A stretch of DNA of 64,000 nt from Acidimicrobiales bacterium (GTDB taxonomy: Bacteria > Actinomycetota > Acidimicrobiia > Acidimicrobiales > Aldehydirespiratoraceae): assembly GCA_033344915.1 (NCBI GenBank), contig JAWPML010000001.1, positions 3,800,263 to 3,864,262 of the forward strand, in the 5' to 3' direction. A model generated the notes under the pieces. It saw nothing but the letters and a program-made list of their open reading frames with translations, ran no database searches and was not told where the DNA came from. Below are positions 1 through 64,000 of this stretch, piece by piece. Position 1 is the stretch's first letter; every line of letters starts with the position of its first letter. Made by a program: the position numbers and the translations under genes.

Positions 1-1229
1 GCGGACAGGATGACGAAGGCCACGTCGGCCCCCACCCGATAGCGGGTCACGCCGAACGTGATGACGGCCGTCAGCAGCGACGTGCCCGCCACCGCGGCGA
101 TCGGCAGCAGCGATGTGCGGCGCCGCCACACGACCGCGCCGAGCACCGCGCCGGCCATCACGACATAGTTGGCGAGCAGTCCGACCACGACATGGCTGCG
201 CACCCGGCGCTCGAAGAACACGTCGAAATCGATGCCCTGGATCGGCCGGTAGACGCCGATGATGCGCCCGAACCGGGCCGCACCGACCTTGGGCAGCTGG
301 GTCCAGTTGTCCCGGATGTAGCGCTGTGCCTTCTCGTACTTGGCCGCCGCGATGCCGGACTCGTCGGCCCCCTCGGGCCATGTCGTGCCGTCGTCGCAGG
401 ACGCGCTCCAGTAGCCGAGGAACTCGCCGGAATAGGTGTCGTCACAGTTGCCGAGCTCGAGGACGTAGCCGGGGCCGACGGCGAGATAGGTCGGCTCGTC
501 GAAGATCGTCACGTTGCGCCCCACCCAGGGGGCGAGGATCACCATCGCCAGGACCGCGGCCATCGCCGTGCGCTTCACCCGGTCGCGCCACTCGAGCCGT
601 GGATGGAACATCAGCAGTGGCGTGAGCAGCAGGAAGAACATGAGGAACGGCTCGCTGCGGGTCAGTGCGCCGAGTGAGAGGACGACCGTCAACTCGACGA
701 CCCGACGCACGGACGGATCCTCGTAGACCCGCTGGGCGAAGAAGATCGACCAGGCCGCGAGCGGGATCCACATCGACTCCGACAGGATCAGCGCGTCGTT
801 CATCCACAGCGGCGGATGGATCGCGATGCCGATCATGCCGAGGACCGCGGTCCGGTGGTCGAACAGACGGCGCAGGAGCAGGCCGACCGGGATGACGGCG
901 CTGGCCGACAGCAGACCGCCGGCGAAGCGATGCCACGTGACGGTGTCCATGCCGAACAACGACCAGATGGCCAGGTACACCGTGTAGCCCGGCGGATGCG
1001 CCGCGGTCGGGATGATCTCGCCGGTGACGTGGTGCTCGAACGGGTTGGCGAAGCCGTGGCCGTCGACGAGCAGGTTCGCCGAGCCGTGGTAGTAGAGGTT
1101 GTCGTTGATCGTCCCCTCTTCGATGAGCGGGACGTCGCCGTACCAGCGCACCATGACGATCCAACGCACGGCGATGGCCAGGGCGAACGCGAGCCCGACG
1201 GCCCACCAGAACTTGTTTCCCCAGCGCAC
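1..1229 (-). CDS. GT39-like membrane glycosyltransferase, truncated by the window edge
   Basis: The minus-strand frame is open from GTG 1229 to the window edge (409 codons); the C-terminus is missing. It starts with a hydrophobic helix, followed by an exported loop rich in Asp/Asn/His with YYHGSANLLVDGHGF and then AAHPPGYTVYLAIW. Several more hydrophobic helices follow, with ALTRSEPFLMFFLLL between them. An HPPGY-type loop after the first helix is typical of GT-C enzymes of the PMT/ArnT group, which transfer sugars from polyprenyl-phosphate donors outside the membrane. The acceptor cannot be told. GTG 1229 is the only plausible start after an in-frame stop. The gene is divergent from the neighbour starting at 1265. 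Other GT-C families remain possible. Confidence 0.75.
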   Translation of the reverse strand, partial: MRWGNKFWWAVGLAFALAIAVRWIVMVRWYGDVPLIEEGTINDNLYYHGSANLLVDGHGFANPFEHHVTGEIIPTAAHPPGYTVYLAIWSLFGMDTVTWHRFAGGLLSASAVIPVGLLLRRLFDHRTAVLGMIGIAIHPPLWMNDALILSESMWIPLAAWSIFFAQRVYEDPSVRRVVELTVVLSLGALTRSEPFLMFFLLLTPLLMFHPRLEWRDRVKRTAMAAVLAMVILAPWVGRNVTIFDEPTYLAVGPGYVLELGNCDDTYSGEFLGYWSASCDDGTTWPEGADESGIAAAKYEKAQRYIRDNWTQLPKVGAARFGRIIGVYRPIQGIDFDVFFERRVRSHVVVGLLANYVVMAGAVLGAVVWRRRTSLLPIAAVAGTSLLTAVITFGVTRYRVGADVAFVILS

Positions 1230-1264
1230 CGGGTGATCGTACTTGTGGCGTACCGTGACGACCC

Positions 1265-2671
1265 ATGCGCGTCACGGTGATCGGCCACTCCTGCCTTCGG
1301 GCGGAGACCCGCGCCGGGACGATTCTCGTCGATCCGTGGCTGTTCGGATCCTGCTACTGGCGGTCCTGGTGGCACTTCCCGCCGTCGAAGGAGCCGGACG
1401 AGGAGATGCTCGCGCCGGACTGGGTGTACCTCACCCATCACCACTTCGATCACTTCCACTATCCGTCCATGCGGCGCCTCGACCGGTCGGCGACGGTGCT
1501 GATCCCGCGCTTCGGCGTGGACGTCATGGCCGACGAGGTCGTGTCGCTCGGCTTCGATCGGCCCCAGGAGCTGCGTCACGGTCGGATCCTCGATCTCGGC
1601 GACGGCGTGCGGGTGGCGTCGTACCAGTACGGCTTCGACGACACGGCGTTCGTGATCGCCGAGGACGACCATGTCGTGATCGACATCAACGACTGCAAGA
1701 TCCGCGGTCGCGCCCTCGACCCGATCGTGAAGGAGTTCGGCCGGCCGTCGCTGGCCTGCAAGAGCCATTCGTTCGCCCAGTCCTACCCGGTGCTCTACGA
1801 CAGTGAGGACGAGTCACAGCTCCGGCTCGTGACCCGCGAGAGTTACGTCGACGACTTCCACGACGTGATGGCCCGACTCCAGCCCCGCCATGCCATCCCG
1901 TTCGGCTCGATGGTCGGGTTCCTGCACCCGGACAGCGCGCCACTCAATGCCCATCTCGTCACGCCGCATATGGTCGTCGACGGGGTGGCGAAGCGGGGCG
2001 GCATCGACGGCACCGACGTGGTCACGATGGCGCCGGGCGACGTGTGGGATTCCGAATCGGGATTCGAGCGTTCCGAGGTGGACTGGTACGCCGATCGCGA
2101 GCGGCACCTCGTGGACCTCACCGCGAAGTACCAGGACAAGCTCGACGAGCGGGCAGCCGAGGAAGCCGGCGTACGGGTCGAGTGGCGCGACTTCGAGGCG
2201 CACCTGGGCCGCTTCGTGCGGGAGGTCCCCCGCGTGTTCGGCCGCCGGCTGGCGCCGAAGCCGTTCGTCTTCCACGTGCCGTCGGACGCCGACACGCCCT
2301 ACTGGTGGGTCTCGTTCGCGAGCCGCTCGATCGGCCGATCGGCCACGGTGCCGGAGGGCGCGTCCGGGGTCACCACGGTGCCCGAGGCGGTGATGGCCGA
2401 GGCCCTTCGGGACCGCATCGTCCACATCCTCCACGGTGCGATGCGGATCCACACGTCGCTGCGACCCGGTGGCGTCCAGAGCGATCTGGGCTGGTGGGGC
2501 GTGGTGATGATGTGGGAGCTCGGCTACCTGCCGCTGCGGCGCAGCGCCCGCCACCTGCGCCTCTGGCGGTCCATGGCCCGCCGCTGGCGCGAGTTCCTCG
2601 ACCAGGCCCCCTCCGTCATCGCCCGCAACCCCGTCGACCACCTCGCCGAACGCTTCGGCGCCGACGTCTGA
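1265..2671 (+). CDS. Metallo-beta-lactamase-fold hydrolase (UlaG/YtnP-like), 468 aa
   Basis: A cytoplasmic MBL-fold protein. It begins with the MRVTVIGHSCLR strand-turn common to UlaG-like proteins. The metal motif HHHFDH lies at residues 58-63 and fits HxHxDH; further acidic/His ligands may lie near VVIDINDCKI and FGSMVGFLHPD. At 468 residues it is longer than a bare MBL domain (about 230), so the C-terminal half (about residue 260 on, with WYADRERHLVDL and ARRWREFLDQAP) is an extra region I do not recognise. The family hydrolyses esters, lactones or phosphodiesters; the substrate is unknown. TACCGT at 1251-1256 lies 8 nt before ATG, so a leaderless start is likely. A hairpin follows the stop. 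Confidence 0.8.
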   Translation: MRVTVIGHSCLRAETRAGTILVDPWLFGSCYWRSWWHFPPSKEPDEEMLAPDWVYLTHHHFDHFHYPSMRRLDRSATVLIPRFGVDVMADEVVSLGFDRPQELRHGRILDLGDGVRVASYQYGFDDTAFVIAEDDHVVIDINDCKIRGRALDPIVKEFGRPSLACKSHSFAQSYPVLYDSEDESQLRLVTRESYVDDFHDVMARLQPRHAIPFGSMVGFLHPDSAPLNAHLVTPHMVVDGVAKRGGIDGTDVVTMAPGDVWDSESGFERSEVDWYADRERHLVDLTAKYQDKLDERAAEEAGVRVEWRDFEAHLGRFVREVPRVFGRRLAPKPFVFHVPSDADTPYWWVSFASRSIGRSATVPEGASGVTTVPEAVMAEALRDRIVHILHGAMRIHTSLRPGGVQSDLGWWGVVMMWELGYLPLRRSARHLRLWRSMARRWREFLDQAPSVIARNPVDHLAERFGADV

Positions 2672-2691
2672 CCCCCTCGGGCTTCTTAACC

Positions 2692-2720
2692 GAGTTGTGG
2701 TCGCCATACGACCACAACTC
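2692..2720. terminator. Bidirectional hairpin between convergent genes
   Basis: Perfect 12-bp inverted repeat (2692-2703 and 2709-2720, arm GAGTTGTGGTCG) around a 5-nt loop CCATA. It sits between the + gene ending at 2671 and the - gene ending at 2753. No clear T-run follows on either strand, so it could act as a stem-only terminator of the kind common in high-GC actinobacteria, or as a transcript stabiliser. Confidence 0.7.
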
Positions 2721-2752
2721 AACGCGGATCGTGCGGGGTGCGGGGTGTGGGG

Positions 2753-3763
2753 CTAATACGCGTCCATGTCGAGGAACTCGAAGGTGTCGAGCTCGATGGC
2801 GTCCTGGTCGATCGCCGGGTCGAGGTGACGGATGATCAGGTTGAGCGGCGACGGCTGGACCCGCCGGGGCGGACGCACCCCGCGCACCCGCACGGAACCG
2901 TTGAACCCGGCGTAGACGGCGAACGCGGCGCGGTGCCAGCGGGTGACGGACCGGATCGCCGGGGTGGCGTCGATGCGCGCCGATCCGGCCGTGGTGGGAA
3001 AGACCTTCAGCACCACGGCCGCGGGCAGTGGGCCGAGTTTGCTGGTGGTCGAGATCACGACGGCGTCGTCGCTCTGGTGGACGAAGTAGCGCGCCTCCGG
3101 ACAGGCCAGGCGCCACCGCAGCACGTCGGCCGTGTAGTCGGTGACCCACCCCTCGACGGCATGACGATCCACCGTCGCCGCCACCTCGGCGAACGCGTCG
3201 GAGTCGAGCCAGGCGGGCGTGACCTCGGCGTGGGTCATCCGTCGCCGGCCCCGCCCGATCGGCGCGACGACCCGCACCGGCAGCGGGCCGACCAGGCGCC
3301 AGCCCATGTACTTGACGACCGCACCCGTCGACTTCTCGTTGGTCACACCGATGACGAACGACCGCCCGAGCGCGCCGGCTTCCTCGTAGATCTCCAGACC
3401 GATCCGGCTGAAGTGCCGGGCCCGTTGGTGCTCGTGATCGACCACGGCATTGAGCGACCACGCCCCGTCCGAGGACGCGCCCGCCGGGCCCCGGAACCGA
3501 CGCGGCATGTTGGCGTAGTGGGCGACGAGCTTCACGCCGGAGCCGGCGGCGACCTGCTGGTGGCGTTCCCACGCCCGACCGAGCGGGTTCTCGCGATACG
3601 CCCAGCGCAGATAGTCCGTGGACACGAATCGCGGGTCGGGGAGCTCCTGATCGAGCAGTGCGGTGGCGTCGGCGAGGATTCGGGGATCGTCGGACGAGCC
3701 GTCGATCGTCCACCCCTCGACCCCGTCGTGCACGACCGCACCTTCCGGTGGCGTTGGCTCCAT
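2753..3763 (-). CDS. GNAT-fold acetyltransferase-like protein, 336 aa
   Basis: The middle of the protein reads like a GNAT acetyltransferase: a conserved strand with SLNAVVDHEHQRARHFSRIG, then a helix and SFVIGVTNEKSTGAVVKYMGW, which resembles the acetyl-CoA-binding and 'neighbouring residue plus KLGW' part of the fold. The C-terminal third (RWRLACPEARYFVH, then paired strands) looks like a second related subdomain. ATG 3763 was chosen because upstream sequence in this frame is the shadow of the next gene and is arginine-rich. It starts 8 nt after the stop of the substrate-binding lipoprotein, so the two probably form an operon. Substrate unknown; it could modify a cell-surface sugar or peptide. 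Confidence 0.65.
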   Translation of the reverse strand: MEPTPPEGAVVHDGVEGWTIDGSSDDPRILADATALLDQELPDPRFVSTDYLRWAYRENPLGRAWERHQQVAAGSGVKLVAHYANMPRRFRGPAGASSDGAWSLNAVVDHEHQRARHFSRIGLEIYEEAGALGRSFVIGVTNEKSTGAVVKYMGWRLVGPLPVRVVAPIGRGRRRMTHAEVTPAWLDSDAFAEVAATVDRHAVEGWVTDYTADVLRWRLACPEARYFVHQSDDAVVISTTSKLGPLPAAVVLKVFPTTAGSARIDATPAIRSVTRWHRAAFAVYAGFNGSVRVRGVRPPRRVQPSPLNLIIRHLDPAIDQDAIELDTFEFLDMDAY

Positions 3764-3771
3764 CGGCGGCA

Positions 3772-5148
3772 CTATCCGAGGACGACGCCGGTCGCGGCGA
3801 GATCCTGGATCGAGTCGTCCCACTCGTAGAGGTTGATCGGCGCGTTGCCGTCCGGATTCTCGGCGTCGTAGTGACCGAGCCCGAGCCCGGGGATGTGGAA
3901 GTCGCCGAGCGACTGGCCCGCGGCGGCGAACGACTCGTTGGTGAGATCGCCGCCGGCGGCCTCCGCGATCGCGACGAACAGGCGCACCTGCCGACATGCT
4001 GCGGCCACCGACACGATGTTCTCCGGCTCCTCCGGCCCGCGGGTGTTCGGATCGAGGATGACCGTGCCCGTCGCCTCCTCCACGATGCGGATGCACTCCT
4101 GGATCACGTCGTCGTCCCACCAGCCGAGCTGTTCGTTCGTGTTCCCCGCGGCGGACCCGGCGAGCACGCTGAGGTCACGTCCGCCCCGGTCGCGGATGTA
4201 GCCGCGGAGCGACCCGAGGCTCGTCGCGAGGATCCGGGGCCGGTACGGGAGGTCCTCGATCCCGCCCGCGTAGCGGGGCCCGGCGCCGTCGATGGTCAGG
4301 ATGGTGTCGGCCCCCTCCACCTGCTGGCGCTCGGCCATGAGCCCGACCTCGGCGATGGTCGCGGCGGCGTCGACGAGGCTCGCTTCCAGATAGTCCACGT
4401 CGACCACCGTCACGCCGAGATCGTCGAGCAGCGGCAGCACGACCGATTCCACCTGGGGCTGGGCCGTCGCTTCGGCGACGACGGCGACCGTGGCCCCGTC
4501 GAAGTAGCCCTGTTCGGCGACGCCGTTGACGATGACCCGCGCCGCGTCGTCGGCGTTGCGCATGGGGCTGAACCACGGGGCGGTCGCGCGTGCCATCCGG
4601 GCGTCGGTCTGGCCGGGGCCGACGAGGGCGGTGTCGTTCAACTCCGTGTAGCAGAGCGGGGCATCGCCGAGCATGGCGCCGAGCACGGCGAAGACCTGCT
4701 CGTCGTCGACAAGGCGGGCACAGATCTCGTCGGACGACACCGTGCCGATCGGGATGAACGGTTCGAAGACCATGTCGATGCGGCGACCGAGCACACCGCC
4801 GCCGGCGTTCACGTCGTCGATGATCGCCCGGTAGGCGTCGCCGTAGGACCCGTGGTCGAGGTCGACGAGGCCCTGGAGCGATTCGAGGTCCACGGTGGTC
4901 ACGCCGATCTTGATCGCGTCGGACGTCACCCCGCGGAAGGAGTCCGTGAGCACGACGGGCTCGGTGGTGGTCGTCGTGGCGTCCGGCGGATCGGGCTCGG
5001 CGCCCGGGTCGGTCTCGTCGGCAATCGTCGTCGTTGTCGTGGTGGTCCCGGTGGACTCGCCGCTGTCGTCGCCACAGCCGGCGACGGCCAGCGCGGCAAC
5101 CAGGAGAGGGACGACGAGGCGGCGGACGGACGGCGGCGACGCGATCAT
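3772..5148 (-). CDS. Substrate-binding lipoprotein, type 1 periplasmic-binding fold (LivK-like), 458 aa
   Basis: Signal peptide of residues 1-24 with lipobox LAVAGC, then a Thr-rich linker (TGTTTTTTTIADE and ATTTTTEP) and a domain of about 390 residues typical of ABC-type branched-chain amino acid / amide receptors: IKIGVTT, GGGVLGRRIDMVFEP, VFAVLGAMLGD, and the alternation of strands and helices of the two-lobed fold. It should be anchored on the outer face of the membrane. No permease or ATPase gene is next to it, so it may serve a remote transporter or a sensory role. TAGCGT at 5155-5160 lies 6 nt before ATG. It is divergent from the MBL gene at 5194. Confidence 0.85.
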   Translation of the reverse strand: MIASPPSVRRLVVPLLVAALAVAGCGDDSGESTGTTTTTTTIADETDPGAEPDPPDATTTTTEPVVLTDSFRGVTSDAIKIGVTTVDLESLQGLVDLDHGSYGDAYRAIIDDVNAGGGVLGRRIDMVFEPFIPIGTVSSDEICARLVDDEQVFAVLGAMLGDAPLCYTELNDTALVGPGQTDARMARATAPWFSPMRNADDAARVIVNGVAEQGYFDGATVAVVAEATAQPQVESVVLPLLDDLGVTVVDVDYLEASLVDAAATIAEVGLMAERQQVEGADTILTIDGAGPRYAGGIEDLPYRPRILATSLGSLRGYIRDRGGRDLSVLAGSAAGNTNEQLGWWDDDVIQECIRIVEEATGTVILDPNTRGPEEPENIVSVAAACRQVRLFVAIAEAAGGDLTNESFAAAGQSLGDFHIPGLGLGHYDAENPDGNAPINLYEWDDSIQDLAATGVVLG

Positions 5149-5193
5149 CGCGACACGCTACCGTTCCCGCACCGCCTGCCCGGAGGGAACGTC

Positions 5194-6486
5194 GTGGCCG
5201 ACCTCATCGAACTCGCGTCTCGGATCATCGACACCGGTGACCTCACCGAGCCCACCAATCGCATCACCCTCGAACTGTCGGAGGTCGCGGACGGCCTGGC
5301 GATCGTGGAGGCGTTCTCCCACGTCTGGGCGGTCGACACCGGCGACGGGCTCGTGCTCGTCGACACGAGCCACGCCAACTCCGGCCAGGCCGCGCTCGAC
5401 GCGATCCGCGCCTGGCGGACCGAGCCCGTGCACTCGATGGTGTACACCCACGGCCACATCGACCATGTCGGCGGCAGCGGCGCGATCCTCGCCGAGGCGG
5501 CGGCCAACGGCGCGGCGACGCCGGATGTGATCGCCCACGAGGCCGTGCACGATCGGTTCGCCCGCTATCGCGAGACGACCGGCTGGAACCTCGCGATCAA
5601 TGCCCGTCAGTTCGGCGGCAACGTGAAACGCACCGACGTGGTCGGCGCCACGCCGGACGCATTCCTGCCCGACGATGTCGCGTCCCCCAACGTGACCCAC
5701 GACGACGGGATGACGGTCACCATCGGCGCTACGACGTTCGAGATGCACCACGCCAACGGCGAGACCGACGATCACACCTGGATCTGGGACCCGGACCGCA
5801 AGGCCGTCTACGTCGGCGACCTGTTCATGTGGAACTTCCCGAACGCCGGCAACCCGCAGAAGGTGCAGCGCTTCGCCGGCGACTGGGCGACCGCGCTGCG
5901 GGCCATGGTCGCCAAGGGACCCGAACTGATGCTGCCCGCGCACGGTCTGCCGATCGGGGGCCGCGACCGCGTCGCGACCGCGCTCACCACGGTCGCCGAG
6001 GCGCTCGAGTACCTCGTGGAGGAGACCGTGGCGCTGATGAACCAGGGCGCCACGCTCGACACGATCCTCCACACCGTCACGCTGCCGGACCGGTTCGAGG
6101 GCGTGCCCTATCTCGTGCCCAACTATGACGAGCCGGCGTTCGTGATCCGCAACATCTACCGCCTCTACGGCGGCTGGTGGGACGGCGATCCGGCCACCCT
6201 GCATCCCGCGCCGAAGGCCGCGCTCGGCGCGGAGGTCGCCGCCCTCGCGGGCGGCGCGGACGCGCTCGCCCAACGCGCGCTCGAGCTCGTGGACCAGGGC
6301 GAACTCGAGGTCGCCGGCCACCTCGTCCAGATGGCCGTCGACGCCGACCCGACCAACGGGGCGGTCCACGACGCCCGTATCGCGGTCTACGCCGCCCGCC
6401 GCGCCGTCGCCACGTCGCTCATGTCGAAGGGCATCTACAAGAGCGTGATCAACGCGTCGAAGGACGCGATCGCCGAACTGTCCTAG
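5194..6486 (+). CDS. Alkyl-sulfatase-like metallo-beta-lactamase protein with dimerisation region, 430 aa
   Basis: The MBL motif HGHIDH is at residues 86-91 (HxHxDH); VYVGDLFMW and LMLPAHGLPI supply the later Asp and His ligands. After about residue 270 comes a helical region (ALEYLVEETVALMNQG, FVIRNIYRLYGGWWDGDPATL) that matches the dimerisation domain of SdsA1/YjcS-type alkyl sulfatases; RLYGGWWDG is characteristic. The family's C-terminal SCP2-like domain is absent (430 aa versus about 650). GTG 5194 follows GGAGGG at 5182-5187 with 6-nt spacing. Substrate could be a sulfate ester, but shortened relatives act on other substrates. No signal peptide, so probably cytoplasmic. Confidence 0.8.
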   Translation: MADLIELASRIIDTGDLTEPTNRITLELSEVADGLAIVEAFSHVWAVDTGDGLVLVDTSHANSGQAALDAIRAWRTEPVHSMVYTHGHIDHVGGSGAILAEAAANGAATPDVIAHEAVHDRFARYRETTGWNLAINARQFGGNVKRTDVVGATPDAFLPDDVASPNVTHDDGMTVTIGATTFEMHHANGETDDHTWIWDPDRKAVYVGDLFMWNFPNAGNPQKVQRFAGDWATALRAMVAKGPELMLPAHGLPIGGRDRVATALTTVAEALEYLVEETVALMNQGATLDTILHTVTLPDRFEGVPYLVPNYDEPAFVIRNIYRLYGGWWDGDPATLHPAPKAALGAEVAALAGGADALAQRALELVDQGELEVAGHLVQMAVDADPTNGAVHDARIAVYAARRAVATSLMSKGIYKSVINASKDAIAELS

Positions 6487-6501
6487 GCCGCCGGAGGTCG
6501 C

Positions 6502-6993
6502 TCAGGGGCGGAGCGACTCGACCGGGTCGTGGCTGGGGCGGAACTCGTCGCCCCCGATGGTGACTGGCGTGGAGAGCTCCACGACGTCGCCCGAGCTGAG
6601 CAGGGCGTGGATGCGCCCGCCACCGTCACGGCCGACGTGCTCGACCCGCATCCAGGCGCCGTCGCGATGGATCCAGTTGCCCTGCCGCACCAGCTCCGGT
6701 GGGAGCACCGCGGCGGGCCGCACCTTCACCGGCTTGCCCGCCGGCGTGGTGCGGAGCAGGCGGATGCCGGGGACGAGGATGGCGAGCGCACCGAGGGTGC
6801 ACATGATCGCCACGAGGGTGGTGGTGTCGTCGCCGGAGCCGAGCGCGCCGCTGGTCGTGAGGGCGAGCCCGGCGCCGAGCACGAGCGCGGCCACCACGAC
6901 GAGCGCGATGGCGCCCTTCTGGTCGTCCTTCGCGGCGCGGGGACCTTCGACGAGCCGGCCACTTTCCGCGTATTCGAGGATCTGCGAGGTCAC
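6502..6993 (-). CDS. Two-helix membrane protein of unknown function, 163 aa
   Basis: I do not recognise a family. The N-terminus is short and charged (VTSQILEYAESGRLVEGPRAAKDDQKG). Two hydrophobic helices follow (GAIALVVVAALVLGAGLALT and LVAIMCTLGALAILVPGIRL). The soluble C-terminal half is rich in strands and looks like a small SH3-like or barrel module (ELVRQGNWIHRDGAWMRV, then RIHALLSSGDVVELSTPVTI). GTG 6993 was chosen; an in-frame GTG at 7023 is an alternative. It converges on the MBL gene, with 15 nt between the stops. Confidence 0.6.
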   Translation of the reverse strand: MTSQILEYAESGRLVEGPRAAKDDQKGAIALVVVAALVLGAGLALTTSGALGSGDDTTTLVAIMCTLGALAILVPGIRLLRTTPAGKPVKVRPAAVLPPELVRQGNWIHRDGAWMRVEHVGRDGGGRIHALLSSGDVVELSTPVTIGGDEFRPSHDPVESLRP

Positions 6994-7191
6994 GTCTCGT
7001 GGCCGTCGTTCTATCCAACCCACTTCAGCACCTGCTCCAGGACCGCCGGTTCTTCCCCGCGTCATCAGGCTGACACATGTTCTATTTCGGCGCCAGCGGG
7101 ACGGGCGGCGCAGAGAAAATCCGCGCCGGAACCAAACCGTTCGCCGTCGGCCGGCGTGTCCGACAGGAGACCCCCACTCAGGAGACCACCT

Positions 7192-7869
7192 GTGACTCGC
7201 GCCAAAAGTCTTGCCGTCGGCTTCGCCGTGCTGATCGGTGTCGTCGTCGCGACATCCGCCCTCGCGTTGAACGCCGGCTTCGTCGCCGCCGGAACCGGCG
7301 CCGAGGCGGTCGCCGAGCCACCGGCTCCGACCACCACGACCTACGAGCAATACCTCGAGGAGTGGTACGCGGCGAACCCGACGACCACCGCGCCACCGGC
7401 CACCACCACGACTCCGGTCGAACCCGTGATCATCTACGAGTACGTGGACGTGCCGGTCACCGTCCCTCCGCCGCAGATCGTCTACGTCCCGGCGCCCACG
7501 GTCACGAACCCACCGGCGTCGACCTCCGGTCCTCCGAGTACGACGGTGCCGTCCTCGTCGGACACGACCACGACCCGGCCGCCGACCACAACCGCGGCGC
7601 CGATGGAGTTGCTCGAGTTCGACCTCTACGGCTTCGCCGAGGTGACGATCGCCTCCCACGGGCCCGGCGACCGATTGCAGGCGTGGGAGATCGAACAGGA
7701 CTCCCCGTGGGTGTGGGAGGTGGAGGACGACAACGGACCGAAGGTCGAGGTGAAGTTCTTCAACACCGAGACCGGCAAGGAGGCGAAGCTCAGCCTCCGC
7801 CTCGATGACGACGGGTACAAGCTCAAGACCGAGGGCGATGGCTTCGCGGAACGCGAGGAGTACCTGTGA
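7192..7869 (+). CDS. Membrane-anchored Thr/Pro-rich protein, first gene of the flavin operon, 225 aa
   Basis: An N-terminal uncleaved or cleaved hydrophobic segment (SLAVGFAVLIGVVVATSALAL, about residues 6-25) is followed by a long Thr/Pro-rich exported linker to about residue 142, with YVDVPVTVPPPQIVYVP in its middle, and then a compact acidic C-terminal domain beginning MELLEFDLYGFAEVTI and rich in Asp/Glu/Lys. I do not recognise the domain; it has no FMN-binding-domain signature and no Cys. GTG 7192 follows GGAGA at 7181-7185. CAGGAGACC occurs twice just upstream (7164-7172, 7179-7187). It overlaps the next gene by GTGA, so the four genes 7192-9881 should be one transcript. A role as an extracellular electron-transfer partner is inferred from context only. 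Confidence 0.65.
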   Translation: MTRAKSLAVGFAVLIGVVVATSALALNAGFVAAGTGAEAVAEPPAPTTTTYEQYLEEWYAANPTTTAPPATTTTPVEPVIIYEYVDVPVTVPPPQIVYVPAPTVTNPPASTSGPPSTTVPSSSDTTTTRPPTTTAAPMELLEFDLYGFAEVTIASHGPGDRLQAWEIEQDSPWVWEVEDDNGPKVEVKFFNTETGKEAKLSLRLDDDGYKLKTEGDGFAEREEYL

Positions 7870-8390
7870 GCGACGTCGACGCGCAGGCGGAGCGCCTCCG
7901 CAAGCTCCAGGAACGGCGGTCGACCGCCCCCGCCCCGCGCCGTCGCGCCGGCGCGGTCACCCGAGCGATCACGGGCGGGATCAGCGTCGCGGCCTTCGTG
8001 GCCGTCACCGCCGTGATGGGCCCGGTGTTCGCGGCCACGGAGGAGGAGGCCGCCGTGGTCCCCGTGCCGACGACGACCACGTGGCCGCCGCCGACCGATC
8101 CGGCGCCGCCCCCGTCGTCGATGCCCGTTCCCGAGCCGACTGCGCCGCTGCCGCCCGCGACGATCATCGTCCAGGTCCGGCGGGAGGTGCTGGTCACGGG
8201 CGCCTCCACGCCGGCCGGCGCCCCTCCCGCCGCGCCGAGTCCGAGGGCGACACCCGCGCCGTCCTCGGGTTCGGACACGCCCGCCCCCGCCCCGGCGCCC
8301 GCACCGACGACCACGGCCGCGCCGGCTGCTCCGCCGCCCCCGCCTCCGCCGTCGCCCGCGACCGAGCCACCGTTGAGCAGTGGTAGCTAG
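7866..8390 (+). CDS. Pro/Ala-rich membrane-anchored protein with a possible ApbE flavinylation site, 174 aa
   Basis: A cytoplasmic Arg-rich N-terminus is followed by one transmembrane helix (about residues 33-56) and a proline-rich exported tail. The only non-repetitive part of the tail is a short predicted strand, ATIIVQVRREVLVTGAST (residues 98-115). Its TGAST (111-115) resembles the [S/T]GA[T/S] core that ApbE modifies with FMN in NqrC/RnfG-type proteins. The acidic residue usual a few positions earlier is not there. ApbE is encoded immediately downstream. If the site is used, this would be a minimal flavin carrier without an FMN-binding domain; that is inference. The gene overlaps its neighbours on both sides (7866-7869 and 8380-8390). 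Confidence 0.65.
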   Translation: MSDVDAQAERLRKLQERRSTAPAPRRRAGAVTRAITGGISVAAFVAVTAVMGPVFAATEEEAAVVPVPTTTTWPPPTDPAPPPSSMPVPEPTAPLPPATIIVQVRREVLVTGASTPAGAPPAAPSPRATPAPSSGSDTPAPAPAPAPTTTAAPAAPPPPPPPSPATEPPLSSGS

Positions 8391-9303
8391 CCACCGCTTT
8401 CGGGCGATGGGGACGGACGTCGAGATCCGCCTCGCCGATTCGGCGGGGTGGCTTCTCTCGTTCGCCGAGGACCGGGTGGCGAGGTTCGAACGGATGTGGA
8501 GCCGCTTCGATCCCGAGAGCGAGCTGAGCGCGCTCAACCGGGCGTCGGGTCGTCCGTCGATCGTGTCCGCGGCCACGATCGAGCTCCTTGCCGCCGCCGT
8601 CGACGGCTTCTGGCGCACCGATGGCCTCTTCGACCCCCGGATCATCGACTCGCTGGAGGCGCACGGCTACGACCGGTCGTTCGACCGGATCGATCCGGCG
8701 GCTTCGGTCGGCGGCGGTCCAGCGCCGGGGGGACCGATCGGCCGGCCCCTGACGATCGAACTCCTGGAGGAGGTCGCCGCCGTCGTCCTGCCCCGCGGCG
8801 AGCGCTGGGATCTCGGCGGCATCGGGAAGGGGTTCACCGCCGACCGGCTCGTCGAGGAGCTCTGGCGTGAGGGCGCGGGCGCGGTGCTCGTGAACATGGG
8901 AGGGGACATGCGGATGCACGGCGACGCATTCGGGGAGCCGGCGTGGACCGTGGCGATCGATCACCCGCTGGCCGATGGTGTGCTCGCGGAGGCGCATCTC
9001 CACGAGGGCGCCGTGGCGACGAGCAGCCGGCTGACCCGCCGTTGGCACCGTCGCGGCGCCGAGGCACACCATCTGATCGATCCCCGAACCGGGGCACCCG
9101 CCGAGACCGACCTCGTCGCGGTGAGCGTCGTGGCGTCCAGCGCCTGGTGGGCCGAGGTGCTGGCGAAGGCGGCGCTGATCGCCGGGCGCGCCGACGGCAC
9201 CGCGCTGGTCGAGCGGCATGGCTGCTCCGCGGTGCTGGTCGGAACCCGAACCGATGACGTGACGACCGTAGGCGACCACATCCGACTGCGAGTAGGCGTA
9301 TGA
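8380..9303 (+). CDS. apbE: FAD:protein FMN transferase ApbE, 307 aa
   Basis: Transfers FMN from FAD to a Thr/Ser of a target protein by a phosphoester bond. Family features visible: MGTDVEIRL at the N-terminus (usual MGTxxxI), SRFDPESELSALNR, DGLFDPRI, the WDLGGIGKGFTADRL motif, VNMGGDMRM, and HLIDPRTGAP near the C-terminus with the acidic Mg site. Length is normal for the catalytic domain (about 300). No clear signal peptide or lipobox is present; the start (GTG 8380) overlaps the preceding gene by 11 nt, and its stop overlaps the ferric-reductase gene by ATGA. Context points to flavinylation of a protein in this operon. Confidence 0.93.
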   Translation: MVASHRFRAMGTDVEIRLADSAGWLLSFAEDRVARFERMWSRFDPESELSALNRASGRPSIVSAATIELLAAAVDGFWRTDGLFDPRIIDSLEAHGYDRSFDRIDPAASVGGGPAPGGPIGRPLTIELLEEVAAVVLPRGERWDLGGIGKGFTADRLVEELWREGAGAVLVNMGGDMRMHGDAFGEPAWTVAIDHPLADGVLAEAHLHEGAVATSSRLTRRWHRRGAEAHHLIDPRTGAPAETDLVAVSVVASSAWWAEVLAKAALIAGRADGTALVERHGCSAVLVGTRTDDVTTVGDHIRLRVGV

Positions 9304-9881
9304 ACGAACAACTCTGGTGGTACGTGGCGCGATCGGGAGGCATCCTCGCCTGGGTGATCGTGACCCTCTCGGTGCTCTGGGGGCTCGCCCTGTCCACGAA
9401 GGTTCTCGGCCGACGCGGCGCCCCCGCCTGGTTGCTCGACATCCATCGCTGGTTCGCCGCCCTCTCCATCGTGTTCACCGCGGTCCATGTGCTGGCCCTC
9501 GTCGCCGACAGCTACATCTACTTCGGGTGGTCGGAGCTGTTCGTTCCGATGGCGTCGACCTACGAACCGGCCGCGGTCGCCTGGGGCATCGTGGCCTTCT
9601 ACCTGATGGTCGCCATCCAGATCACCTCCCTGGTCATGCGCAAGCTCCCGCGCAAGGTGTGGCGCTACGTCCACTTCACGAGCTTCCTCGTCTTCGCGTT
9701 GGCGACCTATCACGGCCAGGCCGCAGGTACCGATGCGACGAACGGGGTGTACCGATGGACCGGTCTGGTGCTCGTGCAGCTCGTCCTTTTCCTGCTCATC
9801 GTCCGGCTGGCGGCCCAGCGGCGGTTTCGCAAGCGGACGGGCGGTCGGCCCCGCGCCGGTGTGATCGCAACGATCCTGTAA
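9300..9881 (+). CDS. Ferric-reductase-like transmembrane protein (MsrQ/YedZ type), 193 aa
   Basis: Five or six transmembrane helices with His residues placed for b-type haem: LDIHRWFAAL, TAVHVLALV, RYVHFTSFL and ATYHGQAAG. Such proteins pass electrons from cytoplasmic or quinone donors to an outer partner. It lacks the FAD/NAD domain of full ferric reductases, so the flavin partner is probably a separate protein; the upstream ApbE and anchored proteins are obvious candidates. Length is near that of MsrQ (about 200). It is the last gene of the 7192-9881 unit, and 39 nt separate it from the ECF sigma factor. Confidence 0.85.
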   Translation: MNEQLWWYVARSGGILAWVIVTLSVLWGLALSTKVLGRRGAPAWLLDIHRWFAALSIVFTAVHVLALVADSYIYFGWSELFVPMASTYEPAAVAWGIVAFYLMVAIQITSLVMRKLPRKVWRYVHFTSFLVFALATYHGQAAGTDATNGVYRWTGLVLVQLVLFLLIVRLAAQRRFRKRTGGRPRAGVIATIL

Positions 9882-9920
9882 CAAGGGGAACCAAGCCGAG
9901 TGGAGCCGGGAGGAGTGTCA

Positions 9921-10427
9921 GTGTCGAGGGAGACGTCCGATTACGCGGACGAGTTCGATGCGTTCTTCGATGACCACTACCCAGCGATGATCCGATCACT
10001 TTCTCTGATCACGGGCGACGAGCAGCTCGCGGCGGACGCCGTGCAGGACGCCTTCGTCCGCGCGTACAGCCGGTGGAATCGCATCCGCCGGTACGACCGG
10101 CCCGACGCGTGGGTGCGCCGGGTCGCGATCAACCGCAGCAAAGACCACTTTCGCGCGGCGTCGCGGCGCCGGACCTATGAGGAGCGAGCCGCGGTTCCCG
10201 AGTCCGTCCCGTCGACCGATCACCGCTATGACGACGGCGAGCTGGTCCACCGGTTGCTCGCCGATCTTCCCCGGCGCCAGCGGGTCGCGGTGACGCTCTT
10301 CTATCTGGAGGGGCTGAGCGTCGCGGAGATCGCGGCGTCGATGGGGATCACCAGCGGTGCGGTGAAGTTCCATCTGAGCAAGGGACGCGCTCGCATGGCG
10401 CCGGTCCTGCGGGAGGAGGTTCGGTGA
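9921..10427 (+). CDS. ECF-type RNA polymerase sigma factor, 168 aa
   Basis: Sigma region 2 covers about residues 15-85 (FFDDHYPAMIRSLSLITGD, AADAVQDAFVRAYSRW, PDAWVRRVAINRSKDHFR). Region 4 covers about 105-160 (LPRRQRVAVTLFYLEGLSVAEIA as helix-turn-helix, then GAVKFHLSKGRARM). It has no region 1 or 3, as expected of the ECF group. GTG 9921 was preferred over GTG 9900 because GGGAGG at 9908-9913 stands 7 nt before it. Its stop overlaps the start of the next gene (GTGA at 10424), the classical arrangement for a sigma/anti-sigma pair. Confidence 0.9.
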   Translation: MSRETSDYADEFDAFFDDHYPAMIRSLSLITGDEQLAADAVQDAFVRAYSRWNRIRRYDRPDAWVRRVAINRSKDHFRAASRRRTYEERAAVPESVPSTDHRYDDGELVHRLLADLPRRQRVAVTLFYLEGLSVAEIAASMGITSGAVKFHLSKGRARMAPVLREEVR

Positions 10428-11059
10428 GCGCCGACGACGATCTCCGCCGGGCGTTCGATGCCGCAGCCCCTCCTCCGCCGAGTCCCGGACCGGTCCGCGC
10501 CCGTCTCGAGCCGACGATGGTTCGCGCCCGTCGCCGCCGTCGGGTTCGCGTGGCGGTGACCGGTTCCGTCGCGGGAGCGCTCGCCCTCGGCGGCACCGCC
10601 CTCGCCGTCGGTCAGCTGATCGGGGACGATGCGGCGGAGATCGGTCCGCAGGTCACGCTGCCCGCGCCGGACGTCGAATCGCCGATCCCGTCCGACCCGC
10701 CCACGACCGGGGCGCCGTCACCCTCGAGCCCCGACGCGCCGCCGCCGACATCCTCGACCCCGAGCACCGTGACGTCGCCGCCGCCGACCACGGAGATGCC
10801 GCCGACGACCGCCACCCCTTCCGAAGAGGTGTCCGGTCCGCACGACACGCCCTGTGGCTCGGTCACGTTCGTCGTCGCCGGCACGAGCGTGCGAATCGAC
10901 AGCCGGACGGTTGTCGACGGGTTCAGCTTCACGAGCGAGGGTGACGGGACGAGCGAGGTCCATGCCCGGTGGGACGACGGTCCGGCGCCCGACTGCCGGG
11001 TAGAAGCCCACCTGGAGGACGGCGAGCTCCGCGTGGAGGTGGACGACGACGACTCCTGA
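10424..11059 (+). CDS. Single-pass membrane protein, putative anti-sigma factor, 211 aa
   Basis: Residues 1-40 are cytoplasmic (SADDDLRRAFDAAAPPPP, then an Arg cluster). One transmembrane helix (VAVTGSVAGALALGGTALAV, about 43-62) and a Thr/Pro/Ser-rich linker follow. The exported domain of about 70 residues is acidic and contains two Cys (TPCGSVTFVV and APDCRVEAHL) that could form a disulfide. No zinc-type HxxxCxxC motif is seen, so the anti-sigma role rests on translational coupling to the ECF sigma gene and on topology. It could instead be a surface protein regulated by that sigma factor. Confidence 0.6.
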   Translation: MSADDDLRRAFDAAAPPPPSPGPVRARLEPTMVRARRRRRVRVAVTGSVAGALALGGTALAVGQLIGDDAAEIGPQVTLPAPDVESPIPSDPPTTGAPSPSSPDAPPPTSSTPSTVTSPPPTTEMPPTTATPSEEVSGPHDTPCGSVTFVVAGTSVRIDSRTVVDGFSFTSEGDGTSEVHARWDDGPAPDCRVEAHLEDGELRVEVDDDDS

Positions 11060-11074
11060 CGGCGCGGCCGAGGG

Positions 11075-11821
11075 TCACGCCGGCGGGAGCGGTGTCTCCC
11101 ACAGGGTGTGGGCGATGTCGTACGCGGCGCCGTTGAAGCCGGTGGTGAACCGCACGAACGTCTCGTCGTCGGTCACTTCCCACGCCAGCGGGATCTCGTA
11201 GCCGGTGAAGATCCCGATCGCCGTTTCGGTGGTCAGTTCGGCGGTGAAGGGGCTCACCGGCACGATCGACTCGGTGTCCCAGTCCACCAGGAACAGCCGG
11301 ATCGGTTGCTCCGTCCCGACGGTCGGCTCCGGGAAGTCCTCCGAGCTGCGCATCGAGAACGACGTCTCGACCGGCTCGTCCTGCGCCCACCGGCCCCGCA
11401 CGATGGACCGGCCGTCGTTCAGCGTCACCGCCTTCGTGCCGAAGAGCTCGAGGTCGCCGACGCGCGACGGGACATCGGCCTGGTCGAGCGGCGCTGGGAA
11501 CTGGTCCGCCGCGTCACTGATGTCGACGTCGGTGCCCGTGCCGGCGATCGCGACCGGCACGGGAGGACCCGGGTCGACGGGCGGGGGCTCGGTCGTGGTC
11601 GGCTCGGTCGTGGGTGGCTCGGTGGTGGGTGGCTCGGTGGTGGGCGGCTCGGTGGTGGGTGGCTCGGTGGTGGGCGGCTCGGTCGTGGAACCCGTGGCGA
11701 TCACGTCGTCAGGTGGGTCGGCGTCCGTCGCAGCGTCGTCGCTGCACCCGGCCGCCGCGAGCACGATGGCCACGAGTGCGCCGAGGAGTCGGCGGGTCGG
11801 AGTCCGGGGGCAAGAGCGCAT
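11075..11821 (-). CDS. Lipoprotein with TTEPP tandem repeats, 248 aa
   Basis: Signal peptide with lipobox LAAAGC at about residue 26, then a linker with seven near-identical five-residue TTEPP units, followed by an all-beta-looking domain of about 170 residues (VAIAGTGTDVDIS, DGRSIVRGRWAQDEPVETSF, IRLFLVDWDTESIVPV, LAWEVTDDETFVRF). I do not recognise the domain. The repeat linker probably spans the cell wall and may vary in length between strains, since it is encoded by a perfect-register 15-bp tandem repeat. It converges with the putative anti-sigma gene. Confidence 0.7.
   Translation of the reverse strand: MRSCPRTPTRRLLGALVAIVLAAAGCSDDAATDADPPDDVIATGSTTEPPTTEPPTTEPPTTEPPTTEPPTTEPTTTEPPPVDPGPPVPVAIAGTGTDVDISDAADQFPAPLDQADVPSRVGDLELFGTKAVTLNDGRSIVRGRWAQDEPVETSFSMRSSEDFPEPTVGTEQPIRLFLVDWDTESIVPVSPFTAELTTETAIGIFTGYEIPLAWEVTDDETFVRFTTGFNGAAYDIAHTLWETPLPPA
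11586..11690. repeat. 15-bp tandem repeat, 7 copies, encoding (TTEPP)n
   Basis: Seven contiguous copies of a 15-bp unit (GGCTCGGTGGTGGGT and close variants) within the lipoprotein gene. Alternate copies differ at the last base (T/C), giving a 30-bp higher-order period in the middle. Copy number could change by slippage without breaking the frame. Confidence 0.9.
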
Positions 11822-11904
11822 CGGCGCCCAGTCTTGCCGACGTTGCCCCGTCGTAGGCCGTCACCGGCAGGATCCGACGTGCCGAACCGGCGTACGGTCG
11901 AGGT

Positions 11905-12313
11905 ATGGCACGAGCGTCCGCTGCCCTGATGAGCCTTCGCCGCGCTGCTCGCCTTTCCGCTCGCCTGGATGCACCACGCCCGGACGTCGGCCCGCTACGC
12001 CGATTCGGGCACGGACCCTGCGGTCGTGCCCGCGGTCATCATCTTCGTGGTCGTGCTGGCGCTCTATCTGCCGAGCGTGGTGGTCGTCGCCCGGGCATCG
12101 TCGACGACGGGTGCACTGCTCGGCGGGGTGTTCGTCGCGGGGGTCGCCATCTCGACCGCGATCGGTGCCCGGGCCGTCGGCGTCGCCCGGGTGAACATCG
12201 CCCTGGTCATCGTGTCGGCCTTCGTTGCCCGGCTGCTGACCACGGCGGTGACGAGGGACGCCGACGTCACCTCAGCGGGCGCGGATCCGTCTCGTGGGGC
12301 AGGGCGAGGTTGA
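11905..12313 (+). pseudogene. Small membrane protein gene with an apparent one-base frameshift
   Basis: From 11933 the frame ending at TGA 12313 reads as continuous membrane protein (AFAALLAFPLAWMHHARTS, then VVPAVIIFVVVLALYLP, GALLGGVFVAGVAISTAIG, NIALVIVSAFVARLL: four helices). It has no start codon before ATG 11969, which lies after the first helix. ATG 11905 is in another frame (MARASAALM), but TACGGT at 11893-11898 stands 6 nt before it, like other starts in this window. Removing one base near 11932 joins the two into MARASAALM-AFAALLAFPLAW. So either the gene is frameshifted, or the sequence has a one-base error, or translation starts at 11969 (114 aa). Function unknown. Confidence 0.55.
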
Positions 12314-12335
12314 ACTGCCGGGACTCGCGTCGCGT

Positions 12336-12977
12336 CTACGTGAACTGGTCGCGCGTGTCGTCGACGGCCGTGCTGAGTATCGCGACACCGGTGACGCGGA
12401 GAATCGAGATCCCGAGGTTGTAACTCTTCATCTGATCCGTCATGTTGTCGGCTTCGAGCGCCTTGATCTCGTCGGAGAGCCGGGTCTGGTCGGCCTCACT
12501 GACACTCTCCATCAGGTTGAGGCAGTAGGCCGGTAGCGCTGCCTTCGCCTTCTCGAAGCTCACGTTCTTCATCTTCTTCTTCACGTAGCGGCTTCGGAGG
12601 CGTGCCTGATTTCGGTTTACGCCGAGGTCGGCAGCGTTGAGCGCCATGTTGATGAGCGTGCTGGGACCGATGTCGACGTCAGCCTCGCCGACGCGGACCT
12701 TGAACAGCGATGATCGAAAGAGGGCGAGCGAGCCGAATCCTGCCACCAGGACTCGCGTCAGACCGACCGTCTCGCCGGAAGCCCCGAACTTCCACTCGAA
12801 CGCTCGGATCAGGACGAGCGCCGCGGCAGCCGCCGCAGCGTTCAGGCCCGCATAGACCCAAGCGGAGAGTGACCGGACCAGATCGGACGGCTGGTCTCGA
12901 TACCGGGTGACGAGTTCGGCGAAGGCAACGGCGATGGCAATTCCGCACGCAACGACGTAGCCCCAGTTGCCGGACAT
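12336..12977 (-). CDS. Three-helix membrane protein of a low-GC cassette, 213 aa, function unknown
   Basis: Transmembrane helices lie near residues 5-22, 40-59 and 73-92, followed by a soluble, highly charged helical C-terminal half (VRVGEADVDIGPSTLINMAL, RSRYVKKKMKNVSFEKAKA, ADQTRLSDEIKALEAD). The region looks like a membrane-anchored effector or sensor, but I recognise no family. Base composition is visibly lower in GC than the neighbours. It starts 3 nt after the stop of the winged-helix gene at 12981, so the two are one operon. It sits at the 3' side of tRNA-Leu. The upstream promoter lacks the TANNNT-plus-6 pattern seen elsewhere, which also suggests transfer. Confidence 0.7.
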   Translation of the reverse strand: MSGNWGYVVACGIAIAVAFAELVTRYRDQPSDLVRSLSAWVYAGLNAAAAAAALVLIRAFEWKFGASGETVGLTRVLVAGFGSLALFRSSLFKVRVGEADVDIGPSTLINMALNAADLGVNRNQARLRSRYVKKKMKNVSFEKAKAALPAYCLNLMESVSEADQTRLSDEIKALEADNMTDQMKSYNLGISILRVTGVAILSTAVDDTRDQFT

Positions 12978-12980
12978 CGG

Positions 12981-13346
12981 TCAGCCGCCGTCGGCGTCGA
13001 CCGACGCGGCGAGCTCGACCGAGTCGCCATCAACGATCAGGACGCCGTTGTCCGAGAGCGTCTTCACCGACGCTGCCGTCTCGAGCACCGAGGCGTCGAC
13101 CGCCGCGAGGACCTGTTTCATCGTCGTCGCCCCTGCTTTGATCGCCGCCAGGACATCGTCGAGAGCGTCGGACACGACCGGAGGTTCGGGGGCTCGTTCG
13201 CCCTGCATGGACTTCAGGAAGATGGAGTACGAGCTCGAACCGTCATCGTCGTCCGGCTCCTCCTCGGGATGCCAGCCAGCCGCCGCCAGGCGTTCGCCAC
13301 GCGACTCGTATTGCTTCGGTCCAGCAACCATCGTGAGCTGCTCCAT
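12981..13346 (-). CDS. Small protein with winged-helix-like C-terminus, 121 aa, paired with the membrane protein
   Basis: The first 55 residues are polar and probably flexible (KQYESRGERLAAAGWHPEEE, DDDDGSSS). Residues 60-113 follow the winged-helix pattern: helix ALDDVLAAIKAG, turn, helix MKQVLAAVDAS, helix VLETAASVKTLSDNG, then two strands VLIVDG and SVELAA. No catalytic motif is seen. It is the first gene of the two-gene operon with 12336-12977. A DNA-binding or adaptor role for the membrane partner is inferred. The gene ends the lower-GC segment 101 nt before tRNA-Leu. Confidence 0.65.
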   Translation of the reverse strand: MEQLTMVAGPKQYESRGERLAAAGWHPEEEPDDDDGSSSYSIFLKSMQGERAPEPPVVSDALDDVLAAIKAGATTMKQVLAAVDASVLETAASVKTLSDNGVLIVDGDSVELAASVDADGG

Positions 13347-13447
13347 CTCGCGTCGTGCACGCGTCCTTCGGATGCCGACGATACATCACGACTCAGGGCT
13401 CCGTCGGCGGGACAGCCGGAGCAGAGGCCAAGGTGCGATCCGAGTTG

Positions 13448-13531
13448 TGCGCGAGGGGGGACTTGAACCCCCACACCCTTTCGGGCACAGGCACCTGAAG
13501 CCTGCGCGTCTGCCAATTCCGCCACTCGCGC
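13448..13531 (-). tRNA. tRNA-Leu (anticodon CAG)
   Basis: On the minus strand a 7-bp acceptor stem GCGCGAG/CTCGCGC with discriminator A encloses a standard D arm, anticodon stem CAGGC/GCCTG with loop TTCAGGT (anticodon CAG), a long variable arm with CCCGAAAGGG typical of tRNA-Leu, and the T arm GGGGGTTCAAGTCCCCC. CCA is not encoded. A tRNA-Leu beside fhaA is also found in mycobacteria, so the position is ancestral synteny rather than a sign of insertion. Confidence 0.96.
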
Positions 13532-13643
13532 GTGGCCGATCACCGAAGTGACCGTGGTCGAAGGCTAGCGGGCATGGCCCGCGTATGCCCCGCGTATCCA
13601 CCCCTCGGATTCGCGTCGGGCAGACGGGGCTAGCCTCTCCGAC

Positions 13644-14297
13644 GTGGGCTTGCGCTCGGTGGAACGCCGTCTCGAACGTTTCGTGGAAGGGACCGTCGGT
13701 CGGCTTTTCCGCGGCGGCGTGCGGCCGGTGGAGATCGGCCACCGGATCGCCCGGGAAATGGCGGACTCCCGCAGCGTCGGGGTGAAGGGCCAGCCCGTCG
13801 TCGCGAACCACTTCGCCGTCCGTCTCGCGGCGGACGATCTGGAGCGCTTCGCTGAGGTGAAGGACTCCCTCGTCCGTGAGCTCTGCGATGCCGCCCGGGA
13901 CCACGCCCGTGAGGAGGGGTGGACGTTCATGGGCCCGGTGCAGGTCGAGCTCGATCCCGACGAGGGTCTCCGCGGCGGCGCCATCCAGGTCGACGCCCGC
14001 ATGAAGGAAGCCGATGGTGGCGTCGGCGTGCTCCATCTCCCGACCGGTCAGCAGGTCGTGCTCGGCGAGTTCGTCGTCACCATGGGCCGGCTGCCTGAGT
14101 GCACGATCTCGTTCGACGATCCGAACATCAGCCGCGAGCACGCGGCGATCCGCCCCGACGGCGACGGATTCATCCTCACCGACAACGGGTCGACCAACGG
14201 CACGCTCGTCAACGGGTCGCCCGTGACGGCGCACCGTCTCGTCGACGGCGACCGCATCGAGCTCGGCGCGACCGTGATCGATTTCCGGGCCGGCTGA
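13644..14297 (+). CDS. fhaA: FHA-domain signalling protein FhaA (DUF3662 + FHA), 217 aa
   Basis: Residues 1-110 form the DUF3662 domain (GLRSVERRLERFVEGTVGRL, VRPVEIGHRIAREM, HFAVRLAADDLERF). After a short linker (mycobacterial FhaA has a much longer one) a C-terminal FHA domain spans about 135-217 with GRLPECTISFDDPNISREHA and DNGSTNGTLVNG, the phosphothreonine-binding loops. It binds phosphorylated partners of the Ser/Thr kinase; in mycobacteria FhaA binds the MviN/MurJ pseudokinase. TAGCCT at 13631-13636 stands 7 nt before GTG 13644. It opens the cluster that runs to pknB. Confidence 0.92.
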   Translation: MGLRSVERRLERFVEGTVGRLFRGGVRPVEIGHRIAREMADSRSVGVKGQPVVANHFAVRLAADDLERFAEVKDSLVRELCDAARDHAREEGWTFMGPVQVELDPDEGLRGGAIQVDARMKEADGGVGVLHLPTGQQVVLGEFVVTMGRLPECTISFDDPNISREHAAIRPDGDGFILTDNGSTNGTLVNGSPVTAHRLVDGDRIELGATVIDFRAG

Positions 14298-14355
14298 GCG
14301 AGTCCCGGGCGCGCGGCACGGCTCTCGCGACCGTCACGGTTAATCTCGCAGCACC

Positions 14356-14865
14356 GTGTCGGACCAGCTCTTCATCGTGCTCCGGGTGTGCCTGCTCGCC
14401 CTCGTCTACCTGGTGTTCCTGCGCGTCCTTCGGGCCGTGTGGGTCGAGCTGCGCGCCGAGGGGGCCCGTCCGGCACCCGCGCCGGCCCCGCGGCGGTCGA
14501 AGCGAGCCCCCGCGCCTGCGCCCGTTCCCGAGCCGGTCGGCGCGCCATTGCCGGCCTCGGCTCCGACCGCGCTCCTCGCGACAGGCCGGCTCGCGATCGT
14601 CGCGCCGGCGGGTCTCGCCGGTCAGACATTCGTCGTGGACGGCGAGACGACCATCGGGCGAGGCGCCGGCTGTGCGGTCTCGATCGACGACGCCCACGTC
14701 TCGAAGCTCCACGCCCGCATCTCTCCGGCCGATGGAGGCTGGATGATCGAAGATCTCGGCTCCACGAACGGCACGGTGCTCGACGGCTCGCCGCTGCGGG
14801 CGCCCGTCCGGCTCATGCCCGGGAGCCGCATCAGCATCGGTGAGATCGTGTTGGAGTTCACATGA
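14356..14865 (+). CDS. fhaB: FHA-domain protein FhaB (FipA), 169 aa
   Basis: An N-terminal transmembrane helix (LFIVLRVCLLALVYLVFLRV) is followed by an Ala/Pro-rich linker and a C-terminal FHA domain (about 85-168) with TTIGRGAGCAVSIDD, VSKLHARI and DLGSTNGTVLDG. In actinobacteria this protein links the Ser/Thr kinase to the division machinery. It starts at GTG 14356 and overlaps the phosphatase gene by ATGA (14862-14865), so the two are translationally coupled. Confidence 0.92.
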   Translation: MSDQLFIVLRVCLLALVYLVFLRVLRAVWVELRAEGARPAPAPAPRRSKRAPAPAPVPEPVGAPLPASAPTALLATGRLAIVAPAGLAGQTFVVDGETTIGRGAGCAVSIDDAHVSKLHARISPADGGWMIEDLGSTNGTVLDGSPLRAPVRLMPGSRISIGEIVLEFT

Positions 14866-16052
14866 TCGAGTTCCGCTGGGGCTCCGCCACCGACGTCGGC
14901 CGGGTCCGCCAGGCCAACCAGGACCAGTTGCTCGTCGCCGCGCCGGTGTTCGTCGTGGCCGACGGCATGGGCGGCCACAACGGCGGCGAGGTCGCGGCCG
15001 CGGTCGCCGTCGACGAGATGGCGAAGGTCGACACGGTGACGTCCGTCGACGACCTGATCGAGGCGGTCCAGCAGGCGAACCGCGAGATCGTGGACCGTTC
15101 CAAGCTCGAGCCCGAGCTGCGGGGCATGGGCACCACGCTCGTCGCCCTCGTCGGGATGATGGTGGGCGACAGCCAGCGCCTCGGCATCGCCAACGTCGGC
15201 GACAGTCGTCTCTATCGCGTCGCCGAGGACGGGCTGGTGCAGGTCACGGAGGACCACACCCTCGTCGAAGCGCTCGTGCGCGACGGTCGCCTGACCGCCG
15301 AGGAGGCGCTCACCCATCCTCAGCGCAACATCGTCACCCGGGCGCTCGGCATCGACGAGAAGGTCCTGGTCGACACCTGGGAGCTCGGCCCGGTCGCCGG
15401 TGACCGCTATCTCCTGTGCAGCGACGGCCTGTTCGGCGAGCTGACGGAGGACGAGATCCAGGACGTGCTGGCCCGGGTCGAGGACCCGAACGAGGCCGCG
15501 GTCGAGTTGGTCACCGAGGCCGTCGAGGCCGGCGGTCGCGACAACGTCACGGTCCTCGTGGTCGATGTCGTCGACGCCGACGAGGTGGACGACGAGATAC
15601 CCGACGATCGCATCATCTCGATCCACAAGGCCGTGCCGGACAGTGTCCTGCGGCTCGAGCCTCCTCCGGAGACCGGCCCGAACGATCCCCATCCCGACGA
15701 GATCGTCGTCGACCGCACCATCGAGAAGCCGCCCTTCGTCACGTGGCGGCTCGGCCTGTTCGTCGCGGCCGTGCTGATCGTGCTCGCGGTGCTGCTGTCG
15801 TCGGTCGTCGCCTACGCCCGCTCGTCCTACTTCGTCGGCACGGACGACGACCAGGTCGTGATCTACCGGGGCCGACCCGGTGGCGTGCTCTGGTTCGACC
15901 CCACCGTCGAGGAGCCCGTCGTGCTGTCCGTCTCCGAGCTCGACGACGAGGATCTGCCCGACGTGATCGCGGGCGTGCAGTTCGACGATCTCGACGACGC
16001 CCGCACCTACGCCGCGGCGCTGAGCGAGCGGGCGAGCACCGACGAACCGTGA
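14862..16052 (+). CDS. pstP: PP2C-family Ser/Thr phosphatase PstP, 396 aa
   Basis: Catalytic domain about residues 1-240: RQANQDQLLV, VVADGMGGHNGGEVAA (Asp/Gly metal site), MGTTLVALV, NVGDSRLYR, HTLVEALVRDG, LCSDGLFGELT and GGRDNVTVLVVDV, which carry the metal-binding aspartates of PP2C enzymes. A cytoplasmic linker and one transmembrane helix (LGLFVAAVLIVLAVLLSSVVA) follow, then a small extracellular domain of about 75 residues (VVIYRGRPGGVLWFDP). It reverses phosphorylation by the PASTA kinase of the same cluster. Its stop overlaps the GTG start of the SEDS gene (16049-16052). Confidence 0.95.
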   Translation: MIEFRWGSATDVGRVRQANQDQLLVAAPVFVVADGMGGHNGGEVAAAVAVDEMAKVDTVTSVDDLIEAVQQANREIVDRSKLEPELRGMGTTLVALVGMMVGDSQRLGIANVGDSRLYRVAEDGLVQVTEDHTLVEALVRDGRLTAEEALTHPQRNIVTRALGIDEKVLVDTWELGPVAGDRYLLCSDGLFGELTEDEIQDVLARVEDPNEAAVELVTEAVEAGGRDNVTVLVVDVVDADEVDDEIPDDRIISIHKAVPDSVLRLEPPPETGPNDPHPDEIVVDRTIEKPPFVTWRLGLFVAAVLIVLAVLLSSVVAYARSSYFVGTDDDQVVIYRGRPGGVLWFDPTVEEPVVLSVSELDDEDLPDVIAGVQFDDLDDARTYAAALSERASTDEP

Positions 16053-17374
16053 CGGCGCTCGAGCGTCGCGGTTCGCTGCCGCCGAGCCTCGCCGCGCTCC
16101 GACCCCGCCGGGTCGAGCTGGGGCTGATCTTCCTCATCGCGGTCGTGGTCGTCGCCGCGTACGGCCTGGCGAGTCTCGGCCAGTCGTCCTCCGTGCCGGC
16201 CAACATCGGCCCGTTCCTGGCCTGGATGCTCGGCCTGTTCTTCTTCGTCCACCTGGCCGTGCGCCGCTTCGCCCCGGCGGCCGACCCGGTCATCGTGCCG
16301 ATGGCGTTGCTGCTCAACGGGCTCGGCTACGTGATGATCGCCCGCCTCGGCGGCGACGTCGACGGCGGCGGTGATCTGGCCGGGCTCCAGTCGGTCTGGA
16401 CCGCGGTCGGCATCGGCCTCTTCGTCGCGACGCTCATCCTCATTCCCCGGGCCCGCATGCTCGCCCAGTACCGCTACCTCTTCGGCCTCGGCGGCATCGC
16501 CCTGCTCGCGTTGCCCCTCGTGCCCGGCATCGGCATCGAGCTCAACGGCGCCCGGATCTGGGTGAGCATCGGCCCGGTCAACTTCCAGCCCGGCGAGTTC
16601 GCCAAGATCGCGCTGGCGATCTTCTTCGCGTCCTATCTGGTCGACGCGGGGGAGCTCATCAAGAACCGGCTCGAGCTGCGCGACCTCGTGCCCATCGGGG
16701 CCGCGTGGGCCGCGTCGGTCGGGGTGATGGTGCTCGAACGCGACCTCGGCTCGTCGATGCTCTTGTTCGCCCTCTTCGTCGTGATGATGTGGATGGCGAG
16801 CGGGCGGACGATGTTCCTCGGGCTCGGCGCTGCGATGTTCGCGGCCGGCGGCGTGGTCGCGTTCCAACTCTTCTCCCACGTCGAGCGGCGGATCGATGCC
16901 TGGCTCAACCCCTGGGCGGACCCGCAGGACAGCGGCTTCCAGATCATCCAGGCCACCTACTCGATGGCGGAGGGTGGACTCACCGGCACGGGCCTCGGGC
17001 GCGGTGAGCCGGACCGGGTGCCGTTCGCCGAGACCGACTTCATCTTCGCCGCGCTCGGCGAGGAGCTCGGCCTGGCGGGCACGGCGGCGGTCCTCATGGC
17101 GTTCCTCGTGCTCATCGGCTCGGGTCTGCGGATCGCGATCCGGGCGACGCGGCCGTTCGAGATCCTGCTCGCCGTCGGTCTCACCACCCTCGTCGCGGTG
17201 CAGGCCTTCATCATCATGGGCGGGGTCGTGCGCCTCATCCCGCTGACCGGCATCACCCTGCCGTTCGTCAGCTACGGCGGCTCGGCCCTGGTCTCCAACT
17301 ACATCGTGCTCGCCCTCTTGGTGCGACTGTCCCACGAGCAACGCGTCGCCGCCACGAAGGAGCCGACGCCATGA
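16049..17374 (+). CDS. rodA: FtsW/RodA/SpoVE-family peptidoglycan glycosyltransferase, 441 aa
   Basis: A SEDS-family membrane protein with about ten helices that polymerises lipid II. Signature parts: GARIWVSIGPVNFQPGEFAKIALAIF split over the central loop, LERDLGSSMLLFALF, the large extracellular loop RIDAWLNPWADPQDSGFQIIQ, ETDFIFAALGEELG, and the C-terminal GITLPFVSYGGSALVSN. Start is GTG 16049, coupled to pstP. Synteny with the mycobacterial operon favours the RodA member, but sequence alone does not separate RodA from FtsW here. It overlaps the pbpA start by ATGA. Confidence 0.93.
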   Translation: MTALERRGSLPPSLAALRPRRVELGLIFLIAVVVVAAYGLASLGQSSSVPANIGPFLAWMLGLFFFVHLAVRRFAPAADPVIVPMALLLNGLGYVMIARLGGDVDGGGDLAGLQSVWTAVGIGLFVATLILIPRARMLAQYRYLFGLGGIALLALPLVPGIGIELNGARIWVSIGPVNFQPGEFAKIALAIFFASYLVDAGELIKNRLELRDLVPIGAAWAASVGVMVLERDLGSSMLLFALFVVMMWMASGRTMFLGLGAAMFAAGGVVAFQLFSHVERRIDAWLNPWADPQDSGFQIIQATYSMAEGGLTGTGLGRGEPDRVPFAETDFIFAALGEELGLAGTAAVLMAFLVLIGSGLRIAIRATRPFEILLAVGLTTLVAVQAFIIMGGVVRLIPLTGITLPFVSYGGSALVSNYIVLALLVRLSHEQRVAATKEPTP

Positions 17375-18924
17375 CCGCGCGGATCCGGCGGCTCGGCGCC
17401 GTGTTCATCCTCCTCTACGCGGTGCTGTTCGTGCAGCTGAATCGGGTGCAGTTCGTCGACGCCGAGGACTACCGCACCCACGAGGGCAACATCCGTCCCC
17501 AGCTGCGCGCCTTCGGCCAGGAGCGGGGCGACATCATCACGGCGGACGGCGTGGTCGTCGCCTTCTCGATCCCGGTCGAGGACAGCACCATCGAGTTCCG
17601 CCGCTCGTATCCCACCGGCGAACGCTTCGCCCACGTCGTCGGCTTCCAGTCGTTCAACCAGGGCGCCTTCGGCCTCGAGCGTGAATACAACGACCAGCTC
17701 GCGGGGGAGCGGCTGGACCAGCAGTTCGAGTCGCTGAAGGACCTGTTCGTCGAGCGTGACACCACGGGCACGGTCGTGATGACCATGCGCGACGACGTGC
17801 AGCAGGCGGCGCAGGAAGCGCTCGGCGAGCGACGCGGATCCGTCGTGGCCATCGACCCGAGGACCGGCGGGATCGTGGCGATGTGGACCTATCCGAGCTT
17901 CGACCCGAACCCGCTGGCCGGGCTGGACGGCACGCTCGTGAACGAGACCTACTCGGCCCTGCTCGACGACCCCGACGACCCGCTGCTCGCCAAGGCCTAC
18001 CGCGAGGTGTTCTTCCCCGGGTCGACGTTCAAGCTCGTCACCGCGGCTGCGGCGATCGACACGGCGGACATCAGCCTGACGAGCCCGGTGTGGCCGCAGG
18101 CGAACGTCTATTCACCGCTCCCGTCCGGCTCGGACCTGCGCAACTTCGGGGGCAGCACCTGTGGCGGTGATCTCCGTGAGGCGCTGCGGGTGTCGTGCAA
18201 CACGACCTTCGCCGAGATCGGGGCGGAGTGGGTCGGACCGGACGGCATGGTGCGCACCGCCGAGAACTTCGGCTTCAACGCGGCGGTGCCCATCGACCTG
18301 CCGAACGCGGCCCGGTCGAACTTCCCCGTCGACTACGGCGCCCGCCTGGCGGATGTCGATCACTACCGCCCGACGGAGGGCGCCGAGGGGGACGGCCCGT
18401 TCCTGCCGAACGGCGACACGCCGATCCACGAGAACTCCGCGATCCTCGCCCAGACCTCGATCGGCCAGAACGACGTGAAGGCCACGCCGTTGCAGATGGC
18501 GATGGTGGCCGGCGCGATCGCGAACGGCGGACGGATGATGGAGCCCCACGTGGTCTCGGAGGTGCGCTCGTCCGACGGCGACGTGTACGACACGGTCGAG
18601 CCGAGTCTGTGGCGCGTCGCCACGTCACCGCTCGCGGCCGACCTGCTCCAGGAGGCGATGATCAACGTCGCGGAGAACGGCACGGCGCGGAACCTCGCCG
18701 TCCCCGGTCTCGTGGTCGGCGGTAAGACGGGCACGGCCCAGCTCGGCACCGATCCGCCCAACAGCCACGCCTGGATCGTCGGGTTCGCGGGTCGCCCGGG
18801 AGAGGACGCGGAGCTCGCCGTCGCCGTCATCGTCGAAGCGCAACCGGGGGCCAGCGAGCAGACGGGTGGAGCGGTGGCCGCGCCCATCGCCCGGGCCGTG
18901 ATCGAGGCGTATTTCAACGGCTGA
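17371..18924 (+). CDS. pbpA: Class B penicillin-binding protein (PbpA type), transpeptidase, 517 aa
   Basis: N-terminal membrane anchor (RRLGAVFILLYAVLFVQLN), then a dimerisation/pedestal region (about 40-150) and the transpeptidase domain. Active-site motifs are intact: STFK at residues 218-221 (nucleophile Ser218), SCN at 275-277 and KTGTAQ from 452. It cross-links septal or elongating peptidoglycan with the SEDS partner encoded just upstream. Length agrees with mycobacterial PbpA (about 490). Cys276 next to the SxN Asn and the nearby STCGG could form a disulfide. A small hairpin (18936-18953, stem CGGACC) lies before pknB and may reduce read-through. Confidence 0.94.
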   Translation: MTARIRRLGAVFILLYAVLFVQLNRVQFVDAEDYRTHEGNIRPQLRAFGQERGDIITADGVVVAFSIPVEDSTIEFRRSYPTGERFAHVVGFQSFNQGAFGLEREYNDQLAGERLDQQFESLKDLFVERDTTGTVVMTMRDDVQQAAQEALGERRGSVVAIDPRTGGIVAMWTYPSFDPNPLAGLDGTLVNETYSALLDDPDDPLLAKAYREVFFPGSTFKLVTAAAAIDTADISLTSPVWPQANVYSPLPSGSDLRNFGGSTCGGDLREALRVSCNTTFAEIGAEWVGPDGMVRTAENFGFNAAVPIDLPNAARSNFPVDYGARLADVDHYRPTEGAEGDGPFLPNGDTPIHENSAILAQTSIGQNDVKATPLQMAMVAGAIANGGRMMEPHVVSEVRSSDGDVYDTVEPSLWRVATSPLAADLLQEAMINVAENGTARNLAVPGLVVGGKTGTAQLGTDPPNSHAWIVGFAGRPGEDAELAVAVIVEAQPGASEQTGGAVAAPIARAVIEAYFNG

Positions 18925-18982
18925 GAAGCGGTTTTCGGACCTGCAACGGTCCGCTGGTGACACACAGTTAGACTCGGCGGCC

Positions 18983-21124
18983 ATGTCCGATCAGGGCCCC
19001 ACCGTCTTCAACGGACGCTACGAACTCCTGCGCCACATCGCCCGTGGCGGCATGGCCGACGTCTATCTGGCCAGGGATGATCTGCTCGATCGCGAGGTCG
19101 CGCTCAAGGTCCTCTTCCCCGAGTTCGCCAACGATCCGAACTTCGTCGAGCGCTTCCGCCGGGAGGCGCAGGCGGCCGCCAACCTCAACCACCCCAACAT
19201 CGTGGGCATCTACGACTGGGGCCAGGAGCGCGGCACCTACTACATCGTGATGGAACACGTCTCGGGGCGGAGTATGAGCGACGTGCTCCGCTCGACCGGG
19301 CCGCTCCAGCCGGACCGGGCGGCCGAGATCGCGGCCGACGTCGCGGCCGCCCTCTCGACCGCGCACCAGGCCGGTCTCGTCCACCGCGACGTGAAGCTCG
19401 GCAACATCCTCGTGTCCGACGGCGGCGACGTGAAGGTCGCCGACTTCGGCATCGCCACCGCCCTCGCCGGCGGCACCGATGCGGGGCTCACCCAACACGG
19501 GTCCGTCATGGGCACCGCCACCTACTTCTCGCCTGAGCAGGCGCAGGGCAAGCAGGTCGACGGGCGCAGCGACCTCTACTCCCTCGGCGTCGTGCTCTAC
19601 GAGATGCTCGCGGGCGTGCCGCCCTTCCAGGCGGAGACACCGGTCGCCGTCGCGTACAAGCACGTGCAGGAGAAGCCGGAGACGCTCCTCGACCGCGGCG
19701 TCAACGTCGCCAAGTCGCTCAACGCGATCACGATGAAGCTGCTGGCCAAGAACCCGGCCAACCGCTACCCGACCGCCGACGATCTCCGCAACGACCTCCG
19801 TCGCTATCTCGCCGGCGCCCACCAGGTGCCGGGGGGCGCGGCCGCGGCCGGTGCCGCCGCCGGCGCCGCGGCGGGCATTGCCGGTGCCGCCGTGGCCGGA
19901 GCGGATCCGGCCGGCGCGGCGACGCCGCCCGCCACCGATCCGAGCAACGTCGATCCCACCACGGTGCAGCCCGCCACCCCCGGCGCGGCGCTCCCCGCCG
20001 TCGTCCCCGCCTCGCAACCGGGCCCGGTGCTCGACCCCACCGCCCTCGCCGCCCACTACGCGGCCGACGGCTACTACGACGAGGAACCGCCCCGCGACGA
20101 CTGGAAGCGCACCGCCGCGCTGCTGATCGGGCTCGGAGTGCTGATCTTCTTCCTCGGCTTCCTCACGATCGCCTTCGTGCGCGAACTCGGTCTGTTCGAC
20201 GGCGGCGACGGTGACGACGGTCCGGCCGTGGTCGAGGATGTCGAGGTCCCGAACGTCGAGGACGAGCAGATCGACGAGGCGGAGCGCATCCTGCGTGACC
20301 TCGGTCTCGTGCCCGTGCAGACCCCGCAGACCAACGCCACGGTCCCCGTCGGCACGGTCTTCGACCAGCAGCCGGTCGCGGGGCAGATCGTGCCACCGGG
20401 CACCGAGGTGGAGCTGTTCGTCAGCACCGGCGCCGAGATCGTCGTGCCGTCGGTGATCAACATGACGCGTGACGAAGCCGTCGCCGCCCTCGCGGCGGAG
20501 GGCTACACCGCGGAGATCGACGATCTCCCGAGCGCACAGGACGTGGGGACGGTCTTCCGCCAGATCCCCGTCCCCGGCACGGCCCATCCGCTCGACGAGC
20601 CCGTCATCCTCCACGTCTCCACCGGCCCCGAGCGTGTCGTGATGCCCGACCTCGAAGGCCTGTCGCTGACCGCCGCGTTCCGCGAGCTGAGCGACGCGGG
20701 GCTCGATATCGAGGGCGACGCGATCCAGGAGCCGTCCGAGGAGATCGCCGAGACCCTCGTCACGCGTACGGATCCGCCGGCCGACAGCCTGGTGGACGTG
20801 GGCAGTCGCGTCGTCATCTATGTCTCGGATGGCGTGCCGACGGTGCCGGTGCCGCCGGTGATCGGCCTCTTCGCCGACACCGCCCTCGCCACGATCCGCA
20901 ACGTGGGTCTGGAGCCCGTCACCGAGTTCCGCATCGTGCCGTTCGGTGATCCGCAGGTCGGCCTCGTGATCGATCAGACGCCGCCGAACTACGAAGAGGT
21001 GCCGATCGGTTCGGAGGTCGTGATCGTCGTGGGCGAGGCAGGGCCGGAGCCGACGACCACCACCACGACGACCACCACGACGACCACGTCGGAGCCGCCG
21101 CCGACGTCGACCGATCCGCCCTAG
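18983..21124 (+). CDS. pknB: PASTA-domain Ser/Thr protein kinase PknB, 713 aa
   Basis: Kinase domain about residues 12-275: glycine loop IARGGMADVYLA, Lys42 in VALK, HRDVKLGN with Asp136, DFG at 154-156, APE-equivalent SPEQ. An Ala/Gly/Pro-rich juxtamembrane region, one transmembrane helix (about 375-396, ALLIGLGVLIFFLGFLTIAF), four PASTA repeats (about 413-690) and a Thr-rich tail follow. PASTA repeats sense muropeptides or lipid II outside the cell. TAGACT at 18969-18974 lies 8 nt before ATG, so it probably has its own leaderless promoter besides read-through from pbpA. It is the only kinase in the cluster; pknA is missing. Confidence 0.96.
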   Translation: MSDQGPTVFNGRYELLRHIARGGMADVYLARDDLLDREVALKVLFPEFANDPNFVERFRREAQAAANLNHPNIVGIYDWGQERGTYYIVMEHVSGRSMSDVLRSTGPLQPDRAAEIAADVAAALSTAHQAGLVHRDVKLGNILVSDGGDVKVADFGIATALAGGTDAGLTQHGSVMGTATYFSPEQAQGKQVDGRSDLYSLGVVLYEMLAGVPPFQAETPVAVAYKHVQEKPETLLDRGVNVAKSLNAITMKLLAKNPANRYPTADDLRNDLRRYLAGAHQVPGGAAAAGAAAGAAAGIAGAAVAGADPAGAATPPATDPSNVDPTTVQPATPGAALPAVVPASQPGPVLDPTALAAHYAADGYYDEEPPRDDWKRTAALLIGLGVLIFFLGFLTIAFVRELGLFDGGDGDDGPAVVEDVEVPNVEDEQIDEAERILRDLGLVPVQTPQTNATVPVGTVFDQQPVAGQIVPPGTEVELFVSTGAEIVVPSVINMTRDEAVAALAAEGYTAEIDDLPSAQDVGTVFRQIPVPGTAHPLDEPVILHVSTGPERVVMPDLEGLSLTAAFRELSDAGLDIEGDAIQEPSEEIAETLVTRTDPPADSLVDVGSRVVIYVSDGVPTVPVPPVIGLFADTALATIRNVGLEPVTEFRIVPFGDPQVGLVIDQTPPNYEEVPIGSEVVIVVGEAGPEPTTTTTTTTTTTTSEPPPTSTDPP

Positions 21125-21705
21125 GCGCAGCGGGCGAGGAAGTTCTTCAGTAGATCGTGACCCGCGTTGGTGAGCACCGACTCGGGGTGGAACTGCACGC
21201 CCTCGACATCGAGCTCCCGGTGACGAACGCCCATCACCACGCCGTCGTCGGTCTCGGCGGTGATCTCCAGTACGGCCGGCATCGTCTCGCGGTCCACCAC
21301 GAGTGAGTGGTAGCGGGTCGCCTCGAGCGGATTCGGGAGTCCGTGGAACACCCCGACGTCCTCGTGGCGGACGAACGACGTCTTGCCGTGCATCACCGCC
21401 GGCGCCCGGATCACGTCGCCGCCGAACGCCTGACCCATGCACTGCATCCCGAGGCACACCCCGAAGATCGGCGTCGTGCCCGCGAGCTCGTCGAGCACGG
21501 CCATGGACACGCCCGAGTCGTCCGGCGTGCCCGGCCCCGGTGAGATCAGGATCCCGTCGGGGTCGAGGGCGCGGATGCCGTCGATGTCGATCTCGTCGTG
21601 GCGGTACACGACCGGCGTCGCCCCCAGCTCCCCGAGGTACTGCACGAGGATGTAGACGAACGAGTCGTAGTTGTCGATGACCAGAATCGTCGGCGAGTCG
21701 CTCAC
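21121..21705 (-). CDS. trpG: Glutamine amidotransferase, anthranilate/aminodeoxychorismate synthase component II, 194 aa
   Basis: Class I glutamine amidotransferase that supplies ammonia for anthranilate or 4-amino-4-deoxychorismate synthesis. Motifs: NYDSFVYILVQYLGELG at the start, ISPGPGTPDD, GVCLGMQCMGQAFGG with the nucleophile Cys, and VEGVQFHPESVLT with the catalytic His/Glu. Length is normal (about 190). TAGCGT at 21713-21718 stands 7 nt before GTG 21705, which fixes the start. Its stop overlaps the complementary stop of pknB. trpG beside pknB is conserved in mycobacteria, although there too the partner synthase is elsewhere. Confidence 0.93.
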   Translation of the reverse strand: MSDSPTILVIDNYDSFVYILVQYLGELGATPVVYRHDEIDIDGIRALDPDGILISPGPGTPDDSGVSMAVLDELAGTTPIFGVCLGMQCMGQAFGGDVIRAPAVMHGKTSFVRHEDVGVFHGLPNPLEATRYHSLVVDRETMPAVLEITAETDDGVVMGVRHRELDVEGVQFHPESVLTNAGHDLLKNFLARCA

Positions 21706-21755
21706 AGAACCGACGCTACCGCCGTTCTGGGTGAGCATTTGCACGGAATCCGCGC

Positions 21756-21781
21756 CCCCGTTCACCCAGAACGGGGTTTTT
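21756..21781 (+). terminator. Rho-independent terminator reading on the + strand
   Basis: Perfect 8-bp stem CCCCGTTC/GAACGGGG (21756-21763, 21769-21776) with 5-nt loop, followed by TTTTT at 21777-21781. It overlaps the last codons of the minus-strand iron-sulfur gene and would stop + transcripts that run past pknB and antisense to trpG. The 13-bp sequence CCGTTCTGGGTGA at 21722-21734 is also an exact inverted copy of 21762-21774, so a larger alternative fold is possible. Confidence 0.65.
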
Positions 21782-24035
21782 GGGACACGGTGTCGGCGAT
21801 CTCCGCCTGGTGGGCGAGCTCACTCTCGAGGACGTTGGACTCGCCGTTCTCGATGGCTTCGAGGACGTGCATGGCGATGTCGGCCACGCGGACCTCGTCG
21901 TCCTCCTTGCCGGCGGCCTTCACGCCGTCGTCCATCATCACGTAGCAGAACGGGCAGGCCGTGGCGACGCGGTCGGCGCCGGTGTCGACCAGCTCCTGGG
22001 CTCGGACGTCGTTGACCTTCTGGCCGATGTCCTCCTCCATCCACATGCGAGCACCGCCGGCGCCGCAACACATGCCCTTCGTGCCGTTGCGCTCGGCTTC
22101 GACGATCTCGATGCCGCCCAGCTTGCCGAGCACCTTGCGGGGCGCCATGTAGACGTCGTTGTGGCGACCGAGGTAGCAGCTGTCGTGGTAGACGACGCGC
22201 TCCTCGAGCTCGGCGCCGTCGAGGTCGAGACGCCCCTGGTCCACCAGCCACTCCAGGAACTGCGAGTGGTGCACGACCTCGTAGTGGCCGCCGAGCTGGG
22301 GGTACTCGTTGGCGAGCGTGTTGAAGCAGTGGGGGCACTGGGTGACGATCTTCTTGACGCCCATGTTGTTGAGCGTCTCGATGTTCTGCGACGCCAGCAT
22401 CTGGAAGAGGTACTCGTTGCCGGAGCGGCGAGCGGAGTCACCGGTGCAGTTCTCGGCCGGGCCGAGGATCGCGAAGTCGACGTCGGCCCGCTGCATCAGC
22501 TTGGCCATCGCCTGGGTGACCTTCTTGTTCTTGTCGTCGAACGACCCCGCGCAGCCGACCCAGTAGAGGTACTCGGCCTCGATCGGGTCGGAGCCGTCGA
22601 TGACGTTGATGCCCTCGACGCCGGCGGTCCAGTCGGCCCGCTCGCTCTGGGACATGCCCCACGGGTTGGCGGAGTTCTCCATCGAGCGGAAGGCCTGACC
22701 GAGCTCGGTCGGGAAGTCCGACTCCATGAGCGTCAGGTAGCGCCGCATGTCGAGGATCTTGTCGAGGATCTCGATGTTGACCGGGCAGATCTCGTCGCAC
22801 GCCTTGCACGACGTGCACGCCCACAGCTCGTCCTGGGTGACCCGGTCGAACATCCAGTTGGCGGGCACGGTGATGTCGTCATCCACGCCGAGCGGAGGCG
22901 ACACCGCCGGGTCGCCGGTGCGGGCCATGACCTCGCCGGTCTTGAGGACGATCTCGCGCGGGTCGAGCGGCTTGCCGGTGGCGTGGGCCGGGCACACCGA
23001 GGTGCAGCGGCCGCACATGGTGCAGGCGTCGGTGTCGAGCAGCTGCTTCCAGGTGAAGTCCTCGATGACCGAGGCGCCGAAGGTCTCGAGCTCCGTGTCG
23101 CCCTCGACGAGGTTCGGCATCGGCTTCATCGCGCCCTTGGGCCGGTCCTTGTCCTTCAAGTACATGTTGAGCGGCGACGTGAACATGTGGCGCAGCATCG
23201 TGGTCGGCAGGATCACGAGGAACGCCATGAAGCTGACGACGTGGGCGATCCACCAGGCCTGGTGCCAGCCGGCGACGTTGTCCCATCCGTCGACCAGATC
23301 GGCGAGCGGGTAGCCGATGAACGACCACTTCTCGAAGTCCGGCAGCTCGCCGGCGGCCTGACCCTGCTCGGCGATGCGGAACATCTCGGCGCCGAAGCCG
23401 GTGACGGCGATAGCGAAGAACACGCCGAGGATCACCATGTGCTCGGGCTTGCTCTTGATGCGGATGCGGTAGGGGCGCCAGTTCCACGGGCCGTAGCGGC
23501 GGACGATCGCCCACACGATGCCGACCAGGAAGATGAGCCCGGCCGCGTCCCCGACGAACGCGTAGGCGCGGTACACGTCGCCGTGGAGGAACTTCGCGCT
23601 CTCCGGCAGCTGATGGTTCACCTCGAGGACCGTGGTGACCGCCAGCAGGATCAGGAACCCGAAGTAGATCATCGAGTGCATGATCCCGGCACCCGGTTCG
23701 CGCAACAGCGTCTTCATGTAGACGCCCGCCCGGAAGTCGCCGGCCCGACGCTTGACGTTCTTCAGTGTCGTGCGCCGATTGTCCGGCCGACCCCGCTGCC
23801 AGTTCTTGACGCGGTTCGCGAACATCACGGCCCCGTAGACGAGGAGCAGCGGCACGACCGTGTAGAAGGCCACCTTGAAGGCGGTCGGGACGTTGCCGAA
23901 CACCTCGCGTTGGACCTCGCTGTCGTCGTGCCAGTCGACCACGACCGACGAGAAGACGCCCGATGCGACGGTGAAGAGTGCGATCCCGACGCCGAGCGCG
24001 ATGACGAGCTGATGGGGCTTGATGCGCGATTTCAT
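21762..24035 (-). CDS. Membrane-anchored (Fe-S)-binding oxidoreductase, NarI-like / HdrD-like fusion, 757 aa
   Basis: Residues 1-330 form a membrane part of about six helices, resembling NarI/HdrE-type cytochrome b (WHDDSEV, IMHSMIYFGFLILL, GWHQAWWIAHVVSFMAF with likely haem His). Two 4Fe-4S motifs follow: CTMCGRCTSVCP and CTSCKACDEICP. The C-terminal part has two cysteine-rich CCG-type domains with CPHCFNTLANEYP, HDSCYLGRHNDVY and GMCCGAGGARMWMEE, the type that binds a noncubane cluster in HdrB/HdrD. Such fusions are widespread in actinobacteria and are thought to feed electrons from an unknown donor (for example acyl-CoA dehydrogenase ETF) to quinone. TATCTT stands 9 nt before ATG 24035. 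Confidence 0.88.
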   Translation of the reverse strand: MKSRIKPHQLVIALGVGIALFTVASGVFSSVVVDWHDDSEVQREVFGNVPTAFKVAFYTVVPLLLVYGAVMFANRVKNWQRGRPDNRRTTLKNVKRRAGDFRAGVYMKTLLREPGAGIMHSMIYFGFLILLAVTTVLEVNHQLPESAKFLHGDVYRAYAFVGDAAGLIFLVGIVWAIVRRYGPWNWRPYRIRIKSKPEHMVILGVFFAIAVTGFGAEMFRIAEQGQAAGELPDFEKWSFIGYPLADLVDGWDNVAGWHQAWWIAHVVSFMAFLVILPTTMLRHMFTSPLNMYLKDKDRPKGAMKPMPNLVEGDTELETFGASVIEDFTWKQLLDTDACTMCGRCTSVCPAHATGKPLDPREIVLKTGEVMARTGDPAVSPPLGVDDDITVPANWMFDRVTQDELWACTSCKACDEICPVNIEILDKILDMRRYLTLMESDFPTELGQAFRSMENSANPWGMSQSERADWTAGVEGINVIDGSDPIEAEYLYWVGCAGSFDDKNKKVTQAMAKLMQRADVDFAILGPAENCTGDSARRSGNEYLFQMLASQNIETLNNMGVKKIVTQCPHCFNTLANEYPQLGGHYEVVHHSQFLEWLVDQGRLDLDGAELEERVVYHDSCYLGRHNDVYMAPRKVLGKLGGIEIVEAERNGTKGMCCGAGGARMWMEEDIGQKVNDVRAQELVDTGADRVATACPFCYVMMDDGVKAAGKEDDEVRVADIAMHVLEAIENGESNVLESELAHQAEIADTVSQKPRSG

Positions 24036-24152
24036 GGCGCCGCAAAGATACCTCTCCCCTGGAAGCGGCGACGTATCCGGTCGCCGGACCGTGTCGGTGA
24101 GGTTCACATCGGCGAAACATTCGTGAAATCGGCGACTGCCACCGTGGTCGCC

Positions 24153-24644
24153 ATGGACATCACGCTGATCCGATGGCCGACCGAAGCGTCGCGGCTCCCC
24201 GACCTCCGTGACTCGCAGATCCCGCGACTCCTGCTCGTCGACGGTGACGTCGATCCGCCGCTCGTGGTCGATGAACTCGAGGACTGGATACGGGTCCCGG
24301 CACCGGAGCAGGACCTGCGGGCGCGGGTTGAGGGTCTGAGCCGTCGGGCCGCCACCGCTGGCCGGTGTGTACCGGAGATCGACGAACACGGCGTGGTGAG
24401 GTTCCGCAACGAGCACACCGCGGTTCCCCCGGTGGAGGCCCGCCTCGCCGCGGTACTGATCGACCACTTCGGCGCCGTCGTCAGCCGTGAGGACCTGACC
24501 GAGGCCGGCTGGCCCGGCGGACACTCGAACCGCAACGCCCTGGACGTCCACGTGCTCCGTCTGCGCCGTCGCCTCGACGAGGCCGGACTCTCGATCCGCA
24601 CGGTGCGATCGCGCGGGTACCTGCTCGAACCCGCCGGTGGCTGA
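24153..24644 (+). CDS. Winged-helix (OmpR-type) DNA-binding regulator without receiver domain, 163 aa
   Basis: The C-terminal 85 residues form an OmpR/PhoB-type winged helix: PVEARLAAVLIDHFGAVVSRED, LDVHVLRLRRRLDEAGL and RTVRSRGYLLEP. The N-terminal 75 residues (RLLLVDGDVDPPLVVDELED) could be a degenerate receiver but are too short and lack the phospho-acceptor pattern. Start chosen at ATG 24153; GTG 24123 or 24144 are possible. It is divergent from the iron-sulfur gene (starts 117 nt apart) and lies 137 nt before amt, so either neighbour could be its target. Confidence 0.75.
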   Translation: MDITLIRWPTEASRLPDLRDSQIPRLLLVDGDVDPPLVVDELEDWIRVPAPEQDLRARVEGLSRRAATAGRCVPEIDEHGVVRFRNEHTAVPPVEARLAAVLIDHFGAVVSREDLTEAGWPGGHSNRNALDVHVLRLRRRLDEAGLSIRTVRSRGYLLEPAGG

Positions 24645-24704
24645 CCGTCGTCAGATTCGGGTCAGGTACCTGACGCAACCTCGACACGCGACGGTTCGCA
24701 ACAG

Positions 24705-24745
24705 GTAACACCTGGCGAACAAGCCGGTAACCCGGCGTCCGTAAC
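24705..24745 (+). promoter_or_regulatory. GlnR-box-like array upstream of amt
   Basis: GTAAC at 24705-24709, CGAAC at 24716-24720 and GTAAC at 24727-24731, each separated by exactly 6 nt, then another GTAAC at 24741-24745. The actinobacterial GlnR consensus is gTnAC-N6-GaAAC repeated, so spacing and bases fit well. A 14-bp palindrome GTCAGGTACCTGAC (24661-24674) lies 30 nt further upstream. A GlnR-like gene is present at 49110-49793. Confidence 0.65.
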
Positions 24746-24781
24746 TTCCCCTTCGACCGCTGTCAGGAAGGGAAAAGACCG

Positions 24782-26203
24782 ATGCGGATGGAGTACAGAA
24801 AACGAGCACTTGTGGGGGGAACCCTCGCAGTTGCGACAGTCCTGTGGGCCGGACCAGCCGGCGCGCAGGACGAGTTGACACTCGAAGGCGTCGCCGACTC
24901 GGCTGGGGTGACCCAGGCGATCATGGACAACCTCTGGTTGGTCGTGGCCGGCGCCCTGGTGTTCCTCATGCAGGCCGGCTTCGCGTTCGTCGAAGCCGGA
25001 CTCACCCGAGCCAAGAACATCGCCAACATCATGGCGAAGAACCTCGCCGACATGGCGATCGGCGCGATCGCCTTCTTCATCATCGGCTGGACGATCGCCT
25101 ACGGGTCGAGCGACAGCAACTGGTGGGGTGGCCTCAACGACTTGTTCTTCAAGGACTCGAGTGACCCGAGCGTGTTGTTCGATCTGTCCGCGGGCGTGAC
25201 CCCGGCGACGAACTTCTTCTTCCAGGTCGTCTTCGCCGCCACCGCCGTCACCATCGCCTCCGGCGCGATGGCGGAGCGCACGAAGTTCACCGCCTACCTG
25301 CTGTTCTCCGCCTGCATGACGGCGATCATCTACCCGATCGTCGTGGCCTGGACGTGGGGCGGCGGCATCATCGCCCAGATCAACATCGGTGACCACGTGT
25401 ACTCGGACTTCGCCGGTTCCTCGATCGTCCACCTCACCGGTGGCGTCGCCGCCCTGGTCGGTGCCTGGAAGCTCGGGCCCCGCCTCGGCAAGTACGGACC
25501 CGACGGCAAGCCCCGTGCCCTCCCCGGTCACAACATCGGCTTCGCCGTGATCGGCGTGTTCATCCTGTGGTTCGGCTGGTTCGGCTTCAACGCCGGTTCG
25601 GAGCTCGTCGCCGACGGCCTGCTCTCGTTCCTCGCCATGAACACGCTGCTCGCTGCGGCTGCCGGTGTGCTCGGTGCGGCGCTCATCGTCTACCTGAAGA
25701 CGGGTATCGCCGACGTCGCAATGGCCGGCAACGGTGCGCTCGCCGGTCTCGTGTCCATCACGGCTCCGGTCGGCACCGTCGAACCGTGGGCGGCGCTCGT
25801 CATCGGCTTCATCGGCGGCATGATCGTCGTGTTCGCCGTGCTCGGCTTCGACAAGATCCGCATCGACGACCCGGTCGGCGCCATCGCCGTCCACGGCGTG
25901 TGCGGCATCTGGGGCACGCTGTCGATCGGCCTGTTCGCCAAGTACGACGACGCCTTCCTCAGCGGCGGTGGCCTCACCGAGGACTACGGCCTCTTCTACG
26001 GCGGCGGCATCGAGCAGCTCGCCGTGCAGGCGCTGATGGTGCTCATCGTCGTCGCCTGGGTCGGCATCGCCTCGCTCATCGTCTTCACGCTGATCGAGAA
26101 GACGGTCGGCCTGCGGGTCGACGAAGAGGAAGAGGTCGCCGGCCTCGACGTCGCCGAGCACGGCTCCGCCGGCTACGGCCTCGAGACCGTCGGTCTCAGC
26201 TAA
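24782..26203 (+). CDS. amt: Ammonium transporter Amt, 473 aa
   Basis: A signal peptide (GGTLAVATVLWAGPAGAQ) is followed by eleven transmembrane helices. Family motifs: FVEAGLTRAKNIANIMAKN in helix 2, GAMAERTKFTAYLLFS, DFAGSSIVHLTGGVAALVGAW (pore His of the twin-His pair), WFGWFGFNAGS, and DPVGAIAVHGVCGIWGTLSIG (second pore His). The cytoplasmic tail is acidic and short. It imports ammonium and is normally under nitrogen control; the GlnR-like array just upstream supports that. GGAAGGGAAAAG provides the ribosome site. No glnK gene follows, unlike many actinobacteria. A strong hairpin ends the unit. Confidence 0.96.
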   Translation: MRMEYRKRALVGGTLAVATVLWAGPAGAQDELTLEGVADSAGVTQAIMDNLWLVVAGALVFLMQAGFAFVEAGLTRAKNIANIMAKNLADMAIGAIAFFIIGWTIAYGSSDSNWWGGLNDLFFKDSSDPSVLFDLSAGVTPATNFFFQVVFAATAVTIASGAMAERTKFTAYLLFSACMTAIIYPIVVAWTWGGGIIAQINIGDHVYSDFAGSSIVHLTGGVAALVGAWKLGPRLGKYGPDGKPRALPGHNIGFAVIGVFILWFGWFGFNAGSELVADGLLSFLAMNTLLAAAAGVLGAALIVYLKTGIADVAMAGNGALAGLVSITAPVGTVEPWAALVIGFIGGMIVVFAVLGFDKIRIDDPVGAIAVHGVCGIWGTLSIGLFAKYDDAFLSGGGLTEDYGLFYGGGIEQLAVQALMVLIVVAWVGIASLIVFTLIEKTVGLRVDEEEEVAGLDVAEHGSAGYGLETVGLS

Positions 26204-26232
26204 CCCCCCGATCCCCCAAGCACCTGCGAACT

Positions 26233-26271
26233 GGCGTGCGCCCTGCCCGGAATCCGGGCAGGGCGCACGCC
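26233..26271. terminator. Strong hairpin terminator after amt
   Basis: An 18-bp perfect stem (26233-26250 with 26254-26271) closed by a 3-nt loop AAT, 29 nt after the amt stop. The stem carries the TGGCGTG core that recurs at four further places up to 27373. No T-run follows, which is usual for GC-rich actinobacterial terminators. Confidence 0.8.
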
Positions 26272-26320
26272 ACTTCCGGTGATGGGGAGGCGTGTCACAC
26301 CCTCGCGAGAGCCTGTCGAC

Positions 26321-27268
26321 ATGCCGAACGATGTCGACCGACTGATCACGGACCTGGCGAGAACACAGCACGGGCTGGTATCTCGGGCGCAGCTGCGGAG
26401 ACTCGGCATTCGAAGCGACGCCGTCCGCGGTCGTGTTGGTTCGCATCGACTCGAGCTCGTCACCGACCGTGTCCTGCGGATCGCAGGTGCCCCGGTCACC
26501 GAGCAGAGCCGCCTCATGTCGGCGGTCCTCGATGCCGGACGGGACGCCGTCGTCTCCCACGAGTCAGCAGCCGCCGTGTGGCGGTTACCCGGCTTTCGAA
26601 CGGACCTGATCACCGTCACCTGTCAGCGAGGCCGGGCTCGCCACGACGTCGAACATCTCGCCACGCTCCACGAACCGCGGCGCTACTCGACGGCGCACGT
26701 CCGCCATGTCAACGAGGTTCCGGTCACGACCCCGAGCCGGACGCTGTTCGATCTGGCAGGCACGAAACGAGTCGGCGCCAACCGCCTGGGCCGCCTCGTC
26801 GACTCCGCATGGTCCCGGCTGCTGGTCTCCCATGCGTCGTTGACGCGAGTCCTCGAGGAGGTCGGAGGGCGAGGAAAGGCAGGCACGACGCTGATGCGCG
26901 AGGTGTTGCGGCCGCGCGGTACCGACTACCGTCCGCCCGGGTCGTCACTCGAGGCCCGCTTCGAGGAGATCGCGGCCGGCTGCGGGTTCATCGGGCTCGA
27001 GCGGCAGGTCGATGTCGGTGCCGATGACGGATGGATCGGCCGCATCGACTTCCTGCATCGCCCGATGGGAATCGTCTTCGAGATCGGCGACGCCCTGTTC
27101 CACGGCTCCCTGACGGACCGCGCGCACGACGAGGTGCGGTGGGGCAGGCTCCGTCAGGCGGGACTGACCGTCGTTTCCGTCGATGGCTTCGAGATCTTCC
27201 ATCGACGCCGGGACCTCGAGGACCGCCTCCGTCGCCTTCGCCCCGCCCACCTCCCCGAAGTGGCGTAG
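26321..27268 (+). CDS. AbiEi/DUF559-like protein (type IV toxin-antitoxin antitoxin-like with endonuclease-fold C-terminus), 315 aa
   Basis: N-terminal winged helix resembling AbiEi antitoxins (LARTQHGLVSRAQLRRLGIRS, LVTDRVLRIAG), a middle region with VVSHESAAAVWRLPG and VPVTTPSRTLFDLAG typical of that family, and a C-terminal domain (about 215-310) of the DUF559/very-short-patch-repair endonuclease fold (SSLEARFEEIAAGCGF, IDFLHRPMGIVFEIGD, DEVRWGRLRQAG). The usual nuclease Asp/Glu pattern is partly present (IDFLH, FEIGD). No AbiEii toxin gene is adjacent. Such orphan proteins are abundant in actinobacteria and their role is unknown. ATG 26321 is preferred over GTG 26279 and ATG 26282. Hairpin repeats flank it on both sides. 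Confidence 0.7.
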   Translation: MPNDVDRLITDLARTQHGLVSRAQLRRLGIRSDAVRGRVGSHRLELVTDRVLRIAGAPVTEQSRLMSAVLDAGRDAVVSHESAAAVWRLPGFRTDLITVTCQRGRARHDVEHLATLHEPRRYSTAHVRHVNEVPVTTPSRTLFDLAGTKRVGANRLGRLVDSAWSRLLVSHASLTRVLEEVGGRGKAGTTLMREVLRPRGTDYRPPGSSLEARFEEIAAGCGFIGLERQVDVGADDGWIGRIDFLHRPMGIVFEIGDALFHGSLTDRAHDEVRWGRLRQAGLTVVSVDGFEIFHRRRDLEDRLRRLRPAHLPEVA

Positions 27269-27378
27269 CCATCACCCAAGGTTCGGGCGATGTGCACGCC
27301 ACTTGCGGATTGGGGTGTCCTCCCCTTCGAACTGGCGTGTGCGGCAACGGAAGTCCAGTTGATGTGCACGCCAGTTCG
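27258..27378. repeat. Inverted repeats with TGGCGTG core behind the AbiEi-like gene
   Basis: Two nested-style inverted repeats: AAGTGGCGT 27258-27266 with ACGCCACTT 27297-27305, and CGAACTGGCGTG 27328-27339 with its complement 27367-27378 (12-bp arms, 27-nt loop). CGAACTGGCGTG also occurs at 26227-26238 in front of the gene, as part of the amt terminator region. They look like one small dispersed repeat family. Confidence 0.6.
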
Positions 27379-27381
27379 GTC

Positions 27382-27412
27382 GGGTGGGTGGGTGGGTGGG
27401 TGGGGTTGGGTG
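27382..27412 (+). repeat. (GGGT)n tract, G-quadruplex-forming
   Basis: Five consecutive GGGT units on the + strand followed by GGGGTTGGGTGG, ending 11 bases before the gpmA stop. The pattern meets the G3+N1 loop rule for a very stable quadruplex. It lies just downstream of gpmA, whose mRNA would carry the complementary C-rich sequence. Confidence 0.75.
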
Positions 27413-27422
27413 GTCTGGGAAC

Positions 27423-28181
27423 TCAGTGGCCGCCGGCTTGGGCGGCGACCTCGGCGGCGCCGGCGGCGGCGGCTTCGGGGTCCATGGCCCGTTCGAGCGG
27501 GTGCTTGGCCTCGACGGGGCGCATGTCGGGGCCGAGGACGTAGTGCAGGGGCATGCCGGTGGGGATGTTGAGTTCGGCGATCTCGTCGTCGGGGATCGAG
27601 TCGAGGTGTTTGACGAGGGCCCGCAGCGAGTTGCCGTGGGCCGCGACCAGCACCGTCCTCCCGGCCCGGAGATCCGGGACGATCCCGTCGTACCAATAGG
27701 GCAGCATCCGCTCGACGACGTCCTTCAGACACTCCGTCCGGGGCACCAGCTCCGGCGGGAGATCCGCGTAGGCGGCCGACGTGTTCGGGTTGTACGGGTT
27801 GTCGTCGCTGATCGGTGGTGGCGCGGTGTCGTAGCTGCGGCGCCAGATGTGGAGTTGCTCGTCGCCGTGCTTCTCGCGTGTCTCGGCCTTGTCGAGCCCG
27901 GTCAGATCGCCGTAGTGCCGTTCGTTGAGACGCCAATGGCGGCGAACCGGGATCCAGCGCCGGTCGCACCCGGCGAGCATCAGCTCGGCCGTCTCGATCG
28001 CCCGTTGCTGCAGTGAGGTGTGGACCACGTCGGGGAGCAGGTCGGCCTCGACGAGCATCGGCCCCGCGGCGCGGGCCTCCTCACGCCCCTTCTCGATCAG
28101 CGGGCAGTCGTACCAGCCGGTGAAGAGGTTCAGCTCGTTCCATTCCGAGCGACCGTGGCGGACGAGGATCAGGTGGTACAT
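27423..28181 (-). CDS. gpmA: 2,3-bisphosphoglycerate-dependent phosphoglycerate mutase, 252 aa
   Basis: Interconverts 3- and 2-phosphoglycerate in glycolysis. The phospho-His motif [18 protein letters not shown] is at the N-terminus. [16 protein letters not shown] and [18 protein letters not shown] (second catalytic His) are present, and length matches GpmA (about 250). TACCCT at 28189-28194 lies 7 nt before ATG 28181, which also excludes the longer upstream frame. The C-terminus is Ala-rich. Confidence 0.95.
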
Positions 28182-28225
28182 GGTCGGAAGGGTACCCCTC
28201 CGGCCGTTGCGGCTAGAAAGGCGGG

Positions 28226-29203
28226 GTGACGACCCTGCTCCGGCGCCTGCTGCCCCCGCTCCTCGCCCTCGCGCTCGTGGCCGCGGCGTGCGGCTCCGGC
28301 GACGGCGAGACGTCCTCGACGACCACCACCACGACCACCACACTCTCGACGAGCACCACGTCACGGTCGACGACATCGTCGACGACGACCAGCACGTCGA
28401 CATCGACGACGACCACCACGACCACCACGACCACGACGACCACCACGGTTCCCCCGGCCCCCACCGAAGAGGGACTGGCGCTGGCGTCGATCTTCGAGGT
28501 GACCGAGACTCTGCTCGGCGAGCTGTCGACGGCGACGACCGTCGCCGAGATCGAAGCGGCGTTCCGGAGCCTGTCCGACCGTTTCGCGGCGATCCCCGAC
28601 ACCGGCGCCCCGGATGCGATCCGTGACGGCTATATCGTCGCCCTGGACGCATGGGCCGATCTCTACGTCGAGTACCAGTCGACCCTCGAGTCGCCGAATC
28701 CGTCGCCCAGTGACGTCGATGCCTTCGGGCAGGAGAACCTCGCCATCACCGAGTCGGTGTCGCTCGTGGACGCCCAGCTCTTCGAGCAGCTCGATGTGGT
28801 CCTGCGGGCGCGCGGCACCGAGGGTGCTGTGTATCTCGCCGACCTGCTCGACCCGGTCGGGGACTACTCGGCGGTCTTCCTGACGCTGATCGAGCTGGAC
28901 AACCTCCGTCCGTCCCAGCAGATCGCGGCGTGGGGCGATCTCGTCGACGAGACGGGCCGCATCCGAGTGGTCATCGAGGGGCTCTCGCCCACGCCGCGAC
29001 TCGAGGAGTTGCACGAACGCCAGGTCGACCTGATGGCCGACACCGAGGCGCTGTTCCAGGAGTTCCTCGATCTCATGGTCGCCGGCGACGAGCCGGGCGC
29101 CTCCCTGTTCCTCGCGCTCGGCGCGATCGAGCGGGACGGACTGGCCCTGCGCGAGGAACGAAGCGCCGCCGTGACCGAAGAACTCCGAGGAGAGTCCGAC
29201 TGA
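28226..29203 (+). CDS. Lipoprotein with Thr-rich linker, 325 aa, function unknown
   Basis: Signal peptide with lipobox LVAAAC (about residue 22), a linker of some 50 residues made almost wholly of Thr/Ser (ACC/ACG codons at 28310-28450), then an all-helical domain ([67 protein letters not shown]). The helical domain is of unknown type and may be a four-helix bundle. TAGAAA at 28214-28219 stands 6 nt before GTG. It overlaps the next gene by one base (TGATG), so it is co-translated with the dehydrogenase. It is divergent from gpmA. Confidence 0.7.
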
Positions 29204-30027
29204 TGGGATTCAAGACCTTCACCGACAAGATCGTCGTCGTCACCGGGGCGGGGTCCGGAATGGGCCGCGCCTACGCCCAGGAGTTCGAGCAGGTCGGCGC
29301 GAAGCTCGCCCTGTGCGACATCGACGCGGCCGGCCTCGACGAGACGATGGCGACGCTCGCGCGGCCGAGTGCCGATCGCGTCCTCGCCGCGACGGTCGAC
29401 GTGGCGGACGAGCAGGCCATGCGGGAGTTCGCGGACGCCTCGCGGGGCGCGCTGGGCAACGCCAACATCGTGCTCAACAACGCCGGCATCGCGGGCGGCA
29501 TGGTGCCGGGCGCCGAGATGTCCGTGAAGGATCACGAGCGGGTCTTCGCCGTCAACTACTACGGCGTCGTCCACGGCACGCTCGCCTTCATGCCCCAGCT
29601 GGAGGCCGTGGCGGACGCGGCGCTCGTGAACGTGTCGAGCATCTTCGGGATGATCGGCGCGCCGGGCAACGCCGACTATTGCGCGACGAAGTTCGCAGTC
29701 CGCGGCTACACCGAGGTGCTCATGGCGGAGCTGGCGAAGTCGCACATCCAGGTCCACCTCGTGCATCCCGGTGGCATCGACACGAACATCGTGAAGGGCA
29801 CGACCGCCGAGGAGGACGCCAAGGATCTGCTGGTCACGCCGCCGAACGACATCGCCAAGAAGGTCATCGAGGGCATTCGGAAGAACAAGCGCCGAATCGT
29901 CTACGGCAAGGCGAGCCGGCCCGCCCAGTTCGTGTCGCATTTCATGCCCGTCGGCGTCGTCGCCCGGATGCTGCAACGGGGCGCCGACCGGGGTGTGAGC
30001 CTCGGTGGCGCCAAGAGCTCCGACTAG
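29203..30027 (+). CDS. Short-chain dehydrogenase/reductase, 274 aa
   Basis: Classical SDR: cofactor motif VTGAGSGMGRAYA (TGxxxGxG), LCDID at the end of strand 2 (Asp suggests NAD rather than NADP), NNAGIAGG, catalytic Ser in LVNVSSIFG, and YCATKFAV with the YxxxK pair, then HPGGIDTNI. The C-terminus (NKRRIVYGKASRPAQFVSH) resembles SDRs acting on lipophilic substrates in actinobacteria. ATG 29203 follows GAGGAG at 29187-29192 and overlaps the preceding stop. Substrate unknown. Confidence 0.9.
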   Translation: MGFKTFTDKIVVVTGAGSGMGRAYAQEFEQVGAKLALCDIDAAGLDETMATLARPSADRVLAATVDVADEQAMREFADASRGALGNANIVLNNAGIAGGMVPGAEMSVKDHERVFAVNYYGVVHGTLAFMPQLEAVADAALVNVSSIFGMIGAPGNADYCATKFAVRGYTEVLMAELAKSHIQVHLVHPGGIDTNIVKGTTAEEDAKDLLVTPPNDIAKKVIEGIRKNKRRIVYGKASRPAQFVSHFMPVGVVARMLQRGADRGVSLGGAKSSD

Positions 30028-31829
30028 TCGTCGTCGAGGATCCGGCCGAATCCGAGGCCGTAGAACCCGCCCGGCAGCGCGCCGTCGACCGACGTGAGTC
30101 GGGCGACGACCCACTCGTCGGCCTCCGCGCGCTTGTCGTCGATCAGCGCGATCTCCACGTGCGTCAGTGTCTGGCCGGGGTCGAACTCGATCGTGCCGTG
30201 CTTCTCGATGACGACGTCCTCGCCGAGGGTCGCCCACCCGTCGCTGTCCACCGTCGCGGTGACCCACGTCGCCGTGACCGTGCGGTCGGCCGGGGACGAC
30301 AGCTCGACCGGGATCCGCAGCGTGCCGTCGCTCTCGTCGGCCTCGGCCCATGCCGGCGCAACGCGCGGCGTCGGCCCGTCCGGACACGGCTCGATGGCGC
30401 CGAGTTCGGGATGCACGACCGGGATCGGCGGATCCTGGGGTGGCGTGCCGGGAGGCTCGGGCACTGCTGTGATCACCCAGATGAGCGCGAGCCGGGGCGG
30501 TTGCTCGCCTGGGCAGATGCCGGTGGGCTCGCCGTGGCTCTCGTTGCCGACCATCCGCAGCCCGTCGTAGCCGTGGATCCAGCGGTACGGGTCGTCGTTG
30601 CCGGCGATCATCGCCCGGTTCGCTTCGATGACCGTGTCGCGCACGGGGTGGTCGAGCACGGCGGTCCGGTACTCCGTGCCGACGATGATCGCGTGGTGGG
30701 TCGGGTCGTCCGCCTCGAAGGTGTTGCCGATCACCTGCGTGCCGTCGTCCTCGATGCGCACGCCGTAGGTCACGTCGATGAAGTGGTTGTCGACGATGGT
30801 GTTGTCGGCGGCGTAGTCCAGCGTGATCCGCGTGAGGCCCGACTCGACGTAGGCCGGCTTGGTGCACTCCATCGGCAGGGTGTTCTCGGACATCCGTTGG
30901 CCGACCCACACCCCGTTGAGCCCGCCGACGAAGGTGTTGGCCTCGATGCGGTTGCGGTCCGACGGCCACCGCCGGTCGAACCACACGCCCGAATCCGGGA
31001 ACTCGCCACAGTTCGTGTAGAGCAGGATCCCACCGTGGCTGTTTCCCTCGAAGTGGTTGCCGACGACGACGTTCTCGTAGCTGCCGTCGATGGCCACGCC
31101 CTCGCGGCCGGCCCCCCAGAACCGCCATGTGGTGCCGGCGAACTCCGTCAGCTGGCCGCCCGGTCCGTTCTCGCGGAACCCGTTGTCGAGCAGTTGATTG
31201 TGTTCGACCGTTGACCGGCGGCTGCCCGTCTCCAGATAGATGCCGGCGCTGCCGGCCCGTTGCACCACGCTGTTGCGGATCGTCGCATCGCTGACGTAGC
31301 CGTCGATGAAGATCCCGACACCGCGCGAGTCGCGGAACTCGCTGTGTTCGATGACCACTCCGGTCAGGCCGTTCTCGTACTCGACGCCCGGCTCGAGTAG
31401 CCGGAACCCGTCCCGGGTCACCCGCAGGCTGTTGAGGAATCCCTCGACGCGACAATTGCGAACGGTGACGCCCACCAGCGCGGTGTCGATCGGTGTGGAG
31501 ATCTCGATGCCGCGGCCGCCACCGGTCTTGCGGATCGTGGCGCCGCGACAGTCGAGGACGACATCCGACGTGTTGATCTCGAATCCCGCGGTCCAGTCGC
31601 ACGACGCATCGAGGTGGGTCGACGCCGTGAGGACCACGCGATCGGCCGCTCGTTCACAGCCGAGCAGGGCCGAGCCGGGCTCCACCGGCGGCAGCGTGTC
31701 GGGCACACCCGCCGTCGGCGCGCCGTCCGGTGGTGACCCGCTGACGGCTCCCCCGGCCGGCCCGGTGAGCAGGAGTGCGCCGGTGGCGCACACCGCCGCG
31801 ATCAGTCCCAAGCAACGCTTTCGCCCCAT
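30024..31829 (-). CDS. Secreted right-handed parallel beta-helix protein with Calx-beta-like C-terminus, 601 aa
   Basis: Signal peptide (LGLIAAVCATGALLLTGPAG), then a beta-helix domain (about 60-420) of PbH1-like turns: VVLDCRGATIRKTGGG, GVTVRNCRVEGF, GVVIEHSEFRDSRG, ATIRNSVVQRAGSAGIYLET, STVEHNQLLDNG, VVVGNHFEGNSHGGILL, NRIEANTFVGGLNGVWV. The last 110 residues (LRIPVELSSPADRTVTATWV, TIEFDPGQTLTHVEIALIDD) match a Calx-beta fold that often precedes anchoring. This resembles NosD/C5-epimerase-like carbohydrate proteins, but no catalytic site can be assigned. It converges with the dehydrogenase, overlapping by 4 bases. CATACT stands 8 nt before ATG. Confidence 0.8.
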   Translation of the reverse strand: MGRKRCLGLIAAVCATGALLLTGPAGGAVSGSPPDGAPTAGVPDTLPPVEPGSALLGCERAADRVVLTASTHLDASCDWTAGFEINTSDVVLDCRGATIRKTGGGRGIEISTPIDTALVGVTVRNCRVEGFLNSLRVTRDGFRLLEPGVEYENGLTGVVIEHSEFRDSRGVGIFIDGYVSDATIRNSVVQRAGSAGIYLETGSRRSTVEHNQLLDNGFRENGPGGQLTEFAGTTWRFWGAGREGVAIDGSYENVVVGNHFEGNSHGGILLYTNCGEFPDSGVWFDRRWPSDRNRIEANTFVGGLNGVWVGQRMSENTLPMECTKPAYVESGLTRITLDYAADNTIVDNHFIDVTYGVRIEDDGTQVIGNTFEADDPTHHAIIVGTEYRTAVLDHPVRDTVIEANRAMIAGNDDPYRWIHGYDGLRMVGNESHGEPTGICPGEQPPRLALIWVITAVPEPPGTPPQDPPIPVVHPELGAIEPCPDGPTPRVAPAWAEADESDGTLRIPVELSSPADRTVTATWVTATVDSDGWATLGEDVVIEKHGTIEFDPGQTLTHVEIALIDDKRAEADEWVVARLTSVDGALPGGFYGLGFGRILDDD

Positions 31830-31901
31830 GGCCGTCGAGTATGGAGGGGCTTCCGGCGGATCGCCAGACGGGCCGGCCGGACAGTCCCAGCCGTGCCGCC
31901 G

Positions 31902-34900
31902 TCAGCTGCCCGCCAGGCGTCGCTCCAGCATCGCGGTGAGCTCGTCGACGGGACCGCCGACCTCCTCCAGCATCTCGTGGCACTGCTGCATGGCGCGGAA
32001 CGCGGCGGCGCGATCGCCCCGCTGGAGGTGTCCGGCGATCAGGGATCGATGGGCCGGTTCGGACCAGGGTTCGACCTGCACCAGCCGGCTCGCCAGCGCG
32101 ATCGCGTCATCGGCGCGGTCGTGCGCCAGCATCAGTTCGGCTGCCCGCACCGACGCCCGCACGAAGCGCACATGCAGGCGCTGGCGCTCGAGATGGAGCC
32201 ACTCCCCCTCGAGGACGCCGGCGAGGAGATCGCCGCGGTAGAGGTCGATGGCCTCGCTCAGACAGTCGAGGGCGAGGCTCGGGGCGCCGTCCTCCTCGAG
32301 CTGGGCGGCCTCGTCGAGGAGAGAATCGAAACGCCAGACATCGACCTCCAGCCGGTCGTGGCCGGCGAGGCGGACCCGGCTCGAATCGGCTCGGACGAAA
32401 TACGCGGCGTCACCACCGGCCCGCCCTTCCTCCAGCACACCGAGCAGCAGATTGAGGGTCGAACGCAGGCTGCGGCGGGCCGCATCCTCGTTCGCGTCGG
32501 GCCAGAGGGCGGCCATGATCGCGTCCCGGGTGGCGTCGGGATGGACGACCAGATAGCCGAGCAGGGAACGGACCCGTTCGCGGCGCCAGTCGTCGTGGTC
32601 GCTCTCGACGCCGCCGATCTCCAGTCGCTCGGCCCCGAGCAGCCGGAGCGTGCGGCTCGCCGTGGGCGGCAGCGGCACGGAGGCCAGGATCTCCTTGGCG
32701 GCCGCCGCGACGTCCGGGTGCGGATGCTCGGTCCAGTCCCGGAACCGCTCGCGAGCCGGGTCGCCGATCACCTCCAGCAGCCAGTCGGCGGTGGGCTTCG
32801 CCTCGGGTCGGCCCGCCGCCCACCCGGCGCAGACGAACTCGCAGCTCGTGCGCAGGAAGAGCGAGGACAGGACCATGCCGGGGTGCTCGGGCCAGGGGAC
32901 GGCGCTCATCGCGTCGAGCGAACCCGTGGCGTCCATCTCCCCGAGCGCGAGCCCGGGCGCCGTGTCGCGATCCGGCAGCGGGATGGTCAGACCGGCGAGG
33001 CGTTCGGGCAGATAGCGGGCGATGAGGGCACCGGACCCGTTGTACGAGAGTCGGGTGTTGCCCGCGAGGGGGAGCCGATCCAGCAGATCGGCGAGCATCT
33101 CGCTCGCCCGCTTCGTGTCGCCGCGTTCGTGCACGATCAGCAGCTCGGGCAGGCCGAGGGTGATCTCGACCTGGGCGGCGCCCCGTTCGCCGGCGAAGCG
33201 ACTCGCGAGACGCCAGTGCTGCTCGCCCTCGTCGACCCGGCCGGCTCCGGCCAGGACGGCCGACATCCACGCGTGGCACAGGAACCGGGCGCGGTCCGAG
33301 CCGGACCGCGTCTGCCAGGCCTCGGGGTCGTCGAGGAGTTCCTCGATCCGGCCGGCTCGCCAGCGGGCCGCGATCGCGATGACCTCGGTGCCGCGGATGG
33401 CGCCGGCGCCGTCGAGATACCGGTCGGCGAGGGCGACGTCGCTCTCGCCCATGAGCTCGCGAGCCTGGTACTCGAGCCAGTCCGCGATCGCCCGGAAGCG
33501 ACCGGTCATCGGCGCGGTCCGGGCCCGTCGGACGGCAGCGAGGATCGCCTCAGGGTCGCCCTGGGCGATGCCGGCGAACGCCTGGGTCACATCGGTGTAG
33601 GGGACGGCCGCCGCAACACCCTGATCCGCGAGCTCCTGCATCCGCTGCGCGACCCCGATCAGGTTGGCGGGGTCGCGCTGGATGTGGAACCAGAAGCCGA
33701 CCTCGGCGAGCGCGTTCACGAGCCCGTCCCGCTCGCCGAGCGCTTCGTAGCCGTCGGCCGCCCGCCGGAACAGTTCGAGGCAGTGCTCGGTGGTCGGATC
33801 GATCGCCTGCTCGATCAGCCCCTCGATGTGTGCGGCGATCGGGTGTCGGCGGACGTCGTCGGGGGCCGCGGCGAGCCAGCGGCCGAGCACGTCGACATCC
33901 TCGACCTGACCGGCGGCCAGCGTCGCCCGCAGCGCCGCGAGCGCGAGGTCGCTCTGCCGGGCCCGGTTCGCGAGGTCGACGGCGCGACCGGGCTGGCCGG
34001 TGTCGAGGAGGTGCTGGATCGCGGCCCGCTGATGGCGATCGCGGGTCCGCTCGATCTCCTCGGCGGTGAAGACCTGGCGCCAGAGGGCGTGGGCCTCGTA
34101 CCAACCGTCGCTGTGTTGGACCATCGGGAGTTCCCCGATCGCCCGGCCCGCGTCGATTCCCGTGAGGGTCGTGAGCAGCGTGTCGTCCGCACCGCCGAGC
34201 GCGACGACGAGGGCCAGGACTTCGCGCTGATCGGCGGTGAGCGTGGCGATGACCTCCTCGTTGAGGAACCGGTTGACGGCTCCCGATCGAAGGGCGAGGG
34301 CGACCAGGGCCGGCCAGCCACCGAGATCGTCGATCTCCTCGATTGCTCGTCCGCCGCGGCTGGCGAGCTCGACGAGCTCGCTGCGATCGAGGGTGAGGTC
34401 CTCCTCACCGAGGCGTTCGACCCGTCCCTGGGCGTCGAGGCGGGCGAGGCTGAGGGGCGGCTCGTGGCGGCCGGCGAGCAGCACGTGTCCGTTCGCCGGC
34501 AGGTCCGCGACGATCGCGGTGAGCACGTCGGCCCCACTCGACGCCTCCGGGATCTCGTGGACGTCGTCGAACACGAGACAGATCTGGGCGGGGCTCGCGG
34601 CGGCGACGGCTTCGGCGACGTCCTCGACGTCGCTGTCGGGCGGGAGGTCGAGCGACGCGGCCACCCCGCGCAACAGATGGGAGCCGTCCGCGTCGCCGGG
34701 CTCGCAGCCGATCCAGGCGTCGCGGCCGCGGGGGGCGAGGCGGTTCTGGTCGACGGCCTGGGCGAGGGCGGTCGTCTTGCCGAATCCGGCGCTCGCCCGC
34801 ACGACCAGGACCCGCGCCTCGAAACGGGCGAGGAGCCGACGCAGCACGGCCGGCCGCAGAAGGGCGTCGGTGAGTTCCGGTGGTTGGGCGCGAAATGGCC

Positions 34901-34919
34901 GACTCATCCCGACATCCAT
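31902..34919 (-). CDS. Large STAND-type transcriptional regulator with BTAD/SARP-like C-terminus, 1005 aa
   Basis: The N-terminal ATPase (MalT-like STAND) has Walker A VVRASAGFGKTTALAQ, Walker B QICLVFDDVHEIP and HVLLAGRHEPP. A long middle part of TPR-like helices follows (GQPGRAVDLANRARQSDLAL and similar). Near residue 750 a winged helix (LRLLGAERLEIGG, RERVRSLLGYLVVHPDA, RDAIMAALWPDANEDAARRS) leads into a bacterial transcriptional activation domain (WRFDSLLDEAAQLE, AIDLYRGDLLAG, AAELMLAHDRADDAIALA). Such proteins bind DNA after ligand and ATP binding. TACCGT 9 nt before ATG 34919 supports this start over 34988. It is divergent from whiB-like 35116; it may control neighbours or distant genes. 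Confidence 0.85.
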   Translation of the reverse strand: MDVGMSRPFRAQPPELTDALLRPAVLRRLLARFEARVLVVRASAGFGKTTALAQAVDQNRLAPRGRDAWIGCEPGDADGSHLLRGVAASLDLPPDSDVEDVAEAVAAASPAQICLVFDDVHEIPEASSGADVLTAIVADLPANGHVLLAGRHEPPLSLARLDAQGRVERLGEEDLTLDRSELVELASRGGRAIEEIDDLGGWPALVALALRSGAVNRFLNEEVIATLTADQREVLALVVALGGADDTLLTTLTGIDAGRAIGELPMVQHSDGWYEAHALWRQVFTAEEIERTRDRHQRAAIQHLLDTGQPGRAVDLANRARQSDLALAALRATLAAGQVEDVDVLGRWLAAAPDDVRRHPIAAHIEGLIEQAIDPTTEHCLELFRRAADGYEALGERDGLVNALAEVGFWFHIQRDPANLIGVAQRMQELADQGVAAAVPYTDVTQAFAGIAQGDPEAILAAVRRARTAPMTGRFRAIADWLEYQARELMGESDVALADRYLDGAGAIRGTEVIAIAARWRAGRIEELLDDPEAWQTRSGSDRARFLCHAWMSAVLAGAGRVDEGEQHWRLASRFAGERGAAQVEITLGLPELLIVHERGDTKRASEMLADLLDRLPLAGNTRLSYNGSGALIARYLPERLAGLTIPLPDRDTAPGLALGEMDATGSLDAMSAVPWPEHPGMVLSSLFLRTSCEFVCAGWAAGRPEAKPTADWLLEVIGDPARERFRDWTEHPHPDVAAAAKEILASVPLPPTASRTLRLLGAERLEIGGVESDHDDWRRERVRSLLGYLVVHPDATRDAIMAALWPDANEDAARRSLRSTLNLLLGVLEEGRAGGDAAYFVRADSSRVRLAGHDRLEVDVWRFDSLLDEAAQLEEDGAPSLALDCLSEAIDLYRGDLLAGVLEGEWLHLERQRLHVRFVRASVRAAELMLAHDRADDAIALASRLVQVEPWSEPAHRSLIAGHLQRGDRAAAFRAMQQCHEMLEEVGGPVDELTAMLERRLAGS

Positions 34920-35115
34920 GGGAGGGCGACGGTACCGCGCATGGGAGCGATGCTGCAGCGGTGCTGTCATCCGCGCGTCACCGATCACCCCTGTTCAGGG
35001 CGCCGATCAGCGTTCAGATCACGCGCGGTGGTCGGTTTTCGGAAACGACCGCGAAGAGCGGTTGTGACATCCGTCTCAGGGCTGGTAAGCCAAGGCCAGG
35101 AGAACGGGAGAGCGT

Positions 35116-35370
35116 ATGACAGTGCGGAATGTCGAGGCCGAATGGCAGCTGAAGGCTGCCTGTCGGGGCCCTCAGGCGGCGGTGTTTTTCCCACCCGCCG
35201 CGCCGGAACGGCGAGACGAGAAACGGTTCCGCGAACGCAACGCCAAAGCGATCTGCGAGACCTGTTCGGTGCGCGAGCACTGTCTGTCCTACGCCCTCAC
35301 GATCCGGGAGCAGCACGGGATCTGGGGCGGGCTCTCGGAGAGCGAGCGCCGCGAGTTGCTCACGGTCTGA
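35116..35370 (+). CDS. WhiB-family iron-sulfur transcription factor, 84 aa
   Basis: Four conserved Cys: C16 in AACRG, then CETCSVREHC (three Cys). This spacing binds a 4Fe-4S cluster that reacts with O2 or NO. The GIWGGLSESERR turn that contacts sigma region 4 follows, as does FFPPAAPERRDE near the N-terminus. Length is typical (about 85). AGGAGAACGGGAG lies upstream of ATG 35116. The 127-nt upstream region between it and the STAND regulator holds GGTCGGTTTTCGGAAACGACC, an imperfect inverted repeat (about 35029-35050). Confidence 0.94.
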   Translation: MTVRNVEAEWQLKAACRGPQAAVFFPPAAPERRDEKRFRERNAKAICETCSVREHCLSYALTIREQHGIWGGLSESERRELLTV

Positions 35371-35373
35371 TCC

Positions 35374-37092
35374 TCAGACCTCTGGCAGACGGGGCCCGGC
35401 GATGCGCAGGTCGTCGCGCCGGCGGGTGATGCCGTTGTCGTCCAGCACCGTCACGAGCGGGATCGCGAACTTGCGTGAGGTCCCCCAGGCGTCGCGCATC
35501 TCCGCCACGGTCACGCCGTCGGGCGCCGCGGCGAGCAGGCCGGCGACCACCCGGGCGGCGGCGTCGATCGCCGAGCGGGCGAAGTAGACGCCGTCCTCCT
35601 CGACCACATCGCCGCGCCGCACCAGCTCGCGGAGCTCGGCTCGGTCGACCCCCGCCGGATCCGGTGGGTTGAACGGCGCCGCCTCGAGCTCGGCGAGGAA
35701 CGAGTGGTCGGCGAGGGGGTCGGCGGCGTCGGCCACGCGCGCATGTCCGCCGTCGGTCTGCACACCGTCGAGGGTGTCGAGCACGGCCCGTTCGAACTCG
35801 TCGAGCGTCGCGATGTCGAGGCCCAACGGACCGGCGTCGTCCACCCGGGTGCGCAGGTCCGCCTGCGTCGTCGCGAGGCGGTCGGGGTCGACCGCCCAGC
35901 GGCCGATGTCGGGCTCGCGACGTTCGCCGGTGAGGCGGAAGAGATGGTCCACCTCGACGAGGCCCCGCTCGGCGATCACCCGGTCGACGGACCGATCGGG
36001 TACCGCCGACGCCGCGGCGACGAGCGGGTCGACGTCCAGGATCTCGCCGCCGCCGAGGGTCTCCCCCCGGCCGGACTCGCGGAGGATGAAGCGATCGCCG
36101 GGGAGCAGCGGAAGCCCGACGGGGAGGTGGATGCGCACGGCCCCGGTGGCCCCGGGCGCGATCTCGCGGGGGCCGAGCACCCGCACGCGCGCCGGATGTT
36201 CGCCCGAGCCGATGTAGGCCACGTGGGCGCCCCGCCGGGTGACGGCGTGGTCCAGCGCGTCGAGCACCTGGAGCCGACCATCCACGCGGGAGGTGACGTG
36301 CCACTCGCCGTCGCGCACGAGCACGTCGCCCCGCCCGAGCTGATCGTGGCTCACGCCGGTGAGGTTCACGGCGACCCGGTTGCCGGGCCCGACCTTCGTC
36401 CGTTCGGCATGAAGACTCTGGAGGGCGCGGACCCGCACCCCGTGACGTTGGGGCAGCACGAGCAGTTCGTCGTCGACGCGGATCATGCCGCCGGTGAGCG
36501 TGCCGGTGACCACCGTGCCGGAACCCTTGGCGGCGAAGACACGATCGATCCAGAGCCGGGGACGCTTGTGGTCGGCTGCGGTCGGCGTGGTGTCGAGCAG
36601 GGCGTCGAGCGCGGCGCGGAGGTCGTCCACCCCGGTGCCGTCGAGGGCGTCGACCTCGACGATCGGCGCGTCCTCGAGGAAGGTGCCCGCCACGCGATCC
36701 GCGATCTCGAGCGCAGCCAGCTCACGGAGTTCGTCGTCCGCCAGACCCACCTTGGTGAGGGCGATGAGTCCGTGCTCGATCCCGAGCAACGACAGGATGC
36801 GGAGGTGTTCCTCGGATTGCGGCTTCCAGCCTTCGGTCGCCGCGACGACGAAGGCACAGGCGTCGACGCTGCCGACGCCGGCGAGCATGTTCTTCAGGAA
36901 GCGGACATGGCCGGGTACGTCGATGAACGCCACGCCCCGGCCGCTCGGGAGCTTGGCGGACGCGAAGCCGAGGTCGATCGTGAGCCCGCGTTCCTTCTCC
37001 TCGGCGAGGCGGTCGGGGTCGGTGCCGGTGAGGGCCTTGACGAGGGTGGACTTGCCGTGGTCGACGTGTCCGGCGGTGGCGACGACGTGCAT
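35374..37092 (-). CDS. selB: Selenocysteine-specific translation elongation factor SelB, 572 aa
   Basis: Delivers Sec-tRNA(Sec) to UGA codons that carry a SECIS hairpin. The GTPase domain starts MHVVATAGHVDHGKSTLVKALTG, with RGLTIDLGFA (switch I), FIDVPGHVRFLKNM (G3) and ALTKVGLAD (G4). Domains II-III follow (about 175-345: GSGTVVTGTLTGG), then the SelB C-terminal winged helices (about 380-570), the last with DGVTVAEMRDAWGTSRKFAIPL. Length fits bacterial SelB (about 600). It starts 7 nt after the selA stop, so selA-selB are one operon. The tRNA-Sec gene is 21.5 kb away. Confidence 0.95.
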   Translation of the reverse strand: MHVVATAGHVDHGKSTLVKALTGTDPDRLAEEKERGLTIDLGFASAKLPSGRGVAFIDVPGHVRFLKNMLAGVGSVDACAFVVAATEGWKPQSEEHLRILSLLGIEHGLIALTKVGLADDELRELAALEIADRVAGTFLEDAPIVEVDALDGTGVDDLRAALDALLDTTPTAADHKRPRLWIDRVFAAKGSGTVVTGTLTGGMIRVDDELLVLPQRHGVRVRALQSLHAERTKVGPGNRVAVNLTGVSHDQLGRGDVLVRDGEWHVTSRVDGRLQVLDALDHAVTRRGAHVAYIGSGEHPARVRVLGPREIAPGATGAVRIHLPVGLPLLPGDRFILRESGRGETLGGGEILDVDPLVAAASAVPDRSVDRVIAERGLVEVDHLFRLTGERREPDIGRWAVDPDRLATTQADLRTRVDDAGPLGLDIATLDEFERAVLDTLDGVQTDGGHARVADAADPLADHSFLAELEAAPFNPPDPAGVDRAELRELVRRGDVVEEDGVYFARSAIDAAARVVAGLLAAAPDGVTVAEMRDAWGTSRKFAIPLVTVLDDNGITRRRDDLRIAGPRLPEV

Positions 37093-37099
37093 CGGTGGC

Positions 37100-38365
37100 T
37101 CAGAGACCGCCGAGTGCCGCGCCGACCTCGTCGTCGTCGGCCGGGTCGACCGTGCGCAGGTCGACGATGGTGCGTCCGTCGGCCACCCGGGCGACGAGCG
37201 GTCGCTCCCGCTGACGCAGCGTCTCGCGATGGTCGCCCTCGACGGCGATGCCCGCCGACGGGAAACCGACTTCCGGCAGGGTGCCGCCTCCGGGCGTCGC
37301 CTCGGTGTCGACCACCGTGCCCACGCCGATCGCGGCGGCCCGGTCACGCAGCTCGCCGACCGGGATCGCGACCATGCGCCAGAAGGGGATCGCGTCGCCG
37401 TCGCCGGCGAGGTAGGCGAGCGCGGTCGCCTGCAACGCGCCGAGGACCAGGCTGCCGGGGCGCAGCGCCCGGGCGAGCGGGTGGCGCGAGATCGTGTCGA
37501 TGAGGTCCGCCCGGCCGGCGATGATCCCCGCCTGCGGGCCGCCGAAGAGCTTGTCGCCCGAGAAGGTGATCAGATCGGCGCCCGCTTCGAGCGTCTGGCG
37601 GGCGGCCGGCTCCTCCGCGAGCCATCCCGGGGGCCCGCCCGACAGCCAGCCGCACCGCGAATCGAGCAGGCCCGAACCGATGTCGACCACCAGCGGGCGA
37701 TCGAGGGTGGCCAACTCCGCGGTGCGGGGCGCTTCGGTGAATCCGACGATCCGGTAGTTCGACTGGTGGACCTGGAGGATGACGCCCGCCCCGTCGCCGT
37801 GCTCCTCCACCGCTCGCCGGAAGTCCGCGAGCCGGGTGCGGTTGGTCGTGCCGACCTCGATCAGGCGAGCACCGGATCGCGCCATCACGTCGGGGATGCG
37901 GAAGCCGCCGCCGATCTCGACCAGCTCGCTGCGCGACACCACGACGCCACGGCCGTCGGCGAGCCCGGCGAGCACCAGCATCACCGCGGCCGCGCAATTG
38001 TTCACGACGATCGCCGCTTCGGCACCACAGGCGCGGGCGATGAGCGCAGGGGCGGTGGCCATGCGTGACCCGCGCTCGCCGGTGGTGAGGTCGAGCTCCA
38101 GGTTCGAGTAGGTGGCGGCTTGTTCCCAGGCGAGCGGGGCGCGGCCGAGGTTGGTGTGCAGCAGGGTGCCGGTGCCGTTGATGACCGGGGTGAGCATCCG
38201 CCGGCTCGCCTCGAGCGCGAGATCGCGGGCACGGTCCGGCTCGCCGCCGTCGATCGCGGCGCGGGCGGCGTCGACGAGGAGGGGGTGGGGAAGATCGACG
38301 TCGGCGATCGAGCGCGCCAGCTTGTCGACGGAGGGCGGGCGCTCGGACGGTGTCGAATCGGTCAC
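37100..38365 (-). CDS. selA: L-seryl-tRNA(Sec) selenium transferase SelA, 421 aa
   Basis: A PLP enzyme that converts Ser-tRNA(Sec) to Sec-tRNA(Sec) with selenophosphate. Features: PVINGTGTLLHTNLGRAPL near residue 60, SNLELDLTTGERGSR, VVNNCAAAVMLVLAGL, VGTTNRTRLADF, VHQSNYRIVGF, and the PLP lysine motif ITFSGDKLFGGPQAGII. Length is near that of E. coli SelA (463), slightly shorter at the N-terminus. TAGGCT at 38375-38380 lies 9 nt before GTG 38365. It is the first gene of the selA-selB operon. Confidence 0.95.
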   Translation of the reverse strand: MTDSTPSERPPSVDKLARSIADVDLPHPLLVDAARAAIDGGEPDRARDLALEASRRMLTPVINGTGTLLHTNLGRAPLAWEQAATYSNLELDLTTGERGSRMATAPALIARACGAEAAIVVNNCAAAVMLVLAGLADGRGVVVSRSELVEIGGGFRIPDVMARSGARLIEVGTTNRTRLADFRRAVEEHGDGAGVILQVHQSNYRIVGFTEAPRTAELATLDRPLVVDIGSGLLDSRCGWLSGGPPGWLAEEPAARQTLEAGADLITFSGDKLFGGPQAGIIAGRADLIDTISRHPLARALRPGSLVLGALQATALAYLAGDGDAIPFWRMVAIPVGELRDRAAAIGVGTVVDTEATPGGGTLPEVGFPSAGIAVEGDHRETLRQRERPLVARVADGRTIVDLRTVDPADDDEVGAALGGL

Positions 38366-38372
38366 GGTGCGC

Positions 38373-39419
38373 TCAGCCTAGGAGTCCGACATGGTCTGCC
38401 ACCGCAGCGAGACCCCGCGTGGCGTTGCGGCGGAGGAACTCCGCGCCGCGCTCGTCCGCCGGCGTGACGACCGCGATGGCGCTCACCGGATTCGGCAGGT
38501 TGAGCATGTGGCCGAGGCGGTAGTCACGCCACAACTCGTCCTCGTCCACCGTGATCCCGTGGCTCGCCAGGGTGACCCGGTACTCCCGCACGAGGTCGGG
38601 TTCGAGCCGGCGTCGGCTCTCGGTGGCGAGTGAACCCGCGCAGAAGAACGCGAGGTCGTAGACGCCCCGCCCGTGGGCTGCGAGCTGGAAGTCGAGCGCG
38701 ACGGCCCCGGTCGGACCGAACCGGAAGTTGTCGAGCCGGGCGTCCCCGTGGACGACCGTGCGATCGCCTCGCGAGAACTCGTCGACGGCGACGTCGAACC
38801 AGGTGCGACCGGCGTGCGCCGCATCGGCGAGTCCGGGGGCGAGATCCCCGAGCTTGTCGACACACATCGACCAGGTGAGGTCGAAGATCTGGCCGTAGCC
38901 CGCGACCACGGCGTCGGTCGACGCCGGGAGCCACGCCCGGCCGTCGAGGGTCGGGTCGTTCCAGAAGGCTGCGTGCCAGCGCGCCAGCGTTCGCGCCACC
39001 GCGGTCGCCTCCTCGTCGGTCGCGCCGGCGATCGAGTCGCCGGCGCGATGGTCGCCGAGGTCCTCGAGCAGGAGCCAGCCGCGACCGGTGGCGTCGTCCC
39101 AGTGCTGCGCGAGGACCTCCGGCGCCGGCGCCCGTTCCGAGGGCCGGAGCTCGCGATAGACCCCGGCCTCGCGTCGGTCGTAGCCGAACCGGTCCACGAT
39201 CTCCTGGTTCGCGGGGATCGACGCGGGGAGCTTGGCGACCACCGACGACGGTCCTTCGCCGTCCCACACGAGGTGTACGCGAGCCAGCGTGCTCAGGAAT
39301 CCGGCGCCCTCCTCGACCGGTTCCACCCGGGCCTCGACGACGGTCCCGGCGGCGGCACCGGCGCCGACGAGCGCGGCCTCGATCGCCTCGGCGCGAAGAT
39401 CGGCGAGGTCGCGGAACAT
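38373..39419 (-). CDS. Aminoglycoside-phosphotransferase-fold kinase (APH/EcKinase-like), 348 aa
   Basis: APH-fold kinase: VVAKLPAS (ATP Lys), WLLLEDLGDHRAGD, the catalytic loop TVVHGDARLDNFRFG and ALDFQLAAHGRGVYDLAFF (metal Asp). The pattern of a lipid-like start, DLGDHRAGD and the C-terminal YRLGHMLNL is closer to the choline-kinase-like/EcKinase group common in actinobacteria than to antibiotic kinases. The substrate is unknown. TAGGCT (39427-39432) lies 7 nt before ATG 39419 and overlaps the -10 of the divergent FxsA gene. It ends 7 nt upstream of the selA start region on the same strand. Confidence 0.85.
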   Translation of the reverse strand: MFRDLADLRAEAIEAALVGAGAAAGTVVEARVEPVEEGAGFLSTLARVHLVWDGEGPSSVVAKLPASIPANQEIVDRFGYDRREAGVYRELRPSERAPAPEVLAQHWDDATGRGWLLLEDLGDHRAGDSIAGATDEEATAVARTLARWHAAFWNDPTLDGRAWLPASTDAVVAGYGQIFDLTWSMCVDKLGDLAPGLADAAHAGRTWFDVAVDEFSRGDRTVVHGDARLDNFRFGPTGAVALDFQLAAHGRGVYDLAFFCAGSLATESRRRLEPDLVREYRVTLASHGITVDEDELWRDYRLGHMLNLPNPVSAIAVVTPADERGAEFLRRNATRGLAAVADHVGLLG

Positions 39420-39442
39420 GGCGCCAAGCCTAAGCTGACTCC

Positions 39443-39952
39443 GTGTTCGGCTTCCTCCTGTTGCTCTTCGGCATCGTGACGCTCACCGAGATCTGGCTCA
39501 TCGTCCAGGTCAACTCGGTGCTGGGTGGCTGGCAGACCTTTGGTCTCCTCGTGCTGGACAGCGCCATCGGCGCGTGGCTCGTCCGCCGCGAGGGGATGTC
39601 TATCCTCCGCAAACTCCAGGCGCAGCTCAGCCGGGGCGAGCTCCCCACGAATCCGCTGATCGACGGCATGCTCGTGCTCCTCGCGGGCGCCCTCATGCTG
39701 ACGCCCGGTTTCCTGACGGACGGCCTCGGGCTGCTGCTCCTGTTGCCGCCCACCCGCGTCCTGGTACGGGAGATCCTCAAGAAGCGGTTCGCCGGACGGA
39801 TCACCGTCGGGGGCACGGCCTTCGGTCCGGGTTTCGCCCCCGGCCGAGGGTTCGGCGGTTACACCGACGCCGACGCGACCGACGTCACCCCCACGGATCC
39901 GAACGGTGACGAACCGCCCGGCGCGATCGAACTCGGTCCGATCTCCGACTGA
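39443..39952 (+). CDS. FxsA-family membrane protein, 169 aa
   Basis: FxsA family: FGFLLLLFGIVTLTEIWLIV helix, VLGGWQTFGLLVLDSAIGAWL helix, RREGMSILRKLQAQLSRGE, LIDGMLVLLAGALMLTPGFLTD (the LMLTPGFLTD signature), GLLLLLPPTR. The Gly/Asp-rich tail (about 125-169) is cytoplasmic. FxsA in E. coli relieves F-exclusion of phage T7; the cellular role is not known. GTG 39443 is 6 nt after TAAGCT at 39431-39436. Its stop touches the stop of the converging GGDEF-EAL gene. Confidence 0.9.
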   Translation: MFGFLLLLFGIVTLTEIWLIVQVNSVLGGWQTFGLLVLDSAIGAWLVRREGMSILRKLQAQLSRGELPTNPLIDGMLVLLAGALMLTPGFLTDGLGLLLLLPPTRVLVREILKKRFAGRITVGGTAFGPGFAPGRGFGGYTDADATDVTPTDPNGDEPPGAIELGPISD

Positions 39953-41509
39953 TCAGCGCTGATCGCGGATGAGGTTGCGCAGCTGCTGCGCGTCGACCGG
40001 CGGCGAGATCAGATAGCCCTGGGCGTACCGGCAACCGAGCTCCTCGATGACGCGCAGGTCGTCGTCCGTCTCGACGCCCACCGCGCAGGCGTCCAGTCCC
40101 CGTTCCAGGATTCCCCCGATGACGAGCTCGGCCCGGGCCCGGCCGCGCTCACCGTGCACCCCGTGCACGAGTCGCTTGTCGAGCTTGACCAGATCGACGC
40201 CGTCCGGCACCACGAGCTCGGCTTCGCTCGTGCCGATGAACTCGTCGATGGCGACGACGACGCCGAGGGCGCGCAGTTGAGTGACGAGGCGGACGGCGGC
40301 GCCCTTGCGTTCGAGGATCGCACGGTTGATCTCGAGATGGAGCTGCTCGGCGGCGAGCCCGGCGGTGTTGAGCGTGCGGGCGAGGGCGAGCGGGAAGCGG
40401 CTGTCGGCGAGCTGCCGATCGGACACGTTCACGGACAGGAACAACGGCTCGTCGGTCTCGGGCAGGTCGAGCATGGTCGCGGCGCCCCGCTGGAGCACCG
40501 TCTCCTCGATCCGGCGGATGAGCCCGCCGTCCTCCGCGGCGCCCACCAGCTCGCGGGGGTTGAGGTGTTCGCCGTCCGGGCCGACGATGCGGAGCAGGGC
40601 CTCGACGCCGACGATGCGGCGGGTCCCGGTGTCGACGATGGGCTGGTAGTGGACCTGGATCCCGTCGCCGTCGAGCGCCCCGCGCAACTGCTGGTCCACG
40701 GTGATGCGACGCTCGGCCTTGGTGCGGAGTTCGTCGTCGAACACCTCGCAACGGTCCCGGCCGAGTCCCTTCGCCTGGTACAGCGCCGTCTCGGCGTCGC
40801 GCATCATCGCCTCGGCGTTGCGGTCGGCGCGGCCGAGGCTCACGCCGATGGACACGGTCAGGGCGGCCAGCGGGCTGTCGATCGGCGCCTCCGTGCAGCA
40901 CGCCCGGAAGCGCTCGGCCACGGTCATCGCCTCGGCGACCCCGAAGATCTCCGGACAGATGATCGCGAACTCGTCGCCGCCGACCCGGGTGAGTGTGTCG
41001 TCGGGTCGCAGCTGCTGCGCCAACGCCCGAGCGAGGGCGACCAGCGCCTCGTCACCCTCGCGAAAGCCCCGGCTGTCGTTGACGGTCTTGAACCGGTCGA
41101 TGTCGATCGAGAACACCGCAACGCTCGCCTCGCCCGTGAGCGAGGCCTGGAGCGCTCGGTCGATCGCCGCCATCGCGTACTCGCGGCGGGGGAGCCCCGT
41201 GAGTTCGTCGACGTGGATCTCGGCGACGGCGTTGCCGCACAGCGTCGTGGCACCGCCCTCGTTGCCGAGGACGACGATCTTGAGCTCGCGGGTCGATCCG
41301 TCCGCGTCGGCGACGCGAGCGAGCAGCGTGGTGCCGAAGCCCGTGCCGCGCGATTCAGCGATCCGCAGGAGCGTCGCGACGGCGACGATGTCGTCCGGGT
41401 GCATGCCGGTGGGGAGACCCAGCGAGCGCAGACGGTCCTCGAGCGCGTCGGGGTCGCCCACCTCCCGGACCCGCGTGGCAGCCGCGACCCGGCGGTTCCA
41501 CGCCGTCAT
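39953..41509 (-). CDS. GGDEF-EAL protein (cyclic-di-GMP turnover), 518 aa
   Basis: The N-terminal 100 residues are a small input region. The GGDEF domain (about 110-265) has DELTGLPRREYAM, FSIDIDRFKTVND and an intact TRVGGDEFAI loop, so cyclase activity is possible. The EAL domain (about 280-515) has VEALLRI, SVNVSD, LEINRAILE, DLVKLDKRLV and VGVETDDD with CRYAQGYLIS; most metal ligands are kept, but the usual DDFGTGYSS reads IDEFIGTSEA, replacing the second Asp by Glu. Phosphodiesterase activity is therefore uncertain. The start is unsure: ATG 41509 is used, ATG 41551 is an alternative; neither has a clear signal. Confidence 0.88.
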   Translation of the reverse strand: MTAWNRRVAAATRVREVGDPDALEDRLRSLGLPTGMHPDDIVAVATLLRIAESRGTGFGTTLLARVADADGSTRELKIVVLGNEGGATTLCGNAVAEIHVDELTGLPRREYAMAAIDRALQASLTGEASVAVFSIDIDRFKTVNDSRGFREGDEALVALARALAQQLRPDDTLTRVGGDEFAIICPEIFGVAEAMTVAERFRACCTEAPIDSPLAALTVSIGVSLGRADRNAEAMMRDAETALYQAKGLGRDRCEVFDDELRTKAERRITVDQQLRGALDGDGIQVHYQPIVDTGTRRIVGVEALLRIVGPDGEHLNPRELVGAAEDGGLIRRIEETVLQRGAATMLDLPETDEPLFLSVNVSDRQLADSRFPLALARTLNTAGLAAEQLHLEINRAILERKGAAVRLVTQLRALGVVVAIDEFIGTSEAELVVPDGVDLVKLDKRLVHGVHGERGRARAELVIGGILERGLDACAVGVETDDDLRVIEELGCRYAQGYLISPPVDAQQLRNLIRDQR

Positions 41510-41578
41510 GTCGCCGGACCAGCCTGCATTCCCACAGTGTTCAATCGGCATTGGCGGGTGCCGAATTGAGGGTGCGGG

Positions 41579-42766
41579 TCAGGCCACGTTGTCGTCGTCG
41601 ACGGCGTCCATCTCGTCGAGGGCGGCCATCGCCGCGTCGAGCATGCGGGCGCTGCACCCGGCCATCTCGACCGGAGGGATGTGCTCCTCGGCGATGGCGG
41701 TGGCAATCGCCCGCAACGCCTCGGCGGCCGCTCCGTCACCGAGCACGGCGGGTTCGCCGATGTCGCCGCCTTCGCTGACCACCGGCTCGATCGGGATCCG
41801 CCCGAGCAGGGGGACGCCCACGTCAGTCGCCAGGGCTTCGCCACCGCCGGCACCGAACAAGGCGTGGCGGCTGCCGTCGGGCGCCACGAACTCGCTCATG
41901 TTCTCGATCACTCCAACGATGCGGAGATAGTTCTTCCGGCCCATGTCGGCCACCCGCGCCGCGACCTTCTGGGCGTTGCCGGCCGGTGTGGTGACGATGA
42001 TCATCTCGGCCCGGGGCAGCATCCTGGCGAGGCCCATCTGGACGTCGCCGGTGCCCGGCGGCATGTCGATGAGCAGGTAGTCGAGGTCGTCGGACCAGGC
42101 CACGTCCTCGCAGAAGTGCTGGACGGCACGGTTCAGCATCAACCCGCGCCACATGAGCGCGGAGTCCTGCTGGTCGACGAGAAAGCCCATCGACACGACC
42201 TCGAGCCGACCGGCCCCGATCTCCCGCACGAGCGGGCGGATCTTGCCTTCCATCGCGAGCAGGTCGCCCTCGACGCCGAGCATGCGAGGGACCGAGAATC
42301 CCCAGATGTCGGCGTCCATCACGCCGACCGCGTAGCCCTTCTCGGCGAGCGCGGCGGCGAGGTTGGTGGTGATCGAGGATTTGCCCACGCCGCCCTTGCC
42401 CGAGGCGATCATGATCACCTTGGTGGTCGGCGGCACGGCGGTGTCCGGCGCGATCTGGCTCACGTTGAAACGGGCCTTCGACATCGCCTCGGACCGTTCG
42501 TCCTGGGTGAGCTCGCCCCACGAGATGGTGACGCGGGTGACGCCGGGAAGGCTGGTCAGTCGGGTGCGGATGTCCTTCTGGATCTGGGCCCGGAGCGGGC
42601 ATCCGCTGGTGGTCAGCGCGATGTCGAGGGCGATGTGCCCGTCGTCGCTCACGGTCGCGCCCTTGGCCATGCCGAGCTCGACGATGTCGCTGCCGAGCTC
42701 GGGATCGATCACCCCGCGCAGCAGCCCCATGACGTCGTCGGGGGTCGGGAGTGCGGGATCGGCCAC
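41579..42766 (-). CDS. mrp: Mrp/NBP35-type P-loop ATPase, iron-sulfur carrier, 395 aa
   Basis: The N-terminal MIP18/DUF59 domain (about 5-90: DDVMGLLRGVIDPELG, LTTSGCPLRAQIQ) is joined to a ParA-like ATPase with deviant Walker A IASGKGGVGKSSITTNLAAAL, VMDADIWGFSVPRMLG, LIDMPPGTGDVQM and VIENMSEF. The CxxC that binds the bridging cluster in many homologues is absent (SEFVAPDGSRHALFGAG), as is usual in actinobacterial Mrp. It loads 4Fe-4S clusters onto target enzymes. TACCCT at 42773-42778 is 6 nt before GTG 42766. It is divergent from the A-type carrier gene at 42886, a natural functional partner. Confidence 0.92.
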   Translation of the reverse strand: MADPALPTPDDVMGLLRGVIDPELGSDIVELGMAKGATVSDDGHIALDIALTTSGCPLRAQIQKDIRTRLTSLPGVTRVTISWGELTQDERSEAMSKARFNVSQIAPDTAVPPTTKVIMIASGKGGVGKSSITTNLAAALAEKGYAVGVMDADIWGFSVPRMLGVEGDLLAMEGKIRPLVREIGAGRLEVVSMGFLVDQQDSALMWRGLMLNRAVQHFCEDVAWSDDLDYLLIDMPPGTGDVQMGLARMLPRAEMIIVTTPAGNAQKVAARVADMGRKNYLRIVGVIENMSEFVAPDGSRHALFGAGGGEALATDVGVPLLGRIPIEPVVSEGGDIGEPAVLGDGAAAEALRAIATAIAEEHIPPVEMAGCSARMLDAAMAALDEMDAVDDDNVA

Positions 42767-42885
42767 GTCTCCAGGGTACCGGTGGCCCGCCCCGTCGGCC
42801 GCCCGTCGTCCTTCAGATGCATGTCGGGAATACCGACGGGTACACTGATGTTCGAACGACCAGACCCCTCTGAGGAGACGTACGC

Positions 42886-43206
42886 ATGATCACCCTCACC
42901 GACAACGCCGTGAACAAGGTCGACGAGCTCATCACCGCCGAAGGTGAAGAGGGCCTCGCCCTTCGTGTTGCCGTGCGTCCCGGCGGGTGCTCCGGCTTCT
43001 CGTACGAGATGTACTTCGACACCGACCGTGCCGCGGACGACATGACGAAGTCGTTCGGCTCGATCGAGGTCGTCGTGGACCCGTCGTCCGCCCAGCTGCT
43101 CGAGGGCGCGACCCTCGACTACAAGGACGGCCTCCAGGACGCGGGGTTCGCGATCGACAACCCCAACGCCCAGCGCACCTGCGGCTGCGGCCAGTCCTTC
43201 AGCTGA
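42886..43206 (+). CDS. A-type iron-sulfur cluster carrier (HesB/IscA/ErpA family), 106 aa
   Basis: HesB-like fold with the three conserved cysteines: RPGGCSGFSYEM (first Cys) and TCGCGQSF at the C-terminus (two Cys). Length 106 is typical. It carries or delivers Fe-S clusters. GAGGAGACG precedes ATG 42886. It lies 119 nt from the divergent mrp start. Confidence 0.93.
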   Translation: MITLTDNAVNKVDELITAEGEEGLALRVAVRPGGCSGFSYEMYFDTDRAADDMTKSFGSIEVVVDPSSAQLLEGATLDYKDGLQDAGFAIDNPNAQRTCGCGQSFS

Positions 43207-43253
43207 GCCGGCTTCTGGCCCGACTGCGGGCTGCCTGACTACCGTCGCGCGCC

Positions 43254-44210
43254 ATGACCGAGCGCGCCTTCGACCCTGACTTCGCGGAGATGCTTCCGCT
43301 GTTGCCGACGTCCATCGACTGGCCGGGTGCCGAGGAGATGGCAGCGCTTCGGGCCGAGGGTGCGTCCTGGAGCGTCGCCGTCGCGCCGCGCGGCGACGTC
43401 GTCCGCGAGGACCGCCACATTCCGGGCTGCGCCGGCGATCCGGACGTGCTCGTGCGGATCTACCGTCCGGTCGAGGAGCCGGAGGCCGCCCTGCCGGGCC
43501 TGCTCCAGATCCACGGGGGCGGGTTCATCATCGGCTCGCTCGACATGACGGACGCCCTCTGCGACCAGATCGCCGCGGAGTTCCCGGCGGTCGTGGTGTC
43601 CGTCGACTACCGGCTCGCGCCGGAGGACCCGTACCCCGCGGGCGTCGAGGACTGCTACGCCGCGCTGGTGTGGCTGGCGGACAACGCGGCCGATCTGGGG
43701 GTCGACGCGGACCGGATCGCGATCTCCGGCCAGAGCGCGGGCGGAGGCCTCGCCGCCGCGACCGCCCTGCTGGCCCGCGATCGGGGCGGGCCGTCCCTGT
43801 GCTTCCAACTGCTCGAGATCCCGGAGCTGGACGACCGGCTCGACACGCCGTCGATGGTCGAGTTCACCGACACGCCGCTGTGGAACCGCCCCAACGCCGA
43901 GCGCAGCTGGAGCTGGTATCTCGGCGGCGACGATCTCCCCGGCTCGCCGGACGTCTCGCCCTATGCCGCGCCGGCCCGCGCCGAAGATCTCGCCGGCCTC
44001 CCGCCGGCGTTCGTCTCGGTCATGGAGTTCGATCCGCTGCGCGACGAGGGACTGATCTACGCGACCCGGCTCCTCCAGGCGGGGGTGTCGACCGAGCTCC
44101 ACGCCTACCCCGGCACGTTCCACGGATCCGCGCTGGTCAGGGAGGCGGCGGTCAGCAAGCGCGCCGCCCGGGACATGCTCGGCGCGCTGCGGCGGGCGCT
44201 CGTCGACTGA
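43254..44210 (+). CDS. Alpha/beta hydrolase, hormone-sensitive-lipase family, 318 aa
   Basis: HSL (family IV) esterase: oxyanion motif LQIHGGGFIIGS, VSVDYRLAPEDPYPAGVEDC, nucleophile ISGQSAGGGLAAA, then EFDPLRDEGLIYA (catalytic Asp) and YPGTFHGSAL (catalytic His). The N-terminal cap is short. No signal peptide, so cytoplasmic. TACCGT at 43240-43245 lies 8 nt before ATG 43254. Substrate class: short or medium acyl esters. Confidence 0.9.
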   Translation: MTERAFDPDFAEMLPLLPTSIDWPGAEEMAALRAEGASWSVAVAPRGDVVREDRHIPGCAGDPDVLVRIYRPVEEPEAALPGLLQIHGGGFIIGSLDMTDALCDQIAAEFPAVVVSVDYRLAPEDPYPAGVEDCYAALVWLADNAADLGVDADRIAISGQSAGGGLAAATALLARDRGGPSLCFQLLEIPELDDRLDTPSMVEFTDTPLWNRPNAERSWSWYLGGDDLPGSPDVSPYAAPARAEDLAGLPPAFVSVMEFDPLRDEGLIYATRLLQAGVSTELHAYPGTFHGSALVREAAVSKRAARDMLGALRRALVD

Positions 44211-44225
44211 CGGACCGGACGCGGC

Positions 44226-45143
44226 TCAGAGCAGGGCGAGCGTCTCGTCGAGCTCGGAGCGGTCGTAGGTCGCGTCGAGGCGGCGCACGATCGTGCCGTC
44301 CGCGCGCGCCGCGATCAGCACCGGCTCGAAGGGCAACTGCCACTCGTTCACGATGTCCACCGTGGGGCCGGGGAATGTCCCGTCGTTGACCGCGGCCTGG
44401 GCGTCCACATAGACCTCGGCGTGGATGACGTGGAGGTCGTCCCGCTCGGCCGCGACCTCGATCAGCAGCTCGATCACCGGCCCGCAGATCTCGGTCTGAC
44501 AGAACCCCGGCGTCGAGATGCTCAGCACGATCGGCTTGTCGCCCGCGGCGACGGCGGCGGCGAGATCGGTGCCGTGGAACGGGCAGTCGTCGCCCCGGGT
44601 GCACAGGTCGGCGATGCCGCGGAGGTCGTCCGTGGTCGCGGTGTGGATCTCGGGCAGGCGGTCGCCGGGCTGGGGGACGGCCGTCTCGCCCGCGGTCAGG
44701 ACGGCGAACTGGCGGCCGGTCTCGTCGCCGCCGTCGAGCCATCGGGCCTGGTAGACGCCGGGGACCGACGGCGTGAAGAGCACCGGATAGTACGACGCCA
44801 TCTCGAACTGGGGGAGCGACGCCGGGCCGGTGTTGCGTCGCTCGATGACACCGCCGGCGACCTGTTCGCCGTCCTGGAAGATGCCGATCTCGGCGGTGGC
44901 GGGGGCATCGCCGCGAAGGACTTGCTCGCCGTCGTGGAGCACGTAGGCGATGCGCTGTTCCACGCCCGCCACGATCACGGAGGGTCCGACGAAACCGTCG
45001 GGTGAGGTGGGCACCAGGAAGCCGGTGGTGATCTCCGGCGGGCCGCCGTCATCGCCACACGCGGCGAGGAGCGAGCCGGCGCCCACGAGGCCGGCGGCCC
45101 CGGCGGCTCCGACGAGGAACGTGCGACGATCGAGTGCGGCCAT
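44226..45143 (-). CDS. Tat-exported lipoprotein with thioredoxin/SCO-like domain, 305 aa
   Basis: Twin-arginine signal RRTFLVGAAGAAGLVGAGSL with lipobox LLAAC near residue 29. Residues 35-155 form an immunoglobulin-like beta region (VIVAGVEQRIAYVLHDGEQ, YYPVLFTPSVPGVYQARW). After the linker, about 185-305 resembles a thioredoxin fold: KPIVLSISTPGFCQTEICGPV with a CxxxxC redox or copper-binding pair, and HVIHAEVYVD. A preceding DLCTRGDDCPFHG adds two further Cys. It could be a SCO1-like copper chaperone or a thiol oxidoreductase on the outer membrane surface. TACCGT 45151-45156 stands 7 nt before ATG. It is divergent from the Mo-hydroxylase-like fusion gene. Confidence 0.8.
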   Translation of the reverse strand: MAALDRRTFLVGAAGAAGLVGAGSLLAACGDDGGPPEITTGFLVPTSPDGFVGPSVIVAGVEQRIAYVLHDGEQVLRGDAPATAEIGIFQDGEQVAGGVIERRNTGPASLPQFEMASYYPVLFTPSVPGVYQARWLDGGDETGRQFAVLTAGETAVPQPGDRLPEIHTATTDDLRGIADLCTRGDDCPFHGTDLAAAVAAGDKPIVLSISTPGFCQTEICGPVIELLIEVAAERDDLHVIHAEVYVDAQAAVNDGTFPGPTVDIVNEWQLPFEPVLIAARADGTIVRRLDATYDRSELDETLALL

Positions 45144-45216
45144 GGGTGAAACGGTAATCGGCTCGGCCCGTCGACCACCCCTCGGGTCGGCGGGACCGCC
45201 CGGTAGCGTGCGGCCG

Positions 45217-46752
45217 ATGACCGACGGATTCACGCTACGGGTCGACGGCCGTGAGGTCGGGGTCGCCGACGAGCACGCGACGTTGCTCGACGTCCTGCGT
45301 GATGTCGCGGGCGTCCGATCGGTGAAGGACGGCTGTTCGCCCCAGGGCCAGTGCGGATGCTGCACCGTGCTCGTGGACGGGCAGCCGCGGGTGTCGTGCG
45401 TGACGCCGGTACGGCGGGTGCGGGACCGCGAGATCACCACGGTCGATGGTCTGCCCGCCGGCGTTTCCGCCGCCTGGGGCGATGCCTTCGCGGCGACGGG
45501 AGGAAGCCAGTGCGGCTTCTGCACGCCGGGCATCATCTGTCGCTACGAAGGCCTTCGGGCCAAGGGCGTCGACCACGAGGACCGGGCGGCAGCCGAGAAG
45601 TCGCTGCAGGCCCACCTCTGTCGATGCACCGGATGGCAACCGGTCGTGGACGCCTGGGTCGCCTTCCCGACGGCGGCCGCAGGCGAGCCGACGGACGCGG
45701 CCCGGGCACGAGCCGAGCTCGAAGGCGGCGTCCCTCAGTCCGTCGGCCCGCTCGTGGCGCTCGGTCAGGGTGGGTTCGCGGATGACATGGCGCCGGCGGG
45801 GGCGCTCGTCGCCGTGCCGATGGCCGAAGGCGACGGCTGGGCGGTTGCCGACACCCGAGCCGAGGCGCTGGCCGCAGCCGGCAAGATCCAGGGACGACGG
45901 ACGACGGCGGAGTCGCCCCCGCCGATCGAGCTCCCGGCCGGCGACTGGGACCGCACGCTGCGCACCTCGTGGGTGGAGCCCGCCTATCTGGAGACCGACG
46001 CCGCCTGGTGCGAGCCGGGCGGCGAGGCGGCCTCGCCCCTGGCGAACGGCGGCGCGTTCGGGGCGAAGGCGGCGAGCGAGGTCGGCGCCGTCGCCCGTCG
46101 GCTGGCGGACGAGCACGGCCGCGCCGTGCGGGTCCTGTACTCCCGCGAGGACGCGGTTCGTCGGGGAGCCAAGCGGCCGCCCATCGCGGCCGGGGTGGCG
46201 GCCGACGGTCGCGGCGTCGTGCGGGTCGCCCGCACCGACGGGGTCGCCGACGCGATCCGCTCGGTGGCACCGGACTTCGAGGTCGAGGAGGTCGACGTGC
46301 CCGGTCCGCCCACCAGCGTCGACATCCGCGGGGCGGGCTGGGTCGAGGCCGCGGTCCTGCTCGACTCGCTGCGCGACGGAGGCGGCTGGATCCAGGCGCC
46401 CGGCGGAGGAGCCGCGATGGCCGCGGTCGGCGACGACGGCGCGATCACGGTGACGGTGCGGCCGGGTGCGGTGCTCGACGAGACGGTGCTGCGCTCGTAC
46501 TGCACGGGTGCCGCGCACATGGCGCTGGGCTGGGTCACCAGCGAACGGCTCACGGTCGATGAGGCGGGCGAGATCCACGATCTGACGATCCGCAGCTTCG
46601 GCGTCCTGCGCGCGATCGACACGCCGAGGATCGACGTGGTCATCGAGGAGACGGACGCCCCCGCCGTCGCCGTCAGCGACGCCGCCTTCGCCGCCGTCGC
46701 GTCCGCCGTCTGGCGCTCCCTCGACTTCCCCCCCACCTGGCCCGCTCCCTGA
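45217..46752 (+). CDS. Compact xanthine-dehydrogenase-like fusion: 2Fe-2S subunit plus reduced molybdopterin-binding domain, 511 aa
   Basis: Residues 1-150 are a complete small subunit of molybdenum hydroxylases: plant-type 2Fe-2S with C40, C46, C48/C49 and C61 (DGCSPQGQCGCCTVLVDG) and the second cluster with C99, C102, C135, C137 (QCGFCTPGI, HLCRCTGW). Residues about 250-510 keep scattered pieces of the Mo-binding subunit: GGAFGAKAASEVGAVARRLA (278 on), RVLYSREDAVRRGAKRP and a C-terminal GWVTSERLTVDEAGEI. The large subunit normally has about 750 residues; the catalytic Glu motif GxGE near the end is replaced by AVSDAAFAAV. So it may be an electron carrier or a non-catalytic relic rather than a full hydroxylase. 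TAGCGT lies 7 nt before ATG 45217. Confidence 0.75.
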   Translation: MTDGFTLRVDGREVGVADEHATLLDVLRDVAGVRSVKDGCSPQGQCGCCTVLVDGQPRVSCVTPVRRVRDREITTVDGLPAGVSAAWGDAFAATGGSQCGFCTPGIICRYEGLRAKGVDHEDRAAAEKSLQAHLCRCTGWQPVVDAWVAFPTAAAGEPTDAARARAELEGGVPQSVGPLVALGQGGFADDMAPAGALVAVPMAEGDGWAVADTRAEALAAAGKIQGRRTTAESPPPIELPAGDWDRTLRTSWVEPAYLETDAAWCEPGGEAASPLANGGAFGAKAASEVGAVARRLADEHGRAVRVLYSREDAVRRGAKRPPIAAGVAADGRGVVRVARTDGVADAIRSVAPDFEVEEVDVPGPPTSVDIRGAGWVEAAVLLDSLRDGGGWIQAPGGGAAMAAVGDDGAITVTVRPGAVLDETVLRSYCTGAAHMALGWVTSERLTVDEAGEIHDLTIRSFGVLRAIDTPRIDVVIEETDAPAVAVSDAAFAAVASAVWRSLDFPPTWPAP

Positions 46753-46757
46753 GTTGG

Positions 46758-46783
46758 GACGCGGGGTCAGGACGCGGGGTCAG
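46758..46783. repeat. Tandem GACGCGGGGTCAG, first of three GGGGTCAGA-type junction repeats
   Basis: A 13-bp unit occurs twice in direct tandem (46758-46770, 46771-46783), followed by AGTCCCGTCCC that can pair with GGGAC upstream. It lies in the 47-nt gap between convergent stops 46752 and 46800 and shares GGGGTCAG with the repeats at 47888-47923 and 49074-49110. Confidence 0.65.
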
Positions 46784-46799
46784 AGTCCCGTCCCACCTT

Positions 46800-47252
46800 T
46801 CAGCACACGAGATCGACCGTGATCTCGAGGTGGCCGAGGTGCTGGGCGAGCTCCTCGTAGGCGTGAACGAGGGCCGTGCCGACCGTCCACTCGGCCTCGA
46901 GCGGGATCGAGGTGCGGGCGGTCGCGGCGAGTTCGGTCGCGGACTCGATCTCCGGGATCAGTTGGCGGAGCCGGGCGACCGTGTCGTCCGCCTGCCGACG
47001 GAGGTCGGCCACGGTGCCGGTCGACGTGAACTCGGCGTCGCGATGCCGGTCGCTCGGATGCCCACAGATGACGTGATCGCACCACCAGACGCTCGCCGAC
47101 AGCGCGTGGTTGACGAGCTGATACGGCGAGTTCGGTTCCGGCAGCGGAGGCTGGGCGTTGACGGTCGCATCGTCCAGGCGGTCGATCGAAGCGCGCATGC
47201 CGTCGATGGTCCGCTCGCAGAAGAGGATCATGTCGGCCACGGAGACGTCCAT
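46800..47252 (-). CDS. DinB-family (mycothiol-dependent) protein, 150 aa
   Basis: Four-helix DinB fold with metal-binding histidines: QLVNHALSASVWWCDHV in helix 2 and ALVHAYEELAQHLGHLEITVDLV in helix 4, giving the His triad. This arrangement is typical of mycothiol-dependent metalloenzymes of actinobacteria, such as maleylpyruvate isomerase-like proteins. The reaction is unknown. TACGCT at 47259-47264 lies 6 nt before ATG 47252. Confidence 0.82.
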   Translation of the reverse strand: MDVSVADMILFCERTIDGMRASIDRLDDATVNAQPPLPEPNSPYQLVNHALSASVWWCDHVICGHPSDRHRDAEFTSTGTVADLRRQADDTVARLRQLIPEIESATELAATARTSIPLEAEWTVGTALVHAYEELAQHLGHLEITVDLVC

Positions 47253-47300
47253 GGATGGAGCGTAGGTCCGGTTGCCGTGGGGCGACCTAGTGTGGCCGCC

Positions 47301-47645
47301 ATGAGCACGCCCGTTGGTCCCTACTCGCCCGTCGTCCGCGGCGGCGATCTCCTCTTCACGGCCGGACAGGTCGGCATCAGCGGGGGAGCGCTGGTCGAGG
47401 GCGGTCTCGAGCCCGAGATGCGCCAGGTCTTCATCAACCTGCGATCGGTGCTGAACACCGCCGGGGCGACGCTGAGCGATGTGGTGAAGACGACGGTCTT
47501 CCTCGCCGACATGAACGACTACGCGGCGATGAACGAGATCTACATGGAGGAGTTCGGCGACCATCGCCCGGCCCGCTCCGCCGTCGCCGTGAAGGAACTG
47601 CCGATCGGCGCCCGCATCGAGATCGAGGCGATCGCCACGGTCTGA
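47301..47645 (+). CDS. ridA: RidA-family enamine/imine deaminase, 114 aa
   Basis: RidA fold: GPYSPVVRGGDLLFTAGQVG, FINLRSVLNTAGATLSDVVKTT, and the C-terminal RPARSAVAVKELPIGARIEIE with the conserved Arg that binds the imine carboxylate. Length is slightly short (usual about 125). It hydrolyses reactive 2-aminoacrylate and related enamines. TAGTGT at 47288-47293 lies 7 nt before ATG. It is divergent from the DinB gene. Confidence 0.93.
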   Translation: MSTPVGPYSPVVRGGDLLFTAGQVGISGGALVEGGLEPEMRQVFINLRSVLNTAGATLSDVVKTTVFLADMNDYAAMNEIYMEEFGDHRPARSAVAVKELPIGARIEIEAIATV

Positions 47646-47691
47646 GCCGCGGTGTGGGTCTGCCGCCGACCGGTCTGGCAGACTGGCCCTC

Positions 47692-47883
47692 ATGGACGTC
47701 GGAGCGATCGTCATCGTCGTTGCACTCGTCATCGTGATGCCGGTGGGTGTCCTGATGAGCATGGTCGGACTCGCCGGCGCGCTCGGCGGTCTCGTCGGCC
47801 GTGATCGCGACCTCGACAACGTGACCGAGGACGGCGAACCCAACGAGTACCTCGCGCTCAGCGACTCGAACCCATACACCTGA
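47692..47883 (+). CDS. Small single-pass membrane protein, 63 aa
   Basis: One hydrophobic stretch (GAIVIVVALVIVMPVGVLMS, extending to about residue 35) followed by an acidic soluble tail (DRDLDNVTEDGEPNEYLALS). I do not recognise it. CAGACT lies 7 nt before ATG, so it may have its own promoter; it also lies 46 nt after ridA. Codon use matches the neighbours, which supports it as real. Confidence 0.6.
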   Translation: MDVGAIVIVVALVIVMPVGVLMSMVGLAGALGGLVGRDRDLDNVTEDGEPNEYLALSDSNPYT

Positions 47884-47887
47884 GCGC

Positions 47888-47923
47888 AGAAAGTACGGGG
47901 GTCTGACCCCAGAAAGTACGGGG
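47888..47923. repeat. AGAAAGTACGGGG direct repeat with GGGGTCTGACCCC palindrome
   Basis: AGAAAGTACGGGG occurs at 47888-47900 and 47911-47923; between and overlapping them lies the near-palindrome GGGGTCTGACCCC (47898-47910). Located between convergent stops (47883 and 47979). Second of three similar junction repeats. Confidence 0.7.
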
Positions 47924-47930
47924 GACGCGA

Positions 47931-47958
47931 CGAGGGCGACCCCGAAGGGCCGCCCTCG
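47931..47958. terminator. Hairpin between convergent genes
   Basis: 8-bp stem CGAGGGCG/CGCCCTCG (47931-47938, 47951-47958) with a GC-rich 12-nt loop, between the small membrane protein gene and hsp20. Probably a bidirectional terminator. Confidence 0.6.
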
Positions 47959-47978
47959 CCGGATTCCCGATCGAAGGA

Positions 47979-48407
47979 TCAGGCCGGAGTCGACTCCGCC
48001 TCGATCGCCGTCTGGCCGCCCACGCCGATCGAGATCTTGCGGGGCTTGGCCTTCTCGGCCACGGGGATGCGCAGGGAGAGCACGCCGTCCGTCAGGTCGG
48101 CTTCGATGCCTTCGGCGTCGAGGCCTTCACCGAGGTGGACCTGGCGGCGGAAGCTGCCTCGTGCGCGTTCGTTGAGGTAGTGACGATCGCCCTCCTCCGG
48201 GGCCCAGTCGCGTTCCGCGGCGATGGTGAGGACGTTGCGCTCGACATTGATGTCGAGGCTGTCCTCCGGCACGCCGGGCAGGTCGACGTGGACCCAAACG
48301 TCCTCGCCCCGGCGATAGGCGTCCATCGGCATCGGGTGACTCGAGCCCGTGCCCAGCCGGCGGAAGACGGTGTCGAACTCACGGAAGGGGTCGTTGTTGA
48401 AGAGCAT
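47979..48407 (-). CDS. Hsp20-family small heat-shock protein, 142 aa
   Basis: Alpha-crystallin domain (about 30-125): VWVHVDLPGVPEDSLDINVE, VLTIAAERDWAPEEGDRHYL, GSFRRQVHLGEGLDAEGIEA and DGVLSLRIPVAEKAKPRKI, which includes the conserved GVLxLxIP. A holdase chaperone. AAAGGAGACGAGG gives a strong ribosome site before ATG 48407. The intergenic region to the divergent TetR gene is unusually A/T-rich and holds two inverted repeats; the TetR protein may control both genes. Confidence 0.93.
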   Translation of the reverse strand: MLFNNDPFREFDTVFRRLGTGSSHPMPMDAYRRGEDVWVHVDLPGVPEDSLDINVERNVLTIAAERDWAPEEGDRHYLNERARGSFRRQVHLGEGLDAEGIEADLTDGVLSLRIPVAEKAKPRKISIGVGGQTAIEAESTPA

Positions 48408-48465
48408 CCTCGTCTCCTTTCGATGAATCTTCGGGATGTTCCACTGGCCTTCAACGAATGAAAGC

Positions 48466-48484
48466 CTTTCTGTATTTCAGAAAG
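48466..48484. promoter_or_regulatory. Inverted repeat CTTTCTG-N5-CAGAAAG in the hsp20-tetR gap
   Basis: Perfect 7-bp arms (48466-48472, 48478-48484) in an A/T-rich stretch between the divergent hsp20 and tetR genes. It shares the AGAAA/TTTCT core with the second repeat 10 nt further on, so both may be operators for the same TetR-type repressor. Confidence 0.5.
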
Positions 48485-48494
48485 CTAGCAAAAC

Positions 48495-48522
48495 ATGGAG
48501 AAAGTGTCTACAGTTTCTCCAT
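48495..48522. promoter_or_regulatory. Likely TetR operator overlapping its own -10 and start codon
   Basis: Inverted repeat ATGGAGAAA (48495-48503) and TTTCTCCAT (48514-48522) with 10-nt spacer. It contains TACAGT at 48509-48514, 6 nt before ATG 48521, so it covers the predicted -10 and the start of a leaderless transcript. Bound protein would block transcription directly. Confidence 0.6.
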
Positions 48523-49066
48523 GCCCCGCGTGACCATCGATTTCGACCAGATCATCGAGACCGCCCTGCGGGTCGTGGACGACGCAGGCCCCGATGGGTT
48601 GAGCCTCTCCAGCGTCGCTCGCGAGCTCGGCGTCGGCCCGTCCGCCCTCTACACCCACGTCGACGGCCTGCGCGGGCTGCAGGAAGCGGCCGCGATCGCC
48701 TCGACCCGGGAGTTGGCCTCCGAACTGCGTGACGCCGCGATCGGGCGGGCCGGCGACGAAGCGGTGCGCAGTGTCGCCACGGCCTACCGCTCGTACGCGA
48801 CCGCGTATCCGGGACGCGTGTCCTCGGCGTTGCGGGTCGACGAGGCACCGGGGCTCGACGACGCCGTCGGCGAACTCGACGGCGTGTTCGCGCTGTTGGG
48901 CGTGGCCCGCGGGCTCGATCGGGAACCGGCGGCGCAGGCCGGGCGAAACGTGCGCCGGGCCCTCCACGGGTTCGTCGTGTCGGAGCGGGCCGACACCGCG
49001 GCGGGGCAGACCGACGGTGACTACGACTCGTTCGTCGCCGTGCTCTGTCGCATGCTCGCGCCCTGA
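48521..49066 (+). CDS. TetR-family transcriptional regulator, 181 aa
   Basis: N-terminal helix-turn-helix of TetR type: DQIIETALRVVDDAGPDGLS, then LSSVARELGVGPSALYTHVDGLRGL (recognition helix ending in YTHV). The C-terminal ligand domain resembles the WHG group (ELASELRDAAI, RSYATAYPGRVSSAL, GRNVRRALHGFV). ATG 48521 is set by TACAGT 6 nt upstream; a longer frame from 48458 reads through the operator and is unlikely. It is divergent from hsp20. Confidence 0.88.
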   Translation: MPRVTIDFDQIIETALRVVDDAGPDGLSLSSVARELGVGPSALYTHVDGLRGLQEAAAIASTRELASELRDAAIGRAGDEAVRSVATAYRSYATAYPGRVSSALRVDEAPGLDDAVGELDGVFALLGVARGLDREPAAQAGRNVRRALHGFVVSERADTAAGQTDGDYDSFVAVLCRMLAP

Positions 49067-49073
49067 CGCCCCG

Positions 49074-49110
49074 AGGTGAAGCGGGGGTCAGACCCCAGGT
49101 GAAGCGGGGT
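49074..49110. repeat. AGGTGAAGCGGGGTCAGA direct repeat with GGGGTCAGACCCC palindrome
   Basis: The unit AGGTGAAGCGGGG(G)TCAGA occurs twice in this interval; the first copy runs into GGGGTCAGACCCC (49084-49096). It lies between convergent stops 49066 and 49110. Third of the three related junction repeats in 2.4 kb. Confidence 0.7.
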
Positions 49111-49793
49111 CAGAGCCAGCGGGAGCGGCCGAAGGAATAGCCGACCGAGCGGATGGTCTGGATGAGGTTGGCGTGTTCCTCGCCGAGCTTGGCCCGGAGA
49201 CGACGCACGTGGACGTCCACGGTGCGGGCACCTCCGTAGTAGTCGTAGCCCCACACGCGGTTGAGCAGGGTCTCGCGGGTGAAGACCTTGCCGGGGTGAG
49301 CGGCAAGGAACTTCAACAGCTCGTACTCCATGTAGGTCAGGTCGAGCGGCTTGCCCTCGATGATCGCCTGGTACGTCTCGAGGTTCATGGCCAGCGGGCC
49401 GTACTCGATGAGGTCGACGTCGTCGCTCGTGCCCGACTTTCGGAAGACGTGCTTGAGACGCGTCTCGAACTCGATGGGGTGGAAGGGGTGGACGCAGAAG
49501 TCGTCGAACAGGTCCTCGCGGGGATCGAGCTCCATCAGCTGGCCACCGTTGACGAGCAACAGCAGGGCGTCCACGTTGACGTCGCCGTTGCGGATCGCGC
49601 GGCAGAAGCGCAGCGCCGTCTCCAGGTCGGACCCGGCGGTCGCCGACACGATCGCCCCGACCCATCCGTCGTTCGGCTCGTCGCGACGGGCGGCGTCGAT
49701 GTCGGCCGCGGCTTTCCACGTCCAGCCGCCGATGTCGAGGGCCTGGGCGAGCTCCGGCGGGACCGGCTCGGGGAAGACGAGAAGCGGTTCCAT
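49110..49793 (-). CDS. glnR: GlnR-like atypical OmpR-family nitrogen regulator, 227 aa
   Basis: The N-terminal half is a receiver-like domain lacking the standard phospho-acceptor pattern (ELDPREDLFDDFCVHPFHPIEFE). The C-terminal winged helix (about 130-225) is very close to actinobacterial GlnR: LDLTYMEYELLKFLAAHPGK, FTRETLLNRVWGYDYYGGAR, TVDVHVRRLRAKLG, IQTIRSVGYSFG. GlnR controls glnA, amt and other nitrogen genes without a cognate kinase. Its ATG overlaps the glnA stop (TGATG), so the two are translationally coupled. Linkage of glnR to glnA is unusual for actinobacteria, where they usually lie apart. Confidence 0.88.
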   Translation of the reverse strand: MEPLLVFPEPVPPELAQALDIGGWTWKAAADIDAARRDEPNDGWVGAIVSATAGSDLETALRFCRAIRNGDVNVDALLLLVNGGQLMELDPREDLFDDFCVHPFHPIEFETRLKHVFRKSGTSDDVDLIEYGPLAMNLETYQAIIEGKPLDLTYMEYELLKFLAAHPGKVFTRETLLNRVWGYDYYGGARTVDVHVRRLRAKLGEEHANLIQTIRSVGYSFGRSRWL

Positions 49794-51130
49794 CACGTGC
49801 TCGGGAGGTAGCGCTCCAGCTCGAACGGCGTGACCTGCGACTGGTACTCGGCCCACTCGGTGCGCTTGTTGCGCAGGAACCACTCGAAGATGTGGTCGCC
49901 GAGGGTCTTGCGGACGAGGTCCGACCCCTCCATCACGTCGAGTGCCTCGTCGAGCGAGCGGGGCAGCGGCTCGATACCGATGTCCTTGCGCTCACGGTCG
50001 CTCAGATCGAAGAGGTTGACGTTCGTCTCCTCGGGGAGCTCGTAGCGCTCGGTGATGCCCCGCATGCCGGCGGCCAGCAGCAACGAGAACGCGAGGTAGG
50101 GGTTGCACGCCGGATCCGGGGCCCGGTACTCGATGCGGGCGGACTCCGGCTTGCCCTTCTTGCGGACCGGCACCCGCACCAGCGCCGATCGGTTGTTGCG
50201 GGCCCAGGCGACGTAGGGCGGCGCTTCGGAGGTCTCGGCGATGCGTTTGTAGCTGTTGACGAGCTGGTTGGTGACCGCAGTGATCTCGCGGGCGTGGTGC
50301 AGCACGCCGGCGGTGAACATGCGGGCGGTCTCGGACCAGCCGTAGGGGTGGTCGCCGTCGTGGAAGGCGTTCTCGCCGTCCTTGAACAGGGAGAGGTGGG
50401 TGTGCATGCCCGAGCCCTGGACACCGTTGAGCGGCTTCGGCATGAACGTCGCGTAGCAGTCCCGTTCCAGTGCGATCTTCTTGACGACGAGGCGCATCGT
50501 CATGAGGTTGTCGGCGACGTCGAGCGCCTCCGTGTAGCGGAGGTCGATCTCGTGCTGGCTCGGCGAGTCCTCGTGGAACGAGTACTCGATCGGGATGCCC
50601 ATGGCCTCGAGCATGTGGATCGTGCGCTTGCGCAGATCGCTCGACACGTCCGACGTGGTCAGGTCGAAGTACGACGCCTTGTCGAGCGGGACCGGCTTGC
50701 CGAGGGCCGGGTCGCCCGAGGCGAAGTAGAAGAACTCGACCTCCGGCGCGGCGAAGAACGAATAGCCCTGGGTGCGGGCCTCGTCGAGATTGCGGCGCAG
50801 GACCTGGCGGGGGTCGCCGGCGAACGGGGTCTCGTCCAGGTTCTGGATGTCGCAGAACATGCGGGCGGACGGCTCGTCCTCCTTCGCCCACGGCAGCAGC
50901 TCGAACGTGGTCGCGTCGGGACGGGCGAGCACGTCGGATTCGTGGACACGGCTGAAGCCGTTGATCGCCGTGCCGTCGAACTGCACGCCCTCGTCGAATG
51001 CGGTGTCGAGTTCGGCCGGTGTGATCGCCACCGACTTGAGCTGGCCCAGGACGTCGGTGAACCACAGCCGGATCAGCCGGACACCGCGTTCTTCGACCGT
51101 GCGCAGGACGTATTCCTGTTGGCGCTCCAT
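49793..51130 (-). CDS. glnA: Type I glutamine synthetase, GlnA family, 445 aa
   Basis: N-terminal beta-grasp (LIRLWFTDVLGQLKSVAIT), Mg-binding EVEFFYF, HEDSPSQHEIDLRYTEALD, GSGMHTHLSLF, the ATP loop NSYKRI and the C-terminal RIEYRAPDPACNPYLAFS. Length (445) is that of the short alpha-type GS-I, and the Tyr adenylylation loop NLYDLP of the beta type is not seen; RSALVRVPVRKKGKPESARI fits the alpha-type. It makes glutamine from glutamate and ammonia. GGGAGG precedes ATG 51130 by 4 nt. It is divergent from a GS-II gene and co-transcribed with glnR. Confidence 0.93.
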   Translation of the reverse strand: MERQQEYVLRTVEERGVRLIRLWFTDVLGQLKSVAITPAELDTAFDEGVQFDGTAINGFSRVHESDVLARPDATTFELLPWAKEDEPSARMFCDIQNLDETPFAGDPRQVLRRNLDEARTQGYSFFAAPEVEFFYFASGDPALGKPVPLDKASYFDLTTSDVSSDLRKRTIHMLEAMGIPIEYSFHEDSPSQHEIDLRYTEALDVADNLMTMRLVVKKIALERDCYATFMPKPLNGVQGSGMHTHLSLFKDGENAFHDGDHPYGWSETARMFTAGVLHHAREITAVTNQLVNSYKRIAETSEAPPYVAWARNNRSALVRVPVRKKGKPESARIEYRAPDPACNPYLAFSLLLAAGMRGITERYELPEETNVNLFDLSDRERKDIGIEPLPRSLDEALDVMEGSDLVRKTLGDHIFEWFLRNKRTEWAEYQSQVTPFELERYLPST

Positions 51131-51236
51131 GTTGCCTCCCGGGGTGGCACCTACAAGCTTGCCCTGATGACTGTGGCAGACCCAACGGCGAGCGTCGCCC
51201 ACGCGAAGGGTTCGTTCACACGCCGTTCACAAACGG

Positions 51237-51252
51237 GTAATTGCCGGGAAAC
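51237..51252 (+). promoter_or_regulatory. GlnR-like half-box upstream of glnII/glnA
   Basis: GTAAT-N6-GAAAC (51237-51241, 51248-51252), one mismatch from the GlnR a/b-site consensus gTnAC-N6-GaAAC, in the 251-nt gap between the divergent glutamine synthetase genes. GTTCAC occurs twice just upstream (51213-51218 and 51224-51229, 11 nt apart), which could be a further degenerate site. Confidence 0.55.
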
Positions 51253-51381
51253 CCCGCCTTGGAATCCTGGCGTCCGGTTCGGGAGACCGAGTCGTAGTGC
51301 CGTGCCTGGGCGTGATCGGATGATCGCGAGTAGAAACGGCGAGTCCTCAATCAACCACCGATACCTCAAGAGAGGCGACCA

Positions 51382-52395
51382 ATGGCCTATCAGGCTGAAT
51401 ACCTGTGGATCGACGGCAGCGAGCCGACCCGAGAGATCCGCGGCAAGACCCGAATTCTCGCCGACGGCAAGGAGCCCGGCATCTGGGGGTACGACGGCTC
51501 CAGCACCAACCAGGCGACCGGCGACAACTCCGACGTCGTCCTCCAGCCGGTTTTCCAGTGCCCGGACCCGATCCGGGGCGGCGACAACATCCTCGTCCTC
51601 TGCGAGACGGCCCTGACGGCCGACCTGTCGCCGCACCCGACCAACACCCGTGCCGCGGCCCGCGAGGCGCTCGAGAAGTACGGCGACCAGGAGCCCTGGT
51701 TCGGTCTCGAGCAGGAGTACACCCTCATCAACCCGAAGACCGGGTGGCCGGCCGGTTTCCCGCCGAACGGTTTCCCCGCGCCCCAGGGCCCCTACTACTG
51801 CGGTGTCGGCGCCCTCAAGATCCACGGTCGTGACCTGATCGAGCAGCACACCCAGGCGTGCATCGATGCCGGTCTGGCGATCTCGGGCACCAACGCCGAG
51901 GTCATGCCCGGCCAGTGGGAGTTCCAGATCGGCCCGGCCGACACCGTCACGGTCGGCGACCACCTCTGGATCGCCCGCTACCTCCTCTACCGTCTCGCCG
52001 AGAACTACGAGGTCGAGGTGAGCATCGAGGCCAAGCCGATGAAGGGCGACTGGAACGGCGCCGGTATGCACACCAACTTCAGCACGAAGGCGATGCGCGA
52101 GTCGTACGACCCGATCATCGCCGCCTGCGAGGCCATGGGAGCCGACGGCGCCGTCGAGCGCCATCTCGCCGGCTACGGCCCCGGCATCGAGGATCGCCTC
52201 ACCGGCGATCACGAGACCCAGCGCTACGACCAGTTCAGCTATGGCGTGTCGGACCGCGGTGCGTCCATCCGCATCCCGTGGCAGGTCGCCCAGGACGGCA
52301 AGGGCTACATCGAGGACCGTCGCCCGAACGCCAACGCCGACCCGTACGTGGTGTCGACGCTGTTGACGAACACCATCTGCAGCGCGTTGGCGTAA
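51382..52395 (+). CDS. glnII: Glutamine synthetase type II (GlnII, eukaryotic-like), 337 aa
   Basis: GS-II features: AEYLWIDGSEPTREIRGKTR, WGYDGSSTNQATGDNSDVVL, PWFGLEQEYTLINPKTGWP, GPYYCGVG, AGLAISGTNAEVMPGQWEFQIGP split across the Mg site, GAGMHTNFSTKAMR and the C-terminal RRPNANADPYVV. Length 337 matches GS-II (about 340). GS-II is heat-labile and generally induced under nitrogen limitation; the GlnR-like half-site upstream fits. AGAGAGGCGACC precedes ATG. The last codons are duplicated in the downstream repeat. Confidence 0.95.
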   Translation: MAYQAEYLWIDGSEPTREIRGKTRILADGKEPGIWGYDGSSTNQATGDNSDVVLQPVFQCPDPIRGGDNILVLCETALTADLSPHPTNTRAAAREALEKYGDQEPWFGLEQEYTLINPKTGWPAGFPPNGFPAPQGPYYCGVGALKIHGRDLIEQHTQACIDAGLAISGTNAEVMPGQWEFQIGPADTVTVGDHLWIARYLLYRLAENYEVEVSIEAKPMKGDWNGAGMHTNFSTKAMRESYDPIIAACEAMGADGAVERHLAGYGPGIEDRLTGDHETQRYDQFSYGVSDRGASIRIPWQVAQDGKGYIEDRRPNANADPYVVSTLLTNTICSALA

Positions 52396-52436
52396 GCCAG
52401 AGCGCCGAAGAGAGCGCGTTGGCGTAAGCCAGAGCG
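52381..52436. repeat. 24-bp direct repeat duplicating the glnII 3' end
   Basis: A perfect 24-bp copy of the region spanning the final codons and stop of glnII (52381-52404) recurs at 52413-52436, 32 bp later, separated by 8 bp. It looks like a recent local duplication of the gene end. A terminator hairpin follows. Confidence 0.85.
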
Positions 52437-52445
52437 AGTGTGGGG

Positions 52446-52471
52446 GAAGCGGCGCCTTCGGGCGCCGCTTC
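52446..52471. terminator. TTCG-capped hairpin after glnII
   Basis: Perfect 11-bp stem GAAGCGGCGCC/GGCGCCGCTTC (52446-52456, 52461-52471) with a TTCG tetraloop, between glnII and the convergent oxidoreductase gene ending at 52485. Very stable; probably serves both genes. Confidence 0.85.
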
Positions 52472-52484
52472 TCCGCGTCCGGGG

Positions 52485-53552
52485 TCAGTACGGACCGGGG
52501 CCGGGGTCCTCGGCGATCTGGACCATCGCCTTGCCGGTGTTCGCGCCGGTGAAGAGCGCATTCAGTTGGTCGACACAGTTCTCGAGGCCGTACCGGAGGT
52601 CGATCTCGAAATCCATCTTCCCCTCGCGGCGCCACTCCCACATGCGGTCCCAGGCTTCGGGATAGCGCTGCACGTAGGCCATGCCCTGGAAGCCGACCAT
52701 CTTCGCCTGCTTGTTGATGAGGTTGAGGTAGTTCGACGGGCCGGGCGGGCGCCCCTTCTCGTTGTACATCGAGATGGCGCCGATGATGACCACGCGGGCG
52801 CCGATGGCGAGGCGGCGCAGGGCGAGGTCGAGGATGTCGCCGCCGACGTTGTCGAAGTAGATGTCGAAGCCCTTCGGGCGGATCTCCTTCAGGCGGGCGG
52901 CGAGGTCCTCCGTGCGGCGGTTGAGGCAGACTTCGGCGCCGATCGACTCGACCCACCGGCACTTCTCGTCGCTGCCCGCGATCCCCACGACGGTGGCCCC
53001 GAGGTTGCGAGCGGTCTGCACCGCGACGGACCCGGTGGATCCGGCCGCGGCCGAGATGAGGACGCTGTCGCCCTCCTCGATCTCACCGAGGTCGGTGAGG
53101 CCGAAGTAAGCGGTCGCTGCGGCCGATGCGATGACGGCGATCTGGAACACGGCGTCGTGGTCCGCCGGGAACGCGTTGACGAACGGGTCGTCGCCGTCGG
53201 CGACCACCCAGTCCTGCCAGCCCGGCAGCCCGCCGCCGCACCACATGCCCGGGGTGTAGTCGGGATGGCGGCTCTCGATGATCCGCCCCATGCCGCCGCC
53301 ACGAACGGGAGCGCCGATCTCGACAGCCGGGAGGTAGCCCTCGCCCTCGTCGAGCCAGGAGCGCACGGCGGCGTCCATCTGGAGGTACACCATCCGGATC
53401 AGCACCTGTCCGTCACCGAGCTCGGGCATCGGCCCGTCGACGACCTCGACGTCGTCGTGCTTCAGCATCCCGTCGGGGCGGTGGCGCAGCACGACCTGGC
53501 GGTTGGATCGCACCAGGGGGTCGGGCATGTCGGCCAGGGTGAGGTCGGTCAT
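52485..53552 (-). CDS. Zinc-free MDR-family NADP-dependent oxidoreductase (CurA-like), 355 aa
   Basis: MDR superfamily, leukotriene B4 dehydrogenase/CurA branch: RQVVLRHRPDG, MVYLQMDAAVRSWLDE, GGGMGRIIESRHPDY, TAYFGLTDLGEIEEGDSVLIS, the cofactor loop AAAGSTGSVAVQTA, GIAGSDEKCRWV and FDIYFDNVGG. No zinc ligands. It reduces alkenal/alkenone double bonds with NADPH. The start is ATG 53552; the promoter is not clear. It lies 34 nt from the stop of the decarboxylase gene upstream, so the two may be co-transcribed. Confidence 0.9.
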   Translation of the reverse strand: MTDLTLADMPDPLVRSNRQVVLRHRPDGMLKHDDVEVVDGPMPELGDGQVLIRMVYLQMDAAVRSWLDEGEGYLPAVEIGAPVRGGGMGRIIESRHPDYTPGMWCGGGLPGWQDWVVADGDDPFVNAFPADHDAVFQIAVIASAAATAYFGLTDLGEIEEGDSVLISAAAGSTGSVAVQTARNLGATVVGIAGSDEKCRWVESIGAEVCLNRRTEDLAARLKEIRPKGFDIYFDNVGGDILDLALRRLAIGARVVIIGAISMYNEKGRPPGPSNYLNLINKQAKMVGFQGMAYVQRYPEAWDRMWEWRREGKMDFEIDLRYGLENCVDQLNALFTGANTGKAMVQIAEDPGPGPY

Positions 53553-53585
53553 GGCGGCGAGTTTCGCGCAACGGCGCGCGGACCG

Positions 53586-54947
53586 TCAGCGGAGCGAGTC
53601 GAAGATCGCCTCGAGATCGTTCGCGGTCGTGGTGGGGTTGACGACGCAGTAGCGCAGGACCGTCTCGCCCTCCCAGGTGGTCGGTACGACGAACGACGAG
53701 CCGGCCGCGAGCTGTGCGTCGCTCCAGGTTCGGTACTGCTCCGGGGTCCAGCCGATCCGGCGGAACACCACGATGGAGAGCTCGGGCTCGACCACGAGTT
53801 CGAGGTGGGGAAGCTCGCGGATCCGCCCCGCGCCGGCGTGGGCCACGGCGAGCCCGGTCTCGATCGCGTCGCGGTACGCATCCGTGCCGTGGGTCGCAAG
53901 GCTGAACCAGAGGGGGAGCCCCCGGACCCGGCGGGAGAGGTGGTGGGCGTAGTCGCTCGCGTTCCAGTCGTCGGCCTCGTGGAGCACGTCGAGGTACGCC
54001 GCCTTCTGGGCGTGGGCGGCCCGGGCGAAGCGGGGCGTGCGGTAGAGGAGGGCGCACGAGTCGAACGGGGCGAACAGCCATTTGTGCGGATCGACGATGA
54101 AGCTGTCGGCGCGTTCGATCCCCACGAACCGGTCCCGCACCGAGGGCGCGGCCAGCGCGGCGCCGCCGTAGGCGCCGTCGACGTGGAACCACGCGCCGCT
54201 CGCCTCGCAGGCGTCGGCGATGCCGGCGAGATCGTCGATCAGGCCGCCGTTCGTCGTGCCCGACGTCGCGACGATCGCGAAGAGGCGATCTCGATCCTCG
54301 TCGTCCATCGCGTCGATCGCTGCGGCGACGTCCGCGCCCTGGAGTCGTCCGTCGACGGTGGGGACCAGCCGGACATCGGCGTCCATCGCCTGCGCGGCCT
54401 GGTCGATCGAGGAGTGGGCCCGGGCCGACGCGAGGATCAGCCCCCGGGTGCGGTCGTGGGTGCCGTCCGCCTCGTGGCGCCAGCGCCAGCGCGCCACGAG
54501 GAGCGCGCTGAGGTTGCCCGCCGTGCCGCCGCTGACGAAGACGCCGCCCGCGTCCGCCGGCATGCCCGCGAGGTCGGCGATCCAGCGCAGCGCCTCGTTC
54601 TCGGCGTGGATCGCGCCGGCGCCCTCCATCCACGAGCCGCCATAGATGCTCGAGGCGCCGACGACGAGGTCGAAGAGGACCGCGGCGCGCGTCGGCGCCG
54701 CGGGCACGAACGAGAGCATGCGCGGGTGATCCGACGAGATGCACGCCGGCGCGAGGACCTCCGCGAAGATGCGCATCGCCTCGATGCCGCCGATGCCGGT
54801 CGGGGTGATCGTCGTCCCGGCGTCGGCGGTCAGTTCGGCCGCGGGGCGCGGGCCGTCGAGCGGCGGTGGCGCCAGCGCGATCCGCTCGGCGGCGTAGGCC
54901 AACACGGCCGCCGCGACGTCGTCGGAGGTGGAGCCGTCCCCGTGCAT
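53586..54947 (-). CDS. PLP-dependent group II decarboxylase (aromatic-L-amino-acid/Glu decarboxylase family), 453 aa
   Basis: Fold type I PLP decarboxylase: MLSFVPAAPTRAAVLFDLVV, VFVSGGTAGNLSALLVAR, ILASARAHSSIDQAAQAM, ATSGTTNGGLIDDLAGIA, AWFHVDGAYGGAALA and the PLP lysine motif DSFIVDPHKWLFAPFDSCALL. The C-terminal part has LEAIFDSL at the end. Family members decarboxylate tryptophan, tyrosine, DOPA or glutamate, or act as other PLP lyases; the substrate cannot be read here. The region before the start is short and divergent from nadE (61 nt between starts). Confidence 0.9.
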   Translation of the reverse strand: MHGDGSTSDDVAAAVLAYAAERIALAPPPLDGPRPAAELTADAGTTITPTGIGGIEAMRIFAEVLAPACISSDHPRMLSFVPAAPTRAAVLFDLVVGASSIYGGSWMEGAGAIHAENEALRWIADLAGMPADAGGVFVSGGTAGNLSALLVARWRWRHEADGTHDRTRGLILASARAHSSIDQAAQAMDADVRLVPTVDGRLQGADVAAAIDAMDDEDRDRLFAIVATSGTTNGGLIDDLAGIADACEASGAWFHVDGAYGGAALAAPSVRDRFVGIERADSFIVDPHKWLFAPFDSCALLYRTPRFARAAHAQKAAYLDVLHEADDWNASDYAHHLSRRVRGLPLWFSLATHGTDAYRDAIETGLAVAHAGAGRIRELPHLELVVEPELSIVVFRRIGWTPEQYRTWSDAQLAAGSSFVVPTTWEGETVLRYCVVNPTTTANDLEAIFDSLR

Positions 54948-55008
54948 GGGGCAAGTCTCGTCGCGATCCGCTGCAGGTCCGTCGATCCCCGGGTCGTACG
55001 ATGGGGGG

Positions 55009-56799
55009 ATGGACTCCGGCCTGCACGAGGGCGTGCCGACGCATCTGCGGGTGGCGATCTGTCAGGTCAACCCCACGGTCGGGGACCTCGACGGCAATGT
55101 CGGTCTCGCGCTGGCCGCCCTGGCCGAGGCCGAGGACGCCGGCGCTGATGTCGCCGTGCTCCCGGAGATGATGATCACCGGCTATCCGCCGGAGGACCTC
55201 GTCCTCAAGCCCGGGTTCGTGGCGGACTGTCGGGCGTCGCTCGAGAAGTTCGCCGCGCAGACCCGCCGGTGCGCCGTGGTGATCGGCTTCGCGGACGGCG
55301 ATCCCGGCACCGGGCGGGCCATCCCGGATGTCGCCGGTGTCGAGCACTTCAACGGCGTGTGGAACGCGGTGGCGGTCTGCGCCGAGGGCCGGGTCTTCGG
55401 CACCTACCACAAGCGCCATCTGCCGAACTACGACGTGTTCGACGAGCTGCGGCACTTCCGGCCGGGCGACGAGTCGCTCGCCCTCTTCGAGATCGCGGGC
55501 GTGCCGGTGGGCGTCACGCTGTGCGAGGACTCGTGGATTCCCGACGGTCCCGTCACGCAGCTCGCCCGCGGCGGCGCCCGGCTCGTCCTCAACGTGAACG
55601 GGTCACCGTTCCGCACCGGCAAGCAGGCGGTGCGCGAAGGGGTGATCTCGGAGCGCGTCCTGGAGTCCGGCGTCCCGGTCGTCTACGCCAACCTCGTCGG
55701 CGGACAGGACGAGCTGATCTTCGACGGTGGGTCCTTCGTCGTCGCCGAGAACACCGACGGCGCCGCGGTCGTGGCCCGCTGCGCGTCGTTCTCGGAGGGC
55801 GTCGATGTCTTCGATGTCGAGCTGCCGCCCGTGCGCGCCACGATGGACCGGTACCGCACGATCACCGTGTCGCCCACGCCGCGGGCGGCTCGTACCGTGC
55901 TCCCGTCGCCGATGGTGCCCCGGCTCGATCCGCTGGCCGAGCAGTGGGAAGCCCTGGTGATGGCCACCCGCGACTATGTCCGCAAGGCCGGGTTCACGTC
56001 CGTGTGCCTCGGCATCTCCGGGGGCGTCGACTCGTCGCTGACCGCGGCGATCGCCGTCGACGCGCTCGGCCCGAGCAACGTCCACGGCATCCTGCTGCCT
56101 TCGCGCTACTCGAGCGACCACTCGCTCGACGATGCCCACCAGCTCGCCGCGAACCTCGGGATCGCGACGCATGTCGTGCCGATCGAGCCGGCCCATGCTG
56201 CGCTCACCGAGATGCTGTTGCCCCATGTCGCCGACGGCGCGATCGAGGTCGGCGACCTCACCGACCAGAACCTCCAGGCCCGCATCCGGGGCGTCGTGTG
56301 GATGGCGATGGCCAACGAGCACGACTGGCTCGCGCTCACGGCCGGCAACAAGTCCGAGGCCGCCGTCGGCTACTCGACGCTCTACGGCGACACCGCCGGG
56401 GCGTACGCGGTGATCAAGGACGTGTGGAAGCTCGGCGTCTACGAACTCGGCCGGTGGCGCAACGAAGTGGCGATCGCCGAGAACGGCTCACCGCTCATTC
56501 CCCTCAACGTGTTGGCCAAGGCGCCCTCCGCCGAGCTGCGCCCGGGTCAGACCGACGACCAGTCGCTTCCGCCCTACGAGGTGCTCGATCCGATCCTCCA
56601 GGCCTATGTGGAGGACGACCGCACGGTGGCGGAGATCATTGCGCTGGAGATCGCCGATCGGGCGGTCGTGGAGCGGGTGTGCCGGCTCGTCGACCTCGCC
56701 GAGTTCAAGCGCCGTCAGACCCCGCTCGGCGCCCGGATCTCGAAGAAGGCGTTCGGTCGCGATCGACGCATGCCCATCATCAACCGGTACCGCGGCTAA
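55009..56799 (+). CDS. nadE: Glutamine-dependent NAD+ synthetase NadE, 596 aa
   Basis: N-terminal nitrilase-type glutaminase (about 14-285) with catalytic Glu in LPEMMITGYPPEDL, Lys in YHKRHLPNYDVFDE and Cys in VTLCEDSWIPDG. C-terminal synthetase (about 310-590) with SVCLGISGGVDSSLTAAI (ATP P-loop), MPSRYSS-like LLPSRYSSDHSLDDA, LTAGNKSEAAVGYSTLYGD. It makes NAD+ from nicotinate adenine dinucleotide. The two-domain form is usual in actinobacteria, but this is the shorter version (about 570-600). TACGAT at 54997-55002 lies 6 nt before ATG, and GGGGGG between could also act as a weak ribosome site. Confidence 0.95.
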   Translation: MDSGLHEGVPTHLRVAICQVNPTVGDLDGNVGLALAALAEAEDAGADVAVLPEMMITGYPPEDLVLKPGFVADCRASLEKFAAQTRRCAVVIGFADGDPGTGRAIPDVAGVEHFNGVWNAVAVCAEGRVFGTYHKRHLPNYDVFDELRHFRPGDESLALFEIAGVPVGVTLCEDSWIPDGPVTQLARGGARLVLNVNGSPFRTGKQAVREGVISERVLESGVPVVYANLVGGQDELIFDGGSFVVAENTDGAAVVARCASFSEGVDVFDVELPPVRATMDRYRTITVSPTPRAARTVLPSPMVPRLDPLAEQWEALVMATRDYVRKAGFTSVCLGISGGVDSSLTAAIAVDALGPSNVHGILLPSRYSSDHSLDDAHQLAANLGIATHVVPIEPAHAALTEMLLPHVADGAIEVGDLTDQNLQARIRGVVWMAMANEHDWLALTAGNKSEAAVGYSTLYGDTAGAYAVIKDVWKLGVYELGRWRNEVAIAENGSPLIPLNVLAKAPSAELRPGQTDDQSLPPYEVLDPILQAYVEDDRTVAEIIALEIADRAVVERVCRLVDLAEFKRRQTPLGARISKKAFGRDRRMPIINRYRG

Positions 56800-56855
56800 T
56801 TTCGCCACGGAGCGTCACGGGTGGTGACGCCGACCGAACCCCCTCGGGAGGATGG

Positions 56856-57416
56856 GTGACGCACGGTTTGACGACAGTGCAATCCGCTCGCGTCGTCGGC
56901 GAGCTGCACTGGGCCGCGTCCCGCCTCTTCGAGGTGCTGGGCCTCTGGGCCGCGGAAGCGGACCGGGCGGACATCGCCGTCTCGATGGCCACGTCGTCGC
57001 GCCATCTCGGCTGGCACGCGGCCGACCTCGCCGACCTCCTGCCCGATTCGGTGCTCCTCGAGGACGAGGTGCGCACCGAACCCCACGCCCCCGAGGTCGA
57101 CGCCGCCGTCGAGGCGATCCGGGCGATCCCCGGCTCGGTCGAGCGGCTCGCCGTCACCCATCGTGTCTTGCTCTCCCGCGTCGCGGCGCGCTGTGTCGCG
57201 ATCGAACGGGTCTCGGCCCCCCACAACGACGCCGCCCTGGCCCGGGTGCTGGCCTTCTTCCTCCAGGATCTCCGCCGCGATCGTGACGACGGTGAAGCGC
57301 TTCTGGGCCGCTTGCTGAGCGACGTGGACAGCGTCGAGCGGGCGAACGCCCGGGTGCTCGAAGCCGAGCGTCGTCTCGTCGAGGCCGGCGGGCTCCTTCC
57401 CGTCCACATCGAGTGA
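56856..57416 (+). CDS. All-helical protein of unknown function, 186 aa
   Basis: Entirely helical in appearance, perhaps a ferritin-like bundle: ARVVGELHWAASRLFEVLGL, RHLGWHAADLADLLPD, ERLAVTHRVLLSRVAARCVA, LARVLAFFLQDLRRDRDDG. Some His/Glu pairs are present (ELHWAA, HLGWHAA), but no ExxH metal motif repeats in a clear way, so I assign no function. GGGAGGA stands 4 nt before GTG 56856. It lies 56 nt after nadE and 161 nt before the sigma factor. Confidence 0.6.
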   Translation: MTHGLTTVQSARVVGELHWAASRLFEVLGLWAAEADRADIAVSMATSSRHLGWHAADLADLLPDSVLLEDEVRTEPHAPEVDAAVEAIRAIPGSVERLAVTHRVLLSRVAARCVAIERVSAPHNDAALARVLAFFLQDLRRDRDDGEALLGRLLSDVDSVERANARVLEAERRLVEAGGLLPVHIE

Positions 57417-57577
57417 CCGGGGCCTGGGCCCTACGACTCAACTCCGTCCGAGAAAGCAGCTGGTCCTCATGCTCGATGGGGATTGCGCCGAACACAATAC
57501 GCGGACCTGCCGGTGGTGGAATCACGATCGGTGGGTATCGTGCATCAATTAGCCGGTAGCGACGAGAGGGCAACTCT

Positions 57578-58516
<939 letters not shown>

Positions 58517-58537
58517 GGTCTCCGCCTCCGGCCGTGA

Positions 58538-58633
58538 TGGCGGAGGTGGACGGGAATCGAACCCGCCGGACAGGGATCACCCATCCCACCCGCTTTGAAG
58601 GCGGGGGAGCCCACCAGGCGCTCGGACACCTCC
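58538..58633 (-). tRNA. selC: tRNA-Sec (anticodon TCA)
   Basis: Minus-strand gene of 96 nt with an extended acceptor stem GGAGGTG/CACCTCC, discriminator G and encoded CCA (58538-58540). The anticodon stem CCCGC/GCGGG has the loop CTTCAAA with anticodon TCA, and a very long variable arm (GGGATGGGTGATCCC region) follows, then the T arm GGCGGGTTCGATTCCCGTC. These are the hallmarks of tRNA(Sec). It pairs with selA and selB at 35374-38365. Confidence 0.95.
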
Positions 58634-58693
58634 GCTCGGCAACCTATCGGGGCCGCGGGGACATCTCGCAGTCGGCTCGCTACGGTCACGGCC

Positions 58694-58771
58694 ATGTCGA
58701 AGAACCGTCTCGTCCTCGTCGCCGTCCTCGTCGTGCTGGTGGCGATCCTCGCTCGCAAGGTCAAGAACTGA
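58694..58771 (+). CDS. 25-residue single-helix membrane peptide
   Basis: ATG 58694 to TGA 58771 encodes a peptide with an N-terminal MSKNR, a hydrophobic stretch LVLVAVLVVLVAILA and a basic end RKVKN. TACGGT at 58681-58686 stands 7 nt before ATG, the leaderless pattern seen for real genes here. It could be a regulatory or scaffold micropeptide. It may also be chance, but the start signal and membrane-spanning length argue for a real gene. Confidence 0.5.
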   Translation: MSKNRLVLVAVLVVLVAILARKVKN

Positions 58772-58789
58772 GCTGAGGGCTGCCCGCCG

Positions 58790-59611
58790 TCACCACGGCC
58801 AGCGCGACTTCGGGCGGGCCCGGCGTGTCCTCCACAGCAGCGCCGCGCCGGCGGCCAGCCCCACGCCCACGGCGCTCGCACCGATGGTGCGCGGCCGCGG
58901 CGCGGCGATCGACCCCTCCCGCAGCGGGCGGGGGTGCTCGAAGGTGCGGATCTCCCACCCCCGGGCCTCGGCTTCCTTGAGCAGACCGCGGTCTGGGTTC
59001 ACCGCGACGGGGTGTCCGACGCACTCCAGCATCGGGAGATCGGTGATCGAGTCCGAGTAGGCGAACGACTGCTCGAGATCGAGCGCGTGGCGGTCCGCTT
59101 CGCGCTCGATGGCCTCCACCTTGTGGATGCCGGCGGAGTAGAACTCGACCTCGCCGGTGTAGCGACCGTCGGCGTCGACGCGGGCCCGGGTGGCGATGGC
59201 GTCGTCGACCCCGAGGTGACGGGCCATCGGCAGGACGATCTCCTCGGGTGACGCCGACACGAGGTAGACCCGTCGGCCGGCCTCACGATGTGACTCGATC
59301 AGCTCGAGCGCTTCGGCGTAGACGAGGGGGTCGATCACCTCGGTGAGGGCATTGTCGACGAGGGCGGAGATCGTGTCCTTCTCCCAGCCGACGGCGATGC
59401 GCAACGCGGTCTCGCGCATCTTCTGCATGCGTCCCTCGTCGGCCCCGAGGTAGCGGAAGACGATCTGGCCCCACAGGGCGCGCACGACGAGCCATCGGTT
59501 CAGCAGACCCTCCTGCTGGAGCCGCGGCCCGAACGCGAGCATGGCCGCCTTCGCGATGACGGTCTTGTCGAGATCGAAGAACGCCGCTTCGGTGCGCGGC
59601 TGGTCGGCCAT
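58790..59611 (-). CDS. HAD-superfamily IB phosphatase (SerB-like), 273 aa
   Basis: HAD motifs: I AAFFDLDKTVIAKAA (nucleophile Asp), II VYLVSASPEEIVLPMARHLG, III KVEAIEREA, IV AYSDSITDLPMLECVGHPVAVNPD. The HAD-IB group includes phosphoserine phosphatase-like and lipid-linked phosphatases. A helical cap (AMLAFGPRLQQEGLLNRWL) lies between motifs I and II. The C-terminus has a hydrophobic stretch (IGASAVGVGLAAGAALLW) that may anchor it to the membrane, as in actinobacterial CicA/HAD-IB proteins. TAGGCT (59618-59623) lies 6 nt before ATG. Confidence 0.9.
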   Translation of the reverse strand: MADQPRTEAAFFDLDKTVIAKAAMLAFGPRLQQEGLLNRWLVVRALWGQIVFRYLGADEGRMQKMRETALRIAVGWEKDTISALVDNALTEVIDPLVYAEALELIESHREAGRRVYLVSASPEEIVLPMARHLGVDDAIATRARVDADGRYTGEVEFYSAGIHKVEAIEREADRHALDLEQSFAYSDSITDLPMLECVGHPVAVNPDRGLLKEAEARGWEIRTFEHPRPLREGSIAAPRPRTIGASAVGVGLAAGAALLWRTRRARPKSRWPW

Positions 59612-59637
59612 GGCGCCAGCCTACGAAGGCGCGGGCC

Positions 59638-60519
59638 TCAGGCGAGTTCGAGGACGGTGCTCGGCCCCCACTCGCCCGTCTCGGTGAGCGACATGACCTC
59701 CGGCCCGACCCGGAGCCGGGCGGTCGACTCGTAGCGGGAGCGGATCGCCGCGGTGTCCTCGGTGAGCAGGAGCGCGCTGATCTCGTCGACGAGCGTGTCG
59801 GGGGCGGCGGTGTTCTCGTCGCCGGCGAGGGCGCCCCAGTCGTCCCATGGCAGCATCTCGATCTTGTTGAGCGACGCGAGGTCGCGCCCCACGTTGCCGG
59901 CGATGAACCAGGCGCCCCACATGTCGAGAATGCCGAACGTGTCGGGATCGAGTTCGCCCGCACGCGTGCGTTGCCAGGCGTCGCCGGCCGAGAGGAAGTG
60001 GTCCTCGGGGAGATCCGTCGGGTCGGCGACGCCGGTCACCTCGGACTGGAGGGCGTCGAGTTGGGCGTCGAGTTGCACCCAGCGGACGCCGTCCCAGTGT
60101 TCGACGATCCAGTGGTCGACCCACTTGCCCGGCTCGAAGTAGCCGCCGAACCCGCAGCGGGCCCGCGCCGGCGTGCCGGCCCGGCGCAGCAGTGCGACGG
60201 ACAGCGTCGAGAAGTCGCGGCAGTTCCCGAGGAACCGCCCCTGTGGCGTGCGGGCTTCGGTCAAGGGTCGGTCGTCGCGGGTGAGCACGCCGGTCAGAAG
60301 TGCCGTCGCGCCGCGGGCCTGGAGCTCCGCCTGGCGCTCGGTGACGTCGAGCACGTCGTAGGCCGCGGCCCAGTGGGGGTGGACGAGCAGCCCCTGCACC
60401 ATCGACGCGATGCCCGCGGGGTCGGTCGGGGCGTCGCGGAGTGCGCCGGCGTGAGGGGTCAGGTCGGTCATCGGTCCCGGAGACGCGTAGAAGTCGAGCG
60501 CGTCACGGGAGGGGATCAT
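59638..60519 (-). CDS. Transglutaminase-like cysteine protease-fold protein, 293 aa
   Basis: Core motifs of the transglutaminase fold: LGNCRDFSTLSVALLRRAGTPARARCGFG (split; catalytic Cys in NCRDFS), DHWIVEHWDGVRWVQLDAQ (catalytic His and Asp). The enzyme class ranges from cross-linking to peptide cleavage; no signal peptide, so cytoplasmic. TACGTT (60526-60531) stands 6 nt before ATG 60519. It is divergent from the Tad operon start (114 nt between starts). Confidence 0.82.
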   Translation of the reverse strand: MIPSRDALDFYASPGPMTDLTPHAGALRDAPTDPAGIASMVQGLLVHPHWAAAYDVLDVTERQAELQARGATALLTGVLTRDDRPLTEARTPQGRFLGNCRDFSTLSVALLRRAGTPARARCGFGGYFEPGKWVDHWIVEHWDGVRWVQLDAQLDALQSEVTGVADPTDLPEDHFLSAGDAWQRTRAGELDPDTFGILDMWGAWFIAGNVGRDLASLNKIEMLPWDDWGALAGDENTAAPDTLVDEISALLLTEDTAAIRSRYESTARLRVGPEVMSLTETGEWGPSTVLELA

Positions 60520-60600
60520 GGCGACAACGTAGGTCGACGGGTTGGGGCTGTCACTCGGTCGGTCTAGGGTCGGCTCCACACGACTTCCCCCGTTGAGCCC

Positions 60601-60617
60601 GCTCGCCGTCGGCGAGC
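60601..60617 (+). other. Hairpin in the predicted 5' untranslated region of the tad operon
   Basis: Perfect 7-bp stem GCTCGCC/GGCGAGC (60601-60607, 60611-60617) with a 3-nt loop, 17 nt before GTG 60634 and before its GGGAG ribosome site. TAGGGT near 60565-60570 could be the -10 of the operon. The hairpin may affect translation or mRNA stability. Confidence 0.4.
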
Positions 60618-60633
60618 AGTTCCGGGAGTCGAT

Positions 60634-61263
60634 GTGTTGTCCATCTGCTGGTCGCCCAAGGGCGGCACCGGTGTCACGATCACCGCCGCGGCCCTGGCGC
60701 GGCACCGCGCCCCGCGTGGCGACACCATCCTCGTCGACCTCGCCGGGGATCTCGCCGCCGCGCTCGGGAGCGCGACCGACACGCCCGGGGTGAGCGACTG
60801 GCTCGCCCATCCCGATGCGCCGCCGGATGCGCTGCGGGCGCTCGAGCTCGAGGTGGTGGCGGGGCTCCGGCTGCTGCCGGCGGGTGCCGCTCCCGGGGTG
60901 GCGTTCGATCCCGAGCGGTCGGCGATGCTGCTCGACCTCTGCGACCGCTCGGCCGATCACGTCGTGGTGGACGCGGGGCGGCTCGCGGTGGAGTCCGAGT
61001 GGTGGCCGGCGTCGGCCGAGTCCGTCGTCGTGGTGCGCAACTGCTACCTCGCGCTTCGGCGCCTCTCCGCGCTGCCGGAGCGGCGCCGCACCGTCGTACT
61101 CATCGAGGAGGCGGGCCGGGCGCTGAGCCGGCGCGATGTCGCCGGTGTCGCGCCCGGCCCCGTCGTCGCGGTGCCGTGGGATCCCGGTGTCGCTCGGGCA
61201 GTCGACGCCGGCCTGCTCGCCTCGCGACTCCCGCGGTCGCTGCGCAACCTGGAGCGGGTGTGA
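60634..61263 (+). CDS. Tad pilus assembly ATPase-like protein, CpaE/TadZ family, 209 aa
   Basis: A MinD/ParA-fold protein of the Tad pilus system. The P-loop reads SPKGGTGVTITAAALARH: the N-terminal Lys of the deviant Walker A (KGG) is kept but the GK(T/S) lysine is replaced by Val. ILVDLAGDLAAALG and HVVVDAGRLAV follow. Actinobacterial CpaE/TadZ-like proteins often have such changes, and TadZ localises the pilus to the pole. Residues 1-209 lack the N-terminal receiver-like domain of full CpaE. GTG 60634 has GGGAG at 60624-60628. It overlaps the cpaF start (GTG 61260). Confidence 0.8.
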   Translation: MLSICWSPKGGTGVTITAAALARHRAPRGDTILVDLAGDLAAALGSATDTPGVSDWLAHPDAPPDALRALELEVVAGLRLLPAGAAPGVAFDPERSAMLLDLCDRSADHVVVDAGRLAVESEWWPASAESVVVVRNCYLALRRLSALPERRRTVVLIEEAGRALSRRDVAGVAPGPVVAVPWDPGVARAVDAGLLASRLPRSLRNLERV

Positions 61264-62309
61264 GCGACCTCGTCGATCGGGTCCACGCCCAGTTGGTCGA
61301 CGCGGCCGGCGGACCGGACGACATCGAACGAGTGCTGCGCGAGCACGCACCCCTGCTCGGGGCGGCCGAGCACGCGGCCCTCCGCGAGACGATCGCGTCG
61401 CGGCTCCGAGGCTTGGGCGCGCTGGACCCGTTGCTGGCCGACCCGCTCGTCACCGACGTGATGATCAACGGCCCGGGTGTCGTGTGGGTCGAACGCGACG
61501 GGGTCGTCGCGCCGTCGTCGGTGGAGGTCGACCGGGCCGAGCTCGACATGATCATCGAGCGGATCGTCGCGCCGATCGGGCGTCGCATCGATCCCCTCCA
61601 GCCGTGGGTCGACGGGCGTCTGGCGGATGGCAGTCGGGTCAATGTCGTGGGTCGACCGGTGGCGATCGACGGCCCCTATGTCACGATCCGTCGCTTTCCC
61701 GGCGACCGGCCGCGGCTTGCGGCCTTCGTCGACGAGGGCGACCAGGCCACGGTGGACACACTCCGCCGGCGCGCCCGGGCGGGCGAGACCATCGTCGTCA
61801 GTGGCGGCACGGGCACGGGCAAGACATCGCTGCTCAACGCCCTCGCCGCCGAGCTGGACCCGACCACGCGGATCATCACCGTCGAGGACGCGGCCGAACT
61901 CGCCCTCGGCCTCCCCCACGTCATCCGGCTCGAATCGCGCCCCGCCGGCACCGAGGGTGACGGTGCGGTCGACTTCCGTGATCTGGTTCGCACCGGCCTG
62001 CGGATGCGGCCCGACCGGCTCGTGATCGGCGAGATCCGGGGGCCGGAGGCGTTCGATCTGATGCAGGCGTTCAACACCGGTCACCGCGGCGGGATGGCGA
62101 CCGTCCACGCCAACTCGCCGGCCGACGCCCTCCGGCGTCTGCTCACCCTCGTTCTGTCGGCGGACACCGGCGTGCCGGCCGGCGTCGTCGCCGATCAACT
62201 CGCCGCCGCGATCGACGTGGTGGTGCATCTGACGCGCGGGGCCGGCGCGGTCCGTCGCATCGCCGACATCGTGACCGTCCACGAATCACTGGAGATCCGG
62301 CCGTGCTGA
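61260..62309 (+). CDS. tadA: Tad pilus ATPase TadA/CpaF, 349 aa
   Basis: GspE-type secretion ATPase: LADPLVTDVMINGPGVVWVE and VNVVGRPVAIDGPYVTIRRF in the N-domain, Walker A VVSGGTGTGKTSLLNALAAE, Asp box ITVEDAAELAL, Walker B RLVIGEIRGPEAFDLMQAF, His box GHRGGMATVHANSP. Powers assembly of the Tad (tight adherence) pilus. Slightly short (349; usual about 400-450) because the N-terminal helical part is reduced. Its stop overlaps the tadB start by several bases (62303-62309). Confidence 0.93.
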   Translation: MSDLVDRVHAQLVDAAGGPDDIERVLREHAPLLGAAEHAALRETIASRLRGLGALDPLLADPLVTDVMINGPGVVWVERDGVVAPSSVEVDRAELDMIIERIVAPIGRRIDPLQPWVDGRLADGSRVNVVGRPVAIDGPYVTIRRFPGDRPRLAAFVDEGDQATVDTLRRRARAGETIVVSGGTGTGKTSLLNALAAELDPTTRIITVEDAAELALGLPHVIRLESRPAGTEGDGAVDFRDLVRTGLRMRPDRLVIGEIRGPEAFDLMQAFNTGHRGGMATVHANSPADALRRLLTLVLSADTGVPAGVVADQLAAAIDVVVHLTRGAGAVRRIADIVTVHESLEIRPC

Positions 62310-62869
62310 TCGGACGACGTCGGACGGGCACGGCGTGGCAGATCGAGCGCCTCTCGCCGCTGCTCTACGCCCTGAGCCGCGAGCTGCGGGCCGGGGCCAC
62401 CGTGCATGCAGCGGTCGACGCCGTGGCCCACGACGCGGCCGTCGCCGGACCGGAGTTCGTCGAGATGGCCCGCCGGGTGGCGGCCGGCGCGCCGGTGATC
62501 GACCAGTTGGACCGTTGGGCGACGCGGCTGGACCATCCGGACGCAGAGCTCGTCCGGGCGGTCCTTGCGCTCGGGGTCACGACCGGCAGCGCGCTGGCCG
62601 CAACGCTCGACCGGGCCGCCGGTCGTCTCGCCGATCGGGTCGAGCTGCACCGCGAGATCCGCACACTTGGTGCTCCGGCCCGGGCCTCGGCCCTCGTCCT
62701 CACCGTCGCCCCGGTCGGTTTCCTCGCCCTGCTCGCGTCGGTCGACGACCGGATCGTCGAGACCGTGCTCACCCATCCGGTCGCCGGTGGGTGTGTGGTG
62801 GCGGGCCTCGTGCTGAACGTCCTCGGCTGGCTGTGGATGCGGCACCTCGCCGCGGGGGTCGAGGCATGA
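62303..62869 (+). CDS. tadB: Tad pilus inner-membrane protein TadB-like, 188 aa
   Basis: Type II secretion F-domain region: ALSRELRAGATVHAAVDAVA, AELVRAVLALGVTTGSALAATLDRAA, and RIRTLGAPARASALV-like HREIRTLGAPARASALVLTV, followed by two transmembrane helices (LVLTVAPVGFLALLASV and VAGGCVVAGLVLNVLGWLWM). It is shorter than the usual TadB (about 280) because the N-terminal membrane segment is missing. It overlaps tadC by ATGA (62866-62869). Confidence 0.82.
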   Translation: MLIGRRRTGTAWQIERLSPLLYALSRELRAGATVHAAVDAVAHDAAVAGPEFVEMARRVAAGAPVIDQLDRWATRLDHPDAELVRAVLALGVTTGSALAATLDRAAGRLADRVELHREIRTLGAPARASALVLTVAPVGFLALLASVDDRIVETVLTHPVAGGCVVAGLVLNVLGWLWMRHLAAGVEA

Positions 62870-63576
62870 CCGCGACGGTCGTGGCCACCGCGTTGGCCCT
62901 CGTGGTCGTTCGGCCGTGGCGCGCGCCGGCCCGTTCGCTGCGCGCCGCGGAGAACCACGATGTGGTGGCCCGCTGGCGCTCGATCGTCGTCGTCGGCGGT
63001 CCGCTGTGGGGTGCGGCCGTGGGCATCGCCGCTCTGACCGCCCCGCCCCTCGCGGTGCTGGTGCTGGCGTGGCCGACCGTCCGGCAGTGGCGGGCAACGC
63101 GGCGATCTCGGGTCGACCAGGACCGCGCCGTGGTGCAGGCCCTCCCCGACGTGGTCGATCTGCTCGTGCTCGGCGTGGGCTCCGGTGCCACCCCCCGGGC
63201 GGCGATCGAGATCGCGGCGCCCTGGCTTCCCGAGCCGTTCGGCTCGGCACTACGGCGAGCGGTGAGTCGCAGCGAGCGCGGGGAGCCCTTCGGCGTCGCC
63301 CTCGCCGCGGCCTGTAGGCCGTTGGGCGACCTCACCCTCCCGCTGGTCAGCCTCTTCGCCGACGTCGAGCTCGGCAGCGGAGCGGTGCTCCCCGGGCTCG
63401 TCCGGATCGGCGACGATGCCCGCCGCCGGCGCCGGGCCGACGCCCACGAGCGCGCTCGTCGGCTCCCCGTCACGTTGCTGCTCCCACTCGTCCTCTGTGT
63501 GCTCCCGGCCGTCGCCCTGATCGGCATCGTGCCGCTGCTGTTCGCGTCGCTCGGCGAGTTCCGGTTCGCCCCGTGA
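62866..63576 (+). CDS. tadC: Tad pilus inner-membrane protein TadC-like, 236 aa
   Basis: A T2SS F-type protein. N-terminal hydrophobic segments (TATVVATALALVVVRPW, VVVGGPLWGAAVGIAAL) precede the F domain (QALPDVVDLLVLGVGSGATPRAAI, SALRRAVSRSERGEPFGVAL, ARRRRRADAHERARRLPV) and a final membrane helix LLLPLVLCVLPAVALIGIVPLL. Together with TadB it forms the inner-membrane platform on which CpaF acts. ATG 62866 overlaps the tadB stop. Confidence 0.85.
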   Translation: MTATVVATALALVVVRPWRAPARSLRAAENHDVVARWRSIVVVGGPLWGAAVGIAALTAPPLAVLVLAWPTVRQWRATRRSRVDQDRAVVQALPDVVDLLVLGVGSGATPRAAIEIAAPWLPEPFGSALRRAVSRSERGEPFGVALAAACRPLGDLTLPLVSLFADVELGSGAVLPGLVRIGDDARRRRRADAHERARRLPVTLLLPLVLCVLPAVALIGIVPLLFASLGEFRFAP

Positions 63577-63617
63577 TCGAGCTTCCCCCCGTCCCACGAA
63601 TCCAAGGAGAAGAAGCC

Positions 63618-63854
63618 ATGCCCGATCACCCCCAGGAACGCACCACGCCGGGTCACCCCGTGTTGTGGCTGTGGTGTCGGATCCAGAGCCGGATCGCGAC
63701 CGGCGAGCGCGGTCAGACGACGGCCGAGTACGCACTCGTCGTGCTCGGCGCGGCCACCGTGGCGATGCTGCTCATCGCGTGGGCGACGGACACCGGCAAG
63801 GTGGCCACGTTGCTCAACAAGGTCGTGGCCTCGGTGAGCGACCGGATCGCGTGA
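63618..63854 (+). CDS. Small pilin-like protein (DUF4244/Flp-type), 78 aa
   Basis: A basic N-terminal part (about 1-30) ends in RGQTTAEYALVVLGAATVAMLLIAW, where the GQTTAEYALV segment matches the Flp/DUF4244 pilin hydrophobic start with the conserved Glu at position +5 from the likely cleavage. It would form the pilus fibre or a minor pilin after processing. AAGGAGAA at 63603-63610 lies before ATG 63618; the longer frame from 63573 lacks such a site. Its stop overlaps the next gene by GTGA. Confidence 0.85.
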   Translation: MPDHPQERTTPGHPVLWLWCRIQSRIATGERGQTTAEYALVVLGAATVAMLLIAWATDTGKVATLLNKVVASVSDRIA

Positions 63855-64000
63855 CCGTGCGGGAGCGGGGACAGTCCACGGTGGAGCTCGCCCTCGTGCT
63901 GCCGCTCGTGGCTGTCCTCGCGCTCGCGATCGCCCAGGTCGCGCTGGTCTCTCGCGAGCGGGTCCTCGTCACCCACGCGGCGCGGGTCGGGGCCCGCTCA
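63851..64000 (+). CDS. TadE-like pseudopilin, 5' part only (window edge)
   Basis: The frame starts at GTG 63851 (overlapping the pilin stop) and runs off the window after 50 codons. The start VTVRERGQSTVELALVLPLV carries the TadE signature GQSTVELALVLPL with the conserved Glu, followed by AIAQVALVSRERVLVTHAAR. TadE-type proteins are minor pilins needed for Tad pilus function. More tad genes probably follow beyond the window. Confidence 0.88.
   Translation, partial: MTVRERGQSTVELALVLPLVAVLALAIAQVALVSRERVLVTHAARVGARS

What the first reader, a model, noticed from the sequence alone, without database searches (positions are those of the whole stretch)
7192..9881. Flavin operon with a possible minimal flavin-carrier protein
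Four overlapping genes: two membrane-anchored Pro/Thr-rich proteins, ApbE and an MsrQ-like haem membrane protein. ApbE targets normally sit in FMN-binding domains, but neither anchored protein has one. The second carries a single ordered-looking strand ending in TGAST (residues 111-115), close to the [S/T]GA[T/S] core that ApbE modifies. If real, this is a flavin wire made of a low-complexity tether with one bound FMN, next to a haem reductase. The usual acidic residue ahead of the core is missing, so this is inference.
Basis: partly seen in the sequence, partly recalled or inferred. Interest (0 to 1): 0.62.

Follow-up and report, generated by a model that had tools for sequence, protein, structure and literature searches.

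The report
Flavin-tagged swinging-arm membrane proteins
Many bacteria seem to make a thin, floppy membrane-anchored protein whose last few amino acids, rather than a folded domain, are where a helper enzyme attaches a vitamin-B2 cofactor, so the protein could work as a flexible one-flavin electron arm beside a haem protein; the attachment itself still has to be shown in the laboratory.

Summary
The four-gene operon is real. The internal TGAST is not conserved: 6 of 89 tethers hold any internal [ST]GA[ST], at unrelated places. What is conserved is the extreme C-terminus: window LSSGS*, paralogue RSGAS*, relatives TEASG*, TGGS*, TTGASGAP*, a relaxed copy of the ApbE acceptor [S/T]GA[S/T].

[ST]x[GA][ST] lies in the last 10 residues of 41 of 56 tethers and 24 of 33 in a separately fetched set, against 10 of 480 other genes and 1 of 54 upstream partner proteins. 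Of six closed tether frames found by their anchor alone, not upstream of apbE, five end in it.

The genome has three ApbE genes, three tethers and no match to four known acceptor families. Tether-linked and canonical-substrate ApbEs lie on opposite sides of one strong branch. Similar operons occur in Chloroflexota and Bacillota, mostly with a looser tail. I propose a new class of ApbE acceptor: a natural C-terminal flavin tag on a swinging arm. The biochemistry is unproven.

The parts
7192..7869 (+). Protein 1, 225 aa: one N-terminal TM helix, low-complexity linker, C-terminal beta domain; in relatives this slot often ends in an acidic D/E-rich tail
7603..7863 (+). Beta domain of protein 1 (residues 138-224), eight predicted strands; no firm PDB relative
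7866..8390 (+). Protein 2, the tether, 174 aa: basic N-terminus, one TM helix, about 110-residue P/A/T/S-rich tail, C-terminal Ser; proposed ApbE substrate
7947..8051 (+). Predicted helix (residues 28-62) holding the TM anchor; no helix or strand is predicted after it
   Evidence: anchor profile
8163..8186 (+). Internal strand-like IIVQVRRE (residues 100-107), similar stretch in five other tethers; role unknown
8196..8210 (+).
8376..8387 (+). C-terminal SSGS, residues 171-174: proposed flavin acceptor tag, Ser174 the likely acceptor
8380..9303 (+). ApbE-type FAD:protein FMN transferase, 307 aa, no room for a signal peptide (two codons back to an in-frame stop); GTG start overlaps the tether's end
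9300..9881 (+). MsrQ-like Ferric_reduct haem membrane protein, 193 aa

Best explanation
Protein 2 is a swinging-arm flavin carrier. Its basic N-terminus and one TM helix anchor it with the tail outside the cytoplasmic membrane (inferred from the positive-inside rule and from two fusions). The tail is disordered (predicted). ApbE, which has no signal peptide (shown by sequence), attaches FMN to the C-terminal Ser of a short tag [S/T]-x-[G/A]-S, Ser174 in the window, before or during export (inferred). The tethered flavin then exchanges electrons with the haems of the neighbouring MsrQ-like protein and with an unknown outside partner (inferred). The tag looks modular: similar ends stand on lipoprotein-like proteins and on a reductase fusion in the same gene slot (shown as sequence).
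For: C-terminal motif [ST]x[GA][ST] in the last 10 aa: 41 of 56 tethers, against 10 of 480 other genes of the same loci, 393 of 4742 internal 10-mers of the same tails, and 2000 shuffles of mean 7.0, maximum 16. Separately fetched set: 24 of 33, shuffles maximum 11. Protein 1, same operons: 1 of 54. Logo over 89 tethers, anchored by construction on the last S/T of the last 8: S/T at -3 in 74, G/A at -1 in 70, Ser rather than Thr at 0 in 85. Exact [ST]GA[ST] near the end in 5 of 56 (RSGAS*, QSGASG*, ATSGASGAYR*, TTGASGVP*, TTTGATVVIP*) and in TTGASGAP*. Not made by gene overlap: 10 of 12 without an overlapping apbE start keep it. Tethers found by anchor alone and not upstream of apbE: 5 of 6 closed frames end in the motif. 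Anchor hits in 27 of 100 relatives, all with ApbE (14 of the 27 gave no row to the profile), and in 0 of 54 without ApbE. ApbE split, SH-aLRT 100. Own genome: 3 ApbE, 3 tethers, none of four known acceptor families. Precedents: a 7-residue flavin-tag works best at the N or C terminus (passages); Leptomonas fumarate reductase carries FMN on Ser9 of its N-terminus (passages). Fusion and lipoprotein-like forms.
Against: No biochemistry. The window's SSGS is not an exact [ST]GA[ST]; the Asp of D-x-x-[ST]-G-A-[ST] is present in only 3 of 89, and the papers differ on whether it is needed (minor effect of D to A in Klebsiella; essential for the V. cholerae enzyme; passages). 15 of 56 and 9 of 33 tethers miss the motif; some are near misses (ISGS*, IRGS*, AGAS*), others not (RVSG* in four, CGSKPC*, CQTSKC*, RAHVS*). 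In 15 FR-linked loci from other phyla 3 have the motif; 14 have the looser [ST]xx[ST] in the last 6, a rule made after the fact. ApbE appears cytosolic while the tail is predicted outside. In 83 of 97 tether-linked ApbEs the Asp found in all 32 rows of the canonical side is Glu, so transferase activity cannot be taken for granted. Of 22 tether-less ApbEs on the tether side of the tree, 10 had under 400 nt upstream but 12 had enough (three of the 12 relabelled by me); one of the 12 has a divergent tether, one a lipoprotein-like protein with a tag, one a fusion without the motif.
Confidence: 0.7

Rival explanations
1. One reading: FMN is attached at the internal TGAST (Ser114 or Thr115) of the tether.
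For: TGAS fits the [ST]GA[ST] core exactly and follows a strand-like stretch with similar ones in five other tethers.
Against: TGAST is absent after that stretch in those five; an internal [ST]GA[ST] occurs in 6 of 89 tethers at unrelated places. Neither paralogous tether of the genome has one in the tail outside the last 14 residues.
Confidence: 0.06
2. The C-terminal Ser motif is conserved for another reason, such as docking to the haem protein or to ApbE, and ApbE modifies another protein or only hydrolyses FAD.
For: No modification has been shown. The motif is looser than the canonical one and looser still outside Actinomycetota. The ApbE Asp-to-Glu change could alter activity. T. pallidum Ftp is a metal-dependent FAD pyrophosphatase (start of abstract). 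Two further acceptor kinds named in PMC11334425 (Flavodoxin_4, FMN_red) were not sought in this genome.
Against: The motif shape matches the ApbE acceptor, and exact [ST]GA[ST] ends occur in several families. Four known acceptor families were not found in this genome, and in the relatives canonical acceptors sit beside a different ApbE group.
Confidence: 0.16
3. Protein 1 is the real or a second flavin acceptor, and the tether is accessory.
For: In L085, L205, L194 and L181 protein 1 carries TGAS, TTGAS, TTKAS or TTRAS just before its acidic end, like its tether.
Against: Window protein 1 has no [ST]GA[ST], and the motif is in the last 10 residues of protein 1 in 1 of 54.
Confidence: 0.05
4. 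The C-terminal pattern is a by-product of the overlap with the apbE start codon or ribosome-binding site.
For: 44 of 56 tether ends overlap a possible apbE start, often at -8, which limits the third- and second-last residues.
Against: 10 of 12 tethers without an overlapping start keep the motif, as do 5 of 6 closed tether frames that are not upstream of apbE.
Confidence: 0.03

Closest known systems
MsrQ-like flavinylation gene clusters (eLife 2021, PMC8238504; passages read)
   Same: PF01794 haem membrane protein beside apbE; described there as broadly conserved in Actinobacteria; thought to move electrons across the membrane to a covalent flavin.
   Different: That paper says the clusters typically include an FMN-binding-domain gene. 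Here that slot holds a tether with no such domain. [quoted passage not shown]
DUF2271 and DUF3570 ApbE substrates (same paper)
   Same: ApbE acceptors without an FMN_bind domain, found from orphan apbE loci; that paper says unidentified substrates remain (orphan apbE in 4% of its genomes).
   Different: Those are domains of about 135 and 420 aa with conserved [ST]GA[ST] motifs; here the site is the last few residues of a disordered tail.
ApbE-associated FMN_red proteins (mSystems 2024, PMC11334425; passages)
   Same: Predicted flavinylation sites on an unstructured C-terminal extension.
   Different: There the extension lies next to a folded flavin-binding site; the tether has no such fold.
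Flavin-tag (2021 method as told in the review PMC12052999; passages)
   Same: A short peptide at the N or C terminus is enough for ApbE to attach FMN.
   Different: Engineered, with the Asp, Thr preferred; here natural, Asp in 3 of 89, Ser in 85 of 89.
Trypanosomatid fumarate reductase (PMC8065229; passages)
   Same: Natural terminal acceptor motif ending in Ser (FMN on Ser9 in Leptomonas).
   Different: N-terminal, on a large enzyme fused to its ApbE.

Membership tests
ApbE (PF02424) flavin transferase: the 307-aa protein | Match to the ApbE family above the curated cut-off | tested here: met
   175.9 bits, cut-off 25.6; PDB relatives 1vrm and 4xdt
ApbE (PF02424) flavin transferase: the 307-aa protein | Active-site Ser, His and Asp (triad Ser241-His257-Asp285 of V. 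cholerae ApbE, passage; mapped here by equal spacing to S211-H227-E255 in the numbering) | tested here: inconclusive
   Ser and His columns conserved on both sides of the tree; the Asp of all 32 canonical-side rows is Glu here and in 83 of 97 tether-linked rows
ApbE (PF02424) flavin transferase: the 307-aa protein | FMN transferred to a protein | not testable with these tools
   needs expression and mass spectrometry
FMN_bind (PF04205) flavoprotein: proteins 1 and 2 | Match to FMN_bind | tested here: not met
   no match; none in the whole genome at E 0.001
Canonical ApbE acceptor motif D-x-x-[ST]-G-A-[ST]: tether C-terminus | [ST]GA[ST] core | tested here: not met
   window SSGS; exact core in the last 12 residues of 5 of 56 tethers; relaxed [ST]x[GA][ST] in 65 of 89
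Canonical ApbE acceptor motif D-x-x-[ST]-G-A-[ST]: tether C-terminus | Asp six residues before the acceptor | tested here: not met
   Asp at that place in 3 of 89 tethers; the window tail ends TEPPLSSGS, with Pro there
MsrQ-like flavinylation system (PMC8238504) | PF01794 gene beside apbE | tested here: met
   PF01794 at 9300-9881; 49 of 56 tether loci have it on the same strand, and three of the other seven end within 110 nt of the apbE match
MsrQ-like flavinylation system (PMC8238504) | Extracytosolic ApbE or FMN-binding protein (signal peptide or lipid site) | tested here: not met
   window ApbE has no room for one; no hydrophobic segment or lipobox before the domain in the FR-linked named set; crude hydropathy test
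DUF2271 / DUF3570 acceptors | Match to PF10029 or PF12094 in this genome | tested here: not met
Flavodoxin_4 / FMN_red acceptors | Such a protein with an ApbE motif in this genome | not tested
   named in PMC11334425 (passages); no genome search run

The most novel reading that the evidence does not exclude
Bacteria use a natural C-terminal flavin tag of about four residues with no flavin-binding fold at all. FMN hangs from the end of a disordered membrane tether and works as a swinging one-flavin electron arm, in Actinomycetota and, with a looser tag, in Chloroflexota and Bacillota; the same kind of tag has been moved onto lipoproteins and a reductase fusion. This would be a new class of ApbE substrate and a minimal redox carrier.
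Probability: 0.6. Interest if true: 0.85.

Novelty: new variant of a known kind. Interest (0 to 1): 0.72.

Why it matters
The published survey of flavinylation says that some genomes with apbE have no known acceptor (PMC8238504, passages). This offers an acceptor for one such set, gives a sequence rule for low-complexity tails that domain libraries miss, and makes a testable case that a covalent flavin can be a redox carrier without a binding fold. It would also ask how a flavin attached by an ApbE without a signal peptide comes to sit outside the membrane.

Tried and rejected
TGAST as the site: rejected on conservation. Overlap or ribosome-site artefact: rejected. Known acceptors elsewhere in the genome: FMN_bind, DUF2271, DUF3570 and NqrB/RnfD not found; Flavodoxin_4 and FMN_red not sought. 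The haem protein as acceptor: the window protein has no [ST]GA[ST]; 5 of 61 haem-protein sequences do, not followed up.

Led nowhere: Foldseek and VIA-align on the protein-1 model gave no firm relative (best Foldseek E 0.031; best Z 6.9; FMN_bind was not listed, which shows nothing either way). PDB sequence searches of protein 1 and of the haem protein gave nothing firm. NCBIfam gave only sub-cut-off hits, MamZ E 1.4e-6 for the haem protein.

Weak points of method: my gene caller and TM test are simple scripts (codon log-odds, Kyte-Doolittle). The motif was defined after seeing the first loci, so one search is not blind; with 93 are fairer, but their taxa are related to the first set. Profile A4 was built from ApbE-linked tethers, so 13 of the 27 genomes and the three hits are found by construction; it also missed genomes whose tethers one search lists, and at most 75 candidates per genome were scored, so its zeros are weak. 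One of its hits is the anchor of an FMN_bind protein (G054). In one search the hydropathy of the stretch before the ApbE match was under 1.5 in 53 of 56 tether loci; in L073, L090 and L091 it was 1.56-1.92, where the stretch reaches far upstream of the match. In one search one of the nine FMN_bind-linked ApbEs (L102) aligned only in part. The tree is a quick IQ-TREE run with SH-aLRT and no bootstrap; the 19 changes of the tether label on it come partly from truncated loci.

Rows dropped or relabelled: L114 (same gene as L091) and 7 loci with under 400 nt upstream; L167 (duplicate) and 7 loci with under 400 nt. In one search L114 and L167 were left out, 151 of the other 157 loci entered (ApbE match of 200 residues or more), L040, L090 and L186 were labelled other, and 12 tethers (by eye) and L061 were added. 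In one search, 11 of 54 protein-1 rows were judged to be other genes; both counts are given there (1 of 43, 1 of 54). The 15 loci of other phyla were chosen by record title, and most of their ends were read by eye.

Literature: no paper describing such a tail was found in nine searches of an open-access library that holds no preprints and few subscription papers; I saw listings, starts of abstracts and passages, no whole paper.
Full report
WHAT IS THERE. Four + strand genes overlap between 7192 and 9881: protein 1 (225 aa), protein 2 or tether (174 aa), ApbE (307 aa) and a 193-aa Ferric_reduct protein. Pfam names only the last two. The window lies in a one-contig genome of 4,481,363 bases with three ApbE genes. 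All three stand between an upstream tether and a downstream MsrQ-like gene. The genome has no FMN_bind, DUF2271, DUF3570 or NqrB/RnfD match at E 0.001.

TGAST is at residues 111-115. A regular expression for a hydrophobic stretch followed by [ST]GA[ST], on the + strand of the first 33 loci, found it only in the window locus. A stretch like IIVQVRRE recurs in five other tethers but without TGAST after it, and an internal [ST]GA[ST] occurs in 6 of 89 tethers at unrelated places.

THE C-TERMINUS. Reading the ORF upstream of apbE in each locus showed the same kind of ending. In the 79 ApbE places, one is a duplicate and seven have under 400 nt upstream. Of the other 71, seven gave no tether by my filter, eight gave an FMN_bind protein, and 56 gave a tether. 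[ST]x[GA][ST] is in the last 10 residues of 41 of these 56, of 0 of 8 FMN_bind proteins and of 10 of 480 other genes. Internal 10-mers of the same tails have it in 393 of 4742, and 2000 shuffles gave a mean of 7.0 and a maximum of 16. By family code, 19 of 21 families with a tether have at least one with the motif. One of the seven that the filter missed (L061) has a short tether ending TTTSGS.

FURTHER CHECKS. A scan of genome contigs with an ApbE alignment gave 80 loci. Of these, 33 gave a new tether by the same filter, 24 with the motif (internal 10-mers 344 of 2578, shuffle maximum 11). Protein 1 of the same operons, also an anchored low-complexity protein, has the motif at its end in 1 of 54. 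Of 56 tether ends, 44 overlap a possible apbE start codon, which limits two residues; 31 of these 44 have the motif, and so do 10 of the 12 without such an overlap.

A TEST WITHOUT THE TAIL. I built a profile from the basic and TM block alone (A4). In 100 relatives it gave 44 hits in 27 genomes, all among the 46 with an ApbE match and none of the 54 without. Thirteen of the 27 had given rows to the profile; the other 14 had not. The profile is not sensitive, so its zeros are weak. Thirty-five hits lie within 3 kb of an ApbE on the same strand and nine do not. Eight of these nine were fetched and the ninth lies in L070, divergent from its apbE. Six of the nine are closed frames and five of the six end in the motif: TTSGGS, DTTTASS, TRSSGS, DASSHGS and QSRGS. 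The sixth (L243) is a 55-aa frame ending GARVR, with no ApbE found in the fetched stretch. Three run off their contigs. One genome (G055) has three unlinked tethers and one ApbE match.

THE LOGO. Over 89 tethers anchored on the last S/T of the last 8 residues, position -3 is S or T in 74, position -1 is G or A in 70, and position 0 is Ser in 85 and Thr in 4. This is the ApbE core with a relaxed second residue; the Asp of the longer motif is there in 3 of 89. Exact cores near the end occur in 5 of 56. A small variant puts the Ser between two Cys (CGSKPC, CQTSKC, CSGSKC).

THE ENZYME. In the window only two codons separate the aligned ApbE start from an in-frame stop, so there is no room for a signal peptide. 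ApbEs linked to a Ferric_reduct gene in the named set, and the FMN_bind-linked ApbEs of the relatives, also show no hydrophobic segment before the domain. In a 151-row tree one branch (SH-aLRT 100) has 97 tether-linked and 22 other rows on one side, and 9 FMN_bind-linked, 1 DUF2271-linked and 22 other rows on the other. The Asp in the A-D-[AS]-L-[AS]-T-A block is Asp in 32 of 32 rows of the second side but Glu in 83, Asn in 8 and Asp in 6 of 97 tether rows. The spacing Ser-16-His-28-acid equals that of the V. cholerae triad Ser241-His257-Asp285 (numbers from a passage). By the alignment the acid corresponds to about residue 284 of T. pallidum Ftp chain 4xdt; that it is a metal ligand there is recalled, from no call.

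SPREAD AND VARIANTS. In the named set, tethers beside apbE and a Ferric_reduct gene come from Arthrobacter, Mycolicibacterium vanbaalenii, Cellulomonas and Salinibacterium records among others. In 15 loci whose records name Chloroflexota or Bacillota members, similar tails end in, for example, NTRSSR (Herpetosiphon), TRSGTS (Ktedonobacterales) and QSSHSK (Exiguobacterium). Three of the 15 have the motif; 14 have the looser [ST]xx[ST] in the last 6 residues, against 16% of 6-mers in the 89 tails, a rule made after the fact. Two Ktedonobacteria have the anchor and tail fused behind an FAD/NAD reductase-like part with a CxxxxCxxC ferredoxin-like part (domain names by eye); one ends TRSGTS, the other SPSPAH without the motif. 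This supports tail-out topology and an NAD(P)H donor there. Three uncultured-actinobacterium loci hold a lipoprotein-like protein in the slot with ends SNSNAS, SNSQGS and SSSQSS. In one subclade protein 1 also carries TGAS-like sites before its acidic end.

STRUCTURE. AlphaFold2 gives the tether helices at 2-18 and 28-62 and no helix or strand after them (pTM 0.21, 7 sequences). Protein 1 has a beta domain at 138-224 without a firm PDB match.

MECHANISM. Shown: gene order, motif, co-occurrence, split of the ApbE tree, no match to four known acceptor families. Inferred: FMN on the last Ser, tail outside, electron exchange with the haem protein. How an ApbE without a signal peptide reaches an exported tail is open. 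One reading is modification of the last-emerging end before or during export. The electron donor in the window and the outside partner are unknown. An iron role is only a suggestion, from the acidic ends of protein 1 in relatives and from MsrQ-like clusters with an iron transporter in PMC8238504 (passages).

KNOWN AND NEW. Covalent FMN by ApbE, MsrQ-like clusters, engineered terminal tags, one natural N-terminal site and one class of C-terminal-extension sites are known (passages only). A fold-free C-terminal acceptor on a disordered tether was not found in print in nine searches of the open library.

Noticed in passing
L196 (2518-3912) and L191 (2467-3873), Ktedonobacteria: Anchor and tail fused behind an FAD/NAD reductase-like part with a CxxxxCxxC ferredoxin-like part, next to apbE and an MsrQ-like gene; L196 ends TRSGTS, L191 ends SPSPAH.
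   Followed up: partly
L160, L161, L164 (uncultured actinobacteria), ORF upstream of apbE: Lipoprotein-like proteins with a shared middle domain take the tether slot and end SNSNAS, SNSQGS, SSSQSS.
   Followed up: partly
window 8380-9303, residue E255 in the numbering: The Asp found in all 32 rows of the canonical side of the tree is Glu in 83 of 97 tether-linked ApbEs; Trp replaces Phe nearby.
   Followed up: partly
L036, L046, L148, L176: A Cys-flanked variant of the tail end (CGSKPC, CQTSKC, CSGSKC, CSPWSHQQGKC).
   Followed up: no
L085, L205, L194, L181 protein 1: Protein 1 of one subclade has a coiled-coil-like middle and a TGAS-like site just before its acidic end, as if it were a second acceptor.
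   Followed up: partly
L243 (G002:C16): A degenerate tether frame beside an operon remnant with no ApbE found in the fetched stretch: tail motif and ApbE may have been lost together.
   Followed up: no
L070 (G053:C30:1698-2714): A tether ending QSRGS stands divergent from apbE, so the tail end cannot overlap the apbE start.
   Followed up: partly
window 7603-7863: Confident eight-stranded beta domain in protein 1 with no firm known relative.
   Followed up: partly
L101 / G054:C219:7107: The tether anchor profile also matches, on the same strand, just upstream of an FMN_bind match, hinting that tether and FMN_bind proteins may share an anchor.
   Followed up: no
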